The position numbers and the translations under genes are program-made. The notes under the pieces were generated by a model. The model worked only from the letters and a program-made list of their open reading frames with translations. It made no database searches and was not told the origin of the DNA. From the NCBI RefSeq assembly GCF_003030305.1, contig NZ_CP023676.1, forward strand, positions 1,550,001 through 1,614,000: DNA of 64,000 nucleotides. Direction: 5' to 3'. Positions 1 to 64,000 of this stretch are shown here, one piece after another; within the stretch, counting starts at the first letter, position 1, and each line of letters begins with the position of its first letter. Source of the stretch: Cutibacterium acnes. GTDB taxonomy: Bacteria > Actinomycetota > Actinomycetes > Propionibacteriales > Propionibacteriaceae.

Positions 1-224
1 AAACTGCGATCGTCGCGCGCGATGACGAGCCCGACGGCTCCAGCCCGATTGGCCGATAGCGCTCTCGCAGCCACATTGGGACGCCACCCCAGGTCCTTGG
101 CCACTGCCTTAACCCGGGCTCTCGTGGAATCGGAGACGCCCGGCTTGTCATTAAGGGCGAAGGAGACTGCGCCGGGGGACACACCGGCAAGCCTGGCGAT
201 GTCCTTGATCGTCGTCCTGTCCAT
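1..224 (-). CDS. LacI-family transcriptional regulator, N-terminal part (cut by window edge)
   Basis: Read on the minus strand, the first 74 codons give an N-terminus beginning MDRTTIKDIARLAGVSPG, followed by VSFALNDKPGVSD and WRPNVAARALSANRAG. This is the classic LacI helix-turn-helix plus hinge helix, and it enters the start of the sugar-binding domain (GAVGLVIAR). The C-terminal effector-binding domain lies outside the window. Family members are dimers that release DNA when a sugar binds. The gene is divergent from the alpha-mannosidase gene, and LacI-type operator sequences lie on both sides of the glycosidase block. It is therefore probably the local repressor of the glycan genes; that role is inferred. 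Confidence 0.9.
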   Translation of the reverse strand, partial: MDRTTIKDIARLAGVSPGAVSFALNDKPGVSDSTRARVKAVAKDLGWRPNVAARALSANRAGAVGLVIARDDRS

Positions 225-340
225 GAAGTCACGGTCCTTCTCGAAGCATGAATGCCCTGTCGGGGGCCTAGGGGCGTCATCGCCCGAGGCTCATTGCCTC
301 GACCCCGCGCGGCATCATTTTAAGGCTATCTGCAGCGATA

Positions 341-355
341 GGTAAAACGCTTCAG
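341..355. promoter_or_regulatory. LacI-type operator-like site upstream of the regulator
   Basis: The sequence GGTAAAACGCTTCAG has the central CG and flanking A/T half-sites typical of LacI-family operators. It closely matches GGTAAACCGTTTCAG at 6795-6809. Its position about 120 bases upstream of the regulator start would suit autoregulation. Function is inferred from the repeated motif. Confidence 0.5.
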
Positions 356-799
356 CACCCTGTCGAATTGGTCTTGCCAATTCCATATCCGTCACTAGTT
401 CCCTATGCTGGGAGATGTCATGCCCCAGACGAGCCTTCGAGGTTCGCCCAAGCCAAGTCGTTGCCGACCGGATGGCACACCAGGTCATGAGCACTATCAA
501 GCGGACTAGCCGACGTGTCATTATCCGCAACCCATACATATGAGCTTCATGACGATGGTGGTTCATTATCACCCGAAAGTCGGTATGCCTCGATCACGAG
601 CGTCTGTAACTACTACGCAGTATGGCGGGGCGACGACCCATCACGGATGGTGGCTATTACCCTGATCGCCACTGGCTTGCTAGCCCGGTCCACGACGATC
701 GCCCCTAGACCACACCACGATCCTCCTCGACGAGGGGCCCCGAGTCGCTCCGAAATGCGCTCTTGGAGATCGTGTGGTCAATTCCTAACTCAACAGGTT

Positions 800-817
800 G
801 ACTAAACCGTATTAGTC
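800..817. promoter_or_regulatory. Palindromic operator-like site upstream of the mannosidase
   Basis: GACTAAACCGTATTAGTC has six-base inverted arms (GACTAA and TTAGTC) around a CG centre, and shares the core TAAACCGT with the site at 6795-6809. It ends 26 bases before the earliest possible start of the mannosidase gene, where a repressor would block transcription. Confidence 0.5.
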
Positions 818-843
818 ACTACACTTCACACTGAAACTATCCG

Positions 844-3800
844 TTGTCAATGTCGCAACCGCCAGGGACTCCAATGCATGATCACGCCCCCATTCTTGAC
901 GACAGGGTGCATCGCCATCTCGCTGAGAAGATTCGCCCCGCCGAGACCACCACGGTGTGCCACCTAAACGTCGAGTGGGCCCCCGTCACCGACACCGTCG
1001 AGGGGTTGAACAGCCGGCCCGGGGTCGTCGGCCAGGGTGAACCCATCTCGATCAGTGCGGGCCTAGCCCTGGCATATGAGCCCTTCCGGATAGGCGACAC
1101 ATGGGGACCGCCATGGGGAACAACGTGGTTTCACCTCACCGCGACTGTACCGCCAGAGCACCGCGACGACCACCTTGAGATGATCGTCGACCTCGGTGGA
1201 GTCTGGGACTCCCCCGGATTCCAGTCCGAGGGGCTAGTCGTGCGTCCGGACGGATCCATCATCAAGGCCCTCAACCCGCGCAATACCTGGATTCCTGTCG
1301 AGACTGACACTGAAGGTCACATTGACGTCTACGTCGAAGCCGCCTCGAACCCCATCTTGCTAGCCCAGCCGCCCTTCCAACCTACCGAGGACGGTGACAA
1401 GCTCACCGCCTCTACCGACACCTATTACTCGCTCAAGCGAGCCGACCTCGTCGTCGTCAATGACGAGGTACGCGAACTCATTGCCGACATTGTCACCTTG
1501 TCTGGTTTGGCCGCCCAGTTGCCGGAGGACTCCGAGCGTCGCTGGGACGTTCGTCGCGCCCTGGACCGCGCTATGGATCGCCTTGACCTATTCGACGTCG
1601 TCTCTTCTGCATCAGCAGCTCGCAGCGAGTTAGCCCCTGCCTTGACCCGCCCCGCGCATGACTCGGCCCAGACGATGACTGCCATCGGCCACGCCCACAT
1701 TGACTCCGCCTGGCTGTGGCCACTGCGCGAAACCCGACGCAAGGTCGCTCGAACAATCTCCAATCAGCTCAACCTCATCGACACCGACCCGGCCCACATC
1801 TTTGCCTTCCCAGCCGCTCAGCATTCGGCCTGGCTCGAAGAGGATCATCCTGATCTCTTCGCCAGGTTGCAGAAGGCTGTCAAGGATGGTCGCATCATCC
1901 CGGTCGGCGGTATGTGGGTGGAGTCCGATGCCAACCTTCCCGGGGGTGAGTCGATGTGCCGGCAGCTGTTGTACGGACAGCGCTATTTCATGGCGAAACT
2001 CGGCCACCATTGTCCCGAAGTGTGGTTGCCCGACTCTTTTGGCTACTCCGGCGCATTACCCCAGCTCGCCAAATTGGCCGGTGCCCACTGGTTTTTAACC
2101 CAAAAGATTTCTTGGAACCAGGTCGATAAGTTCCCTCACCATTCGTTCTGGTGGGAAGGAATCGACGGGACCCGCATCTTCACTCACTTCCCGCCAGCCG
2201 ATACCTATGGCTCCGACTTGTCGGCTCACGATCTCGAGCATGCCCGAGCCAATTTCCAGGACAAAGGTCGCTCCAATTCCTCCTTGGTGCCCTTTGGCTA
2301 CGGTGACGGCGGTGGCGGCCCCACTCGCGAAATGCTCGCCCAAGCCCGCCGAGTTGCTGATCTTGACGGATCCCCCAAGCTAGCTATCGAGCCTCCGGCC
2401 ACCTTCTTCTCTCGGGCGGAGTCCGAGCATGAAGACCCCGGAACATGGGTCGGAGAGCTCTACCTCGAGCTGCACCGTGGCACCTTCACCAGCCAATACG
2501 AGGTCAAAAAGGGGAACCGTCGCAACGAACACCTGTTGCGTGACGCCGAGCTGTGGTGCGCCACTGCAGCCGTACGCGAGCTCATGGATTATCCCGGGGA
2601 GCGCCTGGCCGAGATCTGGCGGACGATCTGCCTGTATCAGTTCCACGACATCTTGCCCGGGTCAGCCATCGCGTGGGTGTACCGCGAGGTCGTCGCCGAT
2701 CACCGTCGTATCTCCGACGAATTAACCGAACTCATTCACCACGCCCAAGAGCTACTGGCTGGGGAGGGGGACGAAGAGATCGTCTTTGACTCCGCACCCA
2801 TGGCCCGCCCATGGGCCTCCACGGTCGCCATGGGCGGCAGCAAAGCTCCGTCCATCACGGAGGGCGTCCACGCCGAAGAAAACGAGGAAGACTTCATCGT
2901 TGATAACGGTCTGCTACGCATGACTGTTGACGCGCACGGACTCATCACGCACCTCGTCGACACCGCCAGTGGCCGAGACGCCATTCCTGCGGGTCAGCGC
3001 GGCAACCTACTCCAAATACACCCAGACTTCCCGAACATGTGGGATGCCTGGGACATCGACCCCTTCTACGCCAACACCGTCACCGACCTCGACGACGGCC
3101 AAGCCACCATGAGCCGCAAGGACGGGTCAGTGACCATCAGCGTCACGAGGACTTTTGGCCACTCCAGCGCAACCCAGTCTCTGACTGTCAATCCGGGAGA
3201 TCCGCGTGTCAAGGTGCACACCCATGTCGACTGGCATGAGCAGGACAGCCTCTTGAAACTGGCCTGGCCGGTGGACGTCCACACGGATCATGCCGATTAT
3301 GAGATCGAGATGGGCCACATCACTCGCCCCACCCACACCAATACGTCGTGGGATGCTTTCCGGTTCGAAGTCAATGCTCATCGGTGGGTTTACGTGTCCG
3401 AACCCGGTTTCGGTGTTGCCATCGCCAACTCTGACACCTACGGATGGAATGTGTCTCGTCACCCCAAAGACAACGGCGGCACCTGGTCGGTTGCTCGCGC
3501 ATCTCTCCTTAAAGGGGCCCGCTTCCCCGATCCTCGTGCTGACGAGGGTGAGCACGATTTCTTCCACACTCTGCATGTCGGCGCAGATCTGGCCGACGCT
3601 ATTCGCGACGGGTACGCCGCCAACCTGTGTGTACGTCGTCGTCAGGGTTCTCCGGTCGAGCCGTTGGTGAGTGTTGAGGGGGTTGCAGTCGAAGCCGTCA
3701 AACTGGCCGAAGACGGCTCTGGTGACGTCATCGTCCGGCTGTACGAGCCCTACGGACGTCACGTTCACACCACGATGACTCTGGGGTTTGAGGCCACCTC

Positions 3801-3957
3801 GGCCGTCGAAGTCGACCTGCTCGAGGACCCCCTCGACGGCAACCCGCACGCCCAGGTAGCGCCGTCGGTCGTCACCGCTGACCTTGCTGACGGCACCATC
3901 GGTTTGTCCATGCGCCCCTTCCAGGTCGCGACCCTCAGGTTGGGACGCAACCGATGA
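844..3957 (+). CDS. GH38 alpha-mannosidase
   Basis: This 1037-residue protein hydrolyses terminal alpha-linked mannose from glycans. The GH38 signature is clear: HAHIDSAWLWPLRET near residue 283 supplies metal-binding His and Asp. LPDSFGYSGALPQ holds the catalytic nucleophile Asp near residue 397, which is also a metal ligand. A C-terminal beta-sandwich region typical of the family follows. The length fits bacterial and class II enzymes of about 1000 residues. There is no signal peptide, so it should act in the cytoplasm on imported glycans. The start is uncertain: TTG 844, ATG 850 and ATG 874 are all in frame, and the last has an AGGGA five bases upstream. The next gene overlaps its stop by four bases, so the two are translationally coupled. 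Confidence 0.93.
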   Translation: MSMSQPPGTPMHDHAPILDDRVHRHLAEKIRPAETTTVCHLNVEWAPVTDTVEGLNSRPGVVGQGEPISISAGLALAYEPFRIGDTWGPPWGTTWFHLTATVPPEHRDDHLEMIVDLGGVWDSPGFQSEGLVVRPDGSIIKALNPRNTWIPVETDTEGHIDVYVEAASNPILLAQPPFQPTEDGDKLTASTDTYYSLKRADLVVVNDEVRELIADIVTLSGLAAQLPEDSERRWDVRRALDRAMDRLDLFDVVSSASAARSELAPALTRPAHDSAQTMTAIGHAHIDSAWLWPLRETRRKVARTISNQLNLIDTDPAHIFAFPAAQHSAWLEEDHPDLFARLQKAVKDGRIIPVGGMWVESDANLPGGESMCRQLLYGQRYFMAKLGHHCPEVWLPDSFGYSGALPQLAKLAGAHWFLTQKISWNQVDKFPHHSFWWEGIDGTRIFTHFPPADTYGSDLSAHDLEHARANFQDKGRSNSSLVPFGYGDGGGGPTREMLAQARRVADLDGSPKLAIEPPATFFSRAESEHEDPGTWVGELYLELHRGTFTSQYEVKKGNRRNEHLLRDAELWCATAAVRELMDYPGERLAEIWRTICLYQFHDILPGSAIAWVYREVVADHRRISDELTELIHHAQELLAGEGDEEIVFDSAPMARPWASTVAMGGSKAPSITEGVHAEENEEDFIVDNGLLRMTVDAHGLITHLVDTASGRDAIPAGQRGNLLQIHPDFPNMWDAWDIDPFYANTVTDLDDGQATMSRKDGSVTISVTRTFGHSSATQSLTVNPGDPRVKVHTHVDWHEQDSLLKLAWPVDVHTDHADYEIEMGHITRPTHTNTSWDAFRFEVNAHRWVYVSEPGFGVAIANSDTYGWNVSRHPKDNGGTWSVARASLLKGARFPDPRADEGEHDFFHTLHVGADLADAIRDGYAANLCVRRRQGSPVEPLVSVEGVAVEAVKLAEDGSGDVIVRLYEPYGRHVHTTMTLGFEATSAVEVDLLEDPLDGNPHAQVAPSVVTADLADGTIGLSMRPFQVATLRLGRNR

Positions 3958-5180
3958 AGATTGGCGCCAATTACACCCCGTCCCAAGGGTGGTTTCACAG
4001 CTGGCTTGACCTCGATATCGACGCCACCCGCCGTGACTTTGAAGGCATCGCCCAGCTCGGCCTCGATCATGTGCGCCTATTTCCGCTCTGGCCGTTGTTA
4101 CAGCCTAACCGCGGTCTGGTCCGCCCACGGGCCCTCGATGACGTCGTCTCCGTCGTACGCGCGGCCGGCGAATTCGACCTTGAGGTTACCGTCGATGCCC
4201 TCAATGGACATCTGTCGAGTTACGACTTTCTGCCCCCCTGGGTGATCACATGGCACACGTCAAATCTCTTCACCGATCCGCTCGTCAAGGCTGGCCAGAC
4301 CGACCTCATCAGCCAACTGGCAACTCGCCTGCGGGAGGAGCCGAACGCCACCGGCATGACGGTGGGCAACGAGTTCCCGCAGTACGCAGCTCTGGCCCCG
4401 GGCCATCATCATCCGACGCGCAGCGAGTGCACCGTCGATGACGCCCAGACGTGGTTGGAAACGATGCTCGGGACCATGCGGGACCAGTGGCCAGACGGAC
4501 GGTTCTGGTTCGGATTCGACGACGACCTCTGGTTCGTCGACGACCATCCGTTCACCCCGCGTCACGCCGTGACTCAGGGATCTGCTACGACCGTCCATTC
4601 TTGGGTGTTCGCGCAGGTCGGGCCGCGGTTCGGAGAGGGACATCCCGCCCTGACGTGGTTCCCGCGCTATCTGCTCGAACTAGCGCGGGCCTGGAGCCAT
4701 GATCCCGAGCGTCCACTCTGGCTGCAGGAGGTAGGAGCACCTCGAACCCATGTGCCCGACTCCAGCTCGGCCGCCTTTATGACGACAACGATGGCGTCAC
4801 TAACCTCAACGCCAGGCTTGGAAGCCATCACCTGGTGGTGCTCCCACGACGTCTCCCGTGACTTACTGGATTTTCCAGAACTGGAGTATTCGTTAGGCCT
4901 CTTTACCAACGACGGCAAGCCAAAGCCGGAAGCTCTGGCCCTGTCGGACATGCTGCCCGATCTGCACAACGCCCAACCCCAGCACCAACTCGACGAACCA
5001 CTCGAGTTCAGCGCCAACTGGGATACCGGAGCGGGGCGCTCAGTGTGCTCCCCGATGGGTGATCTCTTCGCTCAATGGGTTGACCAGGCGGAACAAACCG
5101 GCCGAGCGCCCAGGCTCGCGCTTCGTCCCACCCCTGGGCTCACAGACCGAGAAGCCCTCGCCAGTGCTCGAGCCCACTGA
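3954..5180 (+). CDS. GH5-like glycoside hydrolase, probable beta-mannosidase
   Basis: This 408-residue protein begins with a (beta/alpha)8-barrel-like sequence (IGANYTPSQGW, then LGLDHVRLFPLWP). It has the two glutamates expected of a clan GH-A retaining enzyme. The acid/base Glu is at residue 140 in TVGNEFPQ and the nucleophile Glu at residue 259 in LWLQEVGAP. No signal peptide is visible. Its start overlaps the mannosidase stop (ATGA), so the two are co-translated. Subfamily GH5_18 members in bifidobacteria cleave the Man-beta-1,4-GlcNAc core of N-glycans. That role fits the neighbouring alpha-mannosidase and hexosaminidase, but the exact subfamily is inferred. Its 3' end overlaps the convergent hexosaminidase gene by 41 bases. 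Confidence 0.8.
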   Translation: MKIGANYTPSQGWFHSWLDLDIDATRRDFEGIAQLGLDHVRLFPLWPLLQPNRGLVRPRALDDVVSVVRAAGEFDLEVTVDALNGHLSSYDFLPPWVITWHTSNLFTDPLVKAGQTDLISQLATRLREEPNATGMTVGNEFPQYAALAPGHHHPTRSECTVDDAQTWLETMLGTMRDQWPDGRFWFGFDDDLWFVDDHPFTPRHAVTQGSATTVHSWVFAQVGPRFGEGHPALTWFPRYLLELARAWSHDPERPLWLQEVGAPRTHVPDSSSAAFMTTTMASLTSTPGLEAITWWCSHDVSRDLLDFPELEYSLGLFTNDGKPKPEALALSDMLPDLHNAQPQHQLDEPLEFSANWDTGAGRSVCSPMGDLFAQWVDQAEQTGRAPRLALRPTPGLTDREALASARAH

Positions 5181-6708
5181 CCGGCTTGGCTGCAACCTCC
5201 TCATAATCAGCCCCTCCCGGGAGCCTGGCCATGGATCGTGCCAGGCCTCTGGGTCGGCTGGTTCGTAACCACGCAGTGGCAAAACGATCCAGGAGAGCCG
5301 GGGACACCGTCAGTTCTCCCCCGGTCAGGACGTCGAGGCTGTGGCAGACAAGGTCCAGACCGATACGCACGTCTTCCACCCACCCGATCGGGCCGCCACC
5401 GAGGGCAGCCTCAGTCTCGTTCGCGCGGTCGTGGAGTCGAGCAATTTCTGCACGGGTGGCAGCGATCCCGTCAGCTCCCAGGTCATCGCCTGGGTCCCCT
5501 TCCAGCAGGCACCGAGCCGGCAGTGAATGGTTACGTCGTATGACACCGAGCTTGTCCTCCAGCAGACCTGCTCCGACGAGCAGGTGCGCACCAGGGTGAT
5601 CATCGACGTCGAACAGCGCCTGCGACACCGCGTTGACAAGGGATTTAGCCGAGTTCAGCCCTTCGGCATGCTCCGGATCCGCCATCGCGACGCCAGTGAC
5701 GACAAGAGGAACGAGAGAGAAGACGAGTCCCGCATGATGTCCGCTGTCTCCCCAACCCGTGAGCAAGACCCCCTTGCCACCCAGGGAGTGATCGGTGATG
5801 ACGGCGTCGACGATATTGCCGACGGCGTTGCTCAGACGTCCGGTGAAAGTGTTCCACGCTCCAGTTCCGGGAGCATTCACGAACGGCCGACCAGCATTGG
5901 CAACGAGACGGGCGGTGGACGCGAATCCGGCATCAGAACGAATCTCGTAACCTTCCGTGTCAGCGAACTTGGCTTCCATCGCGGGGGACTCATAAGTCCA
6001 CGGGATGAGCAGGACCTCATCGGGAATGATGTCGAGTGCTTCAGGATGGGAATTGACGATGTCAGCCCACATGGCAACCCGCCAGCCCCTGTCGAGCCAT
6101 GGGGTGACGACGTCGCGCGCCCATTTCGCGTACACAACCCCCTTGCCCTCATCTCGGCACCGATCAGCACTGACACCGGTGCCCAGCTCCCACGGCTCGT
6201 CCAGACCTACGTTGAGAAACTTCGACGAGACAGTCTCCGTCAGTTCGCCCAACAACCTCTGAACGAAGTCAAGATTCTCCGGCACTGGAGCCAAGGTGCT
6301 TGCCCTGGCATGAACGCCCCAGGGGAGGTCGACGCCGTCGGGATTCTCACACCGATGGTGATGGGACTCGGTTTCCAACCACGGTTCCATGTGACCCAGA
6401 CAGTTCTGGTTGGCCCCGAGCTCGATGCCTCGTCCGCGACACAGACCATCGAGCCACCTCATGTCCTCCGCCGTCACGGGGCTGCGGTCGGCCCACACCT
6501 CCTCCTCACCGCGGTAGGCAAATCCCGCTTCACCATAGAGCTCAAGGTGATTGAGACCACACCGCGCCATGACGCGCGTCAGGAAATCAAGAGTGGAACG
6601 CGTCGGCACACGATCACGGCTGACATCGAGCATGAAGCCACGGAAACTGTCGTCGTATCGTGCAGCATTCACAGGAAACCAACTAGTTCCCGCAGACATC
6701 GTCGTCAT
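5140..6708 (-). CDS. GH20-type beta-N-acetylhexosaminidase
   Basis: This 522-residue protein starts its catalytic barrel with FRGFMLDVSRDRVPT and LNHLELYGEAGFAY. It carries the paired Asp-Glu of GH20-type hexosaminidases at residues 170-171 (FLNVGLDEPWELG), where Asp orients the substrate acetamido group and Glu is the general acid. No signal peptide is seen, implying a cytoplasmic enzyme that trims GlcNAc. ATG at 6708 was chosen because GGAGG lies eight bases upstream; an in-frame ATG at 6750 has no such site. The gene is divergent from the transporter operon, and the intergenic region holds an operator-like site. It converges on the GH5 gene with overlapping 3' ends. It could instead be a related GH20-like exo-enzyme with other aminosugar specificity. 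Confidence 0.82.
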   Translation of the reverse strand: MTTMSAGTSWFPVNAARYDDSFRGFMLDVSRDRVPTRSTLDFLTRVMARCGLNHLELYGEAGFAYRGEEEVWADRSPVTAEDMRWLDGLCRGRGIELGANQNCLGHMEPWLETESHHHRCENPDGVDLPWGVHARASTLAPVPENLDFVQRLLGELTETVSSKFLNVGLDEPWELGTGVSADRCRDEGKGVVYAKWARDVVTPWLDRGWRVAMWADIVNSHPEALDIIPDEVLLIPWTYESPAMEAKFADTEGYEIRSDAGFASTARLVANAGRPFVNAPGTGAWNTFTGRLSNAVGNIVDAVITDHSLGGKGVLLTGWGDSGHHAGLVFSLVPLVVTGVAMADPEHAEGLNSAKSLVNAVSQALFDVDDHPGAHLLVGAGLLEDKLGVIRRNHSLPARCLLEGDPGDDLGADGIAATRAEIARLHDRANETEAALGGGPIGWVEDVRIGLDLVCHSLDVLTGGELTVSPALLDRFATAWLRTSRPRGLARSMARLPGGADYEEVAAKPVSGLEHWRGLLGL

Positions 6709-6794
6709 GCGGACAACCTCCACGTCATTGTCGAGAAATTGATACGTCAATCGTGTTGTACCCGTTCGTAATCCGGTGTATCTTCCTAACGGCA

Positions 6795-6809
6795 GGTAAA
6801 CCGTTTCAG
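6795..6809. promoter_or_regulatory. LacI-type operator-like site between hexosaminidase and transporter operons
   Basis: GGTAAACCGTTTCAG differs from the site at 341-355 at only two positions and shares its TAAACCGT core with the site at 800-817. It sits in the divergent promoter region of the hexosaminidase gene and the ABC importer operon, so one bound repressor could control both directions. This ties the transporter to the same regulator as the glycosidases. Confidence 0.55.
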
Positions 6810-6864
6810 TTGACGACGAAGTCGACCGTCCATGACCTGATTCACGAAGGGGTGATTACACTAT

Positions 6865-7974
6865 ATGACCAGTCCAGGTCACCCTGAGCCTACCGCTCAG
6901 GAGCTCCCGACCACGGCTGACCCCGCTGTGGACCCGTCGCATGCGCAACCCCAGACCTCGGGGCGCTCGCGGCGTCCACATCGTCGTGGCGGCGGAGCGT
7001 TCCTTCTCAAGCGGCTGGGCACGTACCTGATAGTCGCCGTCGTGTCAGTGTTGCTGAATTTTATCCTGCCGCGCTTCATGCCGGGCGATCCCGCCACCCA
7101 GCTCATCAAGGACATCGTGGCCAAGACCGGCGCCCCGCCATCGGGCTACCAGATGCGCCTCATCAAGGCGCGCTACGGTGATCCCGATCGCTCGGTTCTC
7201 CTCCAGTTCTGGGACTACCTCGTTCAGTTGGCCCACGGAGACCTCGGAAAGTCCATCGAGTACTACCCCGTCAACGTCACGACCCTCATCAACCAGGCTC
7301 TACCATGGACCTTGTACCTGGCCATCGCCTCGACGATCCTCGGTTGGATCGTTGGAACCTGGTTGGGTGTCCGACTGGGGTGGAAGCCCGGACGCAAGCT
7401 CGACTCGATCGTCACCCCCTTATCGATGTTCTTCAGCTCGATCCCAGCCTTCTGGCTCGGCCTGCTCATCGTATGGTACTTCGCCTACAAGAACGGCTGG
7501 TTCCCCAACCAGGGCGCCTAATGAGCCTGACCAACGGCCACTTCATCGCATCGGTGCTCATGCACTCGGTACTTCCGTTCTTCACCCTTGTCATCGTCGG
7601 GTTCGCAGGCTGGCTGTTCAGCATGCGCAACATGATGATCACCACCGTCAACGACGGATTATGTCCAGCTCGCCCGCGCCAAGGGTCTGTCGTCCTCGCG
7701 CATTCGCAATCGCTACGCCGCGCGTAACGCCATCCTTCCCAACTTCACCGGACTCGCTCAGAGCATCGGTGGCTCCTTGACGGCCGTCATTCTGGCCGAG
7801 GCGGTGTTCATCTATCCCGGTATCGGCTCCCTCCTCTCGGGCGCTCAGGGCCATCGTGACTACCCGGTCATGCAGGGAATCATGCTGATGATCATCTTCA
7901 TGAGCCTGCTGTTCAACTTCATCGCGGACTCGGTCTACGTCATCCTCGATCCACGGACTCGAGAGGAGGCCTGA
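6865..7974 (+). pseudogene. Oligopeptide-type ABC permease (DppB-like), interrupted by two frameshifts
   Basis: The reading frame encodes a DppB/OppB-type inner-membrane permease: a long N-terminus, TM1 (LIVAVVSVLLNFILPRFMPG), then TM segments to GWFPNQGA, where TAA at 7519 ends the frame. The protein continues in a second frame (SLTNGHFIASVLMHSVLPFF) as if one base were missing near 7519. It returns to the first frame at 7656-7657, where an extra G interrupts the cytoplasmic coupling loop (restored reading DDYVQLARAKGLS). It then runs to ILDPRTREEA. Correcting both sites gives one normal permease of about 369 residues. Either the gene is inactivated or both indels are sequencing errors. The downstream permease and ATPases are intact. 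Confidence 0.85.
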
Positions 7975-7976
7975 TA

Positions 7977-8909
7977 ATGGTCAAAAGGTTCCTCGGAGTC
8001 GGGAAGGTGCAGGTCGGTCTCGCGATCATGCTCTTCTTCATCCTGGTCGCCATCCTCGGGCAGCCCTTCTGCACCCATGTGCTGCATACCAGCCCTTACC
8101 AGGTCGACTACATGACTCTGGGCGGTACAGCCCCCGGAGGCAAACACTGGCTGGGCACCACCAGCGCCGGACAGGACGTCCTGGCATGGATGCTGTACGG
8201 CACCCGAAACTCGGTGGTCGTCGGTCTAGCCTCCGCCGTCATCGGAACGGTCCTGACCGTCGTCATCGGGACCTGGGCCGGATTCTCCGGCGGCTGGATT
8301 GACCGCTTCCTCGATGGATTCATCCTGGTCTTCGCCAACATCCCGACCTTCGCCATCCTGTTCATGATCGCCGGTGTCATGCAGAACGCGGGCTGGCTGC
8401 TGGTGTCCCTCGTCATTGGCTGCTTCGAATGGTCCGGCGGTGCCCGTCAGATCCGCGCCCAGGCAATGTCCCTGCGAGGACGCGATTTCACCACGGCCCT
8501 GCGGACCATCGGTGAATCGCAGTCCCACATCGTGCTCTCAGAGGTCATGCCGCACCTGCTCGGCCTCATCTCCCCGATGTTCCTGCGACTCATCGCCGCC
8601 GGCGTCAACATGCAGGCGTCCCTAGCCTTCCTCGGTATCGGTGACCCGTCCATGCCGTCCTGGGGCCTCATGATCAACTGGGCCATGACGCAGAACGCGC
8701 TGTTCCGCGGTCTGTGGTGGTGGTTCATTCCTCCGGGTCTCGCACTCGCCCTTATCGGTTTCGCAACCACCATGATCAACTTCGGTCTCGACGAGGTTAC
8801 CAACCCGACGCTGTCGACCAAGCGTATGAACCTCATGCGCAAGTTCGAGAAGGCCAAGAAGCTGGCCGCAGCCAAACACCCTACCCATGCCGAGGAGACC
8901 GCTGCATGA
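7977..8909 (+). CDS. Oligopeptide-type ABC transporter permease (DppC-like)
   Basis: This 310-residue integral membrane protein is the second permease subunit of the importer. It has an N-terminal TM (VGLAIMLFFILVAILGQPF), the DppC-like motif HWLGTTSAGQDVLAWMLYGTR, and four to five further TM segments. The coupling-helix loop follows as IRAQAMSLRGRDFTTALRTIGES. It starts two bases after the first permease gene ends, and its stop overlaps the ATG of the first ATPase (ATGA). In this family the heterodimeric permease forms the channel for peptides, nickel or oligosaccharides. The neighbouring cytoplasmic glycosidases suggest glycans or glycopeptides here. Confidence 0.92.
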   Translation: MVKRFLGVGKVQVGLAIMLFFILVAILGQPFCTHVLHTSPYQVDYMTLGGTAPGGKHWLGTTSAGQDVLAWMLYGTRNSVVVGLASAVIGTVLTVVIGTWAGFSGGWIDRFLDGFILVFANIPTFAILFMIAGVMQNAGWLLVSLVIGCFEWSGGARQIRAQAMSLRGRDFTTALRTIGESQSHIVLSEVMPHLLGLISPMFLRLIAAGVNMQASLAFLGIGDPSMPSWGLMINWAMTQNALFRGLWWWFIPPGLALALIGFATTMINFGLDEVTNPTLSTKRMNLMRKFEKAKKLAAAKHPTHAEETAA

Positions 8910-9997
8910 CCGCCCAGAGTTCTTCCACTCAAGCCAGGCACGGCATGACCACCGACAACGAAGTCCTGCTGGAGGTCAAGGGTCTGTGCGTCGATTACGT
9001 CACCGAGTCCGGAAACATCCGCGCCTGTGACAACGTCAACTTCCTCCTTCGACGCGGCGAAATCCTTGGCGTCGCCGGTGAGTCGGCGTGTGGAAAGTCG
9101 ACCCTGCTCAACGCACTCGGACGCCTGCAGCGGATGCCTGCCGCCACGAGCGCTGGCCAGATCCTCTTCCATGATCGCAACGGCAGCGTCACCGACCTGG
9201 CGACCCTGTCCGAAGCGGACCTCAAGCCGTATCGATGGACCAAGATCGCCGTCGTCATGCAGTCGGCAATGGCCTGCCTCAACCCCATCCTCAAACTGTC
9301 CGAGCAGTTCATCGACGTCCAGCGCGCCCATGATCCCTCGTTGGCAGAGAAGGATGCGTTGACCAAGTCCGCCGAGCTCTTGGAGGCGGTCGGGATCTCC
9401 GCAGACCGACTCTCGTCTTTCCCCTTCCAGCTCTCAGGTGGCATGCAGCAGCGTGCCCTCATCGCGCTGTCCTTGGTGTGCGAGCCGGATCTGGTTCTCA
9501 TGGACGAGCCCACCACGGCCGTCGACGTCGTCATGCAGCGACAGATCCTTCAGGAGGTGCTAGCGGCCCAGAAGAGACTCGGATTCTCGATCGTCTTCGT
9601 CACCCACGACCTGTCCCTCCTCATGGAGATCTCGGACAAGATAGCGATCATGTACGCCGGACAGATCGTCGAGGTTGGCACCCCGGCACGATTCCACTCC
9701 AGTGCCCGTCACCCGTACACCCGCGGTCTGCGTCTGGCCTTCCCGCCGCTGAGCGAGCCACTGCGTCGACTCGAAGGCATCAAGGGTTCTCCCCCTGACC
9801 TTCTCGACCTGCCAACCGGTTGTGCCTTCGCTCCGCGGTGCGAATTTGCCATGCCGATCTGTCATCAACGAATCCCCGAGCTTCGCACCATCGACGAGGG
9901 AGCGTCTGCCTGCTACCTGTCAAACGGAGAGCTTTCCGATCAAGAACTGGCGGACCAGCAGAAGCAGGCCACGAATCATGAGGAGGCGATCGCATGA
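8906..9997 (+). CDS. ABC transporter ATP-binding protein (DppD-like)
   Basis: This 363-residue ATPase energises the importer. It has Walker A GESACGKST, where Ala-Cys replaces the more usual Gly-Ser. It also has the signature LSGGMQQRALIALSL, Walker B LVLMDEPTTAVD and the switch His in VFVTHDLSLL. A C-terminal oligopeptide-ABC domain with a Cys-containing segment (GCAFAPRCEFAMPICHQ) follows, typical of DppD/OppD proteins. The start ATG 8906 overlaps the permease stop. A second in-frame ATG at 8945 (MTTDNEVLLEVKG) is an alternative start. Confidence 0.92.
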   Translation: MTAQSSSTQARHGMTTDNEVLLEVKGLCVDYVTESGNIRACDNVNFLLRRGEILGVAGESACGKSTLLNALGRLQRMPAATSAGQILFHDRNGSVTDLATLSEADLKPYRWTKIAVVMQSAMACLNPILKLSEQFIDVQRAHDPSLAEKDALTKSAELLEAVGISADRLSSFPFQLSGGMQQRALIALSLVCEPDLVLMDEPTTAVDVVMQRQILQEVLAAQKRLGFSIVFVTHDLSLLMEISDKIAIMYAGQIVEVGTPARFHSSARHPYTRGLRLAFPPLSEPLRRLEGIKGSPPDLLDLPTGCAFAPRCEFAMPICHQRIPELRTIDEGASACYLSNGELSDQELADQQKQATNHEEAIA

Positions 9998-11025
9998 CCG
10001 GCGCCCACGTCGACGACCGCACCGCGGTCCTTGAGGCACGCAACGTCAGTCTGGATTTCGACGGCACGGATTCGTCAGGATCCAAGGTGACCATCCACGC
10101 CCTCGACCGCGTCAACCTGACCATTCACCGCGGCGAGATCACTGCCCTCGTCGGTGAGTCGGGTTCCGGCAAAACGTCGATCGCCCGTCTTTTCGCCCTG
10201 ATCTACAAGCCCACGAGCGGCGAGCTCTACCGTAACGGCGAGTTGGTGCACGTGCACGGCAAGCGTGCCGAACGTGCCTACTATCGAGATGTCCAGCTCA
10301 TCTACCAGGACCCTTTCGCATCCCTCAACGGACTGAAGAAGATCTCGACAATCCTGGGCCGGGTCTTCAAGATCCACTACCCGAAGATGCGTCGCAAGGA
10401 AATTGCTCAGCGGATTGACGACGTCTTAACAAAGGTCAACATGACACCGCCGTCGCGCTACCTCAACCGCTACCCCACTGACCTTTCGGGTGGTCAGCGT
10501 CAGCGCATCGCCATCGCCCGAGCTCTGGCGGTCAGCCCGCAGGTTTTGCTGGCCGACGAACCAACATCGATGCTCGACGCCTCCATCCGTCTGGACGTTC
10601 TCAACCTGCTGTCGGATCTGCGTGAGACCGAAGGAGTGTCGGTCCTCTACATCACCCATGACATCGCATCCGCGCGCTACATCTGTGACCGCATCAACGT
10701 CATGTACGGCGGTCGCATCGTCGAAGCTGGCCCGACTAAGCAGATCATCAGCGACACCATTCACCCCTATACCCGCCTCCTCTTGTCCGCCGCGCCCGAT
10801 CCGGCTCGGTACAAGGGATCGGCCAACAGCACCGCGATCGATATTCTCGAAGGCGCCCCCATGAATAACTCCGTGAGGGTTAAAGGATGTCGTTTCGCAC
10901 CATTATGTCCGTTGGCACAACCCCGTTGCACCGAGGAGGAGTTGCCTAAGTTCCACAGCGAGGACGGCACTCGGGAAGTCACATGCTGGGAGGCGGAAGA
11001 ACGGAGGGAATTCCATCGAGTATGA
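9994..11025 (+). CDS. ABC transporter ATP-binding protein (DppF-like)
   Basis: This second ATPase of 343 residues is the partner of the preceding one. It shows Walker A GESGSGKTS, Q-loop IYQDPFASLNG, signature LSGGQRQRIAIARAL, Walker B LLADEPTSMLD and the switch His in YITHDIAS. Its C-terminal motif CRFAPLCPLAQPRC matches the OppF/DppF tail. Its ATG overlaps the stop of the first ATPase gene by four bases, indicating coupled translation. Heterodimeric ATPases of this class drive import by periplasm- or surface-binding-protein-dependent systems. Confidence 0.92.
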   Translation: MTGAHVDDRTAVLEARNVSLDFDGTDSSGSKVTIHALDRVNLTIHRGEITALVGESGSGKTSIARLFALIYKPTSGELYRNGELVHVHGKRAERAYYRDVQLIYQDPFASLNGLKKISTILGRVFKIHYPKMRRKEIAQRIDDVLTKVNMTPPSRYLNRYPTDLSGGQRQRIAIARALAVSPQVLLADEPTSMLDASIRLDVLNLLSDLRETEGVSVLYITHDIASARYICDRINVMYGGRIVEAGPTKQIISDTIHPYTRLLLSAAPDPARYKGSANSTAIDILEGAPMNNSVRVKGCRFAPLCPLAQPRCTEEELPKFHSEDGTREVTCWEAEERREFHRV

Positions 11026-11071
11026 CAATACGTTCTGGTATGTTCTCTCCATAGAAGGCAGTCATTGATTT

Positions 11072-11111
11072 TGTCTCCAAAAAGACACATTAATACCCAA
11101 ATGAGGGTATT
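11072..11111 (+). promoter_or_regulatory. Two small stem-loops in the leader of the solute-binding protein
   Basis: TGTCT (11072-11076) pairs with AGACA (11083-11087). AATACCC (11092-11098) pairs with GGGTATT (11105-11111) across a six-base loop. The second stem contains most of the GAGGG ribosome-binding sequence (11103-11107) of the gene starting at 11117, so folding could limit translation. The regulatory role is inferred from the position alone. Confidence 0.4.
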
Positions 11112-11116
11112 TTAAC

Positions 11117-12832
11117 ATGGACCCGAAACCACTTAGTTTTCCAATTTCGCGGCGATCCTTGCTCTTCACCGCAGGGTCGGTTGCCCTCACCATTCCGCTG
11201 CTGAGCGCATGCGGCAGTGGTGACACTGACGCCAAGGGCAGCAGAAGCAAGAAGGGCACCATCGCCAAAGACGGCGTATTGACCATCGGCGCCGCAGTCT
11301 CGACCTCGAACGTCTTCCCCCACAACTTCAACGTGTTCGGCGGTGGTGATTCCGCTCCTGGCAACGCCATGTTCTGGGAGACCTTGTTCCGCATCTCCTC
11401 CAAGGACGGCATGAAGCTGGTGCCGAATCTCGCTAAGGAGGTCAAGTACACCAGCGGCGGCAAGGTCGCAACGTACAAGCTGCGCGACGACGTCACCTGG
11501 AATGACGGAAAGCCGTTCACCTCGAAGGACGTTGCCTTCACCTATGGCTTCATCTTCGGCCCACCCGGACAATCCACCGAGAAGGATTTCAAGTGGCTCG
11601 CTAAGCCGATTGAAACCCCCGATAAGCACACCGTTGTGGTTACCTATAATGAGCCTCAGTATACTGAGGATATTCCGCTCTCGCTGTACTTCCCGATTTA
11701 CCCGGAGCACATTTACAGCAAGGTTGACCACCAGAATTATGTGGACAAGAATCCGGTTGGAACCGGTCCTGGAAAGCTGAAGTCTTTCGCCGGCCAGCTC
11801 ATTGAAATCGACATTCGTGACGATTACTGGGGCAAGAAGCCCAAGGGCGTCAAGACCATCAAGCTGGTGCCGGCAGGAACCGCTGGCAACATTCAGTCCC
11901 AGATCACCCAGGGCAAGGTCGACTGGGCCGAGGGCGGCGACCCTGGCGTCATCACCAGCTTCCTCCCGATGGACAAGGACCACAACGGCTACAACTACTA
12001 CGCCGACGGTTCGACCCGAGGAATCATCCTATCGACCCACTCCCTGCCGACCTCCGACGTGGCCGTTCGCAAGGCCCTGCGAGCTAGCGTAGACATGGGC
12101 GTCGTCGCCAAGGCTGGCGGTGTCGGATACACCGTGCCCAGCGTGACCGGCCTGGATCCTGTCATCTACGCCAACATGCTGAAGCCGGAGTTCAAGAAGC
12201 CGATGGCTCCGGATGTCGAGGCTGCCAAGAAGTTCCTCAAGGATGCCGGCTGGACCGTTCAGAATGGCAACCTCTGCAAGGACGGCAAGGAATACCCGCT
12301 CCAGCTGACCATTCGTAATGACAACCCGGTCGAGATGGCCACTATGCCGATCGTCGTCTCCCAGTGGAAGGACAACCTGGGCATCAACGTCAAGTTCACC
12401 CCGCTGCCCAAGGAAGTCTTCGACCCCGCCCAGGCCATGGGCGAGTATGACATGTCGCTGTGGACGACCAACGCCGCCGGTGGCGCGTTCAACGCCTACA
12501 CGATGTACATGCAGACGAAGAACTACAAACTTGGCGACAAGAAGGCCGACGGCAACTACGGTCGCTGGAAGTGCTCCAAGGAAGCCGACGAAGCCATCGC
12601 GAACCTCCCGAAAGTGCCGCAGGACGACATCAAGGAGATCACTCGTCGTCGCCAGATCCTGCAACAGGCCGTCTACGACGATGCCCCGTACATTCCGGTG
12701 CAGAACTCGGGTACTGGCGGCATGTACACCACCAAGAAGTGGAGCGGCCTCAAGAAGGCGGAGGACGTCGACTACTTTCCGCGCGCCAGTGGCTACAACA
12801 ATATGATTCACACGGTCAACGACTTCGACTGA
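11117..12832 (+). CDS. ABC transporter solute-binding lipoprotein (SBP family 5)
   Basis: This 571-residue extracellular binding protein captures the substrate for the importer. Its N-terminus has a twin-arginine-like motif (ISRRSLLF), a hydrophobic stretch and a lipobox (LLSACGS). It should therefore be a membrane-anchored lipoprotein. The body shows family 5 hallmarks: LVPNLAKEVKYT, YKLRDDVTWNDGKPFTSKDV and the C-terminal RRRQILQQAVYDDAPYIPV. Family 5 proteins bind peptides, glycopeptides, nickel or oligosaccharides. Unusually for such operons the binding protein comes after the permeases and ATPases, with a 91-base leader of its own. Confidence 0.92.
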   Translation: MDPKPLSFPISRRSLLFTAGSVALTIPLLSACGSGDTDAKGSRSKKGTIAKDGVLTIGAAVSTSNVFPHNFNVFGGGDSAPGNAMFWETLFRISSKDGMKLVPNLAKEVKYTSGGKVATYKLRDDVTWNDGKPFTSKDVAFTYGFIFGPPGQSTEKDFKWLAKPIETPDKHTVVVTYNEPQYTEDIPLSLYFPIYPEHIYSKVDHQNYVDKNPVGTGPGKLKSFAGQLIEIDIRDDYWGKKPKGVKTIKLVPAGTAGNIQSQITQGKVDWAEGGDPGVITSFLPMDKDHNGYNYYADGSTRGIILSTHSLPTSDVAVRKALRASVDMGVVAKAGGVGYTVPSVTGLDPVIYANMLKPEFKKPMAPDVEAAKKFLKDAGWTVQNGNLCKDGKEYPLQLTIRNDNPVEMATMPIVVSQWKDNLGINVKFTPLPKEVFDPAQAMGEYDMSLWTTNAAGGAFNAYTMYMQTKNYKLGDKKADGNYGRWKCSKEADEAIANLPKVPQDDIKEITRRRQILQQAVYDDAPYIPVQNSGTGGMYTTKKWSGLKKAEDVDYFPRASGYNNMIHTVNDFD

Positions 12833-12845
12833 TGTAATCATGAAT

Positions 12846-12877
12846 GATGCCTGGGGCCTTACGGAGCCCCGGGCATC
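12846..12877 (+). terminator. Intercistronic stem-loop between binding protein and GH18 gene
   Basis: GATGCCTGGGGC and GCCCCGGGCATC form a 12-base stem with one G-T pair and an eight-base loop. No T-run follows. It may act as a partial terminator, or protect the binding-protein mRNA so that this product exceeds the enzyme encoded downstream. Confidence 0.5.
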
Positions 12878-12907
12878 GTCCCGCTCTCCCCACAACCAGA
12901 GGTTCTG

Positions 12908-13744
12908 ATGCCAACCGATCACCGGATCGTGGCCTACCACCAGACCCATGGGCACGGCGACACCTTCGTCGATCTGTCCCCCCTGGGAGCGAGCGCCCCA
13001 CTCACCCACCTCATCGTCGCGGCCTTGCACATTGCCGACGACGGCACCGTCATTCTCAATGATCATCCGGTTGACGACGACTACCACACCCAGTTGTGGG
13101 ACCAGCTCGATGCGGTGAGATCGCGCGGTGTCCGCGTCCTCGCCATGGTCGGCGGCTGGGCCCCGGGCACGATGTGCAAACTCGACGGCGAATCATTGTC
13201 GATCTACTACCCCGGGCTACGAGATTTCCTAACGCAACGCCATTTCGACGGTATCGACATCGACGTCGAGCAAGAGATGTCCTTGCCCGGTGTGTGCACC
13301 CTCATCGAAAGGTTCCGCTCAGACTTCGACGAGGACTTCGAGATCGTTCTTGCTCCTGTTGCCTCGGCCCTTCATGGTGACGCCAACCTGTCTGGCTTCG
13401 ACTATCAAGAACTCCACCAGCTGCGTGGGGACGACATCGACTTCTACAACGCGCAGTTCTACTCAGGTTTCGGCTCCCTTGCGAGCCCTGACGACTACAT
13501 CTCCATTGTCGAGCACAGCATCATCCCGGTGAATAAGATCGTCACTGGGATGGCTGGCAGTCCAGACGCCGCACAGGGTTTCGTCGACATGGCCACTGTG
13601 TCAGACACCATTTCCACGCTGTGCCAGCGCTACCCAAATTTCGGCGGTGTCGACGTCTGGGAATACCCCTTGGCGTTACCAGGAGCGCCGGACCATCCTG
13701 ACCAATGGGTTCATGTCATGCATCACGCGATGTCTCACCGCTGA
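12908..13744 (+). CDS. GH18 glycoside hydrolase, probable endo-beta-N-acetylglucosaminidase
   Basis: This 278-residue single-domain protein has the GH18 catalytic motif DxxDxDxE as DGIDIDVE at residues 114-121, with Glu121 the expected acid. Other family features are VLAMVGGWAPGT (substrate-binding strand 3) and DFYNAQFYSGFG. Its small size, lacking chitin-binding domains, fits endoglycosidases that cut the GlcNAc-GlcNAc core of N-glycans better than secreted chitinases. There is no signal peptide, so it would act inside the cell after import. It follows the binding-protein gene by 75 bases on the same strand. A chitinase-like or other GH18 role cannot be excluded. Confidence 0.78.
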   Translation: MPTDHRIVAYHQTHGHGDTFVDLSPLGASAPLTHLIVAALHIADDGTVILNDHPVDDDYHTQLWDQLDAVRSRGVRVLAMVGGWAPGTMCKLDGESLSIYYPGLRDFLTQRHFDGIDIDVEQEMSLPGVCTLIERFRSDFDEDFEIVLAPVASALHGDANLSGFDYQELHQLRGDDIDFYNAQFYSGFGSLASPDDYISIVEHSIIPVNKIVTGMAGSPDAAQGFVDMATVSDTISTLCQRYPNFGGVDVWEYPLALPGAPDHPDQWVHVMHHAMSHR

Positions 13745-13811
13745 CACCTACCACCACCCCCTATTTCACACGACGTGTCCATGACCATTCATCCCGACGC
13801 CTTTCGCACCC

Positions 13812-14045
13812 TTGGAGGAGTTGACCTTAGCCGATTTCAACGATGCCCGGCCGAACAAGACACTGTCCCAAATAAACCTCGTGCGCACAAGCATTAATCA
13901 TATTTCCGAGCGGGTATCCTTCACCTTGACGAGCGGAATCCTCTCCCGCGATCCTATTCCCAAGGGATCGGCAGCCGATGTCGCCAACGCTTTCCGAAAA
14001 TCCGTCGAGGGTGGAGCAATTGGGACGGTGATAATTCTGCCATAA
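13812..14045 (+). pseudogene. Short possible remnant, weakly like the C-terminus of a zinc-type dehydrogenase
   Basis: A 77-codon open frame ends with ADVANAFRKSVEGGAIGT followed by VIILP. This resembles the last helix and strand of medium-chain (quinone oxidoreductase-like) dehydrogenases, where a 'GKIVL' strand ends the protein. No cofactor-binding domain is present upstream. GGAGG lies just before an in-frame codon, but the segment is more AT-rich than its neighbours. It may be the tail of a decayed gene or a chance frame. The rest of 13745-14087 holds no recognisable gene. Confidence 0.25.
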
Positions 14046-14087
14046 CCCCCAAAGCGGAATAGCGTGAGCAGGATTCTCCAGCATCTA

Positions 14088-14561
14088 CTAATGCGGGAAT
14101 CTTTCATGCAAAGCGGCATTAACCATTTCCGGCACAAATTCGGATACATTGCCGCCATTACAAGCAGCAGAGCGAATCATCGAGGAGCTGATCGTGCCGA
14201 ATTCACGGCCGGCCGGGAGCAAAATCGTTTCAATACCACTCATAGCCTTATTGAGGTGAGCCATCTGGAGTTCGTAGTCGAAGTCGCCACCAAATCGCAA
14301 CCCGCGGATGATCGCGTCAGCTCCCATTTCGGTGCAGAAGTCGACCAGCAGTCCGTCAACGAGCGCCACCTCGACACCGGGAATATCAGCGACAGCATCG
14401 TTAACGAAGGCCACCCGCTCATCCATGGAGAAGATGCCGTTCTTCGCGGAGTTCATGGCCACTCCGACGACGACCTCGTCGACGAGTTCGGCCGCTCGGG
14501 TCACGATGTCAACGTGACCGAGGGTGATGGGGTCGAATGACCCTGAGAAGACTGCTTTCAC
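14088..14561 (-). CDS. coaD: Phosphopantetheine adenylyltransferase
   Basis: CoaD transfers AMP from ATP to 4'-phosphopantetheine, the penultimate step of coenzyme A synthesis. The 157-residue length is normal. The nucleotidyltransferase motif appears as SGSFDPITLGHVDIV, with T/HxGH at residues 13-16. The RGLRFGGDFDYELQMAHLN segment and the C-terminal SSSMIR motif are family-specific. Its ATG overlaps the stop of the upstream rsmD gene by four bases. The rsmD-coaD pairing is widely conserved. Confidence 0.97.
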   Translation of the reverse strand: MKAVFSGSFDPITLGHVDIVTRAAELVDEVVVGVAMNSAKNGIFSMDERVAFVNDAVADIPGVEVALVDGLLVDFCTEMGADAIIRGLRFGGDFDYELQMAHLNKAMSGIETILLPAGREFGTISSSMIRSAACNGGNVSEFVPEMVNAALHERFPH

Positions 14562-15166
14562 TGCTGCTCCCTGCCCGCATCTACCTCCGGCTCACCGGTA
14601 CGTTGGGCGTAATAGACAACTGTCTCACCGTAGCGAGAATTCCACGACTCGTATCCATCCGGAAAACGGGGATCCCGACTTCTCCGTGATCTCTCGACTA
14701 CGAGCAGACCGTTGTGGGCGAGGGCCCCGTCGCACGCTGTCAAGATGAGGCTATCCATGTCGTCGGCGGCGAGGTCGTAGGGCGGATCGAACCAAACGAC
14801 GTCAAAGACGCGGTGGTTCTGGGCGAGGAAAGCCGTCACCGTCTGGGACGACACCTCGATCCTCAACCGGGTTGTCCGAGAATTATCTTTCATGACATTG
14901 CAGGCGCAGCGATCGCGGTCGACGGCAACCACCGTTGTGGCCCCCCTACTGGCAGCCTCTAAGGCCACGGCACCTGAACCAGCGAACAGATCGCAGAATG
15001 CCTGACCGGCCAATTGGACCTCGGGAACCTCATTAGCGGTCCCGTTCCATGCCGCCAAAGCGGAGAACACACCCTCACGTACCCGGTCGGTCGTCGGACG
15101 GGTCAGTCGTCCCGGCGGGGTAGTCAGACGTTGCCCGCCGGCACGTCCCGCAATAATCCTGCTCAC
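14558..15166 (-). CDS. rsmD: 16S rRNA (guanine(966)-N(2))-methyltransferase RsmD
   Basis: This 202-residue SAM-dependent enzyme methylates G966 of 16S rRNA. The N-terminus MSRIIAGRAGGQRL and PTTDRVREGVFSAL are typical of RsmD. The SAM-binding loop is FCDLFAGSGAVALEAASRGA and the catalytic motif is DPPY in VVWFDPPYDLA. It is co-transcribed with coaD, which starts inside its stop codon. Confidence 0.96.
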   Translation of the reverse strand: MSRIIAGRAGGQRLTTPPGRLTRPTTDRVREGVFSALAAWNGTANEVPEVQLAGQAFCDLFAGSGAVALEAASRGATTVVAVDRDRCACNVMKDNSRTTRLRIEVSSQTVTAFLAQNHRVFDVVWFDPPYDLAADDMDSLILTACDGALAHNGLLVVERSRRSRDPRFPDGYESWNSRYGETVVYYAQRTGEPEVDAGREQQ

Positions 15167-15302
15167 TGCTCCAGGCTAGCGGTACCAGATTCCCATTTCT
15201 CCAGCCACGTGCAGGGGTCATGTGGTATTCCGAGGTGAAGAACCTCGGTAACTTTGTGCCAGTCGACTCCCGAAGTGCGCCGCATTCCGGAAGAATAGGC
15301 CC

Positions 15303-15725
15303 ATGATCAATGAGGAGAACCCGATCACCGAGGTCCCGGAGGATAGCTGCTGGGGCTACCTGGATACCGCTGAGGTCGGTCGCCTGGCCACCAGTGTCAA
15401 TGACCAGCCCGAGGTATTCCCCGTCAACTACGTCGTTGACGGACAGAGCATCGTCTTCCGCACTGCTGCTGGTAGCAAACTGGAGGACATAGTCACGAAC
15501 AACCGCGTCGCCTTCGAGGCGGACGGCTGGACCGAGGAGGCCGGCTGGTCGGTCGTTTTGCGTGGCAAGGCCGAAATCATCACTGACGACGCCGAGCTTG
15601 CCCTGTGCGACAAGATGCCGCTACTCCCCTGGGTTCCCACTGTTAAGCGCAATTACGTTCGTGTCGAGGCTGATCAGATCACCGGACGCACCTTTGCCTT
15701 CGGGCCGGAGCCGAAAGGTAACTGA
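15303..15725 (+). CDS. Pyridoxamine 5'-phosphate oxidase family (flavin-binding) protein
   Basis: This 140-residue protein has the split-barrel FMN/F420-binding fold of the PPOX superfamily. Visible motifs are GRLATSVNDQPEVFPVNYVV, IVFRTAAGSKLEDI and GWSVVLRGKAEII. Members of this small type often bind flavin or F420 and reduce small molecules, or are of unknown role; the true pyridoxine biosynthesis enzyme is longer. It is monocistronic on the plus strand between divergent rsmD and convergent recG. A hairpin terminator follows. Confidence 0.85.
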   Translation: MINEENPITEVPEDSCWGYLDTAEVGRLATSVNDQPEVFPVNYVVDGQSIVFRTAAGSKLEDIVTNNRVAFEADGWTEEAGWSVVLRGKAEIITDDAELALCDKMPLLPWVPTVKRNYVRVEADQITGRTFAFGPEPKGN

Positions 15726-15738
15726 GACTAGTTCAGTA

Positions 15739-15766
15739 GGCCCGGATCGCTCTCGCGGTTCGGGCC
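15739..15766 (+). terminator. Stem-loop terminator after the PPOX-family gene
   Basis: GGCCCGGA pairs with TTCGGGCC (one G-T pair) around a 12-base loop, starting 14 bases after the stop codon. The short T-containing tract TTCATGAAGCTTC follows. Confidence 0.6.
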
Positions 15767-15829
15767 TTCATGAAGCTTCATAGCCGACGGCGCGGAGAGT
15801 CGGCTCAGTCTTCTTTAACGGGGGCCGGC

Positions 15830-18079
15830 TCAACCCTGTTCCATGAGGTTACCCTCAGCGAGCATCTCGGTGGCGGTCACGACGTCAAGGAGTCTCGGAT
15901 CATCGGGAGCTTCGGCCACCCACCGTTCGGCCAGGTCTTTCGATGCTGTCACAATCTCAGCGTGGTCGAGCACCCGCAACAGGCGTAGCGGAGACGAATA
16001 ACCGGCTTGAGAGGATCCCAGCACATTGCCTTCATGACGCTGAGCTAGGTCAAGTTCGGCTAGTTCAAATCCATCACGGGACGCGGCCACGGCGTCCAAA
16101 CGCTCGCGCGCCACCGATCCGGGCGGCGCCGTCGTCACCAGCAGGCAGAGCCCCGGCAAGTTACCTCGTCCGATCCGACCGCGCAACTGGTGCAGCTGCG
16201 AGACGCCAAACCGGTCGGCGTCCATGATGACCATCATGGTGGCATTGGGGACGTCGACGCCGACCTCAATCACCGTTGTGGAGATAAGCACCTGCGACTC
16301 ACCCTTGATAAACCTGTCCATAACGAGGTCTTTCTCGGACGAATCTAGCCGGGAGTGCAGGGCCTCAACTCTTAATCCGGCGAGAGGTCCCGTCGCCAGT
16401 TGAGGAGCGAGCTCTTCGACGGCAGCTGCGGGACGGCGCCCACCTTCGACGTCGTCAGCGTCGTCGGAATTGATGCGAGGGCAGACCACAAACACCTGAT
16501 GTCCGGCATCACATTCCTCCCGGATCCGCTGCCAGGCGCGGGTGAGCCAGGATCCATGGGCGGGCAGGTCGACGACCGTGGTCTGAACGTCGGCACGTCC
16601 AGTCGGTAATTCTCTCAAGCTCGAGACCTCGAGGTCACCGAAGACCGTCATCGCCACCGTTCGCGGAATCGGGGTCGCGGTGAGAACAAGTTCGTGGGGG
16701 CGTGCGCCCTCCCCAGTAGTGAGAACACTGCGTTGCTCAACGCCGAAGCGATGCTGCTCATCGACGACGACTAATCCAATGTCGTTGTAAATCACTCGGC
16801 CCGACAGCAGGGAATGGGTGCCGACGATAATTCCAGCGGCTCCTGAGGCAATATCAGCCAGTGCCGCCCGGGTGCCCGCAGCCTTCATCGAGCCGGTCAG
16901 TAGCGCCACACCCGTGGAGATCTCCGGGGCATCCAATCCCCCGCCGGACGCCAAGTCGCCCAACATATTGATAATGGTTCGGTAATGCTGCTGAGCAAGG
17001 ACTTCGGTCGGCGCCAGCAGGACAGCTTGGTGCCCAGCGTCAACAACCTGCAACATCGCTCGCAGCGCAACGAAGGTTTTTCCCGAGCCAACTTCTCCTT
17101 GCAATAATCGGTGCATGGGACGATCTGCCGAGAGGTCGGCGTCAATCACCCGACTCACCTCGTCCTGGCCGACAGTCGGGGTAAAGGGCAGGCGGTCCTC
17201 AAAGGCTGCCAGCAATCCGCCGTCGCGACGCGAACACACCGGGGCATCATGACGCTCTGCACTGCGGCGTCGCACCGCCATCGTCACCTGGGTGGCTATC
17301 GCCTCTTCCCAGATAAGTCGTTCGGCGCCGCGATCAGCCTCAGCCACCGAATGCGGGTAATGGATGGCGTGGTAAGCCTCCCATAAACTCGGTAGGTCAG
17401 CTTCTTGACGTAACCATTCAGGCAGGGTGTCCTCGAGTTCGGGCGTGGATTCGAGCAGCATCGACTCCACTGAGGCGATTTCCCAGGTACGCAATTTCGA
17501 CGTCTGCTGGTAAAGGCCCAGCAAACCATGACGTTGTACCTGGGCAGCCATCACCTTGCCCTCCTCGCGACCTGCCACGACCTTCCCGTTGCGGTCAATC
17601 ATGACGAAGTCGGGGTGGACGAGCTGCGGGTTCCCACGGAACTCCCCCACCTTGCCGACAAAGATGCCGTGAGTATGGGCCGAAAAAATGCGTTGCCAGT
17701 AGGAAACGATGTGGGGTTTGCCGAAGAACGTAACGGGCAGGCGCGCTTTACCGTCAGAAAGCATGACTTCCAGACGTTGACGCGGGCGTCTCTCCCTGCC
17801 AGTGACAGTCTTGTTGGTGTGAACCTCGACGCCGACAACATCGGCCACCAAGGCGACTTCAGTGTCAATGACTAAGTGGGACAAGTCGGTGGTTTCGGTG
17901 CCGGTAAGGTAGCGACGCGGAAGATGACCGAGGGCCTCTCCCACCGTGCCAACATGCAGCGCAGAGAAGGCCTTGGCCGTCTTGGCTCCCACCGCCTCCG
18001 CTAAGGGACGATGAAGCTCCTTCTGGGTGCGGGTACGCCACCTGGTCACTGCATTCACATCGTCACCGTATCGACCCAT
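15830..18079 (-). CDS. recG: ATP-dependent DNA helicase RecG
   Basis: RecG remodels stalled replication forks and branched DNA. The 749-residue protein has the N-terminal wedge/OB region (VGEALGHLPRRYL). Walker A is GEVGSGKT near residue 328, the motif II variant is DEQH (VVVDEQHRFGVEQR) near 438, and motif III follows as TATPIPRT. The C-terminal motifs are STTVIEVGVDVPNA and QLRGRIGRG, as in RecG. It lies downstream of rpmB, separated by a strong hairpin. ATG 18079 leaves 49 bases to rpmB. Confidence 0.97.
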   Translation of the reverse strand: MGRYGDDVNAVTRWRTRTQKELHRPLAEAVGAKTAKAFSALHVGTVGEALGHLPRRYLTGTETTDLSHLVIDTEVALVADVVGVEVHTNKTVTGRERRPRQRLEVMLSDGKARLPVTFFGKPHIVSYWQRIFSAHTHGIFVGKVGEFRGNPQLVHPDFVMIDRNGKVVAGREEGKVMAAQVQRHGLLGLYQQTSKLRTWEIASVESMLLESTPELEDTLPEWLRQEADLPSLWEAYHAIHYPHSVAEADRGAERLIWEEAIATQVTMAVRRRSAERHDAPVCSRRDGGLLAAFEDRLPFTPTVGQDEVSRVIDADLSADRPMHRLLQGEVGSGKTFVALRAMLQVVDAGHQAVLLAPTEVLAQQHYRTIINMLGDLASGGGLDAPEISTGVALLTGSMKAAGTRAALADIASGAAGIIVGTHSLLSGRVIYNDIGLVVVDEQHRFGVEQRSVLTTGEGARPHELVLTATPIPRTVAMTVFGDLEVSSLRELPTGRADVQTTVVDLPAHGSWLTRAWQRIREECDAGHQVFVVCPRINSDDADDVEGGRRPAAAVEELAPQLATGPLAGLRVEALHSRLDSSEKDLVMDRFIKGESQVLISTTVIEVGVDVPNATMMVIMDADRFGVSQLHQLRGRIGRGNLPGLCLLVTTAPPGSVARERLDAVAASRDGFELAELDLAQRHEGNVLGSSQAGYSSPLRLLRVLDHAEIVTASKDLAERWVAEAPDDPRLLDVVTATEMLAEGNLMEQG

Positions 18080-18088
18080 AACGACAAA

Positions 18089-18110
18089 GAACCCGCCTTA
18101 CGGCGGGTTC
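18089..18110 (-). terminator. Terminator between rpmB and recG
   Basis: GAACCCGCC and GGCGGGTTC form a perfect nine-base stem with a TTAC/GTAA loop. In the minus direction it is followed by a T-rich tract (CTTTGTCGTT). It lies just downstream of rpmB, so it should end or attenuate that transcript before recG. Confidence 0.8.
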
Positions 18111-18128
18111 CATCGTCAAACGCGGCGC

Positions 18129-18314
18129 TCAGCGGCTGACTCGACCAGCCTTGAGGCACGAAGTGCACACGTTCATGCGCTTATGCGTGCCGTTCTCGAC
18201 GACACGGACGCGCTGAATGTTCGGGCTCCACCGGCGATTGGTCTTCTTCTTCGACCAGGGGACGTTGTGTCCGAAACCGGGGCGCTTAGCGCAGATGTCA
18301 CACACAGCAGCCAC
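18129..18314 (-). CDS. rpmB: 50S ribosomal protein L28
   Basis: This 61-residue ribosomal protein begins MAAVCDICAKRPGFGHNV and ends with the L28 tail KRMNVCTSCLKAGRVSR. It keeps both CxxC pairs (CDIC and CTSC), so it is the zinc-binding 'C+' form. Many actinobacteria also carry a zinc-free paralog controlled by Zur. It is followed by a strong terminator before recG. Confidence 0.97.
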   Translation of the reverse strand: MAAVCDICAKRPGFGHNVPWSKKKTNRRWSPNIQRVRVVENGTHKRMNVCTSCLKAGRVSR

Positions 18315-18455
18315 TGGGAGATCTCCTGTTCAGGGCCGGGTGCAAGATGCACCCGACGCAATCGTTGGGTTCGGGGGTTCCTTCAGGAACTGGACAAGAC
18401 TATACGTTGAAGCAGCCAGAACCCAAATCGGATTCGGGGAGCCGGCGACCACGCC

Positions 18456-20147
18456 TCAGATTTTGACGACGACAGGCACGATCATAGGTCGACGCCGCAG
18501 AGACCGCGATACCCACCGACCAATGGTCCGACGAACCACCTGTTGCAACCGGTGGGTATCGTCCATACCACCGGCCATCGCCTTCTCTAGCTCGGTGACG
18601 ATCTGGTCGGTGATCTCCGCGAAGACCGAGTCGCCCTCGGCAAAACCACGCGCCTGGATCGCCGGGCGAGACACCACTGACGCCGAGCGGGTGTCGACCA
18701 CGGTGACGACTGACAAGAATCCCTCCTCACCGAGGATACGGCGATCAGTGAGCGTGTCCTCGGTAAGCTCCCCCACCCCAGATCCGTCAACAAGGATGTA
18801 CGAGGCATCGACCTTGCCAACAACTCGCGGTACTCCGTCAACAAGGTCAATAACCCCGCCGTCCTCGACAAGCACCACGTTGTTCTCATCGACACCGGTT
18901 GCTTTGGCCAGATCGGCATTAGCGACAAGATGACGCACCTCACCATGAATCGGCATCACAGCGCGTGGCCGCACGATGTTATACGCGTACAGCAGCTCTC
19001 CGGCTGCGGCATGGCCGGAAACGTGGACCAAAGCGTTGCCCTTATGTACCACGGCGGCGCCAAGCTTCGTCAGGCCATTAATCACTCGATAGACGGCATT
19101 CTCATTACCCGGGATGAGAGAGGATGCCAGCAAAACGGTATCTCCCTCCCCCACCTCGATGTCTCGGTGCTCTCGGTTGGCGATCCTTGCTAGGGCCGAA
19201 AGTGGCTCACCTTGGGACCCAGTGGAGATGATGACGACCTCGTTATCTCGGTAGTGGTCGAGGTCGCGCAGCTCGATGACGGTGTTCTCCGGCACGTCGA
19301 GGTAGCCCAGGTCCTGAGCAACAGCCATATTGCGGACCATTGAACGACCGACGTAGCAAACCTTGCGGTGATGACGCACGGCCATATTGAGCACTTGCTG
19401 GACGCGATGCACATGGGAGGCGAAGCAAGCCACAATAAGCTTCTTTTTCGCCTTCTCGAAGACCCTCTCGATAGCAGGCTCGATCTCAGTCTCGGACTTC
19501 ACGAACCCCGGAACCTCGGCATTCGTGGAGTCAACCATGAACAGATCGACCCCCTCCTCACCGAGTCGCGCGAAGGCACGCAGATCGGTGATGCGTCCGT
19601 CTAGCGGAAGCTGGTCCATCTTGAAGTCGCCGGTGTTAATGAGAGTTCCGGCATCGGTGCGCACACACACTGCCAGAGCGTCAGGAATGGAGTGGTTAAC
19701 GGCGATAAATTCCAGGTCAAACTGCTCGCCAACCTCAGCGACATCGCCCTCGTGAACAACATTGAGTTTGTAGCCCTTAATGCGGTGTTCACGCAGTTTC
19801 GCCTCGACCAGCGCCAGGGTCAGCTTAGAGCCGTAGATCGGGATATCGGGGCGACGTTTAAGCAGGTACGGCACCGCACCAATATGATCCTCGTGGCCAT
19901 GTGTGAGCACCAGAGCCTTCACCTTGGCCAGCTTCTCCTCGTCGAGGTAGTCCAGCCCGGGAAGCAGTAAATCAACCCCGGGATGGTCGTCCTCTGGGAA
20001 GAGCACCCCGCAGTCAATGACGAGCATCTCCCCGTTGATTTCATAGCACGACATGTTGCGCCCAACATCCCCCAAGCCTCCGAGGGGGATGATGCGCAAA
20101 ACGTCCGGTTGCAGGTCCGGAGGTGTCATCAGTCCAGTCTCAGCCAC
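18456..20147 (-). CDS. rnj: Ribonuclease J
   Basis: RNase J is a 5'-to-3' exonuclease and endonuclease in mRNA decay and rRNA maturation. The 563-residue protein is a metallo-beta-lactamase/beta-CASP enzyme with HGHEDHIG at residues 83-90 (His83, His85, Asp87 and His88 as metal ligands). Further family motifs are NTGDFKMD, MVDSTNAEVPGF and STGSQGEPLSALARI. The late motif HVSGHAAAGELLYAYNIVRPRA is also present. A second ATG (residue 7, MTPPDLQPD) is a possible start. In many actinobacteria dapA sits just upstream; that gene is not present here. Confidence 0.96.
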   Translation of the reverse strand: MAETGLMTPPDLQPDVLRIIPLGGLGDVGRNMSCYEINGEMLVIDCGVLFPEDDHPGVDLLLPGLDYLDEEKLAKVKALVLTHGHEDHIGAVPYLLKRRPDIPIYGSKLTLALVEAKLREHRIKGYKLNVVHEGDVAEVGEQFDLEFIAVNHSIPDALAVCVRTDAGTLINTGDFKMDQLPLDGRITDLRAFARLGEEGVDLFMVDSTNAEVPGFVKSETEIEPAIERVFEKAKKKLIVACFASHVHRVQQVLNMAVRHHRKVCYVGRSMVRNMAVAQDLGYLDVPENTVIELRDLDHYRDNEVVIISTGSQGEPLSALARIANREHRDIEVGEGDTVLLASSLIPGNENAVYRVINGLTKLGAAVVHKGNALVHVSGHAAAGELLYAYNIVRPRAVMPIHGEVRHLVANADLAKATGVDENNVVLVEDGGVIDLVDGVPRVVGKVDASYILVDGSGVGELTEDTLTDRRILGEEGFLSVVTVVDTRSASVVSRPAIQARGFAEGDSVFAEITDQIVTELEKAMAGGMDDTHRLQQVVRRTIGRWVSRSLRRRPMIVPVVVKI

Positions 20148-20585
20148 ATCGTCCAGGTTATCGGTAGACGACGACAGTACTAGTACCCGCCATGCTCGAG
20201 CTCGCCACAGATCGGCCTGGTGACAGTAAGGTCTTTATTGGGGTGGATTGGGCATGCCAACAACAAAAGTATCGCCGCTAGGCAGTATTGGCATTGCTAA
20301 AGTCGCGCCAACGGCGACATCTTCTGGCGGGGCTTATGGATGTCGTCCCAGACCAACCGGGCAGGACGCCTTGTCCTGACTACCCAGCAATCCGTCATCC
20401 CGGGAACTATCGCCGACAATATCGAGTCCCTCCTCGACGACGAAGGTAATGAATCCTCCCACGACGGCAAAGGCGCTCGGAGCCACACATGTGATTCAGC
20501 TGGGCCGATACGTCTCCCGGATCACGTCCCATGAATCGACGAGGAGCCGCCACCTTGCGGTGACGGCCCCACCGAGTCGCGACGG
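20148..20585. other. Gap between rnj and the pyruvate oxidase gene, no gene recognised
   Basis: About 440 bases hold only short frames without ribosome sites or protein-like translation. It must contain the rnj promoter (minus strand) and the end of the pyruvate oxidase transcript. No dapA remnant could be recognised. Confidence 0.55.
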
Positions 20586-22325
20586 TCAGAAGCGGGGAAT
20601 GTTCCTCATATTGGACGTGGCCATCGACACCGCCTCACCAGCACCACGATTGAGCACAATCTTGCTCATGGCGGTGGCAAACCCGATCATCTGCTCGCCC
20701 TTGATCTCAGGCGGCAGGGACAAGGCGTTGGGGTCAGTGATCACCTCGACTAGGGCTGGACCGTCAAAATCCATAGCATCCGTTAGGGCACGGCGAATGT
20801 TGCGTGGGTCATCAACCCGCTCGGCGTGAAACCCAATCGCTTTGGCGAGACCTGCATAGTCGACGTCGTGGACGTCGGTACCGAAGTCAGGTAACCCATT
20901 CACGAGCATCTCCAGTTTGACCATGCCGAGAGTGGAGTTATTGAAGGCAACCACCTTGATCGGCAAGTTGAGCATACGCGCTGTCACGAGTTCTCCAAGG
21001 AGCATCGAGAGGCCGCCGTCACCGGACACCGAAATAACCTGACGCCCGGGGTGGGAAGCCTGGGCGCCAATGGCGTGCGGCAGGGCATTGGCCATCGATC
21101 CATGCAGGAAGGATCCGATAAGACGGCGGGTGCCAAGGGGATCGATATAACGAGCCGTCCACACATTGCACATACCAGTATCGGCAGTGAAGATGGCATC
21201 ACGGTCAGCTACTTCATTGAGGACGTGCGCGACGTACTCGGGGTGGATCGGCTTCATGTGCTCGACATTGCGAGTGTACGAGCCGACCGGGGCCTTCATA
21301 ATCTTGGCGTGGCGCTTAACTGCGGCCTTAAGGAATTTGTCATCATGCTGTTTCAGCAGCGGGGTGACGGCGTCGCAAAGGGCTTTAACATCGGCATGGA
21401 TCGGGAAGGACACGTCAGTACGACGTCCTAGCTTCTCTGGACGGTTCTCAACCTGGACAGTGAGGGTATCAGGGAGGAACTGGTTGTAGGGGAAATCGGT
21501 TCCTAGCAGGATGAGAACATCGGCGTCATTCATGCCCTCGGCAGCAGCACCGTAGCCCAGCAAGCCGGTCATACCGACGTCAAAGGGGTTGTCGTATTGG
21601 ATGAAGTCCTTACCACGCAGGGAGTGGCCGATAGGGGCCTTGAGCTTGTCGGCCAGAGCAAGGACCTCATCGTGAGCGCCCTCGACACCCGCGCCGGCAA
21701 AGATGGCGACTTTCCTGACGTCGTTAAGCAGCTTGACCAGTTGACGGACGTCCTCCGGGTTCGGCTCGATAGTCGGCCGACGACTCGGGATGAAAACCGG
21801 GGAGGGCGCTGCAGCCTTCTTGTCGGAAATGTCGCCGGGAAGGGTGATAACGGAGACGGTGCTACCAGCAACGGCATGGCGGATGGCCGAATTCATGACG
21901 CGCGGAGCCTGCTCCGGGGTAGAAACCAGCTCACAGTAGTCGGAGCACTCCACAAACAGACGGTCCGGGTGAGTCTCCTGGAAGTAGCTCATGCCGATCT
22001 GGACGCTAGGAACGTGAGATGCGATAGCCAACACCGGGACTTGGGAACGGTAGGCATCGAACAGACCATTGATGAGGTGCAGGTTGCCCGGCCCGCAGGA
22101 GCCCGCACATACCGCGAGCTCACCGGTCAAGGTCGCCTCTGCAGCGGCTGCGAAGGCCGCGGCCTCCTCGTGACGGACGTGCACCCAATCAATGCCGCCC
22201 TTGACGGAGCCGCCCGTCTTACGAACCGCATCGACGACCGGGTTGAGGGAGTCACCGACGATGCCGTAGATCCGCCGCACCCCCGCATCGAGGAGCTGTT
22301 GGACGAGCTGTTCGGCAACATTCAT
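20586..22325 (-). CDS. poxB: Pyruvate oxidase/dehydrogenase (quinone), PoxB-type
   Basis: This 579-residue thiamine-diphosphate and FAD enzyme probably oxidises pyruvate to acetate and CO2, passing electrons to quinone. The ThDP activation Glu lies in VHVRHEEAAAFAAAAEA. The GSCGPGNLHLINGLFDA loop follows, then the ThDP/Mg motif GDGGLSMLLGEL...NNS. Overall similarity is to PoxB rather than acetolactate synthase. The start ATG 22325 has GGAGGT eight bases upstream; longer in-frame starts lack one. In a propionic-acid bacterium it would offer an acetate-forming route under oxygen exposure. Assignment to PoxB over other ThDP enzymes is by pattern only. Confidence 0.85.
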   Translation of the reverse strand: MNVAEQLVQQLLDAGVRRIYGIVGDSLNPVVDAVRKTGGSVKGGIDWVHVRHEEAAAFAAAAEATLTGELAVCAGSCGPGNLHLINGLFDAYRSQVPVLAIASHVPSVQIGMSYFQETHPDRLFVECSDYCELVSTPEQAPRVMNSAIRHAVAGSTVSVITLPGDISDKKAAAPSPVFIPSRRPTIEPNPEDVRQLVKLLNDVRKVAIFAGAGVEGAHDEVLALADKLKAPIGHSLRGKDFIQYDNPFDVGMTGLLGYGAAAEGMNDADVLILLGTDFPYNQFLPDTLTVQVENRPEKLGRRTDVSFPIHADVKALCDAVTPLLKQHDDKFLKAAVKRHAKIMKAPVGSYTRNVEHMKPIHPEYVAHVLNEVADRDAIFTADTGMCNVWTARYIDPLGTRRLIGSFLHGSMANALPHAIGAQASHPGRQVISVSGDGGLSMLLGELVTARMLNLPIKVVAFNNSTLGMVKLEMLVNGLPDFGTDVHDVDYAGLAKAIGFHAERVDDPRNIRRALTDAMDFDGPALVEVITDPNALSLPPEIKGEQMIGFATAMSKIVLNRGAGEAVSMATSNMRNIPRF

Positions 22326-22432
22326 GAAAGGGACCTCCGCAGTACTGACGACATGGGACAAGCGGCCGACCGGCCGCATACCAGCATACGACTTATCGTC
22401 CTAGTCTCACCTCACTCTTCGCGCGAAGCGGA

Positions 22433-23248
22433 TCACCGTCCCGTGAGGTCAGACAGTTTCACTTCGGTGCCAACCAGAGAGAAGTCGAGACCTTGTGGCG
22501 TCGCTTTAAGGGATTCATAATGCAGATTTCCCAGATTAGGAAGAGTAAACCGTGAGGTAATCCCTTCTAGGATCGGTTTGAGCAACACGTCAGGGATTGG
22601 GATGTCATCGAGGCTCGCCGACGGACTACTCAAGGTCACCCGCCGAGACGTGGCCTCGACCCCGGGTACGGCGGTAATACTGACGTCTACCCGAGCTCCC
22701 AATACCGACATCTCCCGCACGATCGTCACCCTGCCGGTTTCCCCGGCGTCGTCGTTATAGGTGATTTTTGCACCCGCCAACCGCGACAGCTCAGACCAGT
22801 CAACACGGCCAGAGGCTGACATCGTCTCGGCCACTGTCTGGGATTTCTCCCGGACGTGCCGAATTCCATTGGCATGAACGTCAACGTCATGGAAGGTCAC
22901 CGTGGTGTCGTCTCTGGCCACAGTCGCCTTCGGAATGGTCGCATCAAGCCCTTGCAACTCGTCAGTGACTAGCGCTTTGAGGAAAGGACGGTTGTGAATC
23001 ATCACCCCAATCGTCGAGGCATCGGCTCCCACGGACGTCGCAATAGTCGTTGCAATGTCCTTTTCAGCTCTCGCCCGAAATGTCTGATCGACAATCATTG
23101 CTGCGATCGCAAGCAACGCAACGACGACAATGGCAATCAGCCACTTAATAAAGCGATGGCGGCGGCGGTCACGGTCGACCGTCACCACCGTGTCAGAACC
23201 GGTCCGTGGCCTCGGCGGAAGTACCTGAGTCGGCTCGCTTGGCGTCAT
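22433..23248 (-). CDS. DUF2993 (LmeA-like) membrane-anchored protein
   Basis: This 271-residue protein starts with a basic cytoplasmic tail (DRDRRRHRF) and one TM segment (IKWLIAIVVVALLAIAAMIV), then a long extracellular region. The region has repeated beta-strand-like segments (VTFHDVDVHANGIR, RVTLSSPSASLDDIPIP), as seen in DUF2993/LmeA proteins. Mycobacterial LmeA binds phospholipids and aids mannosylated glycolipid maturation. ATG 23248 was chosen because it follows the dapB stop by 16 bases; the longer frame overlaps dapB. The function in this organism is unknown. Confidence 0.7.
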   Translation of the reverse strand: MTPSEPTQVLPPRPRTGSDTVVTVDRDRRRHRFIKWLIAIVVVALLAIAAMIVDQTFRARAEKDIATTIATSVGADASTIGVMIHNRPFLKALVTDELQGLDATIPKATVARDDTTVTFHDVDVHANGIRHVREKSQTVAETMSASGRVDWSELSRLAGAKITYNDDAGETGRVTIVREMSVLGARVDVSITAVPGVEATSRRVTLSSPSASLDDIPIPDVLLKPILEGITSRFTLPNLGNLHYESLKATPQGLDFSLVGTEVKLSDLTGR

Positions 23249-23264
23249 CGAGAACGTAGGACGC

Positions 23265-24005
23265 TCATTCAAGTCCCAGCAACCCTTCAATACCAACAGT
23301 CAGACCAGGACGATCCAGGACTCCGCGAACCCCCGTCAGGACACCCGACATGAAGGAGACTCGGTCCATGGAATCGTGTCGGATCGTGAGAGTCTCTCCC
23401 TCAGCTCCGAATAGCACCTCCTGGTGGGCGACGAGACCGCGTAGACGCACGCTATGGACGTGAACCCCCTCAACGACAGCTCCACGGGCTCCGTTGAGCT
23501 GACTCTTCGTTGCGTCCGGGACCTCTCCCAAACCGGCCTCTTGACGCGCTGCGGCAATCTTGGTCGCGGTTGTGCGGGCAGTACCGGAAGGCGCGTCAAC
23601 CTTATTGGGGTGATGCAGCTCGACGATCTCCGCAGACTCGTAGAACCTTGCGGCCTGCTCGGCGAAGTGCATCATGAGGACAGCGCCGATAGAAAAGTTC
23701 GGGGCCACCAAGCAGCCGATATTCGGATGGTCGGCGAGCTGGTCGCGCAGAACCTGATACCGCTCATCGTCAAACCCAGTCGTGCCGACGACAGTGTTAA
23801 TGTCATGGGAAATCGCCCATGACAGGTTATCCATAACGGCGTCCGGAGTGGTGAAGTCGACGATGACGTCGGCTCCCGAAGCGTCGGAACGGTCGCCACC
23901 GCTATCAACAGCCGCAACAAGCTCGGTGTCCTCAGCTTCCTCGACGGCCTGGCACACCGCAGTTCCCATACGTCCCTTGGCTCCGAACACAGCGACCTTA
24001 ATCAT
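23265..24005 (-). CDS. dapB: 4-hydroxy-tetrahydrodipicolinate reductase
   Basis: DapB reduces hydroxy-tetrahydrodipicolinate in lysine and diaminopimelate synthesis. The 246-residue protein has the Rossmann motif VAVFGAKGRMG at its N-terminus. VDFTTPDAV and VGTTGFDDE follow, then the family signature ELHHPNKVDAPSGTA with catalytic His and Lys. Start ATG 24005 removes a non-homologous 48-residue extension. It lies downstream of pnp on the same strand, beyond a terminator-like hairpin. Confidence 0.96.
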   Translation of the reverse strand: MIKVAVFGAKGRMGTAVCQAVEEAEDTELVAAVDSGGDRSDASGADVIVDFTTPDAVMDNLSWAISHDINTVVGTTGFDDERYQVLRDQLADHPNIGCLVAPNFSIGAVLMMHFAEQAARFYESAEIVELHHPNKVDAPSGTARTTATKIAAARQEAGLGEVPDATKSQLNGARGAVVEGVHVHSVRLRGLVAHQEVLFGAEGETLTIRHDSMDRVSFMSGVLTGVRGVLDRPGLTVGIEGLLGLE

Positions 24006-24106
24006 CTGGACCTTCCTTCCTGACGACGGCACCTCTCCTGGCGCCCGAACCAGACTACCTAGCAAAGCTGACGTTCCTGGGCCATGTTCAATCCATGCGC
24101 AACGAA

Positions 24107-24139
24107 CGGGCTGCCCCAGCACAATGCCGGGGCAGCCCG
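24107..24139 (-). terminator. Terminator downstream of pnp
   Basis: CGGGCTGCCCC and GGGGCAGCCCG form a perfect 11-base stem with an 11-base loop, 33 bases past the pnp stop on the minus strand. There is no long T-run, as is common in high-GC actinobacteria. Confidence 0.75.
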
Positions 24140-24171
24140 CAAACGTCAACTCCCTCAGTGAGAGTTACGAC

Positions 24172-26373
24172 TCACTCATCAGCGTCGTCTTCGTCGGAAG
24201 CCAGCACCAAGGAGAGCTTGCCACGGTCATCGACCTCGGCGATCTCCACCTGGATCTTCTGACCGACCGACAGCACGTCCTCGACGGCCTCGACGCGTTT
24301 ACCGTCGTTAAGGTCACGCATCTTGGAGATGTGCAACAGACCATCCTTGCCGGGCAGCAAAGAGACGAAAGCGCCAAAGCTCGTCGTCTTGACGACGGTG
24401 CCGAGGTAACGCTCACCGACCTCGGGCATCTGTGGGTTAGCGATCGCGTTAATCATCGAACGGGCAGACTCGGCCGAATCTCCGTTATCAGCCCCGATGA
24501 AAATCGTGCCATCGTCCTCAATAGAGATATTGGCGCCAGTGTCGTCCTGAATCTGGTTAATCATCTTGCCCTTGGGGCCGATGACCTCACCGATCTTGTC
24601 CACTGGGATGTGAACGGTAATGATGCGCGGAGCAGTCGGGGCCATTTCATCGGGAGAATCGATGGCCTCGTTCATCACCTCAAGGATCGCGGTGCGAGCC
24701 TCCTTAGCCTGCTTGAGAGCACCGGCGAGCACGTCGGCAGGGATCCCGTCGAGCTTGGTGTCCAGCTGCAGTGCAGTGACGAACTCGCTAGTACCGGCCA
24801 CCTTAAAGTCCATGTCGCCGAGGGCGTCCTCAGCACCGAGGATGTCGGTGAGAGCCAGGTACTTGGTCTTGCCGTCCTCGTCAGTCTCGCTCATGAGGCC
24901 CATGGCGATTCCAGCGACCGAGGCGCGCAGCGGCACACCGGCATTGAGCAAGGCGAGGGTGGAGGCGCAAACCGACCCCATCGAGGTCGAACCATTAGAG
25001 CCAATAGCCTCGGAAACCTCGCGGATGGCGTAGGGGAACTCCTCGCGGGTCGGCAACACCGGAATGAGGGCCCGCTCGGCGAGGTTACCGTGACCAATCT
25101 CGCGACGCTTCGGGGAACCAACACGGCCGGTTTCACCGGTGGAGTACGGCGGCATGTTGTAGTTGTGCATGTACCGCCGGGTGTTTTCCGGGGAGAGGGT
25201 GTCAAGCTTTTGCTCCATATCGAGCATGTTGAGAGTCGACACGCCCAGAATCTGGGTCTCGCCGCGCTGGAACAGGGCTGAACCGTGGACCCGCGGAATA
25301 ATGCCGACCTCAGCCGACAGGGAGCGGATATCACGCGGTCCACGACCGTCGATTCGCACGCCCTCGTCAAGGACGCGCTTGCGGACGATCTTTTTCATGA
25401 CGGCCTTGAACGCTCCGGAAATCTCAGCCTCGCGTTCCGGGAACGTCTCAGCGAGCTCGGCCTTGATGCGGGCCTTGAGCTCGGACTCAGCCTCCTGACG
25501 CTCCAACTTCGCAGCAATCTGCTCGATGCGGGAGAGCTCGTCAGCAGCCTTCTCCTCGACGGCAGCGTAGACGTCATCCTCGTAGTCCTTGAAAACCGGG
25601 AAGTCGTAGGTCTCCTTAGGCAGCTTGGCAGCCAGAGCGACCTGAGCGTCACACAGCACCTTGATGAAAGGCTTGGCGGCCTCCAGACCGGTAGCGACGA
25701 CTTCCTCCGTCGGAGCGGTGCGCCCGCCGCGCACGAGGCCCCAAGTAGCCGGGGTCGACTCTGCCTCAACCATCATGATGGCAACGTCGCCGTCGGCTAG
25801 CACACGACCAGCGACGACCATATCGAAGGTCGACTCCTTACGCTGATCGACGGAAGGGAAGCACACCCACTGGTCGTCGATGAGAGCCATCCGGACGCCA
25901 CCAATCGGCCCGGAGAAGGGCAGACCAGCAAGCTGGGTGGACATCGAGGCGGCATTGATGGCGACGACGTCGTAGTAAACGGCCGGGTTGAGAGCCATGA
26001 CAGTGACGACGACCTGGACCTCGTTACGCAGTCCCTTAACGAAGGACGGACGCAGCGGGCGGTCAATGAGGCGGCAGGCGAGGATGGCACCCTCGGACGG
26101 ACGTCCCTCACGGCGGAAAAAGGAGCCGGGGATACGCCCGGCGGCATACATGCGCTCCTCGACGTCGACCGTCAGCGGGAAAAAGTCGATGGAATCGCGA
26201 GGAGTTTTAGCGGCCGTAGTGGCCGACAGCAGCATAGTGTCACCATCAAGGTAGACGGCGGCGGATCCATCCGCCTGCTGAGCCAGCAGTCCCGCCTCAA
26301 AACGGACGACATGCTTACCAAGCTTGCCGTTATCGATAATGGCCTCGGTGAACTCGAGTCCAGGTCCCTCCAC
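24172..26373 (-). CDS. pnp: Polyribonucleotide nucleotidyltransferase (PNPase)
   Basis: PNPase degrades RNA 3'-to-5' by phosphorolysis. The 733-residue protein has two RNase PH domains ([19 protein letters not shown] in the first; [17 protein letters not shown] and [16 protein letters not shown] in the second). A helical linker lies between them. A C-terminal KH domain ([15 protein letters not shown]) and an S1 domain ([18 protein letters not shown]) follow. The acidic tail DEDDADE is usual. The GTG at 26373 was chosen because AAGGA lies about eight bases upstream and the preceding residues of the open frame look non-coding. It follows rpsO, the standard arrangement. Confidence 0.96.
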
Positions 26374-26648
26374 AGGGATATCCTTTCGCAGGGCCGACCA
26401 CCGCCCGCAGGCGCTCCACAAGGCGCCCCTTTAGAGACCACACCGGTCTTCGATCGAAGCCGCCGGGATCGCGCCCCGGTGGCCACTACCGAGGACCCAT
26501 GTGTCATGGGGAGGCAGTCGACGGTTACAGTGATTCTTAGTGTGGTTATGAGTCTACGGCATCAGCGACCAATCCCACGAATTGCCGCGATGCACGCGGT
26601 GACCATCGCGGGTTCAGACGAGACCCGCGCATCGTGCGAACATAGCGA

Positions 26649-26674
26649 ACGGGGCGCCCGTAAGGACACCCCGT
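26649..26674 (-). terminator. Stem-loop between rpsO and pnp
   Basis: ACGGGG (26649-26654) pairs with the CCCCGT at the end of ACCCCGT, and the inner bases pair imperfectly. It lies about 20 bases past the rpsO stop on the minus strand. In many bacteria this interval carries a terminator plus an RNase processing site. Confidence 0.5.
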
Positions 26675-26693
26675 CACATATGATCTAGAGCGC

Positions 26694-26957
26694 TCAGCGG
26701 CGCAGACCCAGACGAGCGATCAACTCACGGTAGTGCTCAATATCATTCTTCGCGATGTAATTGAGCAACCGGCGACGCTGACCAACCATAAGCATCAGGC
26801 CACGACGAGAATGGTGATCGCCCTTATGAACCTTAAGATGCTCAGTGAGCTCGGCAATGCGCTTGGTGAGGATGGCAACCTGAACATCGGGGGAACCCGT
26901 GTCTCCAGGATGGGTCGCGTACTCTTCAATGATCTTCTTTTTCTCGGCAGCATCCAT
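26694..26957 (-). CDS. rpsO: 30S ribosomal protein S15
   Basis: The 87-residue protein matches S15 along its length: [39 protein letters not shown] and the tail [13 protein letters not shown]15 binds 16S rRNA early in small-subunit assembly. The start ATG 26957 is preceded by AGGGACCTACTGAG. It lies between ribF and pnp, the ancestral order. Confidence 0.97.
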
Positions 26958-27196
26958 CTCAGTAGGTCCCTTTCTGTCCGTTGCGCGGCGTCCCCGACGC
27001 TCTTACTGCAGGAGACTCTTCCAAGGCCGCGGCCGTTCTGACGGCAACTGGGAGAGAATATCAACTCTGCCCATTAGGCGCGAATCCTGATGCGAGATGA
27101 GATATTGCCGACCGAGGAGAAGCCCCCAAAGAAATTCCACGCTCAGCGGGCTCAACTGACGCCCCAAGAGAACCGGACCCGCCCAGGCCGCACCCC

Positions 27197-28159
27197 TCAG
27201 GACAAAACTCGCTTGGCTGTCTCGACATCGTCGGCCATCTGAGAGATCAATGGCTCAATCCCATCGAACTTGATCTGGCCGCGCAGCCTCTCAGCGAAGG
27301 TCACCGTGATGTCCACCCCGTACAGCTCCAGGTCATCACGATCAATGACGTAGGTCTCGACGCGACGCTCGACCCCATCGAAAGTCGGATTGGTGCCCAC
27401 CGAAATTGCCGATGGAAGTCGACGGCCAGCGTCCGGACCGCTGGTGGGCTCCAACCATCCGGCGTACACACCGTCGGCGGGAACAGCGCGGTCCTGGGGC
27501 ACCACGAGGTTGGCCGTCGGGAATCCGAGTTCACGTCCACGCTGGTCACCCATGACGACAACCCCACCAACCTCGAAGGGCCTGCCCAGCAGTTCTGCTG
27601 CCTCGGTGACCTTACCTGCAGCGACGACCTCGCGTACCCGGGTTGACGATACCGTCACCCCCGAGATAGCCACGAGGTCCATGGCGTGCACCTGGAAGCA
27701 GCCGTGTTCGGCCAAAGCATCTGGCGTACCTACCGCGTGACGTCCAAAGCGGAAATTCTGACCCACCAGCACATGCCTGGGCTGTAAGGGTCCGAGCACC
27801 CGCTCAACAAACGCCGCAGGAGCCCAACTGGCAATCTCGGTAGTGAAATTGACTACGCGCACTTCGCTGGCGCCGGCATCCTTGAGCCACTCGATCCGTC
27901 GCTCCAGCGAGCACAGCAAGGCCGGGGCCTGATCAGGAGCCACAACGGTCAGCGGATGGGGCCAGAAAGTGACGACGACGACGTAGCCGTCCGGATCCAG
28001 CCTCTTAGCCTCTTGAACCAGGGCCTGGTGGCCTCGATGCACACCATCGAAGTTTCCGATGACTACAGTCGACGATTCCTCGGGAACAGACACGTTGAGC
28101 AGTCTATGGTGCGAATCCGGTTGAACCCGAATCCGACCGAGCGTGCTTCCCTCACCCAA
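27197..28159 (-). CDS. ribF: Bifunctional riboflavin kinase / FAD synthetase
   Basis: RibF phosphorylates riboflavin to FMN and adenylates it to FAD. The N-terminal adenylyltransferase domain begins VVIGNFDGVHRGHQALV, with the HxGH-like motif. VGQNFRFGRHAVGT and GVTVSSTRVRE follow. The C-terminal kinase domain has GRELGFPTANL and ISVGTNPTFDGVERRVE. The start is uncertain. TTG 28159 gives 320 residues, near the family length, while GTG 28093 (VSVPEESS) leaves only 11 residues before the first motif. Neither has a strong ribosome site. The usual truB partner is displaced by the betaine transporter genes. Confidence 0.94.
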   Translation of the reverse strand: MGEGSTLGRIRVQPDSHHRLLNVSVPEESSTVVIGNFDGVHRGHQALVQEAKRLDPDGYVVVVTFWPHPLTVVAPDQAPALLCSLERRIEWLKDAGASEVRVVNFTTEIASWAPAAFVERVLGPLQPRHVLVGQNFRFGRHAVGTPDALAEHGCFQVHAMDLVAISGVTVSSTRVREVVAAGKVTEAAELLGRPFEVGGVVVMGDQRGRELGFPTANLVVPQDRAVPADGVYAGWLEPTSGPDAGRRLPSAISVGTNPTFDGVERRVETYVIDRDDLELYGVDITVTFAERLRGQIKFDGIEPLISQMADDVETAKRVLS

Positions 28160-28206
28160 TCCGTAAAGGGCAGCGACAGCCAGGAGACTGAATACCGTGG
28201 TCGGCA

Positions 28207-28231
28207 ACGGGCTGCCGCACGGGCGGCCCGT
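28207..28231 (-). terminator. Terminator after the betaine-binding protein gene
   Basis: ACGGGCTGCC and GGCGGCCCGT form a ten-base stem with one G-T pair and a five-base loop. It is 14 bases past the stop of the binding protein on the minus strand and would end the betaine operon before ribF. Confidence 0.6.
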
Positions 28232-28244
28232 ATCGATGTCTGAC

Positions 28245-29264
28245 TTACTTCTCGGCGAGTTGGCCAGTCTTGAACTTGTCAACCCAGTCGTTGTTACGTG
28301 AGATCCATTCTTCGACGGCCTTTTCCTGGTTCTTGCCACCGTACTTGTCCGCAGAGAACATAGTGTCCTCGAGATCGGAAAGCTTGTTGTCGTCAAAGGC
28401 CATATTGCGCACCAACTGGGCCACCTTCGGAAAGTCCTGCTCAAAGCCCGGACGGCCGAAACTGTAGATCACCTCAGCATTGCCCATAGCCTTCTTGGGA
28501 TCCTTCAAGTCGCGGACCGGGAAGGCACCGTAGGCCCAGTGCGGGCGCCACAGGGTCACTGCGATGTCCTGACCAGCGCTGGTGGATTTCTTAAGTTGGG
28601 CCAGCATGGCCGGGGTTGATGAAATCTTGAAGTTGAGATTCTTCAACCCATATTTCGGGATGGCCGAGTCCTTGGTCGCCTTGGTCAAACCAGCACCAGC
28701 CTCAATCCCATACAAAGTATTGTCGTACTCATCGCCCATGGTTTTGAGGTCCCCGATAGTACGGGCCTTGGAATCCTTATTGACCGCAATAGTCAATTTG
28801 GCGTTGTCGTACCAACAGCCAAGGTTCTCCATCTTGTCGCCATACCGCTTTACGTAATCGGCATGAGTCACCGGCAGCCAGCCGTCAGTAAGGAGGTCGA
28901 TATCCCCGGCGACAAGTCCGGCATAGCCTGGGCCAGCGTCGAAGCCCTTGATCGTCACCTTGTATCCGTCCTTCTCCAGGACGTTCTTCATAATCCCGGC
29001 AGTCGCGAAGGACTCATCCCAACCGTTGAAGGCACCAATGGTGATGTCCTTCTTGCCGTCGGCCTTCATGGAAGTGGTGTCCTTCGACCCATGACCAGGG
29101 GTGCAATCGGCCCACTTCGTGTTGACGTTGTCAGAACCGACGTCGGAGCCACCGGATTCCCCGTTTCCACTGTTAGTGGCACCACACCCAGATAGAGCCA
29201 GGGCCCCGACCGTCAGGGCGGATGCCACGGCGATGACCTTGCGTCGAACCATGCTTCTGCTCAT
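28245..29264 (-). CDS. Glycine betaine/proline-type ABC transporter substrate-binding lipoprotein
   Basis: This 339-residue lipoprotein has a basic N-terminus, a hydrophobic stretch and the lipobox LALSGC with the lipidated Cys at residue 27. The OpuAC/ProX-type domain begins ITIGAFNGWDESFATAG and contains GFDAGPGYAGLVAGDIDLLTDGW. It also has DIAVTLWRPHWAYGAFPVRDL, where aromatic residues form the cage for quaternary amines. It is the third gene of an ATPase-permease-binding protein operon used for osmoprotection. Choline or carnitine are alternative ligands. Confidence 0.92.
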   Translation of the reverse strand: MSRSMVRRKVIAVASALTVGALALSGCGATNSGNGESGGSDVGSDNVNTKWADCTPGHGSKDTTSMKADGKKDITIGAFNGWDESFATAGIMKNVLEKDGYKVTIKGFDAGPGYAGLVAGDIDLLTDGWLPVTHADYVKRYGDKMENLGCWYDNAKLTIAVNKDSKARTIGDLKTMGDEYDNTLYGIEAGAGLTKATKDSAIPKYGLKNLNFKISSTPAMLAQLKKSTSAGQDIAVTLWRPHWAYGAFPVRDLKDPKKAMGNAEVIYSFGRPGFEQDFPKVAQLVRNMAFDDNKLSDLEDTMFSADKYGGKNQEKAVEEWISRNNDWVDKFKTGQLAEK

Positions 29265-29294
29265 CGGTACTTCCTCGTGTTCATGTGCATTGAC

Positions 29295-30161
29295 TCAGCT
29301 CGCCCGCTGCGCCCGGGCGAGCGGAGTGCGATTGGCTAGTCCGTTGGTGATGCGGTCTAGGTATACAGCGACGATAACCACCGCCAAGCCAGCCTCCATG
29401 CCTAGACCAATATCAACTTGAGACAGGGCTGCGACGACGTCACCGCCGAGGCCACCAGCACCGACCATGCCCGAGAGCACAACCATGGACAGGGCCAGCA
29501 TGATGACCTGGTTAACACCGGCCATCACCGTCGGCATAGCTAGCGGCATCTGAATACGCCACAGGATGTGACGGGGGCTAGCACCGAATGCGGCGCCGGC
29601 CTCAACGGTCTCAGTGTCGACTCCACGGATGCCCAGCTCGGTGAACCGCACTCCCGGCGGCAGCGCGAAGATGATGGTCGCGATGGCACCGGGCACCTGT
29701 CCAATACCGAAGAGCACGATGACCGGAACCAGGTATGCCAAAGAAGGCATCGTTTGCATAAAGTCGAGGATCGGTTTGATGATGGCCGAGAATCGCTTCG
29801 ACTTGGCCGCCCAGATACCCAATGGGATTGCCAGGATAAGGGCCAGGATGACCGCAACCACCACTAAAGCGAGGGTTTGCATGGTGTTGTTCCACTGGTC
29901 CATGGATCTCACCAGATAGAAACCGATGAGGGCAAACAGGCCCACTCTCCAGTTGGCGCAGGCCCAACCGATAGCGGCAAAGACCACCATCATGACTAGG
30001 TATAACGGTTTGGACAGCACCAGATTGAGACCGTGGTACATGCCACCGATGACAACGTTTGTGAACGTGATGAGCCAGTCAAAGGCGTTCTGGAACCAGT
30101 CAAAGAAGGTCTCGATCCAGCTACCGAGCGGAATTCGAGGGTTAGCGAAATTGAAGCCCAT
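29295..30161 (-). CDS. Glycine betaine ABC transporter permease (ProW/OpuAB-type)
   Basis: The 288-residue permease has an amphipathic N-terminus (PLGSWIETFFDWFQNAFDWL) and about six TM segments. It has the conserved FMQTMPSLAYLVPVIVLFGIG segment and the coupling loop ELGIRGVDTETVEAGAAFGASP. These match ProW/OpuAB proteins, which pair as a homodimer with the ATPase. It starts five bases after the ATPase stop, and the binding-protein gene follows 30 bases downstream. Confidence 0.93.
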   Translation of the reverse strand: MGFNFANPRIPLGSWIETFFDWFQNAFDWLITFTNVVIGGMYHGLNLVLSKPLYLVMMVVFAAIGWACANWRVGLFALIGFYLVRSMDQWNNTMQTLALVVVAVILALILAIPLGIWAAKSKRFSAIIKPILDFMQTMPSLAYLVPVIVLFGIGQVPGAIATIIFALPPGVRFTELGIRGVDTETVEAGAAFGASPRHILWRIQMPLAMPTVMAGVNQVIMLALSMVVLSGMVGAGGLGGDVVAALSQVDIGLGMEAGLAVVIVAVYLDRITNGLANRTPLARAQRAS

Positions 30162-30166
30162 GGCGA

Positions 30167-31474
30167 TCAGGCCTCCTTCTCGATCGTCGCAATTTGGTCA
30201 GCCGGCGGAAGACCGACCGGGTTACCGGTATCCCTGATAATGGGAAGCTTTCCGGTGTTCTCCAAGGACATGACAGATCCCTCTCCTGCCTCGTCGCGAG
30301 CTCGTGACATCGCGTCGAGCAGGGTCACCCGAGAGATGACACCCATGAGGTGGAAGTCCTCGTCGACAACGGCCAACGGCACCCTGGCGTTGCTGGTCGG
30401 AGCGAAGAGCTCGGACAACGGAGTGTCGGTCCGCGCCGTGAGGATGCCGCTAGTTTCCACCGCGTCAGCAATACTGCGATCTCCGCGGCGAGCAGCCTCG
30501 ATGACCTCTTGATCGCCGACCGTGCCAAGCAAACGACGATGCTCATCGACAACGAAGACGCCAGCCCACTCGCGCTGGTCCAGGATCCGCTGAACTCGTC
30601 GAGGTTCTGCCGACCGAGAGACAACAGCCTCAGTGGGACGCATGACGGCTGACGCGGTGAGCACTCGGCTGCGGTCGACGTCCTGAACAAAGTCCGCAAC
30701 GTAGTCGTCAGCGGGTTGAGTAAGGATCTCATCGGAAGTACCGATCTGGGCGACACGACCATTGCGCATCACGGCGATGTGATCGCCCAGGTACATGGCC
30801 TCATTGAGGTCGTGGGTAATGAAGATGATGGTCTTATTGAGAGCGCCCTGCAGCTCGAGAAGCTGATCCTGCATTTCGCGACGAATAAGCGGATCAAGGG
30901 CCGAAGAAGCCTCATCCATGAGCAGGATGTCGGTCTCGGCTGCGAGTGCACGAGCCAGACCAACTCGCTGCTGCATGCCACCGGAAAGCTGATGAGGATA
31001 CTTGTCTCCCCACCCATTAAGACCGACAGTGTTCAGCCACTCGTTGGCCTTCTCAAGGCGTTCCTTCTGCTTGAGCTTGCCTTGCAACTTCAGCCCGTAG
31101 GCCGCATTTTCACGCACAGTAAGATGAGGAAGTAGTGCGAAGTGCTGAAAAACCATCGAGACGTGGTCGCGACGCAGCGCCCGTAACTGAGCGTCATTCA
31201 TGTCAGAAACGACCTTGCCGGCAACCTCAACGGTACCCTCAGATGGGGACCACAGCCCATTAATCATCCTAATGAGGGTGGACTTTCCGGATCCCGACAG
31301 TCCCATGACGACGAAGGTCTCCCCCTTAGCGACCTCAAAGCTCACGTCGATGACAGCCGCGGTGCCGAGAGAGGCGAGTTCTTCTCGAGACTCCCCTGCC
31401 TTGAGTCTTTCGATTACTTGTCGCTCATTTTTACCGAAAACCTTGTACAGGTGGGATGCTCGAACTAAATCCAC
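30167..31474 (-). CDS. Glycine betaine ABC transporter ATPase with tandem CBS domains (ProV/OpuAA-type)
   Basis: The 435-residue ATPase contains Walker A GLSGSGKST, the signature LSGGMQQRVGLARAL, Walker B ILLMDEASSALD and the switch His in IFITHDLNEAM. Two CBS domains follow (about residues 270-420: VFVDVEH-like strands in VFVVDEHRRLLGTV and LAVVDEDFHLMGVISR). In OpuA these sense ionic strength. GTG 31474 was chosen because AAGGTG lies about eight bases upstream; the longer frame adds a non-homologous extension. It is the first gene of the operon, so a palindrome upstream probably controls all three genes. Confidence 0.93.
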   Translation of the reverse strand: MDLVRASHLYKVFGKNERQVIERLKAGESREELASLGTAAVIDVSFEVAKGETFVVMGLSGSGKSTLIRMINGLWSPSEGTVEVAGKVVSDMNDAQLRALRRDHVSMVFQHFALLPHLTVRENAAYGLKLQGKLKQKERLEKANEWLNTVGLNGWGDKYPHQLSGGMQQRVGLARALAAETDILLMDEASSALDPLIRREMQDQLLELQGALNKTIIFITHDLNEAMYLGDHIAVMRNGRVAQIGTSDEILTQPADDYVADFVQDVDRSRVLTASAVMRPTEAVVSRSAEPRRVQRILDQREWAGVFVVDEHRRLLGTVGDQEVIEAARRGDRSIADAVETSGILTARTDTPLSELFAPTSNARVPLAVVDEDFHLMGVISRVTLLDAMSRARDEAGEGSVMSLENTGKLPIIRDTGNPVGLPPADQIATIEKEA

Positions 31475-31805
31475 GTCGTACGGCACCTTTCGTATGGACG
31501 ATTTGGAAATAACCCAGGCGACACAAAACGCCACGGCCTCACGTCACGGCGACATCGATCACCGAAATGGCGGGCCGACATCGGCGCAAATCAACCATTT
31601 GATGGTATCACGCTATATCTATGTATGCAAATTCGAATATTCTTATTCATAACAATACGAATTGTTATGAAATGTTTACAACAATGCTAGAAATACGCGT
31701 CTATGTGTGAGTAATATCGCCCGGCGCGCCAAAGATTACTTCGACCATGACTATGCAGTTGAGCGTATCATGGCGCGCTCTATCCAAAGTGGTGTGACGG
31801 CGTCG
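31475..31805. other. AT-rich regulatory gap between truB and the betaine operon
   Basis: This roughly 330-base gap is markedly AT-rich for this genome between about 31600 and 31700. It has no convincing gene. It should contain the promoter of the minus-strand betaine operon, and it carries a long perfect inverted repeat listed separately. Confidence 0.7.
31646..31671. promoter_or_regulatory. 26-base palindrome, probable operator of the betaine operon
   Basis: TTCATAACAAT and ATTGTTATGAA are perfect 11-base inverted repeats around ACGA. They lie about 170 bases upstream of the ATPase start in an AT-rich promoter region. Length, symmetry and AT content suit a dimeric repressor such as a MarR/GbsR- or TetR-type protein. 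No candidate regulator gene is adjacent, so the binding protein is unknown. Confidence 0.55.
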
Positions 31806-32693
31806 TCACACCAGCACACATATTGCGCGACTCTGGCCATCTTTCTCGTCATCCGGACGATATAGGGCCAACAATTCACCAGTTTCCGCAATTATTGCGG
31901 TCACTTCCGCCGGCACCGTGAAACTTAGACGTCGACCCACCCGGATAGCAGCTGCTTGGTCCGCAGTGACGTGAACAACGGGGAAACTGAGTGCAGCGGC
32001 CTCAGCCATTGTCATCGGGGTGGGTGTGACGGCGTCCTGCGCGAAAATATCTACACAGGCAGCGGTGAGATCGAACGGGCCGACGCGAGTACGACGCAGG
32101 GCGGTGAGATGTCCCCCGACTCCAAGATCCGCACCGACGTCACGAGCCAGCGCCCGCACGTAGGTTCCCGAGGAGCACGTAGCCTCGACGTCGACGTCAA
32201 TTACCTGACCGTGACGTCGAATAGCAATAGCCTCAAACCGAGAAACGGTGACAGCGCGCGGCCGTAGGACGACGTCCTCACCAGCACGCACCTTGGCGTA
32301 GGCCCGACGGCCGTTAACCTTGATCGCGCTGACGGCAGCGGGAACCTGTTGGATCTCTCCTGTCTGACGCACCATAGCGGCGTGAATGGCCCTGTCGTCG
32401 ATTGCGGAAGCGTCGGTGGTCACAGTGACGTCCCCCTCGGCGTCATCGGTGACAGTGCCCACCCCTAGCCTCACGGTGGCGGTGTAGTCCTTATCATGCA
32501 GAGACAAGTGACCCAACAGGCGAGTCGCGCGATTGACCCCAACGACGAGGACGCCGCTGGCCATCGGGTCAAGAGTTCCAGCGTGGCCGACCTTGCGAGT
32601 ACCCATGAGGCGCCGCACCCGCCCAACCACCTGGTGAGACGTGACGCCGGCAGGTTTGTCAACGACGAGGACGCCAGACTGGAGAGTATCCAT
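31806..32693 (-). CDS. truB: tRNA pseudouridine(55) synthase
   Basis: TruB makes pseudouridine 55 in the tRNA T-loop. The 295-residue protein opens with SGVLVVDKPAGVTSHQVV. It carries the catalytic Asp42 in GHAGTLDPMASGVL, then KDYTATVRLGVGT, and ends with a PUA-like domain (VGRRLSFTVPAEV). It is normally followed by ribF on the same strand; here the betaine transporter operon lies between them. Confidence 0.96.
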   Translation of the reverse strand: MDTLQSGVLVVDKPAGVTSHQVVGRVRRLMGTRKVGHAGTLDPMASGVLVVGVNRATRLLGHLSLHDKDYTATVRLGVGTVTDDAEGDVTVTTDASAIDDRAIHAAMVRQTGEIQQVPAAVSAIKVNGRRAYAKVRAGEDVVLRPRAVTVSRFEAIAIRRHGQVIDVDVEATCSSGTYVRALARDVGADLGVGGHLTALRRTRVGPFDLTAACVDIFAQDAVTPTPMTMAEAAALSFPVVHVTADQAAAIRVGRRLSFTVPAEVTAIIAETGELLALYRPDDEKDGQSRAICVLV

Positions 32694-32745
32694 CGGAGCC
32701 AGTATCCCGACTCAGGAGGGCTTCAACAAGCTGGTCTGCCCAAAG

Positions 32746-33072
32746 TCACGCGGTGATCATGTACAGGGCCATTTTCGAGGCCTCAACTGCCCTGACCGCG
32801 TGGGGCAGGCGTGTTGTGAAGTGCACTATGCCCCCAGGGTTCAGAGTCACGGTGCGCCCCTCGGCAGTGATTTCGAGCTGACCTTCAAGAGCCTCGACGA
32901 TGACGGGCATCGCGGCAGTGTGCTCCGACAGCTCCTCTCCGGCAGCAAAGGAGAACAGGACGATGTTCACCCCCTCGGCTCGCATGACAGTTTTGGAAAC
33001 AGTTGACCCGTCAGAGTAATCAATCTGGGCGGCGAGGTTTTCGATGAACCCGAGGTTGTTCGTTTCCGTCAT
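32746..33072 (-). CDS. Small cupin-domain protein
   Basis: This 108-residue protein is a single beta-barrel cupin: LFSFAAGEELSEHTAAMPVI and ALEGQLEITAEGRTV form motif 1, and LNPGGIVHFTTRLPHAVRAV forms motif 2. Possible metal-binding His residues are present. ATG 33072 was chosen because AAGGGAT is seven bases upstream; ATG 33087 is an alternative start. The function of such stand-alone cupins cannot be told from sequence; sensing or small-molecule binding is common. It lies upstream of truB on the same strand with a 52-base gap. Confidence 0.8.
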   Translation of the reverse strand: MTETNNLGFIENLAAQIDYSDGSTVSKTVMRAEGVNIVLFSFAAGEELSEHTAAMPVIVEALEGQLEITAEGRTVTLNPGGIVHFTTRLPHAVRAVEASKMALYMITA

Positions 33073-34175
33073 GGGGTATCCCTTCATGGTCATTGCTGTG
33101 GCGGAGTGATCATTATGATCCACCCGCAGCGAGCACGGTCCCGGCACGATGGTTGCGGGCGAAGAAGCCCCGCATCGTCAAGACACTCACGCACCATATC
33201 AGGATCGCCTTACCTTCGTGATCGGCACCGTCGTCGAAACCAGCGAAGCCGAGGCACGTTATCCACCACCATGTAGAACGATAATCGACGAGGGGCTTCT
33301 CACTGACGTCAACAATGCGTTTCGATTCGACTCACCAACTGCGCAACGGGCGTCGAACACGGAAGGACTACTCCGGTAACAGCATCAATCCACCTAGCGC
33401 AGCGAGCAGTCGGTGGAGCGAGGCCAATCCGGTAGAGGCGTCATAGCGGCGTAGATGTCGCAACGGTACCCCAAGTGGTTGTTGGTCGATTCGATGCTAA
33501 TTTGATCGTTACCTCAGAGGGGTGCAACCGAACAAACACCCAGCGGAAATACTTACAAGATCTGCTCTCGCATCAATCACCTATCCGTCTCGCAATCTGA
33601 GTCCTGACCTTCTGGGCACGATCGCACCTCAATGCACAGCGTCCATGCACGAGATTACACAGGGATCATGTACGAGCCTTGCCATCCGGTTGTATGGGAC
33701 CAGCACCGTATGTAAGCCCTCACCCTGTGCAACCGATTGCACATAGCTATTGAACCAAACCCAACGAAGAAAAGTCTGCTAATAAAAGCAATAATCAGAG
33801 ATGTAGCGTAATCAGAATACCCAAGAAGAATAGTCTGAATCGGGCGTCGTAATGCACAATCCTGGGCCTGATAACTATCGACAGCCGCACGGCTTCTATG
33901 GTGCGTCGACTCGACCAACCGACCTCAAAGAAATCGATGACCACAGGCATGCTGCAACGTCGTACTGGAAGGATCAAGACCGGTATTAGGGTGGTAGGTC
34001 CTCCTCTACCTGACGAACGGTACGCGAGTGTGTACCGCAACCGTATAGAGCGGCTCATCGCACCACCGCCTTTCCAAAAATCGGAAAGAAGCACGCACAA
34101 TGCCGCAAGACCAGGGCGCAGGTGCGGTGTTAACTTCATGCCAACCAACGAGGTCGAGCACAAGGAGGTGATCTC
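33073..34175. other. Long gene-poor gap before the PTS operon
   Basis: This is the longest gap in the window (about 1.1 kb). Several short frames exist, but none has a ribosome site together with a protein-like translation. A minus-strand stretch ending at a stop at 33368 reads VPLRHLRRYDASTGLASLHR and LLAALGG, which looks like the C-terminus of a lost helix-turn-helix or antitoxin-like protein; a stop codon occurs about 40 codons upstream. The part from about 33480 to 33900 is AT-rich. The promoter of the PTS operon should lie near its right end. Confidence 0.5.
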
Positions 34176-36098
34176 ATGGACCGAGAAATGTGGATCCTCA
34201 GGCAACTGGAGACATCGCTGACAGCCTCCGCCGAAGCGCTGGCAGAACGTCTGCAGGTCAGCCCCCGTACCATCACCAACGCCATCAACACGCTCAACCG
34301 GATGCTGGCCCCTGCGGCGTCCGTACGTCCCACCGGCGGCCGTTACCGCCTCTACATTCTCGACCCACAGGAATACAGCCAAATCCGCAGTCGTCTGGTC
34401 CGCGCCACGGACTCCCTCAACGACCCACGTCATCGCCGCGCACAGGAGTTCGGAGTCCTGCTGTCTGCCAAACACCCGGTGACCTCGGACGACCTGGCCG
34501 ACATCGTCTGCACCTCCCGAACAACCGTCCTGGCCGACATCGCCCGATTGCGTGAAGCCCTGAAACCCCTCGGAGTACGCATCGAGGGGCGTTCCAACCA
34601 GGGTTTCAGCCTCGCCGCCGAGGAACTCGATCTGCGTCTGGCCGAACTAACCCTCTACCCCGCCGAACTCGTCGACGAGTACCCTATCGACGACGATATC
34701 GTCGCCGTCGTTTCCCGGATCACCGGGCAGGCTCACCTGTCCAAGCCATCACGTCATTATGTGCGTCGCTGGCTCACCGTTCTACTCGATCGGACCCTCA
34801 CCGGCCACCCACTAGACGCGATGTCCGAGGAGTACCAACGTCTTCGCAACACCCCCGCTCACCGCATTGCTTCCAAACTTCTCACCGAAGCTGAAGATCT
34901 CGTTTCGACCACCTTCCCAATCGAGGAGGAGCTCTTCCTCGCCATGTCAGTCGCCGGAATGCGCACCCCCGACAGTGCGCAGGGTCGTCAGCTCTTCCCC
35001 GCTGACGAGGAGGTTCCCGGCCTCGTCGACGCCATCTTTGAACGTATCGCCGAGATCATGCAGATCCATCTGGACGCCGACGAGCTTGCTGACGAGTTCG
35101 CCCACCACCTCACGTTCATGCTCAACCGGATACGTTTTCGCGTCACGATCGACGAGGAGTCGGTGCGCAGCATTCGCTATCAGTACCCGGTGGCCCATCG
35201 GATGGCCGAGATCAGCCGCGACGTCATCGAGGAACGCACCGGTATGCGGATCAGTGACTCCGAAACCGGACTACTGACGGGCTATCACCAAGTATTCCTC
35301 GACTCCCACCGTGCCTGCCCCTACCTCAGGCTGGCGATCGTCACAGCGACCGGACGGGTCTCAGCCCACCTCATGCGGATCCAGCTCGACAAAGTGCTCC
35401 CCCACGGCACCAAGTACCTCATGCTGACCGGCGACGAGGCAGACGAGTCGACGCTGGCCAGAACGGATCTCGTCGTCGCCACCCCCGATGTCGACATCAC
35501 GACCCTTGCCGTCGGCGACGTTCCAGTCATTCAACTCGGCCAGGTCTTCGATCCCGCCGAACTCATCAGCCGGATGTCAAGGCTAAACCTGCGTGGTCAC
35601 GTCGACCTTCAGCTCACCGGGGCCAATTCGTCATTACTGATGTCGATGCTCTCCCCCGACCGTTTCATGGCCATGCCAGCGGGAACCGATTACTGGTCGG
35701 CGACCGAGGCCCTCGTAGCCTACTTAATCGACCAGGGTCTGGTCGACGAGTCCTTCCTGGCCACACTGCGGGCTCGAGAGAACGAAGCGACCATGCTACT
35801 CGACGGTCTCGTCGGATTTCCCCACGCCACCATCCCAGGGGCCGAACGCATCGTGCTGGCGATGGCGACCATTCCGCGCCGCCCAGAGCAGCCCGGTGCC
35901 CGAGTCGTTTTCCTTATGGGTGTTCCCGACAAAGCCGACTACGACGACACCATCCTCGTCACCGTCTACGACGAGATCATCCGCCTGACCAACGACCCAG
36001 ACCTGCTCAACCGGCTAAGCCAGCTCACCAGTTATGAAGACGTCTTCTGGCTCATGGCCTCCCGCCCCTGCAATCCCGTCTGCCCCGAGGAGAGATGA
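34176..36098 (+). CDS. BglG/MtlR-type PTS-regulated transcriptional activator
   Basis: The 640-residue regulator has two N-terminal helix-turn-helix domains (LAERLQVSPRTITNAINTLN near residue 25; DDLADIVCTSRTTVLADIARL near 105). Two PTS regulation domains occupy roughly residues 170-390. An EIIB-like segment follows. A C-terminal EIIA-like domain contains the phosphorylatable His near residue 550 (LVGFPHATIPGAERIVLAM). Such proteins are activated or inhibited by PTS phosphorylation and by their own transporter. It is the first gene of a sugar-alcohol PTS operon, and the next gene starts within its stop codon. The start ATG 34176 has AAGGAGG about six bases upstream. Confidence 0.9.
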   Translation: MDREMWILRQLETSLTASAEALAERLQVSPRTITNAINTLNRMLAPAASVRPTGGRYRLYILDPQEYSQIRSRLVRATDSLNDPRHRRAQEFGVLLSAKHPVTSDDLADIVCTSRTTVLADIARLREALKPLGVRIEGRSNQGFSLAAEELDLRLAELTLYPAELVDEYPIDDDIVAVVSRITGQAHLSKPSRHYVRRWLTVLLDRTLTGHPLDAMSEEYQRLRNTPAHRIASKLLTEAEDLVSTTFPIEEELFLAMSVAGMRTPDSAQGRQLFPADEEVPGLVDAIFERIAEIMQIHLDADELADEFAHHLTFMLNRIRFRVTIDEESVRSIRYQYPVAHRMAEISRDVIEERTGMRISDSETGLLTGYHQVFLDSHRACPYLRLAIVTATGRVSAHLMRIQLDKVLPHGTKYLMLTGDEADESTLARTDLVVATPDVDITTLAVGDVPVIQLGQVFDPAELISRMSRLNLRGHVDLQLTGANSSLLMSMLSPDRFMAMPAGTDYWSATEALVAYLIDQGLVDESFLATLRARENEATMLLDGLVGFPHATIPGAERIVLAMATIPRRPEQPGARVVFLMGVPDKADYDDTILVTVYDEIIRLTNDPDLLNRLSQLTSYEDVFWLMASRPCNPVCPEER

Positions 36099-36601
36099 TG
36101 TTCTGGCCCGTTCTTGCCACCGTCGCAATCATCTATGTGTGCAATGCCACCCTAGCCATGCGCCAGATGAGGAATTTCTCCACGACCTACACACTGCTGC
36201 GCAAACGCGGGAAAGTCGCCATCGGCAAACAGAAGAACGCGCTGAGTCGGGGCGCCATCGTTATGTTCCTGCTCGACGATAGGGACCGTGTCGTCGCGGG
36301 CCGTCGTATGAACGGCATCACCGTTCTGGCCAGGTTCAGGGACTTCCCGGTCTTCGACGGGTTGCCTCTCGAAGAGATCGACCCTGCATATGTGCGAACT
36401 GATCGAGGAACGCGACGCGCCATCGCCAACGCCCGTGACAACTTCCTCACAGCCCGGGCCGGCGAGATCCCGGTCGAGCCCCCGACCCCGCTTATGAAGG
36501 TCATCAACCGAGTCGACGCCAAGGTAGGACACACCCGTGAACGACCTGCGGCTGACACCCGGCACGTCGTCCGCAGACGTGGGCTCACCGCCGTCGACTG
36601 A
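36095..36601 (+). CDS. GutM-type glucitol operon activator
   Basis: The 168-residue protein has an N-terminal TM segment (FWPVLATVAIIYVCNATLAM). The GutM region follows: RNFSTTYTLLRKRGKVAIGKQ, IVMFLLDDRDRVVAGRRM and DFPVFDGLPLEE. GutM/SrlM is an accessory regulator of glucitol PTS operons in enterobacteria and Gram-positives. Its ATG overlaps the stop of the upstream activator gene (ATGATG), which supports joint function. The basic C-terminal tail after residue 130 is variable. Confidence 0.88.
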   Translation: MMFWPVLATVAIIYVCNATLAMRQMRNFSTTYTLLRKRGKVAIGKQKNALSRGAIVMFLLDDRDRVVAGRRMNGITVLARFRDFPVFDGLPLEEIDPAYVRTDRGTRRAIANARDNFLTARAGEIPVEPPTPLMKVINRVDAKVGHTRERPAADTRHVVRRRGLTAVD

Positions 36602-36684
36602 ACGGCTCCGCTCAACACAATTCTCCCCCGGTGCTTCCGCAGCCGGGGCCATCCCGAACGCCACCACACACGAAGGAGTTGACC

Positions 36685-37263
36685 ATGCACTACCTGGTGA
36701 AGGCCGCTGAATGGTTCGTCGGCCTGTTCCAAGAAGGTGCGAAGACATTCGTGAGCTGGATGGGAAGCATCGTGCCCCTGGTGCTTATGCTCCTCATCGC
36801 CATGAACTCGCTCATCCGCCTCATTGGTGAGGACCGAATCAACCGCCTCGCCCAAAAAGCCGGAAACAATCCCGTCAGCCGCTATCTTCTGCTCCCCTTC
36901 ATCGGCTCATTCATGCTGTGCAACCCGATGGTGCACTCCCTGGGCCGATTCCTCCCGGAGCGCTACAAGCCGAGCTACTTCGCTTCGGCGGCCCAGTTCT
37001 GCCACACCAGCAACGGGATCTTCCCACACATCAATCCTGTCGAACTATTTATCTGGCTCGGCATCGCCCAGGGCATCACGAAGGCTGGACTACCGACCGG
37101 ACCGCTGGCGATCCGCTACCTGCTCGTTGGCCTCGTCCTCAACTTCGTCGGTGGCTGGGTGACCGACTTAACTACCAGATACGTGAGCAGGCAGCAGAAG
37201 GTCATCCTCCCCGACACCATGGACGGGAAGATCGTCCACGTCGACACCCTTGTGGAGGCCTGA
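36685..37263 (+). CDS. srlA: PTS glucitol/sorbitol-type EIIC component
   Basis: This 192-residue membrane protein matches SrlA/GutA. It opens with [20 protein letters not shown]. The body has [40 protein letters not shown] and [20 protein letters not shown]. It forms half of the translocation channel. ATG 36685 has GAAGGAG about nine bases upstream, and an upstream in-frame codon lacks one. The next gene starts just after its stop. The substrate is presumed to be a hexitol or related polyol. Confidence 0.93.
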
Positions 37264-37264
37264 G

Positions 37265-38314
37265 ATGACCGAGTACCGCTCCGTCACCGTTTCCCATGGC
37301 TCCGGCGGCTACGGCGGCCCCCTCACCATCACCCCTACCGAGGCTAAACACAAGCTCGTCTACATCGTCGGCGGAGGCGTCCGGCCCCCGGTCGTTGATC
37401 GCATCGCCGAGCTGTCTGGTGCCGAACCGGTCAATGGGTTTAGCACCTCCATCCCCGACGAGGAGATGATGGCCGTCATCATCGACTGCGGGGGGACCCT
37501 AAGGTGCGGAATCTACCCTCGCAAGGGAATCCCGACTATCAACGTCATGCCAACCGGTAAGAGCGGTCCGCTGGCCCAATACATCAACGAGTCGATCTAC
37601 GTCTCCGCCGTCGACGTCGACCAGGTCCGGTTGGCCGACTCACCTACATCCTCCGCCACTGTCACCTCCCCCGCTATAGCCGCCGCTGCCGCGCCACGGT
37701 CAAAAGCCGGAACAGCAGGCACCGTCCAGGGGGAATGGAGCACTGACAAGAAGATTTCCGAAGTCGTCGCCGAGAAGAAGAACAAGACCGTCATGGACAA
37801 GATCGGCCTGGGCGCCGGCAAGGTCATCTCGGTGTTCTACCAAGCCGCTCGAGACGCGGTGCAGGCCATGCTGACCACCATCATCCCCTTCATGGGGTTC
37901 GTAGCCATGCTTATCGGCATCATCAACGCCTCCGGATTCGGTACCTGGCTCACCAAACTTCTCATCCCGCTAGCCGGCAACGGCATCGGGCTCATCGTCC
38001 TTGGCCTCATCTGCTCGCTGCCCTTCCTGTCGCCCCTGCTCGGCCCAGGAGCCGTCATCGGTCAGATCATCGGAACTCTCATCGGCGTGGAGATCGGCAA
38101 GCACAACATCCATCCCAGCTTGGCCCTTCCAGCGCTGTTCGCCATTAACACCCAGAACGCCTGCGACTTCATCCCGGTCGGCCTAGGACTAGCTGAGGCT
38201 GCCCCGGAAACAGTCGAGGTTGGCGTCCCCAGCGTCTTGTACTCGCGATTCCTTAACGGCGTCCCACGAGTCGCCATCGCCTGGCTGTGCAGCATCGGCC
38301 TGTACGCATCCTGA
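37265..38314 (+). CDS. srlE: PTS glucitol/sorbitol-type EIIBC component
   Basis: The 349-residue protein has an N-terminal EIIB domain with the phosphorylated Cys candidate at residue 75 ([18 protein letters not shown]). An Ala/Ser/Thr linker lies near residues 125-160. A C-terminal membrane domain follows ([40 protein letters not shown]). These match SrlE. ATG 37265 starts one base after the srlA stop. The EIIB cysteine is intact, unlike the histidine of the neighbouring EIIA. Confidence 0.93.
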
Positions 38315-38341
38315 CACTCAAACCTGATCCGGAGAACATCA

Positions 38342-38710
38342 ATGTCTGTCATCTATCGCAATCAGATCTGCGCCGTCGGCTCGCAGGCCGAGTCCTTTCT
38401 CAGCGAGAAAATGCTTGTCACATTCGGGGGTAAGGCACCTGACGAACTTCGCGACTTCTGTTACGCCCTACCTGAGGCGACCTCGAGCGGCACCATCGGT
38501 GTCGGCGACGTCCTCGCCATCGGCGAGCACCGCTTCCCCATCACAGCAATTGGTGCCCTCGCACAGCGCAACCTCGACTCCTTAGGACACGTCACCCTCG
38601 TCTTCGACGGCGCCGACGAGCCACGGCTCGAGGGGGCCCTCCACGTACGCTGTGGCGGTGAGCTGCCCAGACCGCAGGCCGGCAGCACAATCCTCATCGA
38701 GTCAGCATGA
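38342..38710 (+). CDS. srlB: PTS glucitol/sorbitol-type EIIA component lacking the usual active-site His
   Basis: The 122-residue protein aligns without gaps to E. coli SrlB in my memory (MLVTFGGKAPDELRDFCY, GEHRFPITAIGALAQRNLDS, LGHVTLVFDG). In the E. coli protein the phosphorylated residue is His43 in FIHCHGEL. Here that segment reads YALPEATS, so position 43 is Leu and no His is nearby. The fold-specific residues around it are kept. It may therefore be unable to relay phosphate, or may use another residue. It sits between EIIBC and an HPr-like gene that starts within its stop codon. Confidence 0.85.
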   Translation: MSVIYRNQICAVGSQAESFLSEKMLVTFGGKAPDELRDFCYALPEATSSGTIGVGDVLAIGEHRFPITAIGALAQRNLDSLGHVTLVFDGADEPRLEGALHVRCGGELPRPQAGSTILIESA

Positions 38711-39006
38711 TCCGCACCGAGGTGACAATAGGCCACCCTGCCGGGATCCATGCCAGGGTGGCCGCACACGCCGTACTACTGGCCTCCGGCCACTCGGCCA
38801 GTGTTTTCCTGCGATCCTCACGCGGGACGGCCAGTCTTACCCGGCTAGCGGACCTGCTGAGATTGGACGTCCGCGAGGACGCCGTCGTCGAGATCCTGGC
38901 CGATGGCCCTGACGAGGTCGAAGCACTGCACGAAGTCGCGACATTCCTCACGTCCTCCACAAACGACCCCGCACCACATACTGCATCAGACGAAGGGAAC
39001 GATTGA
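38707..39006 (+). CDS. HPr-like phosphocarrier protein
   Basis: This 99-residue protein keeps the HPr active-site His in GHPAGIHARVAAHAVLLA, with Val replacing the usual Pro of HARPA. The second half (ASLTRLADLLRLDVREDAVV, DEVEALHEVATFL) matches the HPr regulatory-serine helix and C-terminal helix. A short polar tail follows. Being in the operon, it may serve this PTS specifically rather than the whole cell. Its ATG overlaps the EIIA stop by four bases. Confidence 0.85.
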   Translation: MIRTEVTIGHPAGIHARVAAHAVLLASGHSASVFLRSSRGTASLTRLADLLRLDVREDAVVEILADGPDEVEALHEVATFLTSSTNDPAPHTASDEGND

Positions 39007-39008
39007 CC

Positions 39009-40382
39009 ATGAGTGACGAGATCATCGCGGCAGCCGTCGCGGGCGCCGGGGACACCGACGTCGTGGAAATGGGACGGGGAGTCCTCGATCGTGCCGGAAA
39101 CGTCCTGGCTGAGCACATGTGCCGCGCCAGGGGCCACAACCTGCCCGCCCTTGTCGTTGCCGACGAACGCACCTGGGCAGTGGCAGGGAAGGCCGTCGAC
39201 GCCGGCTTACGCTCGGCCGGAGTGGTCGCCTGCGACCCGCTGGTCTTCCCTGCCGAGCCTTGCCTGTACGCCTCCTTAGACAACGCCCACACCATCGCCG
39301 ACCGGCTACGCACCCTGGACGCCGAGACCGGTTCGGCAGTCGTCCCGATCGCGGTCGGGTCAGGAACTATCAACGACCTGACGAAACTGGCCGCCAAGGA
39401 CGTGGGACGGCGTTACGCCGTCGTCGGAACTGCAGCCTCCATGGACGGCTATACGGGGGCCGGGGCGCCCATCAGCGACAACGGGGTCAAAGTGACGATG
39501 CAGTGCGTAGCACCGCAAGTTGTCATTTTCGACTTGGACATCACCGCCGCCGCACCGCAGGTCATGACAGCATCCGGATATGGCGATTTGGCTGCCAAGA
39601 TTCCCGGTGGTGCAGACTGGATCATCGCTGACGCCGCCGGGATAGAGCCACTCGACCAGCATGTGTGGGCCCTCGTCCAGAGCGGCGTCCGGGATGCCCT
39701 ATCACGTCCCGACGACCTGCGTCGCGGCGATCCGGAAGCATTCTCCGGACTCGTGGAAGGTCTCATCCTGTCAGGCCTGGCAATGCAGGTTTATGACGGC
39801 ACTCGTCCAGCATCCGGGGCCGAACACTACTTCAGCCACATCTGGGAGCTGGCCCACGTGGGTGCCGACCGCAACCCACCACTGTCCCACGGGCACAAGG
39901 TCGCCATCGGGACCCTCGCCATGCTCGCCTTCTACGAGAAGTTCCTCGACCGAGACCTCTCCAGGCTCGACATCGACGCGGCAGTCGCAGCATGGCCCGA
40001 CTGGCGGACGGTGGAGTCCGACATCCGCTCAACCTTTGAGGGTGCACTGGCCGACCACGCCGTCAAGGAGACAAAGGTCAAATACGTTGACGCCGACGGG
40101 CTGCGAGCCCGTCTCAATCGGGTCGTTGACCGATGGCACGAGACCCGAGCAGCCCTTGAGAAACAGCTAGTGAGGGCCCGCGTGTTCGCCGACCAGCTCC
40201 GTCGGGCCGGGGCCCCGTCCCGTCCCGAGGACATTGGACTGACCGCCGCCGACGTGCGGGCAACCTTCCCCAAGGCTATGTACTACCGCTCCCGCTACAC
40301 CGTCCTGGACCTGGCACGTGAGGCGGGGTGGTACGAGGAACTCGTCGAGGAGGTGTTCGCCCCGGACGGACTGTGGACCTAA
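39009..40382 (+). CDS. AraM/glycerol-1-phosphate dehydrogenase-type polyol phosphate dehydrogenase
   Basis: The 457-residue protein belongs to the metal-dependent dehydrogenases related to archaeal glycerol-1-phosphate dehydrogenase and Bacillus AraM. The NAD site is PIAVGSGTINDLTKLAA near residue 114. The active-site loop is TAASMDGYTGAGAPIS near 141. Metal ligands are Asp194 (YGDLAAK), His273 (AEHYFSHIWE) and His294/296 (LSHGHKVAIG). It is the last gene of the PTS operon, in the place where a short-chain sorbitol-6-phosphate dehydrogenase would normally sit. The likely role is NAD-linked oxidation of the imported polyol phosphate; the actual substrate is unknown. ATG 39009 has a GAAGGGAA upstream. 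Confidence 0.85.
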   Translation: MSDEIIAAAVAGAGDTDVVEMGRGVLDRAGNVLAEHMCRARGHNLPALVVADERTWAVAGKAVDAGLRSAGVVACDPLVFPAEPCLYASLDNAHTIADRLRTLDAETGSAVVPIAVGSGTINDLTKLAAKDVGRRYAVVGTAASMDGYTGAGAPISDNGVKVTMQCVAPQVVIFDLDITAAAPQVMTASGYGDLAAKIPGGADWIIADAAGIEPLDQHVWALVQSGVRDALSRPDDLRRGDPEAFSGLVEGLILSGLAMQVYDGTRPASGAEHYFSHIWELAHVGADRNPPLSHGHKVAIGTLAMLAFYEKFLDRDLSRLDIDAAVAAWPDWRTVESDIRSTFEGALADHAVKETKVKYVDADGLRARLNRVVDRWHETRAALEKQLVRARVFADQLRRAGAPSRPEDIGLTAADVRATFPKAMYYRSRYTVLDLAREAGWYEELVEEVFAPDGLWT

Positions 40383-40402
40383 TTGCTCCGGCACAACGCT
40401 GA

Positions 40403-40422
40403 CCTCGGACTCATGTCCGGGG
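40403..40422. terminator. Stem-loop between the convergent dehydrogenase and rbfA genes
   Basis: CCTCGGAC and GTCCGGGG pair (one G-T pair) around TCAT, between two convergent stop codons (40382 and 40446). It could serve both strands. Confidence 0.5.
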
Positions 40423-40445
40423 CCACGCCATGTCGTCAGGAGTTA

Positions 40446-40877
40446 TCACTCCTCCTCGTCGCTATGACGGTAGGGATCAGCCTCACCGGCAGGCATAGCA
40501 CCTTGGGAGCGTCGAGCGATCTCGGCATCAGAAGCGGCAGCTCGTGCCAAGGCGTCCTCGATCGACTTGGCGGTCTCAGGAGTGGCATCACGCACGAAGG
40601 TCAGGGTCGGGGCGTAGCGCAGCTTGAGTCTCTTGCCGACGGTGGAACGCAGCATCCCCTTCGCCGACTCAAGTGCCGCTTCCGTTCCGGCGATCTCCTT
40701 GTCGGTACCCATCGCGGTCCAGAACAAAGTGGCGTCACGGGAGTCCCCGGTCAGACGCACATCGGTGATCGTCACGAAGCCCAGGCGGGGATCCTTAACA
40801 CGACGCTCAAGGGTCTCGGCCACCACGACTCGGATCTGATCGGCTAACTTGGCGACACGCGGATTCGGTGTGTTCAT
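40446..40877 (-). CDS. rbfA: 30S ribosome-binding factor A
   Basis: The 143-residue protein is RbfA, a KH-fold factor for late 16S rRNA maturation. Motifs are [37 protein letters not shown] and [18 protein letters not shown] 40877 has GGAGAG seven bases upstream; a longer frame to 41231 overlaps the next gene and is not homologous. It is normally just downstream of infB; an ABC cassette is inserted between them here. Confidence 0.95.
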
Positions 40878-40957
40878 GATCTCTCCTCGCCATCGGTGTC
40901 CTGAGCGGATCAACCATTTTTGCACACCGTCCCCACCGACGCACGCGGCAGCCAGTG

Positions 40958-41575
40958 TCAACGCGGGGGTCCGGGGGTACTCCACTGCAGCACCATCCCG
41001 ACGACGACCAACGCGGCCGAAACGGCCAGGCTCAGGGGGGCGAGAGGGCTCTGGTTCAACAGCGCCCACCAGTAGGGAGTCGCCGCGGAATCCTTGGTAC
41101 CCAGGATCCAGCACGACAGGACGAAGATGGTTCCCGGCAGCCACGCCCAGGCCACCGACAGTACGACGCTGGCGACCATCGCCAGTCCCACCAGCAGGAC
41201 ATGGTTGCGCGCAAACCACAGCACCCACCACTGAGAAATGGGTTGGTCACCGTTGAACAGGACGGCCCATGCCACTGGCCACACCAGAACGATGACGGCC
41301 CACACCACCCTCATGGTGCGAATGGGACGGTCGGGGAAGGCCTGCTCCCGTTGTGGGTCCGGGGAGGAGAACAGTACGGAGGCGAGGATGCCACTCAGGC
41401 TCGAAGGCCCCAGCCCCACATCAACCGACCTGCTGCCGGCAAACGGGACGGTGACGAGGTCGCCGCCAAGGTGATGGGCACAGACCATTCCCACCGTCAG
41501 ATAGGCCACTACGGCCACCAGACCGCGACTGCGCAGGAACCATCCGAAGCAGGAGAGCCGACCCGTCATGGACAA
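40958..41575 (-). CDS. Small membrane protein of ABC cassette, unknown function
   Basis: This 205-residue protein has about five predicted TM segments (for example [40 protein letters not shown] and [19 protein letters not shown]). No family is recognised. It overlaps the upstream membrane-protein gene by ten bases and is the last gene of a four-gene run with a secreted protein and an ATPase. It could be a second permease-like subunit or an immunity-type protein. This assignment is inference from context. Confidence 0.7.
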
Positions 41576-42738
41576 GCCCTCACCTGTGCCACCATGGATC
41601 GCAGCGAGTCCGGGGCGAGGGGTTGACCGTCCATGACCGACACCAGTGCGTCGTCAAGGATTTCGACCGTCCCGTCACACTGTGAGGACGTGGAATCCTC
41701 GACTCCCAACAGGTTGTCACCCAGCAGGGGTGCGTTGAGATCCCCGGCCCATTCTCTCGCTGTGGAGGAGGTCGACACGTGCGTCCGCACCGGCAGGTAA
41801 CCGGCCTTCCCTGGCCCTCCCTCGGGGGCGTAGACAATGCGTCTCTGGACCCCGCTGGCCATCAACAGGTCATCGACGCGGCCCATCGCCGTCGCGTACT
41901 CCTCCAGCCGCCAGGACAGGTCACCGGAGACGCATGCCATGGATCCGTGCTTGCCGACCTCACGACACCGCCAATCATCCGTGGATTCCCACACCTCCTC
42001 CAACCGAATCGTCGCTGCGGCGTCAACGATGACCGCTGCCACCAGAATCGTCGCCGTGAGCCACCGCCACCAAGGCCCACCACCGGGTGTCGTGATCACG
42101 GCCACGAGCACCAAGGAGACGACGATGGCGGCACAATCGAGTCCAGCCCACAACGCGATGGCGTGCCAGGTGAGATGCGAAGGGGCGCCGTCGAAGGCCG
42201 CAGGACCAGACCATCCGATGAGCAGGTCATAGGCCTCAGGAACGGCCCCCGCCACCAAGTAGACCGCGATGGCAGCGACAGCGGCGAGCAGATAGGAACC
42301 AGCCGCCACTCCAAGGACGGCCCCCAGGGCCAGGAATGCCGTGGCGGCCATGGCGGTGAGGACCGAACCCATCACGAGTCGCGGATCGGCGTCACCGGAA
42401 GCCACCAATGCGAGGATTGCGGTCGTTACCCCCACAGCCAGAAGCAGAACGGCTCCGACACCCATCAGCCAGGTGGTGACGATGGCGGCGGTGGCGCTGC
42501 GCGGCCAGGCTCGGGATGTACGCGTGACCCCGGCGCGGCGAAGACGGGCGCCGTACGCCACCCCGACTCCGCAGCACACTGGAGACAGGATGACCGTGTC
42601 CACCGAGACACTCCCCGTCGTCAAGGCGAAGGACTTCCACACGCGGGGATACATGTGCATCAGGCCAACGCTCGTGGCGACCCACAACACGGCAAGCCCC
42701 AGCCCAGACCAGACGGCCTGCCGAAGACAGGCTTTCAT
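41566..42738 (-). CDS. Polytopic membrane protein, probable permease of ABC cassette
   Basis: The 390-residue protein has about six TM segments in its first 240 residues (GLGLAVLWVATSVGLMHMY, VTTWLMGVGAVLLLAVGV, LGAVLGVAAGSYLLAAVA). A C-terminal soluble domain of about 150 residues with four cysteines follows. It fits an ABC-2-like permease by context but I do not recognise the family. Its start overlaps the ATPase stop by four bases. The large soluble tail is unusual for a simple exporter and may be extracellular. Confidence 0.7.
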   Translation of the reverse strand: MKACLRQAVWSGLGLAVLWVATSVGLMHMYPRVWKSFALTTGSVSVDTVILSPVCCGVGVAYGARLRRAGVTRTSRAWPRSATAAIVTTWLMGVGAVLLLAVGVTTAILALVASGDADPRLVMGSVLTAMAATAFLALGAVLGVAAGSYLLAAVAAIAVYLVAGAVPEAYDLLIGWSGPAAFDGAPSHLTWHAIALWAGLDCAAIVVSLVLVAVITTPGGGPWWRWLTATILVAAVIVDAAATIRLEEVWESTDDWRCREVGKHGSMACVSGDLSWRLEEYATAMGRVDDLLMASGVQRRIVYAPEGGPGKAGYLPVRTHVSTSSTAREWAGDLNAPLLGDNLLGVEDSTSSQCDGTVEILDDALVSVMDGQPLAPDSLRSMVAQVRACP

Positions 42739-43517
42739 CGGTCCCCCTCAAGGAGCTCGGATTCTGCGCGACCTTGCATCAGGTGCAGGTAACCTTGCTC
42801 AGCCACTGACACGTGGTCCTGTGAATCAGATTCTCCTGCTGCAGCCATCAATTCGGGCAGCGTGCCGCTCCAGGTAATGTGTCCCCCATCGACCAGATGC
42901 ACCTGGTCTGCGGACAAGGCGACGTCATCCATGAGATGGGTGGACAGCACGACGACCCGTGAGGCCGCCTGCTCGACGACGTGGCGGCGAAACGAGATCC
43001 GCTCCCCCGGATCCAGGCCCACGGTCGGCTCATCAAGAATGAGCACCTCGGGGTCGTGAACCAGTGCCGCCGCGAGGAAGACCCGACGCTTTTGACCGCC
43101 CGACAGAGTACCGATGGGCTGGTGGGCGAATTGACCGACGTTCAGATCGGACATGACGCCTTGGCACCTGTGCCTGACCTGCGTGGACGGTACTCGATAC
43201 ATGCGCGCACAGAAGGCGAGAAAGTCTTCGACCGGCCACGACGGTGACCAGGTGCATTCCTGCGGAACGTACCCGATGTGGGCCCGGTACCCAGAGCCCT
43301 CCCGTCGTCTCCTCACGGGTTGCCCGTCACGACGTAGCGTCCCGGCCCTCGGTCGTTTGATTCCGGTGAGCACAGCAAGCATCGTCGTCTTGCCCGCACC
43401 ATTGGGGCCGACAAGGGCACTCACCCCCACCGGAAAGGTGGCCGATACCGGCCCCAGTTGCCAACCCGACCGGTATCGAACGACCACCTCGTCAAGTTCA
43501 ATCGTGTCAGAACTCAC
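42735..43517 (-). CDS. ABC transporter ATP-binding protein
   Basis: The 260-residue single-domain ATPase has Walker A VGPNGAGKTT, the signature LSGGQKRRVFLAAAL, Walker B VLILDEPTVGLD and the switch His in VVLSTHLMDD. It is of the type that pairs with ABC-2 exporters. GTG 43517 was chosen because it overlaps the stop of the secreted-protein gene (GTGA), a coupled arrangement. A longer frame starting at 43538 would intrude into that gene. The next gene overlaps it by four bases. Confidence 0.9.
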   Translation of the reverse strand: MSSDTIELDEVVVRYRSGWQLGPVSATFPVGVSALVGPNGAGKTTMLAVLTGIKRPRAGTLRRDGQPVRRRREGSGYRAHIGYVPQECTWSPSWPVEDFLAFCARMYRVPSTQVRHRCQGVMSDLNVGQFAHQPIGTLSGGQKRRVFLAAALVHDPEVLILDEPTVGLDPGERISFRRHVVEQAASRVVVLSTHLMDDVALSADQVHLVDGGHITWSGTLPELMAAAGESDSQDHVSVAEQGYLHLMQGRAESELLEGDR

Positions 43518-44035
43518 CAATTCAACCCATCGCTGCACTTATCACGTCGAGCCACTAGGTCGATACAAATCTTAGAAGAACGTTGCCAACCGCCTCTTTG
43601 ATTACGACCAACGCGGATCTTGGCGTCAGCATCCCATCTGTACGCCTTTCCACCAACCAAACGCCCAGTGCTGCCTGATGCCCCGGTTCTTAAGACTTTC
43701 GGTATACAGTTTCCACCCGGCATGGGCTGACAGGTATAATAAAAAACGGAAGCGTCGATCTTGCCGTAACCGCCCCTGTCAGTTTTCTTGTGACCCGCGA
43801 CAGTGAAAATGTAATTAGCCTGAGAATGCCAGACACCATCTGATGACATGTAGGCTTTCTTATGTCCTTGGGTTTTTCCTGATGCTTTCGCCGATCCTCC
43901 TGTGACAGAAAGACTCTTCCACGATGTCACAGGAGTCGCTCTGATAGTATCAGCAAGTCCCGGCGCAGCAGAACACAAGCCAAAGACAGACTCGGCAAAT
44001 GCAAACATAACTACAATGCGACTCTTCTTATACAT
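43514..44035 (-). CDS. Small secreted four-cysteine protein, unknown function
   Basis: The 173-residue protein starts with a classic signal peptide: MYKKSR, a hydrophobic core, then APGLA with cleavage before Asp29. The mature part of about 145 residues is rich in Gly, Ser and Lys and has four cysteines (102, 110, 157 and 167), able to form two disulfides. Segments include GGYGKIDASVFYYTCQPMPG and GGKAYRWDADAKIRVG. No family is recognised; lactococcin-like bacteriocins were considered but not matched. It is more AT-rich than its neighbours. Its stop overlaps the start of an ABC ATPase gene, so it is probably the exported, sensed or resisted partner of that cassette. Confidence 0.75.
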   Translation of the reverse strand: MYKKSRIVVMFAFAESVFGLCSAAPGLADTIRATPVTSWKSLSVTGGSAKASGKTQGHKKAYMSSDGVWHSQANYIFTVAGHKKTDRGGYGKIDASVFYYTCQPMPGGNCIPKVLRTGASGSTGRLVGGKAYRWDADAKIRVGRNQRGGWQRSSKICIDLVARRDKCSDGLNW

Positions 44036-44149
44036 TCGTCAGCCATCTTTCCAGTACATCGCGCAACGGGGCAACACCGCCCTATTGCTACCGAATTGTG
44101 AATGATAATATCCTTCGGGTCGCAATGGGCCAAATCGGCGGCAAAACAC

Positions 44150-44187
44150 GAACGGGGCGACCACGCTTCCACGTGGACGCCCCGTTC
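44150..44187 (-). terminator. Terminator after infB
   Basis: GAACGGGGCG and CGCCCCGTTC form a ten-base perfect stem, and the inner CCACG and CGTGG extend it. In the minus direction it is followed by a TGTTTTG tract. It lies 17 bases past the infB stop and separates that operon from the secreted-protein cassette. Confidence 0.8.
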
Positions 44188-44203
44188 AGGACAGTGACCA
44201 AGC

Positions 44204-47098
44204 TCAGTCGCGAGGCTTCTCAACCATCTCGTAGCACTGAACCTCGTCACCAACGTGAATATCGGAGTAGTTGGTCAAGGTCAGGCCACACTCGTAACCC
44301 TCGCGCACCTCGGTAACGGCGTCCTTCTCGCGCTGCAGCGTGTTGATCTCGGTTTCCTGGACCACCACGCCGTCGCGCACCAGGCGGGCCTTGGCATGAC
44401 GACGGATGGTGCCGTCGGTGATCATGCAGCCCGCGATCGTTCCAACCTTCGAGGAGCGGAAGATCTGGCGGATCTCCGCGGTGCCCATTGCCTTCTCCTC
44501 GTAGATCGGCTTGAGCATGCCTCGCAGGGCGGCCTCGATCTCATCGATGGCGTCGTAGATGACCGAGTAGTACCGAATGTCAACGTTCTCCTCGTCAGCC
44601 ATACGCTGGGCATGGGCGGTCGGGCGAACGTTGAAGCCCACGATGACGGCGTTGGAAGCGGCAGCCAGCGAGACATTGGTCTCGGTAATGGCACCGACGC
44701 CGCGGTCAATAACGCGCAGGTCAACCTCGTCGCCCACATCGATCTTGGCCAGGGCATCCTCGAGCGCCTCAACCGAACCAGCACCGTCACCCTTGAGAAT
44801 GAGCAGCAACTCCTCGGTCTCGCCCTTCTCCAACTGCTCAAACAGCTGGTCAAGGGTCTTGCGACGCGACGACCTGGCCTGCTGGGCAGCACGCATGCGG
44901 GCCTCACGCTTTTCAGCAATCTGGCGCGCCTTGCGGTCGTCGTCGACAACCAGGAAGTTGTCGCCAGCGCCGGGTACGGAGGTCAACCCAAGAACCTGCA
45001 CCGGGGTAGCCGGAGCAGCCTCGTCGACACTCTCACCTTGATCATTGATCATGGCGCGCACACGTCCATAGGAGGACCCGGCAACGATGGAATCGCCAAT
45101 ATGCAGGGTGCCACGCTGGATCAGGGCGGTGGCCACCGGACCACGCCCCTTATCGAGGTGAGCCTCAATGGCAACGCCCTGAGCGGCCATATCGGGATTG
45201 GCACGCAGATCAAGGGCTGCGTCGGCAGTCAGCACGATCGCCTCGAGAAGATCATCGAGACCCTCATGGGTACGAGCAGAGACATTGACGAACATCGTGT
45301 CGCCGCCGTACTCCTCCGGCACTAAGCCGTACTCGGTGAGCTGTCCACGGACTTTATCCGGATCAGCCTCAGGCTTATCGATCTTATTGACGGCTACCAC
45401 AATCGGTACATCAGCAGCCTTCGCGTGGTTCAAAGCCTCAACGGTCTGAGGCATCACGCCGTCATCAGCAGCCACGACGAGCACCGCGATATCGGTGGAC
45501 TGGGCACCGCGAGCACGCATAGCTGTGAACGCCTCGTGGCCAGGAGTATCGATGAAGGTGATAGCCCTCTCGGCGTCGTCGACCTCGGTCTGAACCTGAT
45601 AAGCGCCAATGGCCTGAGTGATACCACCGGCCTCGCCTTTCACCACGTCGGTATGGCGCAGGGCGTCCAACAGCTTCGTCTTGCCGTGGTCAACGTGACC
45701 CATGACGGTAACAACGGGGGGACGTGCAACGAGGTCAGAGTCGTCGCCCTCGTCCTCACCAAACTCGAGATCGAAGGACTCCAGCAGCTCGCGGTCCTCG
45801 TCCTCTGGGGACACGACCTGGATCTGGTAGTTGAGCTCGCCGCCCAGGATCTCCAGGGTGTCGTCAGATACCGACTGGGTAGCCGTGACCATCTCGCCCA
45901 GATTGAACAACACCTGCACCAGCTGTGCCGGCTCGGCATTAATCTTCTCGGCCAAATCGGTTAGCGAAGCACCACGGCGCAGTCGGACGGTCTCGCCATT
46001 GCCCTTACGGACGCGCACACCGCCGACCAGCGGTGCTTGCATCTCATCAAACTCTTGCCTGCGCTGCTTACGGGACTTACGACCCCGACGGCCGCCGCCA
46101 CCGCGTCCGAAGGCACCCTGGGTACCACGACCACCGCGGCCACCACGACCACCTCCGATAGGACCACGAGGCCCACCGCCGAAGCCGCCGCCAAAACCGC
46201 TACCGCGGGATCCACCGCGACCACGGCCACCACCACGTCCACCACGTCCGGTAGTAGCCTGACCGATCTGCGAGGACTGGTGTTTCGGCATCATGGCCGG
46301 GTTCGGGCGCGGCATACCGGAACCGCCGCGCGATCCCTGGCTGCCACCCGGACGGGGCATACGCTCACCCTGACCGGACCGGGATCCACCGGAACGTTGT
46401 CCGCCCTCAGAACGATGACGACTTTGCCCCATGCCCTGACTGGAGGCGAACGGGTTATTTCCGGGACGCGGAGCTCCGGTACGACGACCGGCGCCCGGAC
46501 GCGGACCGGGACGAGCAGCCGAAGGCAATCCAGCGGATCCACCCGGTCGCGGCCCCGGACGGGCACCCGGCTTCGGAGACTTCGATGGCGCGCCAGGCTT
46601 CGGCTTCGGGGCCGGAGCGTGGGGCTTGGGAACATTCTGACCCGGCTTCGGAGTCGGCTTGGACTCCGGCTTCGCTGCGGGGGGCTCCTGCTGGGATGAA
46701 GCGCCGGAGGATTTGATGAGACCCGGACGTGGAGTCGCACTGGTACGTGCTGCAGAGCTGCGACCAGGCTTGGGGCCACTGCTAGAACCGGGGCGAGGAC
46801 CAGGCGTGGGCTTCGGCCCGGGCCCCGGTTTGGGACCGGGAGCCGGCTTGGCCGTCGTGGTCTCCTTGGAAGTCTTCTTAGAAGACGTCTGCGACTTACG
46901 CGCCGCCGGCTTCGCGGCTTTGGCGTCATCGGCCGGTTCAGCAGAACCGATCTGATCACGTAGTCGTCGCACAACTGGTGCCTCAATAGTTGAGGAAGCC
47001 GAGCGGACAAACTCGCCCATATCGTTGAGCTTCCCCAAAAGCTGCTTGCTTGACAGTCCGAGCTCCTTCGCGAGCTCATAGACGCGGACCTTGGCCAC
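44204..47098 (-). CDS. infB: Translation initiation factor IF-2
   Basis: The 964-residue GTPase places initiator tRNA on the ribosome. It has an N-terminal IF2_N domain ([19 protein letters not shown]). A long Pro/Lys/Gly/Arg-rich low-complexity region covers about residues 60-330 and is typical of actinobacteria. The G domain starts near residue 460 with [25 protein letters not shown] and VAVNKID. IF2 C-terminal domains with [14 protein letters not shown] and the end [20 protein letters not shown] follow. The repetitive region accounts for the high GC at 46060-46900. The gene follows ylxR. Confidence 0.98.
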
Positions 47099-47318
47099 TA
47101 CTCTCCTTCGGGCCCGGCCGCGATGGACCTGGGCCTAGTTGTTGTGAATCCTCATTGGTGCGAACTCATCGAGTGTTCATGAGCATCTGCCCACTTCCTA
47201 TTCAGTCCCCTTGAGTCGGACGAACCGACCCACCGGGGGGACACGATTCGGTGAGACCGCCGGACCTCCCGGCGACATGCGTAACCAACTTTACCGAAAA
47301 TGGCCTTATGAACCCAAC

Positions 47319-47567
47319 TCACCGCGCTGACAACCGCTCTTGGCAAGCCGAACGCACCACCACGCGGGCACGGAATGACCTCGCGAATCCACCGGATACC
47401 GCGCGTTTCCAGCATTCGTCATCCACATGGACGTGGGCGCCCCTGCCCTGAGCGTGTCCCGTTGGATCGGCGACCACAACTCCGTCGACTAGTACATACC
47501 GAGCCATGTTCGCCGGATCATCGACGTGTCGGCAGCCGACGCAGGTGCGCTGAGGTCGTGTGGTCAC
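47319..47567 (-). CDS. ylxR: YlxR family (DUF448) RNA-binding protein
   Basis: The 82-residue protein carries the diagnostic RTCVGCR motif and the GRGAHVHVDDECWKRAV segment of YlxR. The family sits between nusA and infB in most bacteria and has been linked to RNA binding or RNase P. The spacing to nusA is 79 bases and to infB about 220 bases. Confidence 0.92.
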   Translation of the reverse strand: MTTRPQRTCVGCRHVDDPANMARYVLVDGVVVADPTGHAQGRGAHVHVDDECWKRAVSGGFARSFRARVVVRSACQERLSAR

Positions 47568-47599
47568 TGCCCCACCTTAAACCAACCCACAGACGCATG

Positions 47600-47623
47600 A
47601 CGCCCGACCCTACGGCCGGGCGT
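47600..47623 (-). terminator. Stem-loop between nusA and ylxR
   Basis: ACGCCCG and CGGGCGT pair over a ten-base loop, and part of the loop can extend the stem. It is about 24 bases past the nusA stop. It could be an attenuator where NusA regulates its own operon; this is inference. Confidence 0.45.
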
Positions 47624-47646
47624 CGTCGTGTCTCTAGCAGGCAGTC

Positions 47647-48618
47647 TCAGACCTTGTTATCTGGACGAATATCGATCCGCCACCCCGTCAGGCGAGCAGC
47701 CAGTCGGGCGTTCTGCCCCTCGCGGCCAATTGCTAGCGACAGCTGATAATCCGGAACAATCGCCCGAGCGGTCTTAGCTTTCGGGTCAATGACCGTCACC
47801 GAGGACACCTTGGACGGAGACAGGGCAGCGCCCACAAATTCGGCCGGATCCTCTGACCAATCAATAATGTCGATCTTTTCCTCATCCAACTCGTGCATCA
47901 CAGCACGTACCCGCTGACCCATCGGACCAATGCAAGCTCCCTTGGCAGAAACGTCAGGATTATGCGAGACGACAGCAATCTTCGAGCGGTGACCGGCCTC
48001 ACGAGCCAGCGCCTTGATCTCGACGACCCCCTGCTCGATCTCGGGTACCTCCATAGCAAAAAGCTTGCGCACCAAGTTCGGGTGAGTGCGCGAGACAATG
48101 ACCTGCGGGCCACGGGCTTCCTTGCGCACGGCCACGACGTACACACGGATACGACGCCCATGGGAATATTTCTCCCCGGGAACCTGTTCCGCCGGAGGCA
48201 TAATGCCCTCCAATGAGCCCAGGTCGACGCGAACGGTCCGGGTATCGCGGTAAGACTGCTGGACGACTCCGGTGATGACGTCACCCTCAACGGCGGAAAA
48301 ATGACCGTATTTCTGCTCGTCCTCGGCCTCGCGCAGCCGTTGGAAAATGACCTGCCGGGCAGTTGATGCAGCTACGCGTCCGAAGTCCTCGGGAGTGCCG
48401 TCATACCAGCCGACGACCTGCCCCTCCTCGTCCTTCTCCGGGAGCATGACAGCGACATTCCCAGTCTTGCGGTCCAGCTGAACCTTGGCACCGTTAACCG
48501 GAGCCTCAGTCTTGTCATATGCGTTGAGGAGGGCGTCCTCTAGGGTCGTCAGCAGATAGTCAAGCGGGATGTCCTTGTCCCGCTCGATCATGCGCAGAGT
48601 TGACAGGTCGATGTCCAT
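47647..48618 (-). CDS. nusA: Transcription termination/antitermination protein NusA
   Basis: The 323-residue NusA has the N-terminal polymerase-binding domain ([20 protein letters not shown]). An S1 domain ([20 protein letters not shown]) and KH domains ([48 protein letters not shown]) follow. The length is usual for actinobacteria, which lack the C-terminal acidic repeats of E. coli. ATG 48618 is next to the rimP stop with GGAGGAG upstream; a longer frame overlaps rimP. Confidence 0.97.
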
Positions 48619-48619
48619 C

Positions 48620-49156
48620 TCAGTTCTCCTCCTTTGACGCCTGCGCGTCGCGACGATTGAGCTCCACCTGGACGACGGCCTTCGCCACGTCAGCAAGCTG
48701 GACCTCACGAGTGGTGTACACGGGCTTATGCGGTTTGGAATTCTCGGCCTCGACCTCGAGGGTCACGACCTCCTCGCCAGCCTCAGCGATACGACCGTCA
48801 AAGGTCTCTCCAGACTTCTGCTCCTCGGCCGGATTGAGGGTGAACCGCACCAGGTGCCCGATGTTGCGTCGATAATGGCGCGGCTGGGTGAGGGGGGTAG
48901 AGACACCGCGCGAGGAGACCTCGAGGGTATACGGGGACTCCCCCATAGCGCCGGAATCGTCAAGGCAATGCGAGATCTCGGCGGTGGCCTCAGAGATCTC
49001 GTCAAGGCTAGGTCCGTGACCGTCGGGGCCGTCACCGTCGATCGTCACGCGCACGAGGCGACGACGTCCGGCAGGCACAACGTCGACGCGATCAAGTTCG
49101 AGCCCGACCTGGGACACGACCGGTTCCAGTAGGCGTGTGAGCCTCTCTGCATTCAT
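48620..49156 (-). CDS. rimP: Ribosome maturation factor RimP
   Basis: The 178-residue protein matches Rim[51 protein letters not shown] and [10 protein letters not shown]. It supports 30S assembly. ATG 49156 ([12 protein letters not shown]) was chosen over an upstream start at 49213. It is the first gene of the rimP-nusA-ylxR-infB block. Confidence 0.95.
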
Positions 49157-49284
49157 CTGTGTCTCATCCTGTTGTCGTTGTAAATTGTCCGCACTGAGTT
49201 TAGCCACTCCCACAACCAGCCGGACTCGGCCGCCTCACCGACGGCTATAGCGATAATGCAGCTCAGGATCGATAAGCTGAAGCC

Positions 49285-50247
49285 ATGATCGCCAGGAGAA
49301 CCATTCTTGCCAGCGGAGCTGCCTTCGTCACTATCGGATTGACGGGCTGTGGCCACAATTCTCCTGAGAAGAAGGCGACTGAGAAGAAGACGACGCCGGT
49401 TCGTGCAACAACTACGGCATCTGCACCACACCGAAGCGACGCGGTATCGACGGAAGCACTGCTAGCGGACCTCGCTACCAAAGCCGCTCGCAGCGTCACT
49501 GACGGCCAACTGACGGTGCTCAACCAGGTTGCCGCAGCTCACCGCCGCCACCTCGAAGTGCTGAGCCAGTCCAACCCATTCTCCGGCAGTACCGCCACAC
49601 CATCGGCGGCTATTTCCCCCACCCCACGCACCGCTGGCCAGGGATCGCCGCTTGCTCTGTTACAACACCACGAAAAGGCTGCAGCTACCCAGTATCTGGA
49701 GATCTGTCAGACGGCTCAGGATTCCTCTGAAACTCTGTTGTGGGCCAGCCTGTCGGTGTTCTGTTCGGCCTTCAATCCTTCTGCTCCAGCTCCCCAGCCG
49801 ACCCCGAAGGTCGTTCCGGTGACAATCGGGCAGGAACCTCTCACCAATGCTCAGCAGGCGCTACTGACCCACCTCAACGCCCTCGTCGCAGGCTTGGAGT
49901 GGGGTATTGGACGCCTTGGGGAGAACGACCCGCTGCGCACCTGGGGATGGGACCGACGAGAACAAGTTCTTGCCCAGCGCGCAGAGGTGCGTCAAAGCAT
50001 TCGGGATGCATCAACAACCCCAACCCCCGACGTGCCCGGGTACCCGATGTCGCCTGCCCCCGTCAACGATGCAGCAACCCGGTCGTTGTGGTCTGGATTG
50101 GAGGCGAACGTGCTTTCTGGTTGGGGCCGCGTTACAGCTGCCAGCGGGTCGGCTGCACGTCCCCATGCAGTCGCTTCAATGGTGAGTCAAACCCAAGTTC
50201 TCGCCCATTTGGGTACTGGCGTGACGACCTGGCCAGGTTGGGTCTAA
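49285..50247 (+). CDS. Lipoprotein with ferritin-like (DUF4439-type) region
   Basis: The 320-residue protein has twin Arg (ARRTILASG), a hydrophobic stretch and the lipobox LTGCG with Cys22. It should therefore be lipid-anchored outside the cell. A Thr/Pro-rich linker follows. Two helical regions (LLQHHEKAAATQYLEICQTA and LLTHLNALVAGLEWGIGRLG) resemble DUF4439 ferritin-like proteins, which are often found divergent from rimP in actinobacteria. The metal ligands cannot be assigned with certainty. Function is unknown. Confidence 0.65.
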   Translation: MIARRTILASGAAFVTIGLTGCGHNSPEKKATEKKTTPVRATTTASAPHRSDAVSTEALLADLATKAARSVTDGQLTVLNQVAAAHRRHLEVLSQSNPFSGSTATPSAAISPTPRTAGQGSPLALLQHHEKAAATQYLEICQTAQDSSETLLWASLSVFCSAFNPSAPAPQPTPKVVPVTIGQEPLTNAQQALLTHLNALVAGLEWGIGRLGENDPLRTWGWDRREQVLAQRAEVRQSIRDASTTPTPDVPGYPMSPAPVNDAATRSLWSGLEANVLSGWGRVTAASGSAARPHAVASMVSQTQVLAHLGTGVTTWPGWV

Positions 50248-50277
50248 GCCACACCTAGGACCACGAATCCTCTCTGG

Positions 50278-51045
50278 TTAGACTCTCCAGATCAGCTGAA
50301 CGAGCATTCGCACCGCCAGAACACTGGTAACGATAAGAAACATCGTCCGTACGAAGCCGTTGCCATGTTTCATAGCTGTTCGGGCACCGATTAATCCCCC
50401 GAGAACATTTGAGATAACCAGCGGCCAAGCGATATGCCACCAGACGTGGCCGTGGATCGCCAACGTGGTGATAGTGACGAGATTTGTTACCGCGTTGCAA
50501 ATCTTCGCCATTCCGGAAGCTTTAAGGAAAGAATACCCGCCAACAGCGACGTACGTAAGTACCCAGAAGGTTCCGACCCCCGGCCCGATAGCGCCGTCGT
50601 AGCACCCGAGGAACAACCCGATGATCGGAACCAGGATGGGGTGTTTGCCACCCTCGCCATTGTGGCCCGCCCCCAGTGACGGCCTCCTCCAGGTATAGAT
50701 GCCGATGATGACCAGCACCACCAGAAGGATGGGCGTGTAGACAGCCCGCGACATGTAAGTGACGATGCGCGCACCCAGCACGGCACCTAGACCAGCCAGA
50801 ACGGCCGTCCACAGGAACATTCGCCAATCTGGACGCTGTTTACGCAGATACCCCACTCCAGCCGTGAGGTTCCCTACGACCTGAGCTACCTTGTTCGTGC
50901 CGACGATCGTCGCCACCGGTGTCTCGGTCGGTAGACCGACCAGCAAGGATGGCAACATGATGAGTCCACCTCCGCCCACCACGGCGTTGACCCAACCCGC
51001 CATAAAGGCGGCAAGGACAAGTCCAGCAAAGACCCAAGACGTCAC
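50278..51045 (-). CDS. TSUP family (sulfite exporter TauE/SafE-like) permease
   Basis: The 255-residue protein has about eight TM segments in two repeats. The TSUP hallmark GWVNAVVGGGGLIMLPSLL occurs in the first half and GCYDGAIGPGVGTFWVLTY in the second. The family exports sulfur-containing or organic anions; the substrate here is unknown. It converges with the upstream lipoprotein gene (30-base gap). Confidence 0.88.
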   Translation of the reverse strand: MTSWVFAGLVLAAFMAGWVNAVVGGGGLIMLPSLLVGLPTETPVATIVGTNKVAQVVGNLTAGVGYLRKQRPDWRMFLWTAVLAGLGAVLGARIVTYMSRAVYTPILLVVLVIIGIYTWRRPSLGAGHNGEGGKHPILVPIIGLFLGCYDGAIGPGVGTFWVLTYVAVGGYSFLKASGMAKICNAVTNLVTITTLAIHGHVWWHIAWPLVISNVLGGLIGARTAMKHGNGFVRTMFLIVTSVLAVRMLVQLIWRV

Positions 51046-51130
51046 GTGTCAACCTTCCCTGTGACACCAGCAGTAAGGGTCCCACCCCGACGGGGCGGGA
51101 CCCAATATGTGTTCTCGGTCCGGAAATGCC

Positions 51131-52885
51131 TCAGGCCCAAGGATGCGCCAGTAGCAACTCCGTGTTGTGATCGACCGATGTACCGAGCCTACCCATTCTC
51201 GTATGGATGTCGTTCGCACCAAACTCTCGGTACAAACTGGCCAGACCATCTGGGTCGGTGGTGTCGTAATCGGCCTGGTACGGAGCATTCGACTCGATGA
51301 GCGTGGTAAAGATGCTCACGGTGCCGTCGTGATTGTCGGCGAGCTCGATGATGCGGGCCATCTGGGGAAAGTCGACGTGGGAAGCCGTGTTGATCTCCCA
51401 CCAGCTGCGACGGGCATCGAGAGCATGGTGGTGTGCGGTGATGTTGTTCGCATGCACGTGTCCATTGACCCAGGCAAGCACGTTCGGGTAATGCGATAGC
51501 AGGGAGACCAATTCCGGGCCGAGATGACGGATGCCCGTACCGTCGCCGGGGAGGACGGGGTTGTTCATCGTCATCGAGTCGTGGTGACTGAAGAGGACGA
51601 ACATTGTGTCGCTCACATCGTGATGATGACGCACGCCGAGATCGTCGTAGTACACGCTACTGCCAGCGCGCAGCACGGATTTAAGCCACTTCCACTGACG
51701 GTCGTCGATAGAACCATCGGTGTACCCGGCCCGGTTCGTCGAGTCCAGGCTGATTCCGGTCACGCCGTTGGCAATCGAGAAGGTGTAGTAACCGCGCACG
51801 GCATTGAGGTCATCCTCGCTGAAACCATGACCGTGCGGGCCCGAACCATTGACGCCGTCACGCAAATGAGCCTTGATGAATTCGAAGGGGGTGAAGGGCA
51901 CGCGACGTTCGTCCGCGGTAATCTGTCGAGTCAGCGACACAGTATCGTTGGACAGGGCGACTGGTCCGTTTCCCTGAGCCGCCTGGAGGTAGGCCTTGGT
52001 GTCGTTGTCACTGGCGAAACCGGTGATTTTGCGATCACTGGTGTACATCGTCTTCAGCAGTCCCCAGTCAGAAGGCAGGGTGCCCTGGATCGAATCGTCG
52101 TGGTTCCCGAATACCGCATACCACGGAATCTTCACGCCAGAGGAGGTCACGGGGGCCATAACGCGACGGAAATAGCCGTCTACCTGGGGAAAACCGGCAC
52201 GCTTGTATATGTCACTGCTATGCGATTCGGGATTGTAGAACAGCGGATTCCCGAAAGTTTGCACACTTTCCCAGCGATCGCGGGCACCGGTATTGGGAAC
52301 GATCGTGCCACCGGCCAACAACGTGAGATACCAGTCGAGTTCCACGTGTTCGTGATTATCGGTGTTGTCACCAGTGCTGACGAGAGCGTCAAAGGCCCGG
52401 CCAGTAGCCGGACCGCCCTGAAGCGAATTGACTCGGCGCACCAAAGAGGCCGTAGCGAGTGGCCCCAACGCCTCCTGCGGGCGGAAGGCCGGGCCAGCCA
52501 GCGGATGCAGGAACTCGACCCTCATCGGTGACTGCACGTCAGTCACGTGCAGGTCGGTCACCTGGACGAAGGACGCCAAGCCATCGCGGCGGTCGTCGCG
52601 TCCGCTCTTGCCCCTAGCGAGTTCCTCACGGACGACGAGCGGGTAACCGCGCTGTGCCTTGATCCTGCGGTAGCCGCTGCCCGGATCTAGCAGACCCACC
52701 TGTTCAAGGGTGGTGCCGGACGTGGAATGGAGACGCTTCGACGCATGGGCCAACGCTGGGGTGGTGCCGGTCACCGCCGCAGCGGCGACCAGGGTCACAC
52801 CACCAAGAAACGTCCGCCGTCCCAGCGTATTTCTGGCCGCTTTGTCGACACTTCTGGTCAACTCGTCTTCGTTCTCGGGCATCAT
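51131..52885 (-). CDS. Tat-exported metallophosphoesterase (PPA1498-type)
   Basis: The 584-residue protein has a Tat signal (TLGRRTFLGGVTLVAAAAV) with a likely cleavage near ALA. The calcineurin-like motifs are in order: QVTDLHVTDVQSP (DxH), VSTGDNTDNHEH (GD), VFGNHDDSIQG (GNHD), and VNGHVHANNI (GHxH) plus LFSHHDSM. It should bind two metals outside the cell. Its natural substrate (phosphate ester or nucleotide) is unknown. A longer GTG or upstream start is possible; ATG 52885 is used. Confidence 0.85.
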   Translation of the reverse strand: MMPENEDELTRSVDKAARNTLGRRTFLGGVTLVAAAAVTGTTPALAHASKRLHSTSGTTLEQVGLLDPGSGYRRIKAQRGYPLVVREELARGKSGRDDRRDGLASFVQVTDLHVTDVQSPMRVEFLHPLAGPAFRPQEALGPLATASLVRRVNSLQGGPATGRAFDALVSTGDNTDNHEHVELDWYLTLLAGGTIVPNTGARDRWESVQTFGNPLFYNPESHSSDIYKRAGFPQVDGYFRRVMAPVTSSGVKIPWYAVFGNHDDSIQGTLPSDWGLLKTMYTSDRKITGFASDNDTKAYLQAAQGNGPVALSNDTVSLTRQITADERRVPFTPFEFIKAHLRDGVNGSGPHGHGFSEDDLNAVRGYYTFSIANGVTGISLDSTNRAGYTDGSIDDRQWKWLKSVLRAGSSVYYDDLGVRHHHDVSDTMFVLFSHHDSMTMNNPVLPGDGTGIRHLGPELVSLLSHYPNVLAWVNGHVHANNITAHHHALDARRSWWEINTASHVDFPQMARIIELADNHDGTVSIFTTLIESNAPYQADYDTTDPDGLASLYREFGANDIHTRMGRLGTSVDHNTELLLAHPWA

Positions 52886-53042
52886 TCACCTTTCGCAAGG
52901 TCGAGGGGCCGTTCAGCCTGACTTACGAGCACCATTGTCAGGGTTTATTGGGTCACTTCCGCGCCAGTTTTCGAGAACAGTTGGCGATCATACAGCAACG
53001 TGCAGATGTCGGTCAGTTAAACGATCAACGCCACTTCAGCTT

Positions 53043-54800
53043 TCACCCGCGCACCTCCTTGAGGACGGCGCACACAGCCTCGGCTACGCTAACCTGACGG
53101 TTCTCACCCGTACTACGGTCGCGAACTTCGACTAGGCCATCCTTGAGCCCCCGGCCGACGACCACAGAGGTTGGCATGCCGAGAATCTCGCTATCAGCAA
53201 ACTTCACTCCAGGGGACGCCTTGCGGTCGTCTAGGAGGACTTCGAGACCAGCCTCGGCCAGTTCACTGGCAATGCGCGTGGCCTCGTCAAGGATCTCCGT
53301 TCCCTTGCCGGTGGCGAGCACCTGGACATCGTAGGGGGCAACCTCACGTGGCCAACACAACCCCTTCTCGTCACAGGTACCCTCAGCGATAGCGGCCACG
53401 GCGCGGGAGACGCCCAGACCATAAGAACCCATGGTGACCGTCACCAGCTTGCCGTTGTGATCGAGCACCTTGAGCCCAAGGGCATCAGCGTATTTCTTAC
53501 CAAGCTGGAAGATGTGGCCGATTTCGATGCCGCGGGCTAGGTGGAGTTCACCACTGCCGTCAGGAGCCGGATCACCTTCGCGAATCTCGGCGACGTCAAT
53601 AACGCCATCGGGGGTGAAATCGCGACCGGCTACAAGATTGAAGACATGTCGATCCTTCTGGTCAGCTCCGGTAATCCATGACGTCCCGGTCACGACGCGG
53701 GGATCAACGAGGTACCGCACCTTTGAGGAGTTATCCTCGCCGAGGGCTCCCGGCCCGATGTAGCCCTTTACCAACTGCGGATTGGCAGCAAAGTCCTCTT
53801 CTGTGAAGGGTTCAACCACCGCGGGCTCCAGAACCGCTTCCAGTCGCTTCTCATCAACGTCACGATCTCCAGGAAGCCCGATGGCTAATGGCTCGCGGGT
53901 GCCGTCAGGATGGGCCACCATGAATACAACGTTTTTCAGGGTATCGGCCCCAGTCCACGGACGGTCCGCTCGCGGACGCACCTCATTGGCGATCCGGACA
54001 AGCGACTCGATGGTCCGGGCGTCAGGGGTATCAACAACCTCAGCCTCCGGCAACCCGTCGATGGGCAGCGGATCAGGAACGGCCATCCGGACGGCCTCCA
54101 CATTGGCAGCGTAACCGCCGGAAGAACGAACGAAAGTGTCCTCACCGTTGGCTGCAACGGCTAGGAACTCCTCGGATCGAGATCCACCCATTGGGCCGGA
54201 CATGGCCTTGACAATGGCGTAGTCGAATCCAAGTCGGTTGAAAATGCGAATGTAGGCGTCGCGTTGAGCCTGGTAGGCCTCGTCGAGCCCTTCCTGAGCG
54301 ACATCAAAGGAATAGGCATCCATCATGACGAACTCACGACCGCGCAGGATGCCGGCACGCGGACGAGCCTCGTCGCGATACTTGTTCTGAATCTGATAGA
54401 GGCACAGTGGCAGGTCCTTGTACGAGGAGTACAAGTCCTTGACCATGAGGGTGAACATCTCCTCATGGGTCGGTCCTAGCAGCATGTCCACCCCCTTACG
54501 GTCTTTGAGACGGAAGAGGTTATCGCCGTACTCGACCCAGCGTCCGGTCTCCTTGTAAGGGTCAGAAGCGAGTAGCGCGGGGAAACTCACCTCCTGAGCC
54601 CCGATGCTAGCCATCTCTTCGCGGCAGATGGCCTCGATCCTGCGCATCACTCGGAGCCCGAGCGGGAGCCACGAGTAGACGCCGGGAGCGACCCGGCGGA
54701 TATATCCAGCCCGGACGAGCCAGCGGTGGCTAGGGACCTCGGCATCGGCCGGGTCTTCTCGCAGGGTTCGGACGAACAGCTGTGACATGCGCGTCAACAC
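53043..54800 (-). CDS. proS: Proline--tRNA ligase
   Basis: The 585-residue class II synthetase matches bacterial Pro[51 protein letters not shown] and [23 protein letters not shown] central editing domain (residues about 230-400) is present, then [14 protein letters not shown] and the anticodon-binding domain. GTG 54800 and TTG 54797 are alternative starts; GGAAAGG lies about eight bases before the GTG. Confidence 0.96.
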
Positions 54801-54924
54801 GACGTGTACCTTTCCGACCGCGCTCGACCCTCCGCCGCCCTTCGGCGTGACCGGCCACGGCCATGTCGAATCCTAGCGGCAGGCACCACCGTCTCGTACG
54901 GGATCGCCGACCCCAAGTAGAATC

Positions 54925-54938
54925 GATAACCGTTCTCA
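54925..54938. promoter_or_regulatory. Zur/Fur-like operator upstream of the anchored-repeat operon
   Basis: GATAACCGTTCTCA reads on the other strand as TGAGAACGGTTATC, an imperfect palindrome like the boxes bound by Fur-family regulators such as Zur. It is followed by an AT-rich tract (TTATAA) and lies about 32 bases before the first gene of a metal-type ABC operon. Repression by zinc-loaded Zur is inferred. Confidence 0.45.
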
Positions 54939-54969
54939 TTATAAGTTAGCCGAACATCACAGGAAGACA

Positions 54970-57612
54970 ATGGAGGCCACCGTGAAACGGTTCGCATCGC
55001 TCCTTGCCGCCCTACTGACGTTCCTGATGATCAACCCGTCATCGGCGAACGCGGCAGCGCCGGACCAGGAGCTCCTGCACAACGGCCATGTCGACGCCGC
55101 CCTCACCGAGGGGGATCAGGCAACCGACAGGCCCACCACTCAAGTACTCGGGGATAGCAATGACCTCAACGATCGCTATTCCACCGACATTTCTCCTTCA
55201 CCGGATGCCGACGACAGCACCGTGCTCGACCACGGACACGCCGATATCTTCCGGGTGGGATCGGCCCCCGACGGCGGTATCGACCTCAAGCTCAAAGAGG
55301 ATGTCACCGGTGACGGGGCACTCCACGCCCCTGAGAACGTCCTTCTCAAAATCAAAGATTCCGCTCTCACCGATATCCCGGCCACCCTTCCTGGCGCCCC
55401 TCAGGGATATGTCCTGCCGCTGACGCAGAACCAAGATCTGCTGTGGCCAGGGTGGGAGACCTTCGACGTCAAGCGTAACGGTTTCGATTCGGTCAAGATC
55501 ACGGTCAGCAACGTCAAGGGCCCCGGCAAAGTACACCTGTTCTCCCAAGGTTCCTTCGGTGCCGTCCAGCCCCTGCTTGACGGCAACGCGACCGAGCTAC
55601 CTGGCACTATCACTGTCGCTCAGCCGTCCCACGTGCACGCTAACTGGGTGTTTGGCAAGACAGGCGTGTACACCATGACCGTTCAGGCCACAGCGCACAG
55701 GTCCGGCAAGAAGTTCCAGACCACGCCGCACACCTACACCTGGGTGGTCGGCGACACGACTCCCCTCCCTGAACCGTGGGGAAAACTAACTCCGCCGCCG
55801 ACGCCCACTCCGTCCCCAACTCCAAGCATCACCCCGCCCAAGACCTCGGTCGCACCGAAACCAACCCCCGCCCGACCCCAGAAGCGATCCCAGCCCCGGG
55901 AACAAACCCGTAAGCCAGTTCTGAAGCCAAAAGCCAATAAGACGCCCTGCACCCAGAGGTTGGTCCTTGACCATGGTCACTCCGACGTTTTCCGCGTTGG
56001 ATCGGCCGCCAAGAACGGCCTTGATCTCAAGGTCAAGGAGGACGTGACCGGCGAAGGAGTACTCCATGCTCCGGAGAGCGTGCTGCTGGCCGTGAAGGAC
56101 TCTGCCTTGACGACCATCCCAAGGGGATACCCCGGTGCTCCCAAGGGTTATCTGCTGCCCATGACGCAGAACCAGAATCTGCTATGGCCGGGATGGGAGA
56201 CCTTTGACGTCAAACGCAATGGTTTTAGCGACGTCAAGATCAACGTCCGTAACGTCAAAGGACCCGGCAAGGTACACCTGTTCTCGCAGAGCTCCTTCGG
56301 CAACGTTCAGACTCTGCTCGACGGTGGTTCACACACCATGCCTGGCACAATCACCGTCGAGCAGCCGTCCCACGTACATGCCAACTGGGTGTTCACCCAG
56401 CCCGGTCTCTACCAGATGACGGTTGACGCCACCGCCGTTCGCAACGGCACGACCGTCAGCACTGGAGCCCACACCTACACCTGGGCTGTTGGTTCCATGG
56501 CCATCGCCGCCAATAGCTGCTCAACCGACCGCGTCGCCGGCTCCCCGGCTCGCAGTAACACTGGCACCCCGGCCCCCGAGAAAGACAGCAACAGGGGTAG
56601 CTCCGACAAGCCATTCGATGACCTTGGCGTGATCCATAACACCTTAGAAAATGACAGTGCCAGCTCGAATGGGTCGACGAGAGTGACACGCAGCGGCTCC
56701 TCTATCAAGAAGGAGATCTGCCACCCGGTAAAGATCCCGAACAAAGCGGCCGCCGTGAAGAAGACCGTCGCTCGGTCTGCTGGCCAGTCGGCAGCCATCG
56801 CTACCGAGGGCCACTTCGACTGGGGCGTCCAACTACAGCCTGGCAAGCTCATCTCGGCCCTCAAAGATGATCGCTCTGCCCCGGCGACGTGGGTCGATCC
56901 CTCGAGCATCGTGATGGCAGTTGGGGACAAAGCCAATACCACCGCGCCTGCCGGCATGGAGTTCATCGCCAAGGGCGGCACCAAGGTGTGGCTCATCGGC
57001 GCCACCCAGGTACCTGGCGTGCCGTGGCTAGGCGTCAATACGATGCACGAGTCCATCATTAACGGGACCACCGGCCCGGTCCACATGCACCTGGACAAGG
57101 TCAGCGGCCCTGGCAAGATGGCGGTGTTTATGTCCGGCACCTTCGGTGGCGGCGTGGGCCAGCGAGCTTTCGACAACGTCGGTGGACCAACCGGTTACAC
57201 CGTCCCGGCGAACACCCATGCCCATCCGAATTGGGTGTTCACCGCCCCGGGCCACTACACCGTAACTGTCACTCAATCGGCCACGACCAAGAGTGGAAAG
57301 AAGCTCAGCGCCACTGGCACCCTCCACTTCGCGGTAGGTATTAATGCGTCGCCGGTTGCGGCTTCCTTGGGCAAGTTGTCTGCCTCGCCCAAGACCGACC
57401 AGAACGCCGACCCGGGTTACACCATCGTGGGACGTACCCCCGATGGCAAGCCGTGTGATCTCAAGGCGGCCGGCCGGCCTGGTTCCGGTGAAAACGGCGA
57501 GTTCGGTGACACCGGCATCGTTTCTCATACGAACCAGGGTCTGGTGTCCGGGACCTTCGTGGTTCTCGGCGTAGCTGGCGCTCTCCTTCTGGCGAGGAGA
57601 CGACGCGGGTGA
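54970..57612 (+). CDS. Surface-anchored protein with three 'actinobacterial wall' repeats
   Basis: The 880-residue protein has a signal peptide (FASLLAALLTFLMINPSSANA). It has three copies of one domain at about residues 85-262, 331-509 and 611-791. A Pro-rich linker lies near 265-325, and the C-terminus has a TM plus RRRRG tail. Each repeat ends with an HxHxNWVF motif (SHVHANWVF twice, THAHPNWVF), and repeats 1 and 2 also open with DHGHxD. The repeat corresponds to the domain I recall as TIGR03769. No LPXTG motif was seen. GTG 54982 has a GGAGG and may be the true start. It overlaps the next gene (GTGA) and probably presents metal-binding domains at the cell surface. Confidence 0.88.
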   Translation: MEATVKRFASLLAALLTFLMINPSSANAAAPDQELLHNGHVDAALTEGDQATDRPTTQVLGDSNDLNDRYSTDISPSPDADDSTVLDHGHADIFRVGSAPDGGIDLKLKEDVTGDGALHAPENVLLKIKDSALTDIPATLPGAPQGYVLPLTQNQDLLWPGWETFDVKRNGFDSVKITVSNVKGPGKVHLFSQGSFGAVQPLLDGNATELPGTITVAQPSHVHANWVFGKTGVYTMTVQATAHRSGKKFQTTPHTYTWVVGDTTPLPEPWGKLTPPPTPTPSPTPSITPPKTSVAPKPTPARPQKRSQPREQTRKPVLKPKANKTPCTQRLVLDHGHSDVFRVGSAAKNGLDLKVKEDVTGEGVLHAPESVLLAVKDSALTTIPRGYPGAPKGYLLPMTQNQNLLWPGWETFDVKRNGFSDVKINVRNVKGPGKVHLFSQSSFGNVQTLLDGGSHTMPGTITVEQPSHVHANWVFTQPGLYQMTVDATAVRNGTTVSTGAHTYTWAVGSMAIAANSCSTDRVAGSPARSNTGTPAPEKDSNRGSSDKPFDDLGVIHNTLENDSASSNGSTRVTRSGSSIKKEICHPVKIPNKAAAVKKTVARSAGQSAAIATEGHFDWGVQLQPGKLISALKDDRSAPATWVDPSSIVMAVGDKANTTAPAGMEFIAKGGTKVWLIGATQVPGVPWLGVNTMHESIINGTTGPVHMHLDKVSGPGKMAVFMSGTFGGGVGQRAFDNVGGPTGYTVPANTHAHPNWVFTAPGHYTVTVTQSATTKSGKKLSATGTLHFAVGINASPVAASLGKLSASPKTDQNADPGYTIVGRTPDGKPCDLKAAGRPGSGENGEFGDTGIVSHTNQGLVSGTFVVLGVAGALLLARRRRG
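55222..55760 (+). repeat. Anchored-repeat domain copy 1 (of a near-identical tandem pair)
   Basis: It encodes a domain beginning VLDHGHADIFRVGSA and ending HTYTWVVGD. The amino-acid sequence is very close to copy 2 (shared runs LLWPGWETFDVKRNGF, VKGPGKVHLFSQ and QPSHVHANWVF), indicating recent duplication inside the gene. Confidence 0.85.
55961..56495 (+). repeat. Anchored-repeat domain copy 2
   Basis: It encodes the second copy, starting LVLDHGHSDVFRVGSA and ending HTYTWAVG, nearly the same as copy 1. A proline-rich linker separates the two. Confidence 0.85.
56802..57342 (+). repeat. Anchored-repeat domain copy 3 (diverged)
   Basis: It encodes a diverged copy starting TEGHFDWGVQLQPGK and containing VSGPGKMAVFMSGTFGG and THAHPNWVFTAPG. 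The order of motifs is the same as in copies 1 and 2, but the sequence is clearly more distant. Confidence 0.75.
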
Positions 57613-59132
57613 AGAAACGCCTGTTATGCCTCGTGGCCGCGCTGAGCCTGCTGGCTGGGTTCGGCCACGCTCCCACGTCCCGTGACAAGCTTTCCATAGT
57701 AACGACCACGCCTATCCTCGCCGACTTGACGCGTCAGGTTGCCGGTGATCGTGCCACCGTCACCTCCATGGTGCCTTCAGGAGCAGACCCCCACACCTAT
57801 GAGCCGTCGCTGCGTGACGTTCGGACCGTCGTGTATTCGAGAGTCGCGCTATCGAACTACCTCATGCTCGAACCTCATTCGGTCATCAAGACCATCGACT
57901 CTTCCCTACCTACGGGATCTATCAATGTCTCCCTGGCTGAGGAAGCCCAAAAGTACGGCGCACAAGTGATCCCGCTGGTTGAAAATGCCAACCTAGACAC
58001 CGTGTGGCTGGGGTTGCGCGTCATTGGCAAGGGCGCCAGGCGGGGATCCGACCGCTCTTCCTCGGTCCACCTCCAGCTGACGTCGGTGGAGGGGCCTGGG
58101 GACCTCACCGCCTATATCACTGGGACCTTTGGTCGACCTCAGATCTACTACTCGACGGCTGACGGCGTCGACGAGCGTGACGACGTCGAGCTTCCCACCG
58201 ACGCCCACACCCACATGTCGTGGGCCTTTAGCAAACCTGGGGTGTATAAAGCGGTGTTCGCGGCCACCCTATCGACTCCCCAGGGCAACGCTTCGTTCGG
58301 CGCCCAAACCTTGACGATCGCTGTCGGGGCCGATCCGCGAACGATCCCTGAACTTGCCGATCGAACTGTTGTCGATCAGGGACACGCAGACCTGTCTGCC
58401 GACATCGACGAGGGCACAATGACAATCCTGTCCGACCCGACAGGTGGCGGCGTACGTACCCAGAAGCGTCTGGACCCCGACAAAACAGTCGTGTGGGTGC
58501 CCCCAAAAGCCCTCACCGAGATACCCCCATCGCCGGCTTTCCGCTTTCTGGGACATCCCGGATCCCCGATCCACCAGCTGCCTCAGGCTGTTCTCGGCGC
58601 CCATGTTCACGGTGAGATTGACCCTCACCTGTGGATGAGCATTAAGAACACCAAAGCCTATGTGCAGGTCATCCGTGACTCTCTCATCAAGGCTGATCCT
58701 CACGAGGCGCAGACCTATCGCGAGAACGCGAAAAGGTACCTAACCAGACTGGAAGAGACATCGCACTATGTCGATCGCAAGATTGCGAGCATCCCGAGGG
58801 GACGGCGTCAGCTTATTACAAGCCACGACGCTTACGGTTACCTTGCCCAGGCTCACGGTATGCACATCGCTGGATTCGTCACTGCCAACCCCGGTGTGGA
58901 ACCGTCCATGGCTCAGCGACGCAAGCTCAATCAGACTATCGCTGACCTCAAAGTGCCGGCGGTGTTTCTGGAACCCAACGTGCTGCGCGGTTCCTCGGTG
59001 CTAGCTGCGATCGCTGCTGAAAACAGCGTCACGGTGTGCCCCATCTATGGCGACACCTTCGATGACCACGTCACCAACTACATCGACCTCATGAGATTCG
59101 ATGCCGACTCCCTAGCCAAGTGCTTGGGATGA
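57609..59132 (+). CDS. Metal-type ABC substrate-binding protein with an inserted anchored-repeat domain
   Basis: The 507-residue protein has a signal-peptide-like start (KKRLLCLVAALSLLAGFGHA). It then has the N-lobe of a ZnuA/TroA-type binding protein with His62 in SGADPHTYEPS. After about residue 150 an anchored-repeat-like domain is inserted (THTHMSWAFSKPG, VVDQGHADLSADI). The metal-binding lobe resumes near 330 with AHVHGEIDPHLWMS, SHDAYGYLAQAHG near 405, and PIYGDTF near 480. This split arrangement fits what I recall as TIGR03772. The GTG start overlaps the previous stop. Zinc or manganese is the likely cargo. No lipobox is evident. Confidence 0.88.
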   Translation: MKKRLLCLVAALSLLAGFGHAPTSRDKLSIVTTTPILADLTRQVAGDRATVTSMVPSGADPHTYEPSLRDVRTVVYSRVALSNYLMLEPHSVIKTIDSSLPTGSINVSLAEEAQKYGAQVIPLVENANLDTVWLGLRVIGKGARRGSDRSSSVHLQLTSVEGPGDLTAYITGTFGRPQIYYSTADGVDERDDVELPTDAHTHMSWAFSKPGVYKAVFAATLSTPQGNASFGAQTLTIAVGADPRTIPELADRTVVDQGHADLSADIDEGTMTILSDPTGGGVRTQKRLDPDKTVVWVPPKALTEIPPSPAFRFLGHPGSPIHQLPQAVLGAHVHGEIDPHLWMSIKNTKAYVQVIRDSLIKADPHEAQTYRENAKRYLTRLEETSHYVDRKIASIPRGRRQLITSHDAYGYLAQAHGMHIAGFVTANPGVEPSMAQRRKLNQTIADLKVPAVFLEPNVLRGSSVLAAIAAENSVTVCPIYGDTFDDHVTNYIDLMRFDADSLAKCLG

Positions 59133-59152
59133 GGCCCACTGTGGAGGCATCC

Positions 59153-60163
59153 ATGATCAACCGTCCGCTGGCAGCCTTGTCTGCCATGTTCATCGCGCTC
59201 GCCACCGGCGCCACCCTGTCCCAGCCGGCCCAAGCCTCGCCCACCATTCCGCCCGATCCCGCTCTCAAACAGACCATTTCAGATAACGAGAAGGTGGCGA
59301 AAGGTCCGGCTGAGATCAAGCGCGGCCACGTCGACATCGGTCCTCGCATTGTTGACGGAAAGTTCTCCCTCATGGCCCGTGACGACTCCGCGAACCCGCC
59401 AGTCTGGCGCAACACTGACGACACTGTGCTGCGCGTCGCGGACGCTTCGCGTATCGACGTGCCCAACGATGACACCTATTCCTTCCTGGGGGACATGCGC
59501 GGGGAAAAGGCCTACGTCATTCCTCAGACCCAAGACCAAAAAGTCGTCTGGCTGGGCTGGAACACCCAAGCCCCCGAGATCGTCAAAAATTTCCCGCGTG
59601 GAGCCGATCTCGTCTTCACAGGACATGAAGGCCCGGGACAAGCTCACATGTTCATTGAAACCGGTTTCGACTCACCCATGCCGCTGTATAACTCCACCAA
59701 GCCTGGCGAGCAGCTGGTTCATATGGAGGCCAATACGCACGTTCATGCCAACTGGGTGTTCTCTGATCCTCGAGCGCAGACCATTTCCGTCGACGCTCGC
59801 GGTACCGACGACACAGGGGTTAAACATTCTTACTCGACGAAGTTGAGGTTCGCTGTCGGTGACAAAGGGCCCGCTAACGAAGCCCGCGCCGTAGGACCTT
59901 CGCCATCGGTCGCTGCATCTTCTTCGTCAACAGCCGCTGCTACTAACGTCTCGGCTCCGGCCACAACTGAGAACTCCTTTGACGATTCCGGAGCTGGCAC
60001 CCTATGGGGGCCTGGGATCATGGCCGGAGCCCTCATCATTGGCATCATCATCGCCGCTTTGGTGGGACGCTCCAGATCGAAGACATTACGCGACGAAGTG
60101 TGGAACAAGGAACACACTGGCGCAAGCGAAGCTCATAAAGATGTCGGAAACGAGTCCAGATGA
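59153..60163 (+). CDS. Second surface-anchored repeat protein of the metal ABC operon
   Basis: The 336-residue protein has a signal peptide ending near QPAQA and one anchored-repeat domain (RGHVDIGPRIVDGKFSLM ... THVHANWVFSDP). A Ser/Ala/Thr-rich linker and a C-terminal TM (GIMAGALIIGIIIAALVG) with a short cytoplasmic tail follow. ATG 59153 has GGAGG upstream. It overlaps the ATPase start by four bases. It likely holds a repeat domain next to the transporter to help metal capture. Confidence 0.85.
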   Translation: MINRPLAALSAMFIALATGATLSQPAQASPTIPPDPALKQTISDNEKVAKGPAEIKRGHVDIGPRIVDGKFSLMARDDSANPPVWRNTDDTVLRVADASRIDVPNDDTYSFLGDMRGEKAYVIPQTQDQKVVWLGWNTQAPEIVKNFPRGADLVFTGHEGPGQAHMFIETGFDSPMPLYNSTKPGEQLVHMEANTHVHANWVFSDPRAQTISVDARGTDDTGVKHSYSTKLRFAVGDKGPANEARAVGPSPSVAASSSSTAAATNVSAPATTENSFDDSGAGTLWGPGIMAGALIIGIIIAALVGRSRSKTLRDEVWNKEHTGASEAHKDVGNESR

Positions 60164-60918
60164 ATGACCTCGGATCCATCAAGATCACAGACGTAGCCGT
60201 CAATGTGGGCGGGCTCCAGGTGCTCCATGACGTGAACATATCGGCCAGCAAGGGGGACCTACTGGCTCTGCTCGGCCCAAACGGTGCTGGCAAGACAACT
60301 ATCCTGCGCACCATGCTCGGCCTGGTGAAGCCGGCTAAGGGCACTGTGAAAGTCGCCGGCGCGTCTCCTGGAAAGGGATGGCGCCATATTGGTTATGTTC
60401 CGCAGCGCCACGAGTTTGCGTGGGATTTTCCGATCAGCGTCGCCGGCGTCGTCATGAGTGGACGTACCCGCCACATCGGGTGGCTTCGTCGGCCTTGCAA
60501 GGACGACCACATCGCAGTACGTGACGCTTTGCGAACTGCCGGAATGGCTGAACTGGCCAACCGTACCGTCGGGGAATTATCGGGAGGCCAGCGTCAGCGC
60601 GTGCTCATTGCTCGCGCCCTGGCCACGCGCCCGTCAGTGCTACTGCTTGACGAGCCTTTCACCGGTGTCGATATGCCCACCCAGGAGCAGCTCACCGAGC
60701 TGTTCATCGAGCTGTCAGGGGCCGGGACGACCCTCGTCATGACGACCCACGACCTGGCCCAGGCGATGGCCACGGCCGACCGAGTGTGCCTGGTCAATCG
60801 GACTGTCATCGCCGACTCGACCCCCCAGCAGCTGCGCGACCCGGCCATGTGGATGCAGACCTTCGGGATCTCTGGCTCGTCGCCTCTGCTGAGAATCGTC
60901 GGCGCAGATGCCGCCTGA
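60160..60918 (+). CDS. Metal-type ABC transporter ATPase (anchored-repeat system)
   Basis: The 252-residue ATPase has Walker A GPNGAGKTT, VPQRHEFAWDFPISVAGVVM (typical of Zn/Mn transporters), the signature LSGGQRQRVLIARAL, Walker B VLLLDEPFTGVD and the switch His in VMTTHDLAQAM. The ATG overlaps the stop of the upstream surface-protein gene. Confidence 0.93.
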   Translation: MNDLGSIKITDVAVNVGGLQVLHDVNISASKGDLLALLGPNGAGKTTILRTMLGLVKPAKGTVKVAGASPGKGWRHIGYVPQRHEFAWDFPISVAGVVMSGRTRHIGWLRRPCKDDHIAVRDALRTAGMAELANRTVGELSGGQRQRVLIARALATRPSVLLLDEPFTGVDMPTQEQLTELFIELSGAGTTLVMTTHDLAQAMATADRVCLVNRTVIADSTPQQLRDPAMWMQTFGISGSSPLLRIVGADAA

Positions 60919-60930
60919 ACGAAGGTGATC

Positions 60931-61869
60931 ATGCTCTCCCCTCTCGACTTCTTGTCCGACCTCACCAATCCCCTGCTGAGTTTTCTGCCTAAGGCGCTGC
61001 TCGTCGCCCTGGTGTGCTCGGTAGTCGCCGGGGTCATCGGTTCGCACGTCGTTCTGCGCGGGATGGCGTTCATCGGTGACGCCGTTGCCCACTCGGTGTT
61101 TCCCGGGCTGGCCGTGGCCTTCCTCATGCAGGGGTCGCTGCTGCTGGGCGGCTCCATCGCCGGGCTGACTACCGCGATCCTCGTGGCGGTCGTCTCGCAG
61201 AACCGGCGTCTCAAGGAGGACTCGGTGATCGGCATCCTCTTCGTCGGGGCCTTCGCGCTGGGCATCGTCATCATCTCGCGGGCGCCGGGGTATTCCGGGT
61301 CGCTGCAACAGTTCCTCTTCGGGTCAATTACCGGTATTACCGACGACGACATCGTCATGGTGTGCGTCGCCGGGGCGCTTGTGCTAGCCCTGGAATGGGC
61401 CGTCCATAAGGAGCTTGTCACCGTCGGACTCGACCGTGAGACGGCGCGGGCCTCGGACTTGCCCGTGTTCGCCCTGGATCTGTTGCTCTACGTGCTGGTG
61501 ACGATGACCGTCGTCATCTCGGTGCAGGTCATCGGCAACGTCCTCGTGCTGGCCCTGCTGGTGACGCCGGCCGCCACCGCCCGGCTGCTCACCGACCGGC
61601 TGGGGCAGATGATGGTCCTGGCACCGGTCATCGGCGGATTCAGCGCCCTGGTGGGCTTGTACCTGTCGTGGTCGATCGACCTTCCGGCCGGTGGGACGAT
61701 CGTCCTCGTCGCCACCGCAGTGTTCTTGGCATGCTGGCTAGTCGCCCCGCGCGGGCTACTCGCGCTCCGTCTGGATTGCACAGCCCCACATCATCGGCAT
61801 GCCAGGGTTGCAGACGATACTCATCGCGCCCATCTCGAGGTCGGCTTGCACGTCACAGACCCTCAGTAG
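60931..61869 (+). CDS. Metal-type ABC transporter permease (anchored-repeat system)
   Basis: The 312-residue permease has about eight TM segments and the ZnuB/TroC-type motifs GSHVVLRGMAFIGDAVAHSV, FPGLAVAFLMQGS and IGNVLVLALLVTPAATARLL. ATG 60931 has GAAGG about six bases upstream; GTG 60925 is an alternative. Its 3' end overlaps the convergent acetyltransferase gene by seven bases. Confidence 0.92.
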   Translation: MLSPLDFLSDLTNPLLSFLPKALLVALVCSVVAGVIGSHVVLRGMAFIGDAVAHSVFPGLAVAFLMQGSLLLGGSIAGLTTAILVAVVSQNRRLKEDSVIGILFVGAFALGIVIISRAPGYSGSLQQFLFGSITGITDDDIVMVCVAGALVLALEWAVHKELVTVGLDRETARASDLPVFALDLLLYVLVTMTVVISVQVIGNVLVLALLVTPAATARLLTDRLGQMMVLAPVIGGFSALVGLYLSWSIDLPAGGTIVLVATAVFLACWLVAPRGLLALRLDCTAPHHRHARVADDTHRAHLEVGLHVTDPQ

Positions 61870-62708
61870 AGAAGTGTCGCCATTGTCCCGATCCGCTCGA
61901 ACCCGACCCTCCGGTAGGTGCGTAAGGCACGGGTGTTGAAGTCGTTGACGTACAGCGAGACGGTGTCGTGGTCGCGCCGGGCCAGCTCGACGACGGCAGC
62001 CATCGCCGGGGCGGCCAGGCCACGACCACGCCATGCCGGGTCCATCCACACCCCCTGGATCTGGCAAACATTCCCCCACGTGACGGCGACGTCGGACTTC
62101 CAGCGCACGTCACCGTCGTCAACGATGCCAAGACCACGCCCCTGCCGCACGAGCTCGAGCATGTGACGTCGGTACCCATCCCCGGGGTCTAACGGGCTGA
62201 CGCCGACCTCCTCGGTGTACATGGCAACGGCGGCCCGGAAGTACGGTTCGAAGTGTCGCTCATTGATCCGAACCACCCGAGCATCCGGGACCACTCGGGG
62301 CCGATCCGACATGGCCAGCAGAGGTTGGCAGGAGCGCACCTCACGCGGCCTTCCCCAGGTGTCCGGACCGATCTGGGCCAGCCGTTCGTACAACGGAAGG
62401 ACCGCCACGTCCGCGCCCATGATCGACGAGGACCGCCGCCAACGTCCGATCTTCGACGCCAAGGCGTCAACGACGGCGCTGTCCCGGCCATCGTCGATCA
62501 CCGGCACGAGATTGGCCCCGATGTGGACGAGCCCGACGAGTTCACCGCCTCGGAAGACGCCGTGGACCGGGCATCCTAGCCGGGCACTGTCCAGCCCGCC
62601 CTGACGGATCCTCGACAGCAGGAAGACGTTGGCGACCGGGGCACGCGAGAGGAACTCGATGGTCTGGCTCAGGTCGGCGTCGTCGAGCTGCCTGACGCGG
62701 GTCCTCAC
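61863..62708 (-). CDS. GNAT-family acetyltransferase (with DUF4081-like N-terminal domain)
   Basis: The 281-residue protein has an N-terminal region (VFLLSRIRQGG, FRGGELVGLVHIGANLVPV) and a C-terminal GNAT domain. Its acetyl-CoA loop is WMDPAWRGRGLAAPAMAAVV and the last strand is VSLYVNDFNTRALRTYRRVGFE. GTG 62708 directly follows the ispG stop (two bases). The longer frame continues into ispG and is not used. Such proteins sit beside ispG in many actinobacteria; the acetyl acceptor is unknown. Confidence 0.85.
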   Translation of the reverse strand: MRTRVRQLDDADLSQTIEFLSRAPVANVFLLSRIRQGGLDSARLGCPVHGVFRGGELVGLVHIGANLVPVIDDGRDSAVVDALASKIGRWRRSSSIMGADVAVLPLYERLAQIGPDTWGRPREVRSCQPLLAMSDRPRVVPDARVVRINERHFEPYFRAAVAMYTEEVGVSPLDPGDGYRRHMLELVRQGRGLGIVDDGDVRWKSDVAVTWGNVCQIQGVWMDPAWRGRGLAAPAMAAVVELARRDHDTVSLYVNDFNTRALRTYRRVGFERIGTMATLLY

Positions 62709-62709
62709 C

Positions 62710-63852
62710 TCAGGAGACCGTGACCTCAACGGCCCCGGTGGTGTCCATCTCGTCGGCCATCCGGTTGGCCTCCTGAACGAGGAACTGAACGATCTCGCCT
62801 TCCGGAACGGTACGGATGACCTCGCCATGCTTGAAGATCTTGCCCTTGCCATTGCCGGCGGCAACACCCAGGTCAGCTTCGCGGCCTTCTCCGAGCCCAT
62901 TGACGACGCAACCCATGACAGCGACGCGCAGCGGAGCATCAATCCCTTCAAGGGCATCAGTAACGTCATTGGCCAGCGTTAGAACATCGACCTGGCAACG
63001 TCCGCAAGAGGGGCAGGAGACGATCTCTAGACCTCGAGGACGTAGGTTGAGCGACTCCAGGATCTTGATACCCACCTTGACTTCCTCGACCGGATCAGCC
63101 GACAAGGAGACGCGTATGGTGTCACCGATACCCTCGGCAAGGAGGTGCCCGAAGGCCACCGCCGACTTGATGGTGCCTTGGAAGGCCGGACCAGCCTCAG
63201 TAACGCCCAGATGAAGGGGATAATCGCATTTGGCGGCGAGCTGTTCATAGGCACGGATCATGACAACCGGGTCGTGGTGTTTCACCGATATTTTGAAATC
63301 CCGGAATCCGTATTGCTCAAAGAGGCTAGCCTCCCACAGCGCCGACTCCACCATGGCCTCGGCGGTCGGGGCTCCGTATTTGTCAAGCAGACGTTTGTCG
63401 AGAGACCCAGCATTCACGCCGATTCGGATGCTCGTACCGTGCTCGGTGGCAGCCTGACAAATCGATTCGATCTGGTCGTCGAACTTGCGGATATTTCCGG
63501 GGTTGACGCGCACCGCGCCACAGCCAGCCTCGATCGCTTGGAAGACGTACTTCGGCTGGAAGTGGATATCGGCAATCACCGGGATCTGGGACCGTTTGGC
63601 GATGATCGGTAGCACCTCGGCGTCCTTATCGGTTGGGCATGCGACGCGTACGATGTCACAACCTGCAGCGGTCAAGGCGGCGATCTGCTGCAGGGTGGCA
63701 CCAACGTCGTGAGTCTTGGTGGTTGTCATGGACTGCACTGAAATGGGTGCGTCACCACCGACGAGCACATCTCCCACCTTGATCTGGTGCGTCTTACGAC
63801 GTGGCGCCAGGGTCGGAACGGGAGGGGTAGGCATACCCAGGTTCACGGTCAT
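62710..63852 (-). CDS. ispG: 4-hydroxy-3-methylbut-2-en-1-yl diphosphate synthase (GcpE)
   Basis: IspG performs a late step of the MEP isoprenoid pathway using a 4Fe-4S cluster. The 380-residue protein has [20 protein letters not shown] near the start, [18 protein letters not shown] and [15 protein letters not shown]. Cluster cysteines are in [11 protein letters not shown] and [16 protein letters not shown] 63852 has AGGAG ten bases upstream; longer frames lack support. Confidence 0.96.
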
Positions 63853-63935
63853 TGACGTGTCACTCCTGAAATCGCGGGTTGTCGTCTCCATTGTGTCACC
63901 ACCGTCGCCGCTGTAGTGACGCTGACAGCGAGCAC

Positions 63936-64000
63936 TCAGTCCTCGTCGTCGGACCCATCAGTACGGCGCTGGGCTGGGTACCGAAGGCTCTCCATACCAC
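63936..64000 (-). CDS. C-terminal end of an unidentified gene (cut by window edge)
   Basis: The last 21 codons on the minus strand read [19 protein letters not shown] to a TGA stop, 81 bases upstream of ispG. The acidic tail is protein-like. In actinobacteria the gene before ispG is often the site-2 protease RseP, but nothing here identifies it. Confidence 0.45.

Follow-up and report, generated by a model that had tools for sequence, protein, structure and literature searches.

N-glycan-processing locus 1 of Cutibacterium acnes is likely composed of two parts, a LacI-controlled core made up of a CUT1 importer, GH38 and GH5_18, and an inserted GH20-Opp-GH18 block, whose own importer is probably not working. 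The locus fills bases 1..13744 of the window, that is, of the whole stretch of 64,000 nucleotides analysed here (GCF_003030305.1, NZ_CP023676.1, positions 1,550,001-1,614,000, forward strand). The order GH38, GH5_18, GH20, GH18, together with ABC genes, is that of the published locus, hence this region is already known. It extends beyond base 1, where the LacI regulator and a sugar-type ABC importer lie upstream, and it is not one operon, GH20 being on the minus strand and convergent with GH5_18. Gene content, synteny, operator sites and broken frames, on which the following account is built, are direct observations.

1..224, minus: LacI regulator gene, N-terminal portion (complete gene at window -786..224 = L003:11215-12225 minus; PF00356 and PF13377 above cut-off)
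800..817, no strand: palindromic LacI-type operator ahead of GH38 (one of the training sites of the PWM, score 23.8)
874..3957, plus: GH38 alpha-mannosidase (844 is the start of the longest ORF; PF01074 at 302 bits and three other GH38 domains)
3954..5180, plus: GH5_18 exo-beta-1,4-mannosidase, CaMan5_18 (full-length match to PDB 6gvb, 961 bits)
5140..6750, minus: GH20 family protein, GH20C-like (PF00728 at 9e-7), first gene of the GH20-Opp-GH18 block
6794..6811, no strand: operator-like site, weak (score 11.4), in the gap between GH20 and permease B
6865..7974, plus: broken gene for Opp/Dpp-type permease B (the frame changes twice, near 7520 and again near 7655)
7977..8909, plus: Opp/Dpp-type permease C (PF00528, NF045476)
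8906..9997, plus: Opp/Dpp-type ATPase D (PF00005, PF08352)
9994..11025, plus: Opp/Dpp-type ATPase F (PF00005, PF08352)
11117..12832, plus: family 5 solute-binding lipoprotein (PF00496), nearest to mannoside/chito-oligosaccharide binders
12908..13744, plus: GH18, predicted endo-beta-N-acetylglucosaminidase of Endo-T/Eng18 type without signal peptide (2y8v, 4ac1; DGIDIDVE motif)
L003:7955-11194: ABC importer of sugar type (CUT1), lying upstream of the window (binding protein PF01547/PF13416)

The initial annotation regarded the locus as undescribed as one system, whereas its GH20-transporter-GH18 block was published in 2011 and locus 1 itself in 2018. Brzuszkiewicz et al. 2011 reported genomic region 8 (PAZ_c15380-15460) as specific to three type I-1a strains (PMC3124536). 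This is the same block, with glycosyl hydrolases, a chitinase-like enzyme and ABC genes of dipeptide/oligopeptide/nickel type, for which the available text of that paper does not propose an N-glycan function. Reichenbach et al. 2018 described "N-glycan-processing locus 1" of C. acnes (PMC6160142), the same locus with GH38, GH5_18, GH20, GH18, transporter and regulator genes, and read it in the same way as a cytoplasmic N-glycan pathway. In its available text, another GH18 is named as a possible releasing enzyme and the IA locus is called intact, the broken permease, the operator and the fusions in relatives going unmentioned.

All four enzymes recognised by the initial annotation proved real by Pfam or solved-structure match, and N-terminal inspection and hydropathy confirmed that none has a signal peptide. 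GH38 carries four Pfam domains above cut-off, spanning its catalytic, middle and C-terminal domains; its best solved match is the alpha-mannosidase 7ufs (2.7e-240), and Ams1 was also matched. GH5_18 has no Pfam match, but aligns across residues 1-408 (408/408) with the solved C. acnes beta-mannosidase 6gvb at 961.2 bits, its self-score being 960.8. The C. acnes enzyme has been assayed and solved, and cleaves Man-beta-1,4-GlcNAc (PMC6160142). Its activity is thus published, whereas we infer those of GH38, GH20 and GH18.

GH18 scores 48.9 bits (Pfam cut-off 29.6) and matches the solved structures 2y8v (2.8e-91) and 4ac1 (2.1e-90), the next best falling to 1.3e-14, a ranking that places it nearest to Endo-T and not to bacterial chitinases. 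D117, D119 and E121 of its D-x-D-x-E motif are invariant in 8/8 sequences. Placement of P. acnes in the Eng18 / Endo-T group dates, according to the available text, from 2012. The subfamily check proposed with the initial annotation thus gave GH5_18 (by the 6gvb match) and the Endo-T type ENGase group. GH20 reaches 29 bits (cut-off 22.3), with the N-acetyl-beta-D-glucosaminidase GH20C (5a6b/5a69) as best profile match, and its D184-E185 pair, presumably the catalytic Asp-Glu pair, is invariant in 3/3 sequences. Clear relatives were found in only 2/196 other family genomes (37 and 41% identity), and with this scarcity and the low Pfam score the putative role of GH20 is the least certain of the locus.

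Next, we compared nine genomes of the genus, one per species. CUT1, LacI and GH38 accompany GH5_18 in 8/8 genomes having GH5_18, whereas GH18, GH20 and the family 5 binding protein occur in 1/9, this one only. Seven GH5_18-coaD gaps (G104 left out) contained no block remnants detectable by blastn or tblastn. The CUT1 binding protein is of sugar type, and this genome also encodes, away from the locus, a secreted GH18 that matches Endo H (5.2e-74). In the pathway that we propose, a secreted endoglycosidase (Endo-H-like GH18, or GH85) would free Man(n)GlcNAc from host glycoproteins, the CUT1 importer would take it up, GH38 would trim alpha-mannose in the cytoplasm and GH5_18 would then split Man-beta-1,4-GlcNAc. 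Such a core pathway would be LacI-controlled and common to most of the genus, the block having presumably been inserted behind GH5_18 in this genome alone of the nine. The CUT1 importer just outside the window thus probably does the import work of the locus; the substrates assigned to both importers are putative.

Regulation of this core is suggested by a palindrome described here, CTAANNCGNNTTAG, a new LacI-type candidate operator. Its exact sites in the nine Cutibacterium genomes number 24, and 24/24 lie within about 100 bases upstream of pathway genes (CUT1 binding protein 8, GH38 8, secreted GH85 4, secreted Endo-H-like GH18 4). Sites at GH38 and CUT1 were among those from which the motif had been derived. 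This genome has 3 in total, one of them at 800..817; the one genome without GH5_18 has zero. Since a reversed control pattern gave 16 forward matches in the same genomes, the evidence lies in the position of the sites and not in their number. GH85 is present in 7 genus genomes, and the exact palindrome precedes it in only 4. Outside the genus, only 6/12 exact sites in eight relatives are at pathway genes. Restricting positions 5 and 10 of the palindrome to A or T, a change formulated post hoc and left unused, would leave 7 sites there, 6 of them at pathway genes. The shared palindrome supports one N-glycan regulon in Cutibacterium, in which the LacI protein would repress through the palindrome.

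The Opp/Dpp-type importer of the block is in a different state. Genes of this type are indeed there, as the initial annotation had it; five intact subunits are not. Permease B is open for 218 codons and continues thereafter only in other frames, its middle piece being recognised by eye against the homologous stretch L042. The gene is open in 5/6 relatives with close GH18 where readable, and in G037. Among the pseudogenes of strain HL096PA1, Kasimatis 2013 lists one of 1,110 bp named 'putative peptide ABC transporter, permease component'; 1,110 bp is also the length of 6865-7974, and by length and name, as distinct from sequence comparison, the two may be the same gene. If the tags of region 8 are numbered in tens, they give seven genes where five importer genes are expected, which would fit a split permease (PMC3124536). 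Strain spread of the broken permease rests on literature. Homopolymer or assembly error is an unlikely source of the breaks, judging from the sequence by eye and from the fact that the HL096PA1 pseudogene has the same length. No stray copies turned up when viral contigs were scanned at 30 bases. Because permease B is broken, the Opp genes, taken earlier for the working importer of the locus, probably do not form a route of their own in this genome, and any second route here would probably not run through them; a partner permease encoded elsewhere could rescue the importer.

It is possible, though we doubt it, that in C. acnes IA the whole GH20-Opp-GH18 block is a functionless, decaying remnant and the CUT1-GH38-GH5_18 core alone is at work. 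Besides the broken permease, this would agree with the state of secreted GH85, likewise broken here and open over at least 1,089 codons in 6/6 other genus genomes having GH85, and with the lack of a strong operator before the block. Strong operator-like sites lie upstream of permease B in Tessaracoccus bendigoensis, T. caeni, G181 and L042, whereas the site at 6794..6811 is within chance expectation (2.75 matches of score 9 or more per shuffled 64 kb) and is not claimed as a real operator. However, the remaining six block genes have open frames, and the region is present in all three type I-1a strains compared in 2011 (PMC3124536).

The initial annotation saw in the five Opp genes a working importer of host glycopeptides, which would be dismantled in the cytoplasm. 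Relatives show linkage of Opp genes with GH18, the family 5 binding protein occurs in 5/6 genomes with close GH18 vs 4/190 without, and the T. bendigoensis cluster includes an M81-family metallopeptidase gene, all of which would suit this model. Nevertheless we consider it improbable, permease B being broken. Moreover, the best solved matches of the binding protein, which by eye has a twin-arginine lipoprotein start, are a mannoside binder (4pfu, 3.9e-27) and a chito-oligosaccharide binder (1zty, 4e-20), OppA and DppA reaching only about 2e-9; several chains ranking next carry the depositor label 'peptide ABC transporter'. The Asparaginase_2 family includes enzymes that split GlcNAc-Asn, and is wider than glycosylasparaginase. 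Its only gene in this genome is split over two frames, and it was undetected in 7 relatives, some of which are incomplete MAGs. With a binding protein nearest to sugar binders and no intact Asparaginase_2-family gene, the glycopeptide idea is unsupported.

Equally improbable is an action of GH18 and GH20 on chitin or fungal cell-wall fragments: the top solved match 2y8v is annotated 'class III chitinase, putative' and the binding protein resembles chito-oligosaccharide binders, but Endo-T, with which GH18 groups, is stated to be uninvolved in chitin degradation (PMC3408457, available text), and GH18 of relatives sits with GH38, GH5_18, GH92, GH29 or GH85, in stretches annotated only in part, where a chitin gene could have been missed.

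N-glycan degradation, as initially annotated, is by comparison well supported by the proven beta-mannosidase and by membership of GH18 in the Endo-T ENGase group, and further by GH85, GH92 or GH29 linked in relatives and by the operator shared with secreted endoglycosidases. Relatives have the Opp importer linked to cytoplasmic GH18, and in four genomes GH18 is fused to GH20 (Tessaracoccus and a related MAG) or to a GH29 fucosidase (another MAG); in G181 a CUT1 homologue adjoins secreted GH85. A contig scan with a seven-sequence GH18 alignment found 15 loci, 7 of them >50% identical, and none with the single GH18 as query; a class-wide search of 394 sampled genomes, our own included, gave no other GH18 match above 29% identity. 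The Opp-GH18 linkage suggests a second route, in which glycans still carrying both core GlcNAc residues appear to be taken up by way of the block of relatives, their core being cut inside the cell; the C. acnes copy of the block is damaged. Tentatively, and short of holding it probable, we go further: Propionibacteriaceae and a Microbacteriaceae MAG may possess a distinct bacterial route, importing GlcNAc2-core glycans by an Opp importer of the mannoside/chito-oligosaccharide kind, employing a fungal-type ENGase for cytoplasmic cleavage of the core and sharing the LacI-type operator of the rest of the pathway, and C. acnes IA may have gained this route and then broken its importer.

Mammalian ENGase belongs to GH85 and Man2c1 to GH38. 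The inside-cut route would parallel, as an analogy only, the eukaryotic cytosolic ENGase and Man2c1, where free glycans ending in GlcNAc2 are cut to GlcNAc1 before mannosidase trimming (PMC2909182). The core resembles the high-mannose system of Bifidobacterium longum, with an endoglycosidase outside, import of the whole glycan and GH38 inside (PMC10154615); a GH38/GH5_18 pair is also reported for that species. By genes alone, the same set is present here (secreted endoglycosidase, sugar ABC importer, cytoplasmic GH38 and GH5_18). Unlike here, one operon of B. longum combines three GH38 with a GH125, and the available text does not mention a cytoplasmic Eng18-type GH18 with an Opp importer (PMC10154615). 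Similar, too, is the EndoD/ABC-NG system of Streptococcus pneumoniae, where an ABC binding protein captures Endo-released Man5GlcNAc for import (PMC5215778). EndoD, however, is a GH85 (PMC10154615), and cytoplasmic GH18 and an Opp-type importer go unmentioned in the available text (PMC5215778).

It has been suggested that IA strains, the type dominant in acne, gain a nutritional advantage from the locus (PMC6160142, discussion). Should the locus's own importer be broken and CUT1, found in 8/9 genus genomes, serve the pathway instead, this suggestion loses force and a different gene becomes the one to test. The GH5_18 locus itself was already published; new here is the palindrome, which would give Cutibacterium a concrete N-glycan regulon. 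Relatives point to a route of N-glycan use in which the core would be cut inside the cell, and they offer natural GH18-GH20 and GH18-GH29 fusions as predicted enzymes of this kind.

The window (1,550,001-1,614,000 of a genome of 2,495,001 bases) carries the four glycosidase genes claimed in the initial annotation:

874-3957, plus strand: GH38
3954-5180, plus strand: GH5_18
5140-6750, minus strand: GH20
12908-13744, plus strand: GH18

The GH5 protein was placed in GH5_18 by its match to PDB 6gvb (408 of 408 residues aligned, 961.2 bits; self-score 960.8), which is the C. acnes exo-beta-1,4-mannosidase CaMan5_18 (PMC6160142); the activities of the other enzymes we infer. A match equal to the self-score makes C. 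acnes almost certain as the source. Inspection and hydropathy upheld the absence of signal peptides from all four glycosidases and detected one in the family 5 binding protein encoded between GH20 and GH18. Since GH20 lies on the opposite strand, convergent with GH5_18, the locus is not a single operon.

The same four glycosidases belong to the C. acnes "N-glycan-processing locus 1" proposed by Reichenbach et al. in 2018, who termed the pathway cytoplasmic, assayed GH5_18 and found types IB, II and III to be without GH20 and GH18 (PMC6160142); a type IA assignment fits the presence of the block formed by GH20, the Opp-type importer genes and GH18. Already in 2011, Brzuszkiewicz et al. reported a region specific to three type I-1a strains, PAZ_c15380-15460, that holds an oligopeptide/nickel-type ABC system and the gene of a chitinase-like enzyme (PMC3124536), and the Endo-T paper of 2012 grouped the P. 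acnes GH18 with fungal ENGase (PMC3408457). The earlier statement that the system was undescribed is therefore wrong, the locus having been in print since 2018 and the block since 2011; its N-glycan reading was right, and the observation as a whole largely so. To this published locus we add a regulon, arguments for a CUT1 system as its importer, a setting for the broken permease and, from relatives, cytoplasmic ENGase systems with fused enzymes.

The block had been credited with a five-gene importer of its own. The Opp-type genes are indeed present, but an intact importer is not, since the frame of permease B (6865-7974) is broken: 218 codons are readable and the remainder is found only in other frames, the three pieces (before ~7520, ~7520 to ~7655 and after ~7655) lying in different frames. 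A GH18 more than 50% identical to that of the block occurs in 6 of 196 other Propionibacteriaceae genomes and in a Microbacteriaceae MAG (L042). Permease B is open in five of the six such relatives where it is readable (M. parietis, M. speluncae, the Propionibacteriaceae MAG G181, T. caeni and L042), and also in G037, although this genome has no close GH18; the contig of G002, a low-coverage Propionibacteriales MAG, carries only its end. Opp damage beyond the window genome was seen in permease B of T. bendigoensis, the sixth readable relative, and in the binding protein of M. speluncae, which lies in two frames (fetched stretches L067 and L030). Kasimatis et al. 2013 give 79 pseudogenes for strain HL096PA1 (PMC3666418); one of them, annotated as "putative peptide ABC transporter, permease component", spans 1,110 bases, exactly as long as window 6865-7974, and is presumably the same gene. 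In strain 266, the 2011 locus tags would give seven genes between GH20 and GH18 instead of the five expected, which fits a split gene. The block's own importer is thus probably dead in the window strain.

Glycopeptide uptake, also proposed initially, is unsupported. The best solved match of the family 5 binding protein is 4pfu, a "Mannoside ABC transport system, sugar-binding protein" (3.9e-27), followed by chito-oligosaccharide binders (1zty, 4e-20) interspersed with chains labelled "peptide ABC transporter" by their depositors. OppA and DppA rank lower (~2e-9), so the Opp family name need not mean peptides. Moreover, the sole Asparaginase_2-family gene of the window genome (L069, genome 2,222,689-2,223,548) lies in two reading frames and none was detected in seven relatives searched, some of them incomplete, taking away the step on which use of GlcNAc-Asn depends.

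Directly upstream of the window lie two further components:

L003:7955-11194: CUT1 sugar-type importer, a binding protein (PF01547/PF13416) and two permeases (PF00528)
window -786..224, minus strand, beside CUT1: LacI regulator (PF00356)

GH5_18 is present in eight of the nine genomes of the genus, and CUT1, LacI and GH38 accompany it in all eight, GH38 being on a separate contig from CUT1 and LacI in G094. GH18, GH20 and the family 5 binding protein (E 1e-60) had no match in the eight other genus genomes, and no block remnants were found in the seven GH5_18-coaD slots examined. This slot is a variable site for accessory glycosidases, as its occupants differ: another GH20 in G035 (L063:11211-12773) and a GH31 in G053 (L066:11160-13463).

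A palindrome search of the LacI-GH38 spacers and adjacent promoters revealed GACTAAACCGTATTAGTC at window 800-817, with close relatives in other species. Run over 392 kb of retrieved DNA, a matrix built from five sites gave 29 hits of score 14 or more (28 distinct, the five training places among them); ten Markov-sampled control sets averaged 0.2. Across the nine whole genus genomes CTAANNCGNNTTAG was found 24 times, in each case no more than ~100 bases upstream of a gene of one of four kinds: the CUT1 binding protein (8), GH38 (8), secreted GH85 (4) and secreted Endo-H-like GH18 (4). The reversed control pattern occurred at 16 places, so the weight of the operator evidence lies in position. 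G104, the genome without GH5_18, has no CTAANNCGNNTTAG site. The window genome has exactly three, before CUT1, GH38 and a secreted GH18 (genome 1,051,002-1,051,943; L087:503-1444), which is open, matches Endo H (5.2e-74) and has a twin-arginine start by eye.

Exact sites precede GH85 in four of the seven genus genomes bearing it. In the window genome the start of GH85 (L086, genome 1,919,000-1,927,500, minus strand) shows only a weak operator-like site (score 8.4), and the gene itself is broken after its catalytic part: the open frame has 621 codons, with later parts in other frames, compared with at least 1,089 codons in all six other GH85-bearing genomes of the genus. An "Endo-beta-N-acetylglucosaminidase family protein" is also listed among the HL096PA1 pseudogenes (PMC3666418). 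The second published locus (L004; GH38, GH125, GH20) has no site scoring 8 or more, and the sole operator-like site seen in the block, at 6794, is weak and not above chance. Outside the genus, eight genomes hold 12 exact sites, six of them at GH38, CUT1 or permease B. Tessaracoccus has further palindromes beginning CTAAC (G179:C3, C6, C77; G187:C97), perhaps another regulator's. A limited literature search found no published description of the palindromic operator, nor any account of the fused enzymes described below.

Within the family, the family 5 binding protein occurs in five of the six close-GH18 genomes (M. speluncae, with its split frame, being the sixth) versus 4 of 190 others (Fisher p 3e-7). 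GH18 and Opp genes are linked in M. parietis, M. speluncae, G181, T. bendigoensis and L042, and lie on separate contigs in T. caeni and G002. GH18 has GH38-GH5_18 nearby in G181, T. caeni, T. bendigoensis and L042; the pair is absent from the stretches retrieved for G002 and both Microlunatus. In the first four genomes permease B is preceded by operator sites. T. bendigoensis has a further site ahead of its GH18-GH20 gene, and L042 has sites ahead of GH92 and of a secreted GH18-lectin gene. Both Microlunatus show just a weak site (10.9) ahead of permease B, and the stretches read of G002 and G037 gave none. GH92 is additionally present in the clusters of T. caeni and L042, and GH85, GH29 and an M81/MlrC-type metallopeptidase (L033:10485-12086) in that of T. 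bendigoensis.

G181, T. caeni and T. bendigoensis encode a GH18-GH20 protein, GH18 N-terminal and without signal peptide, and G002 a GH18-GH29 fucosidase fusion in one open frame of 729 codons (L028:2207-4393). A cytoplasmic chitobiose-cutting enzyme that carries a GlcNAc- or fucose-removing domain is easiest to explain by import of glycans still bearing both core GlcNAc residues, which may be the route in these relatives. In G181 a CUT1 homologue adjoins secreted GH85, which suggests that CUT1 imports GlcNAc1-ended and Opp GlcNAc2-ended glycans.

Given the genes and synteny observed, where the operators lie and which frames are broken, the most likely scheme for the window genome leads from the secreted Endo-H-like GH18 through CUT1 to GH38 and GH5_18 under LacI. 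The secreted enzyme would release Man(n)GlcNAc outside, CUT1 would import it, and GH38, then GH5_18, would break it down into mannose and GlcNAc. LacI would keep CUT1, the GH38-GH5_18 pair and the secreted enzyme repressed as long as no product has come in. Should another importer supply GlcNAc2-ended glycans, GH18 and GH20 of the block may extend the pathway to them.
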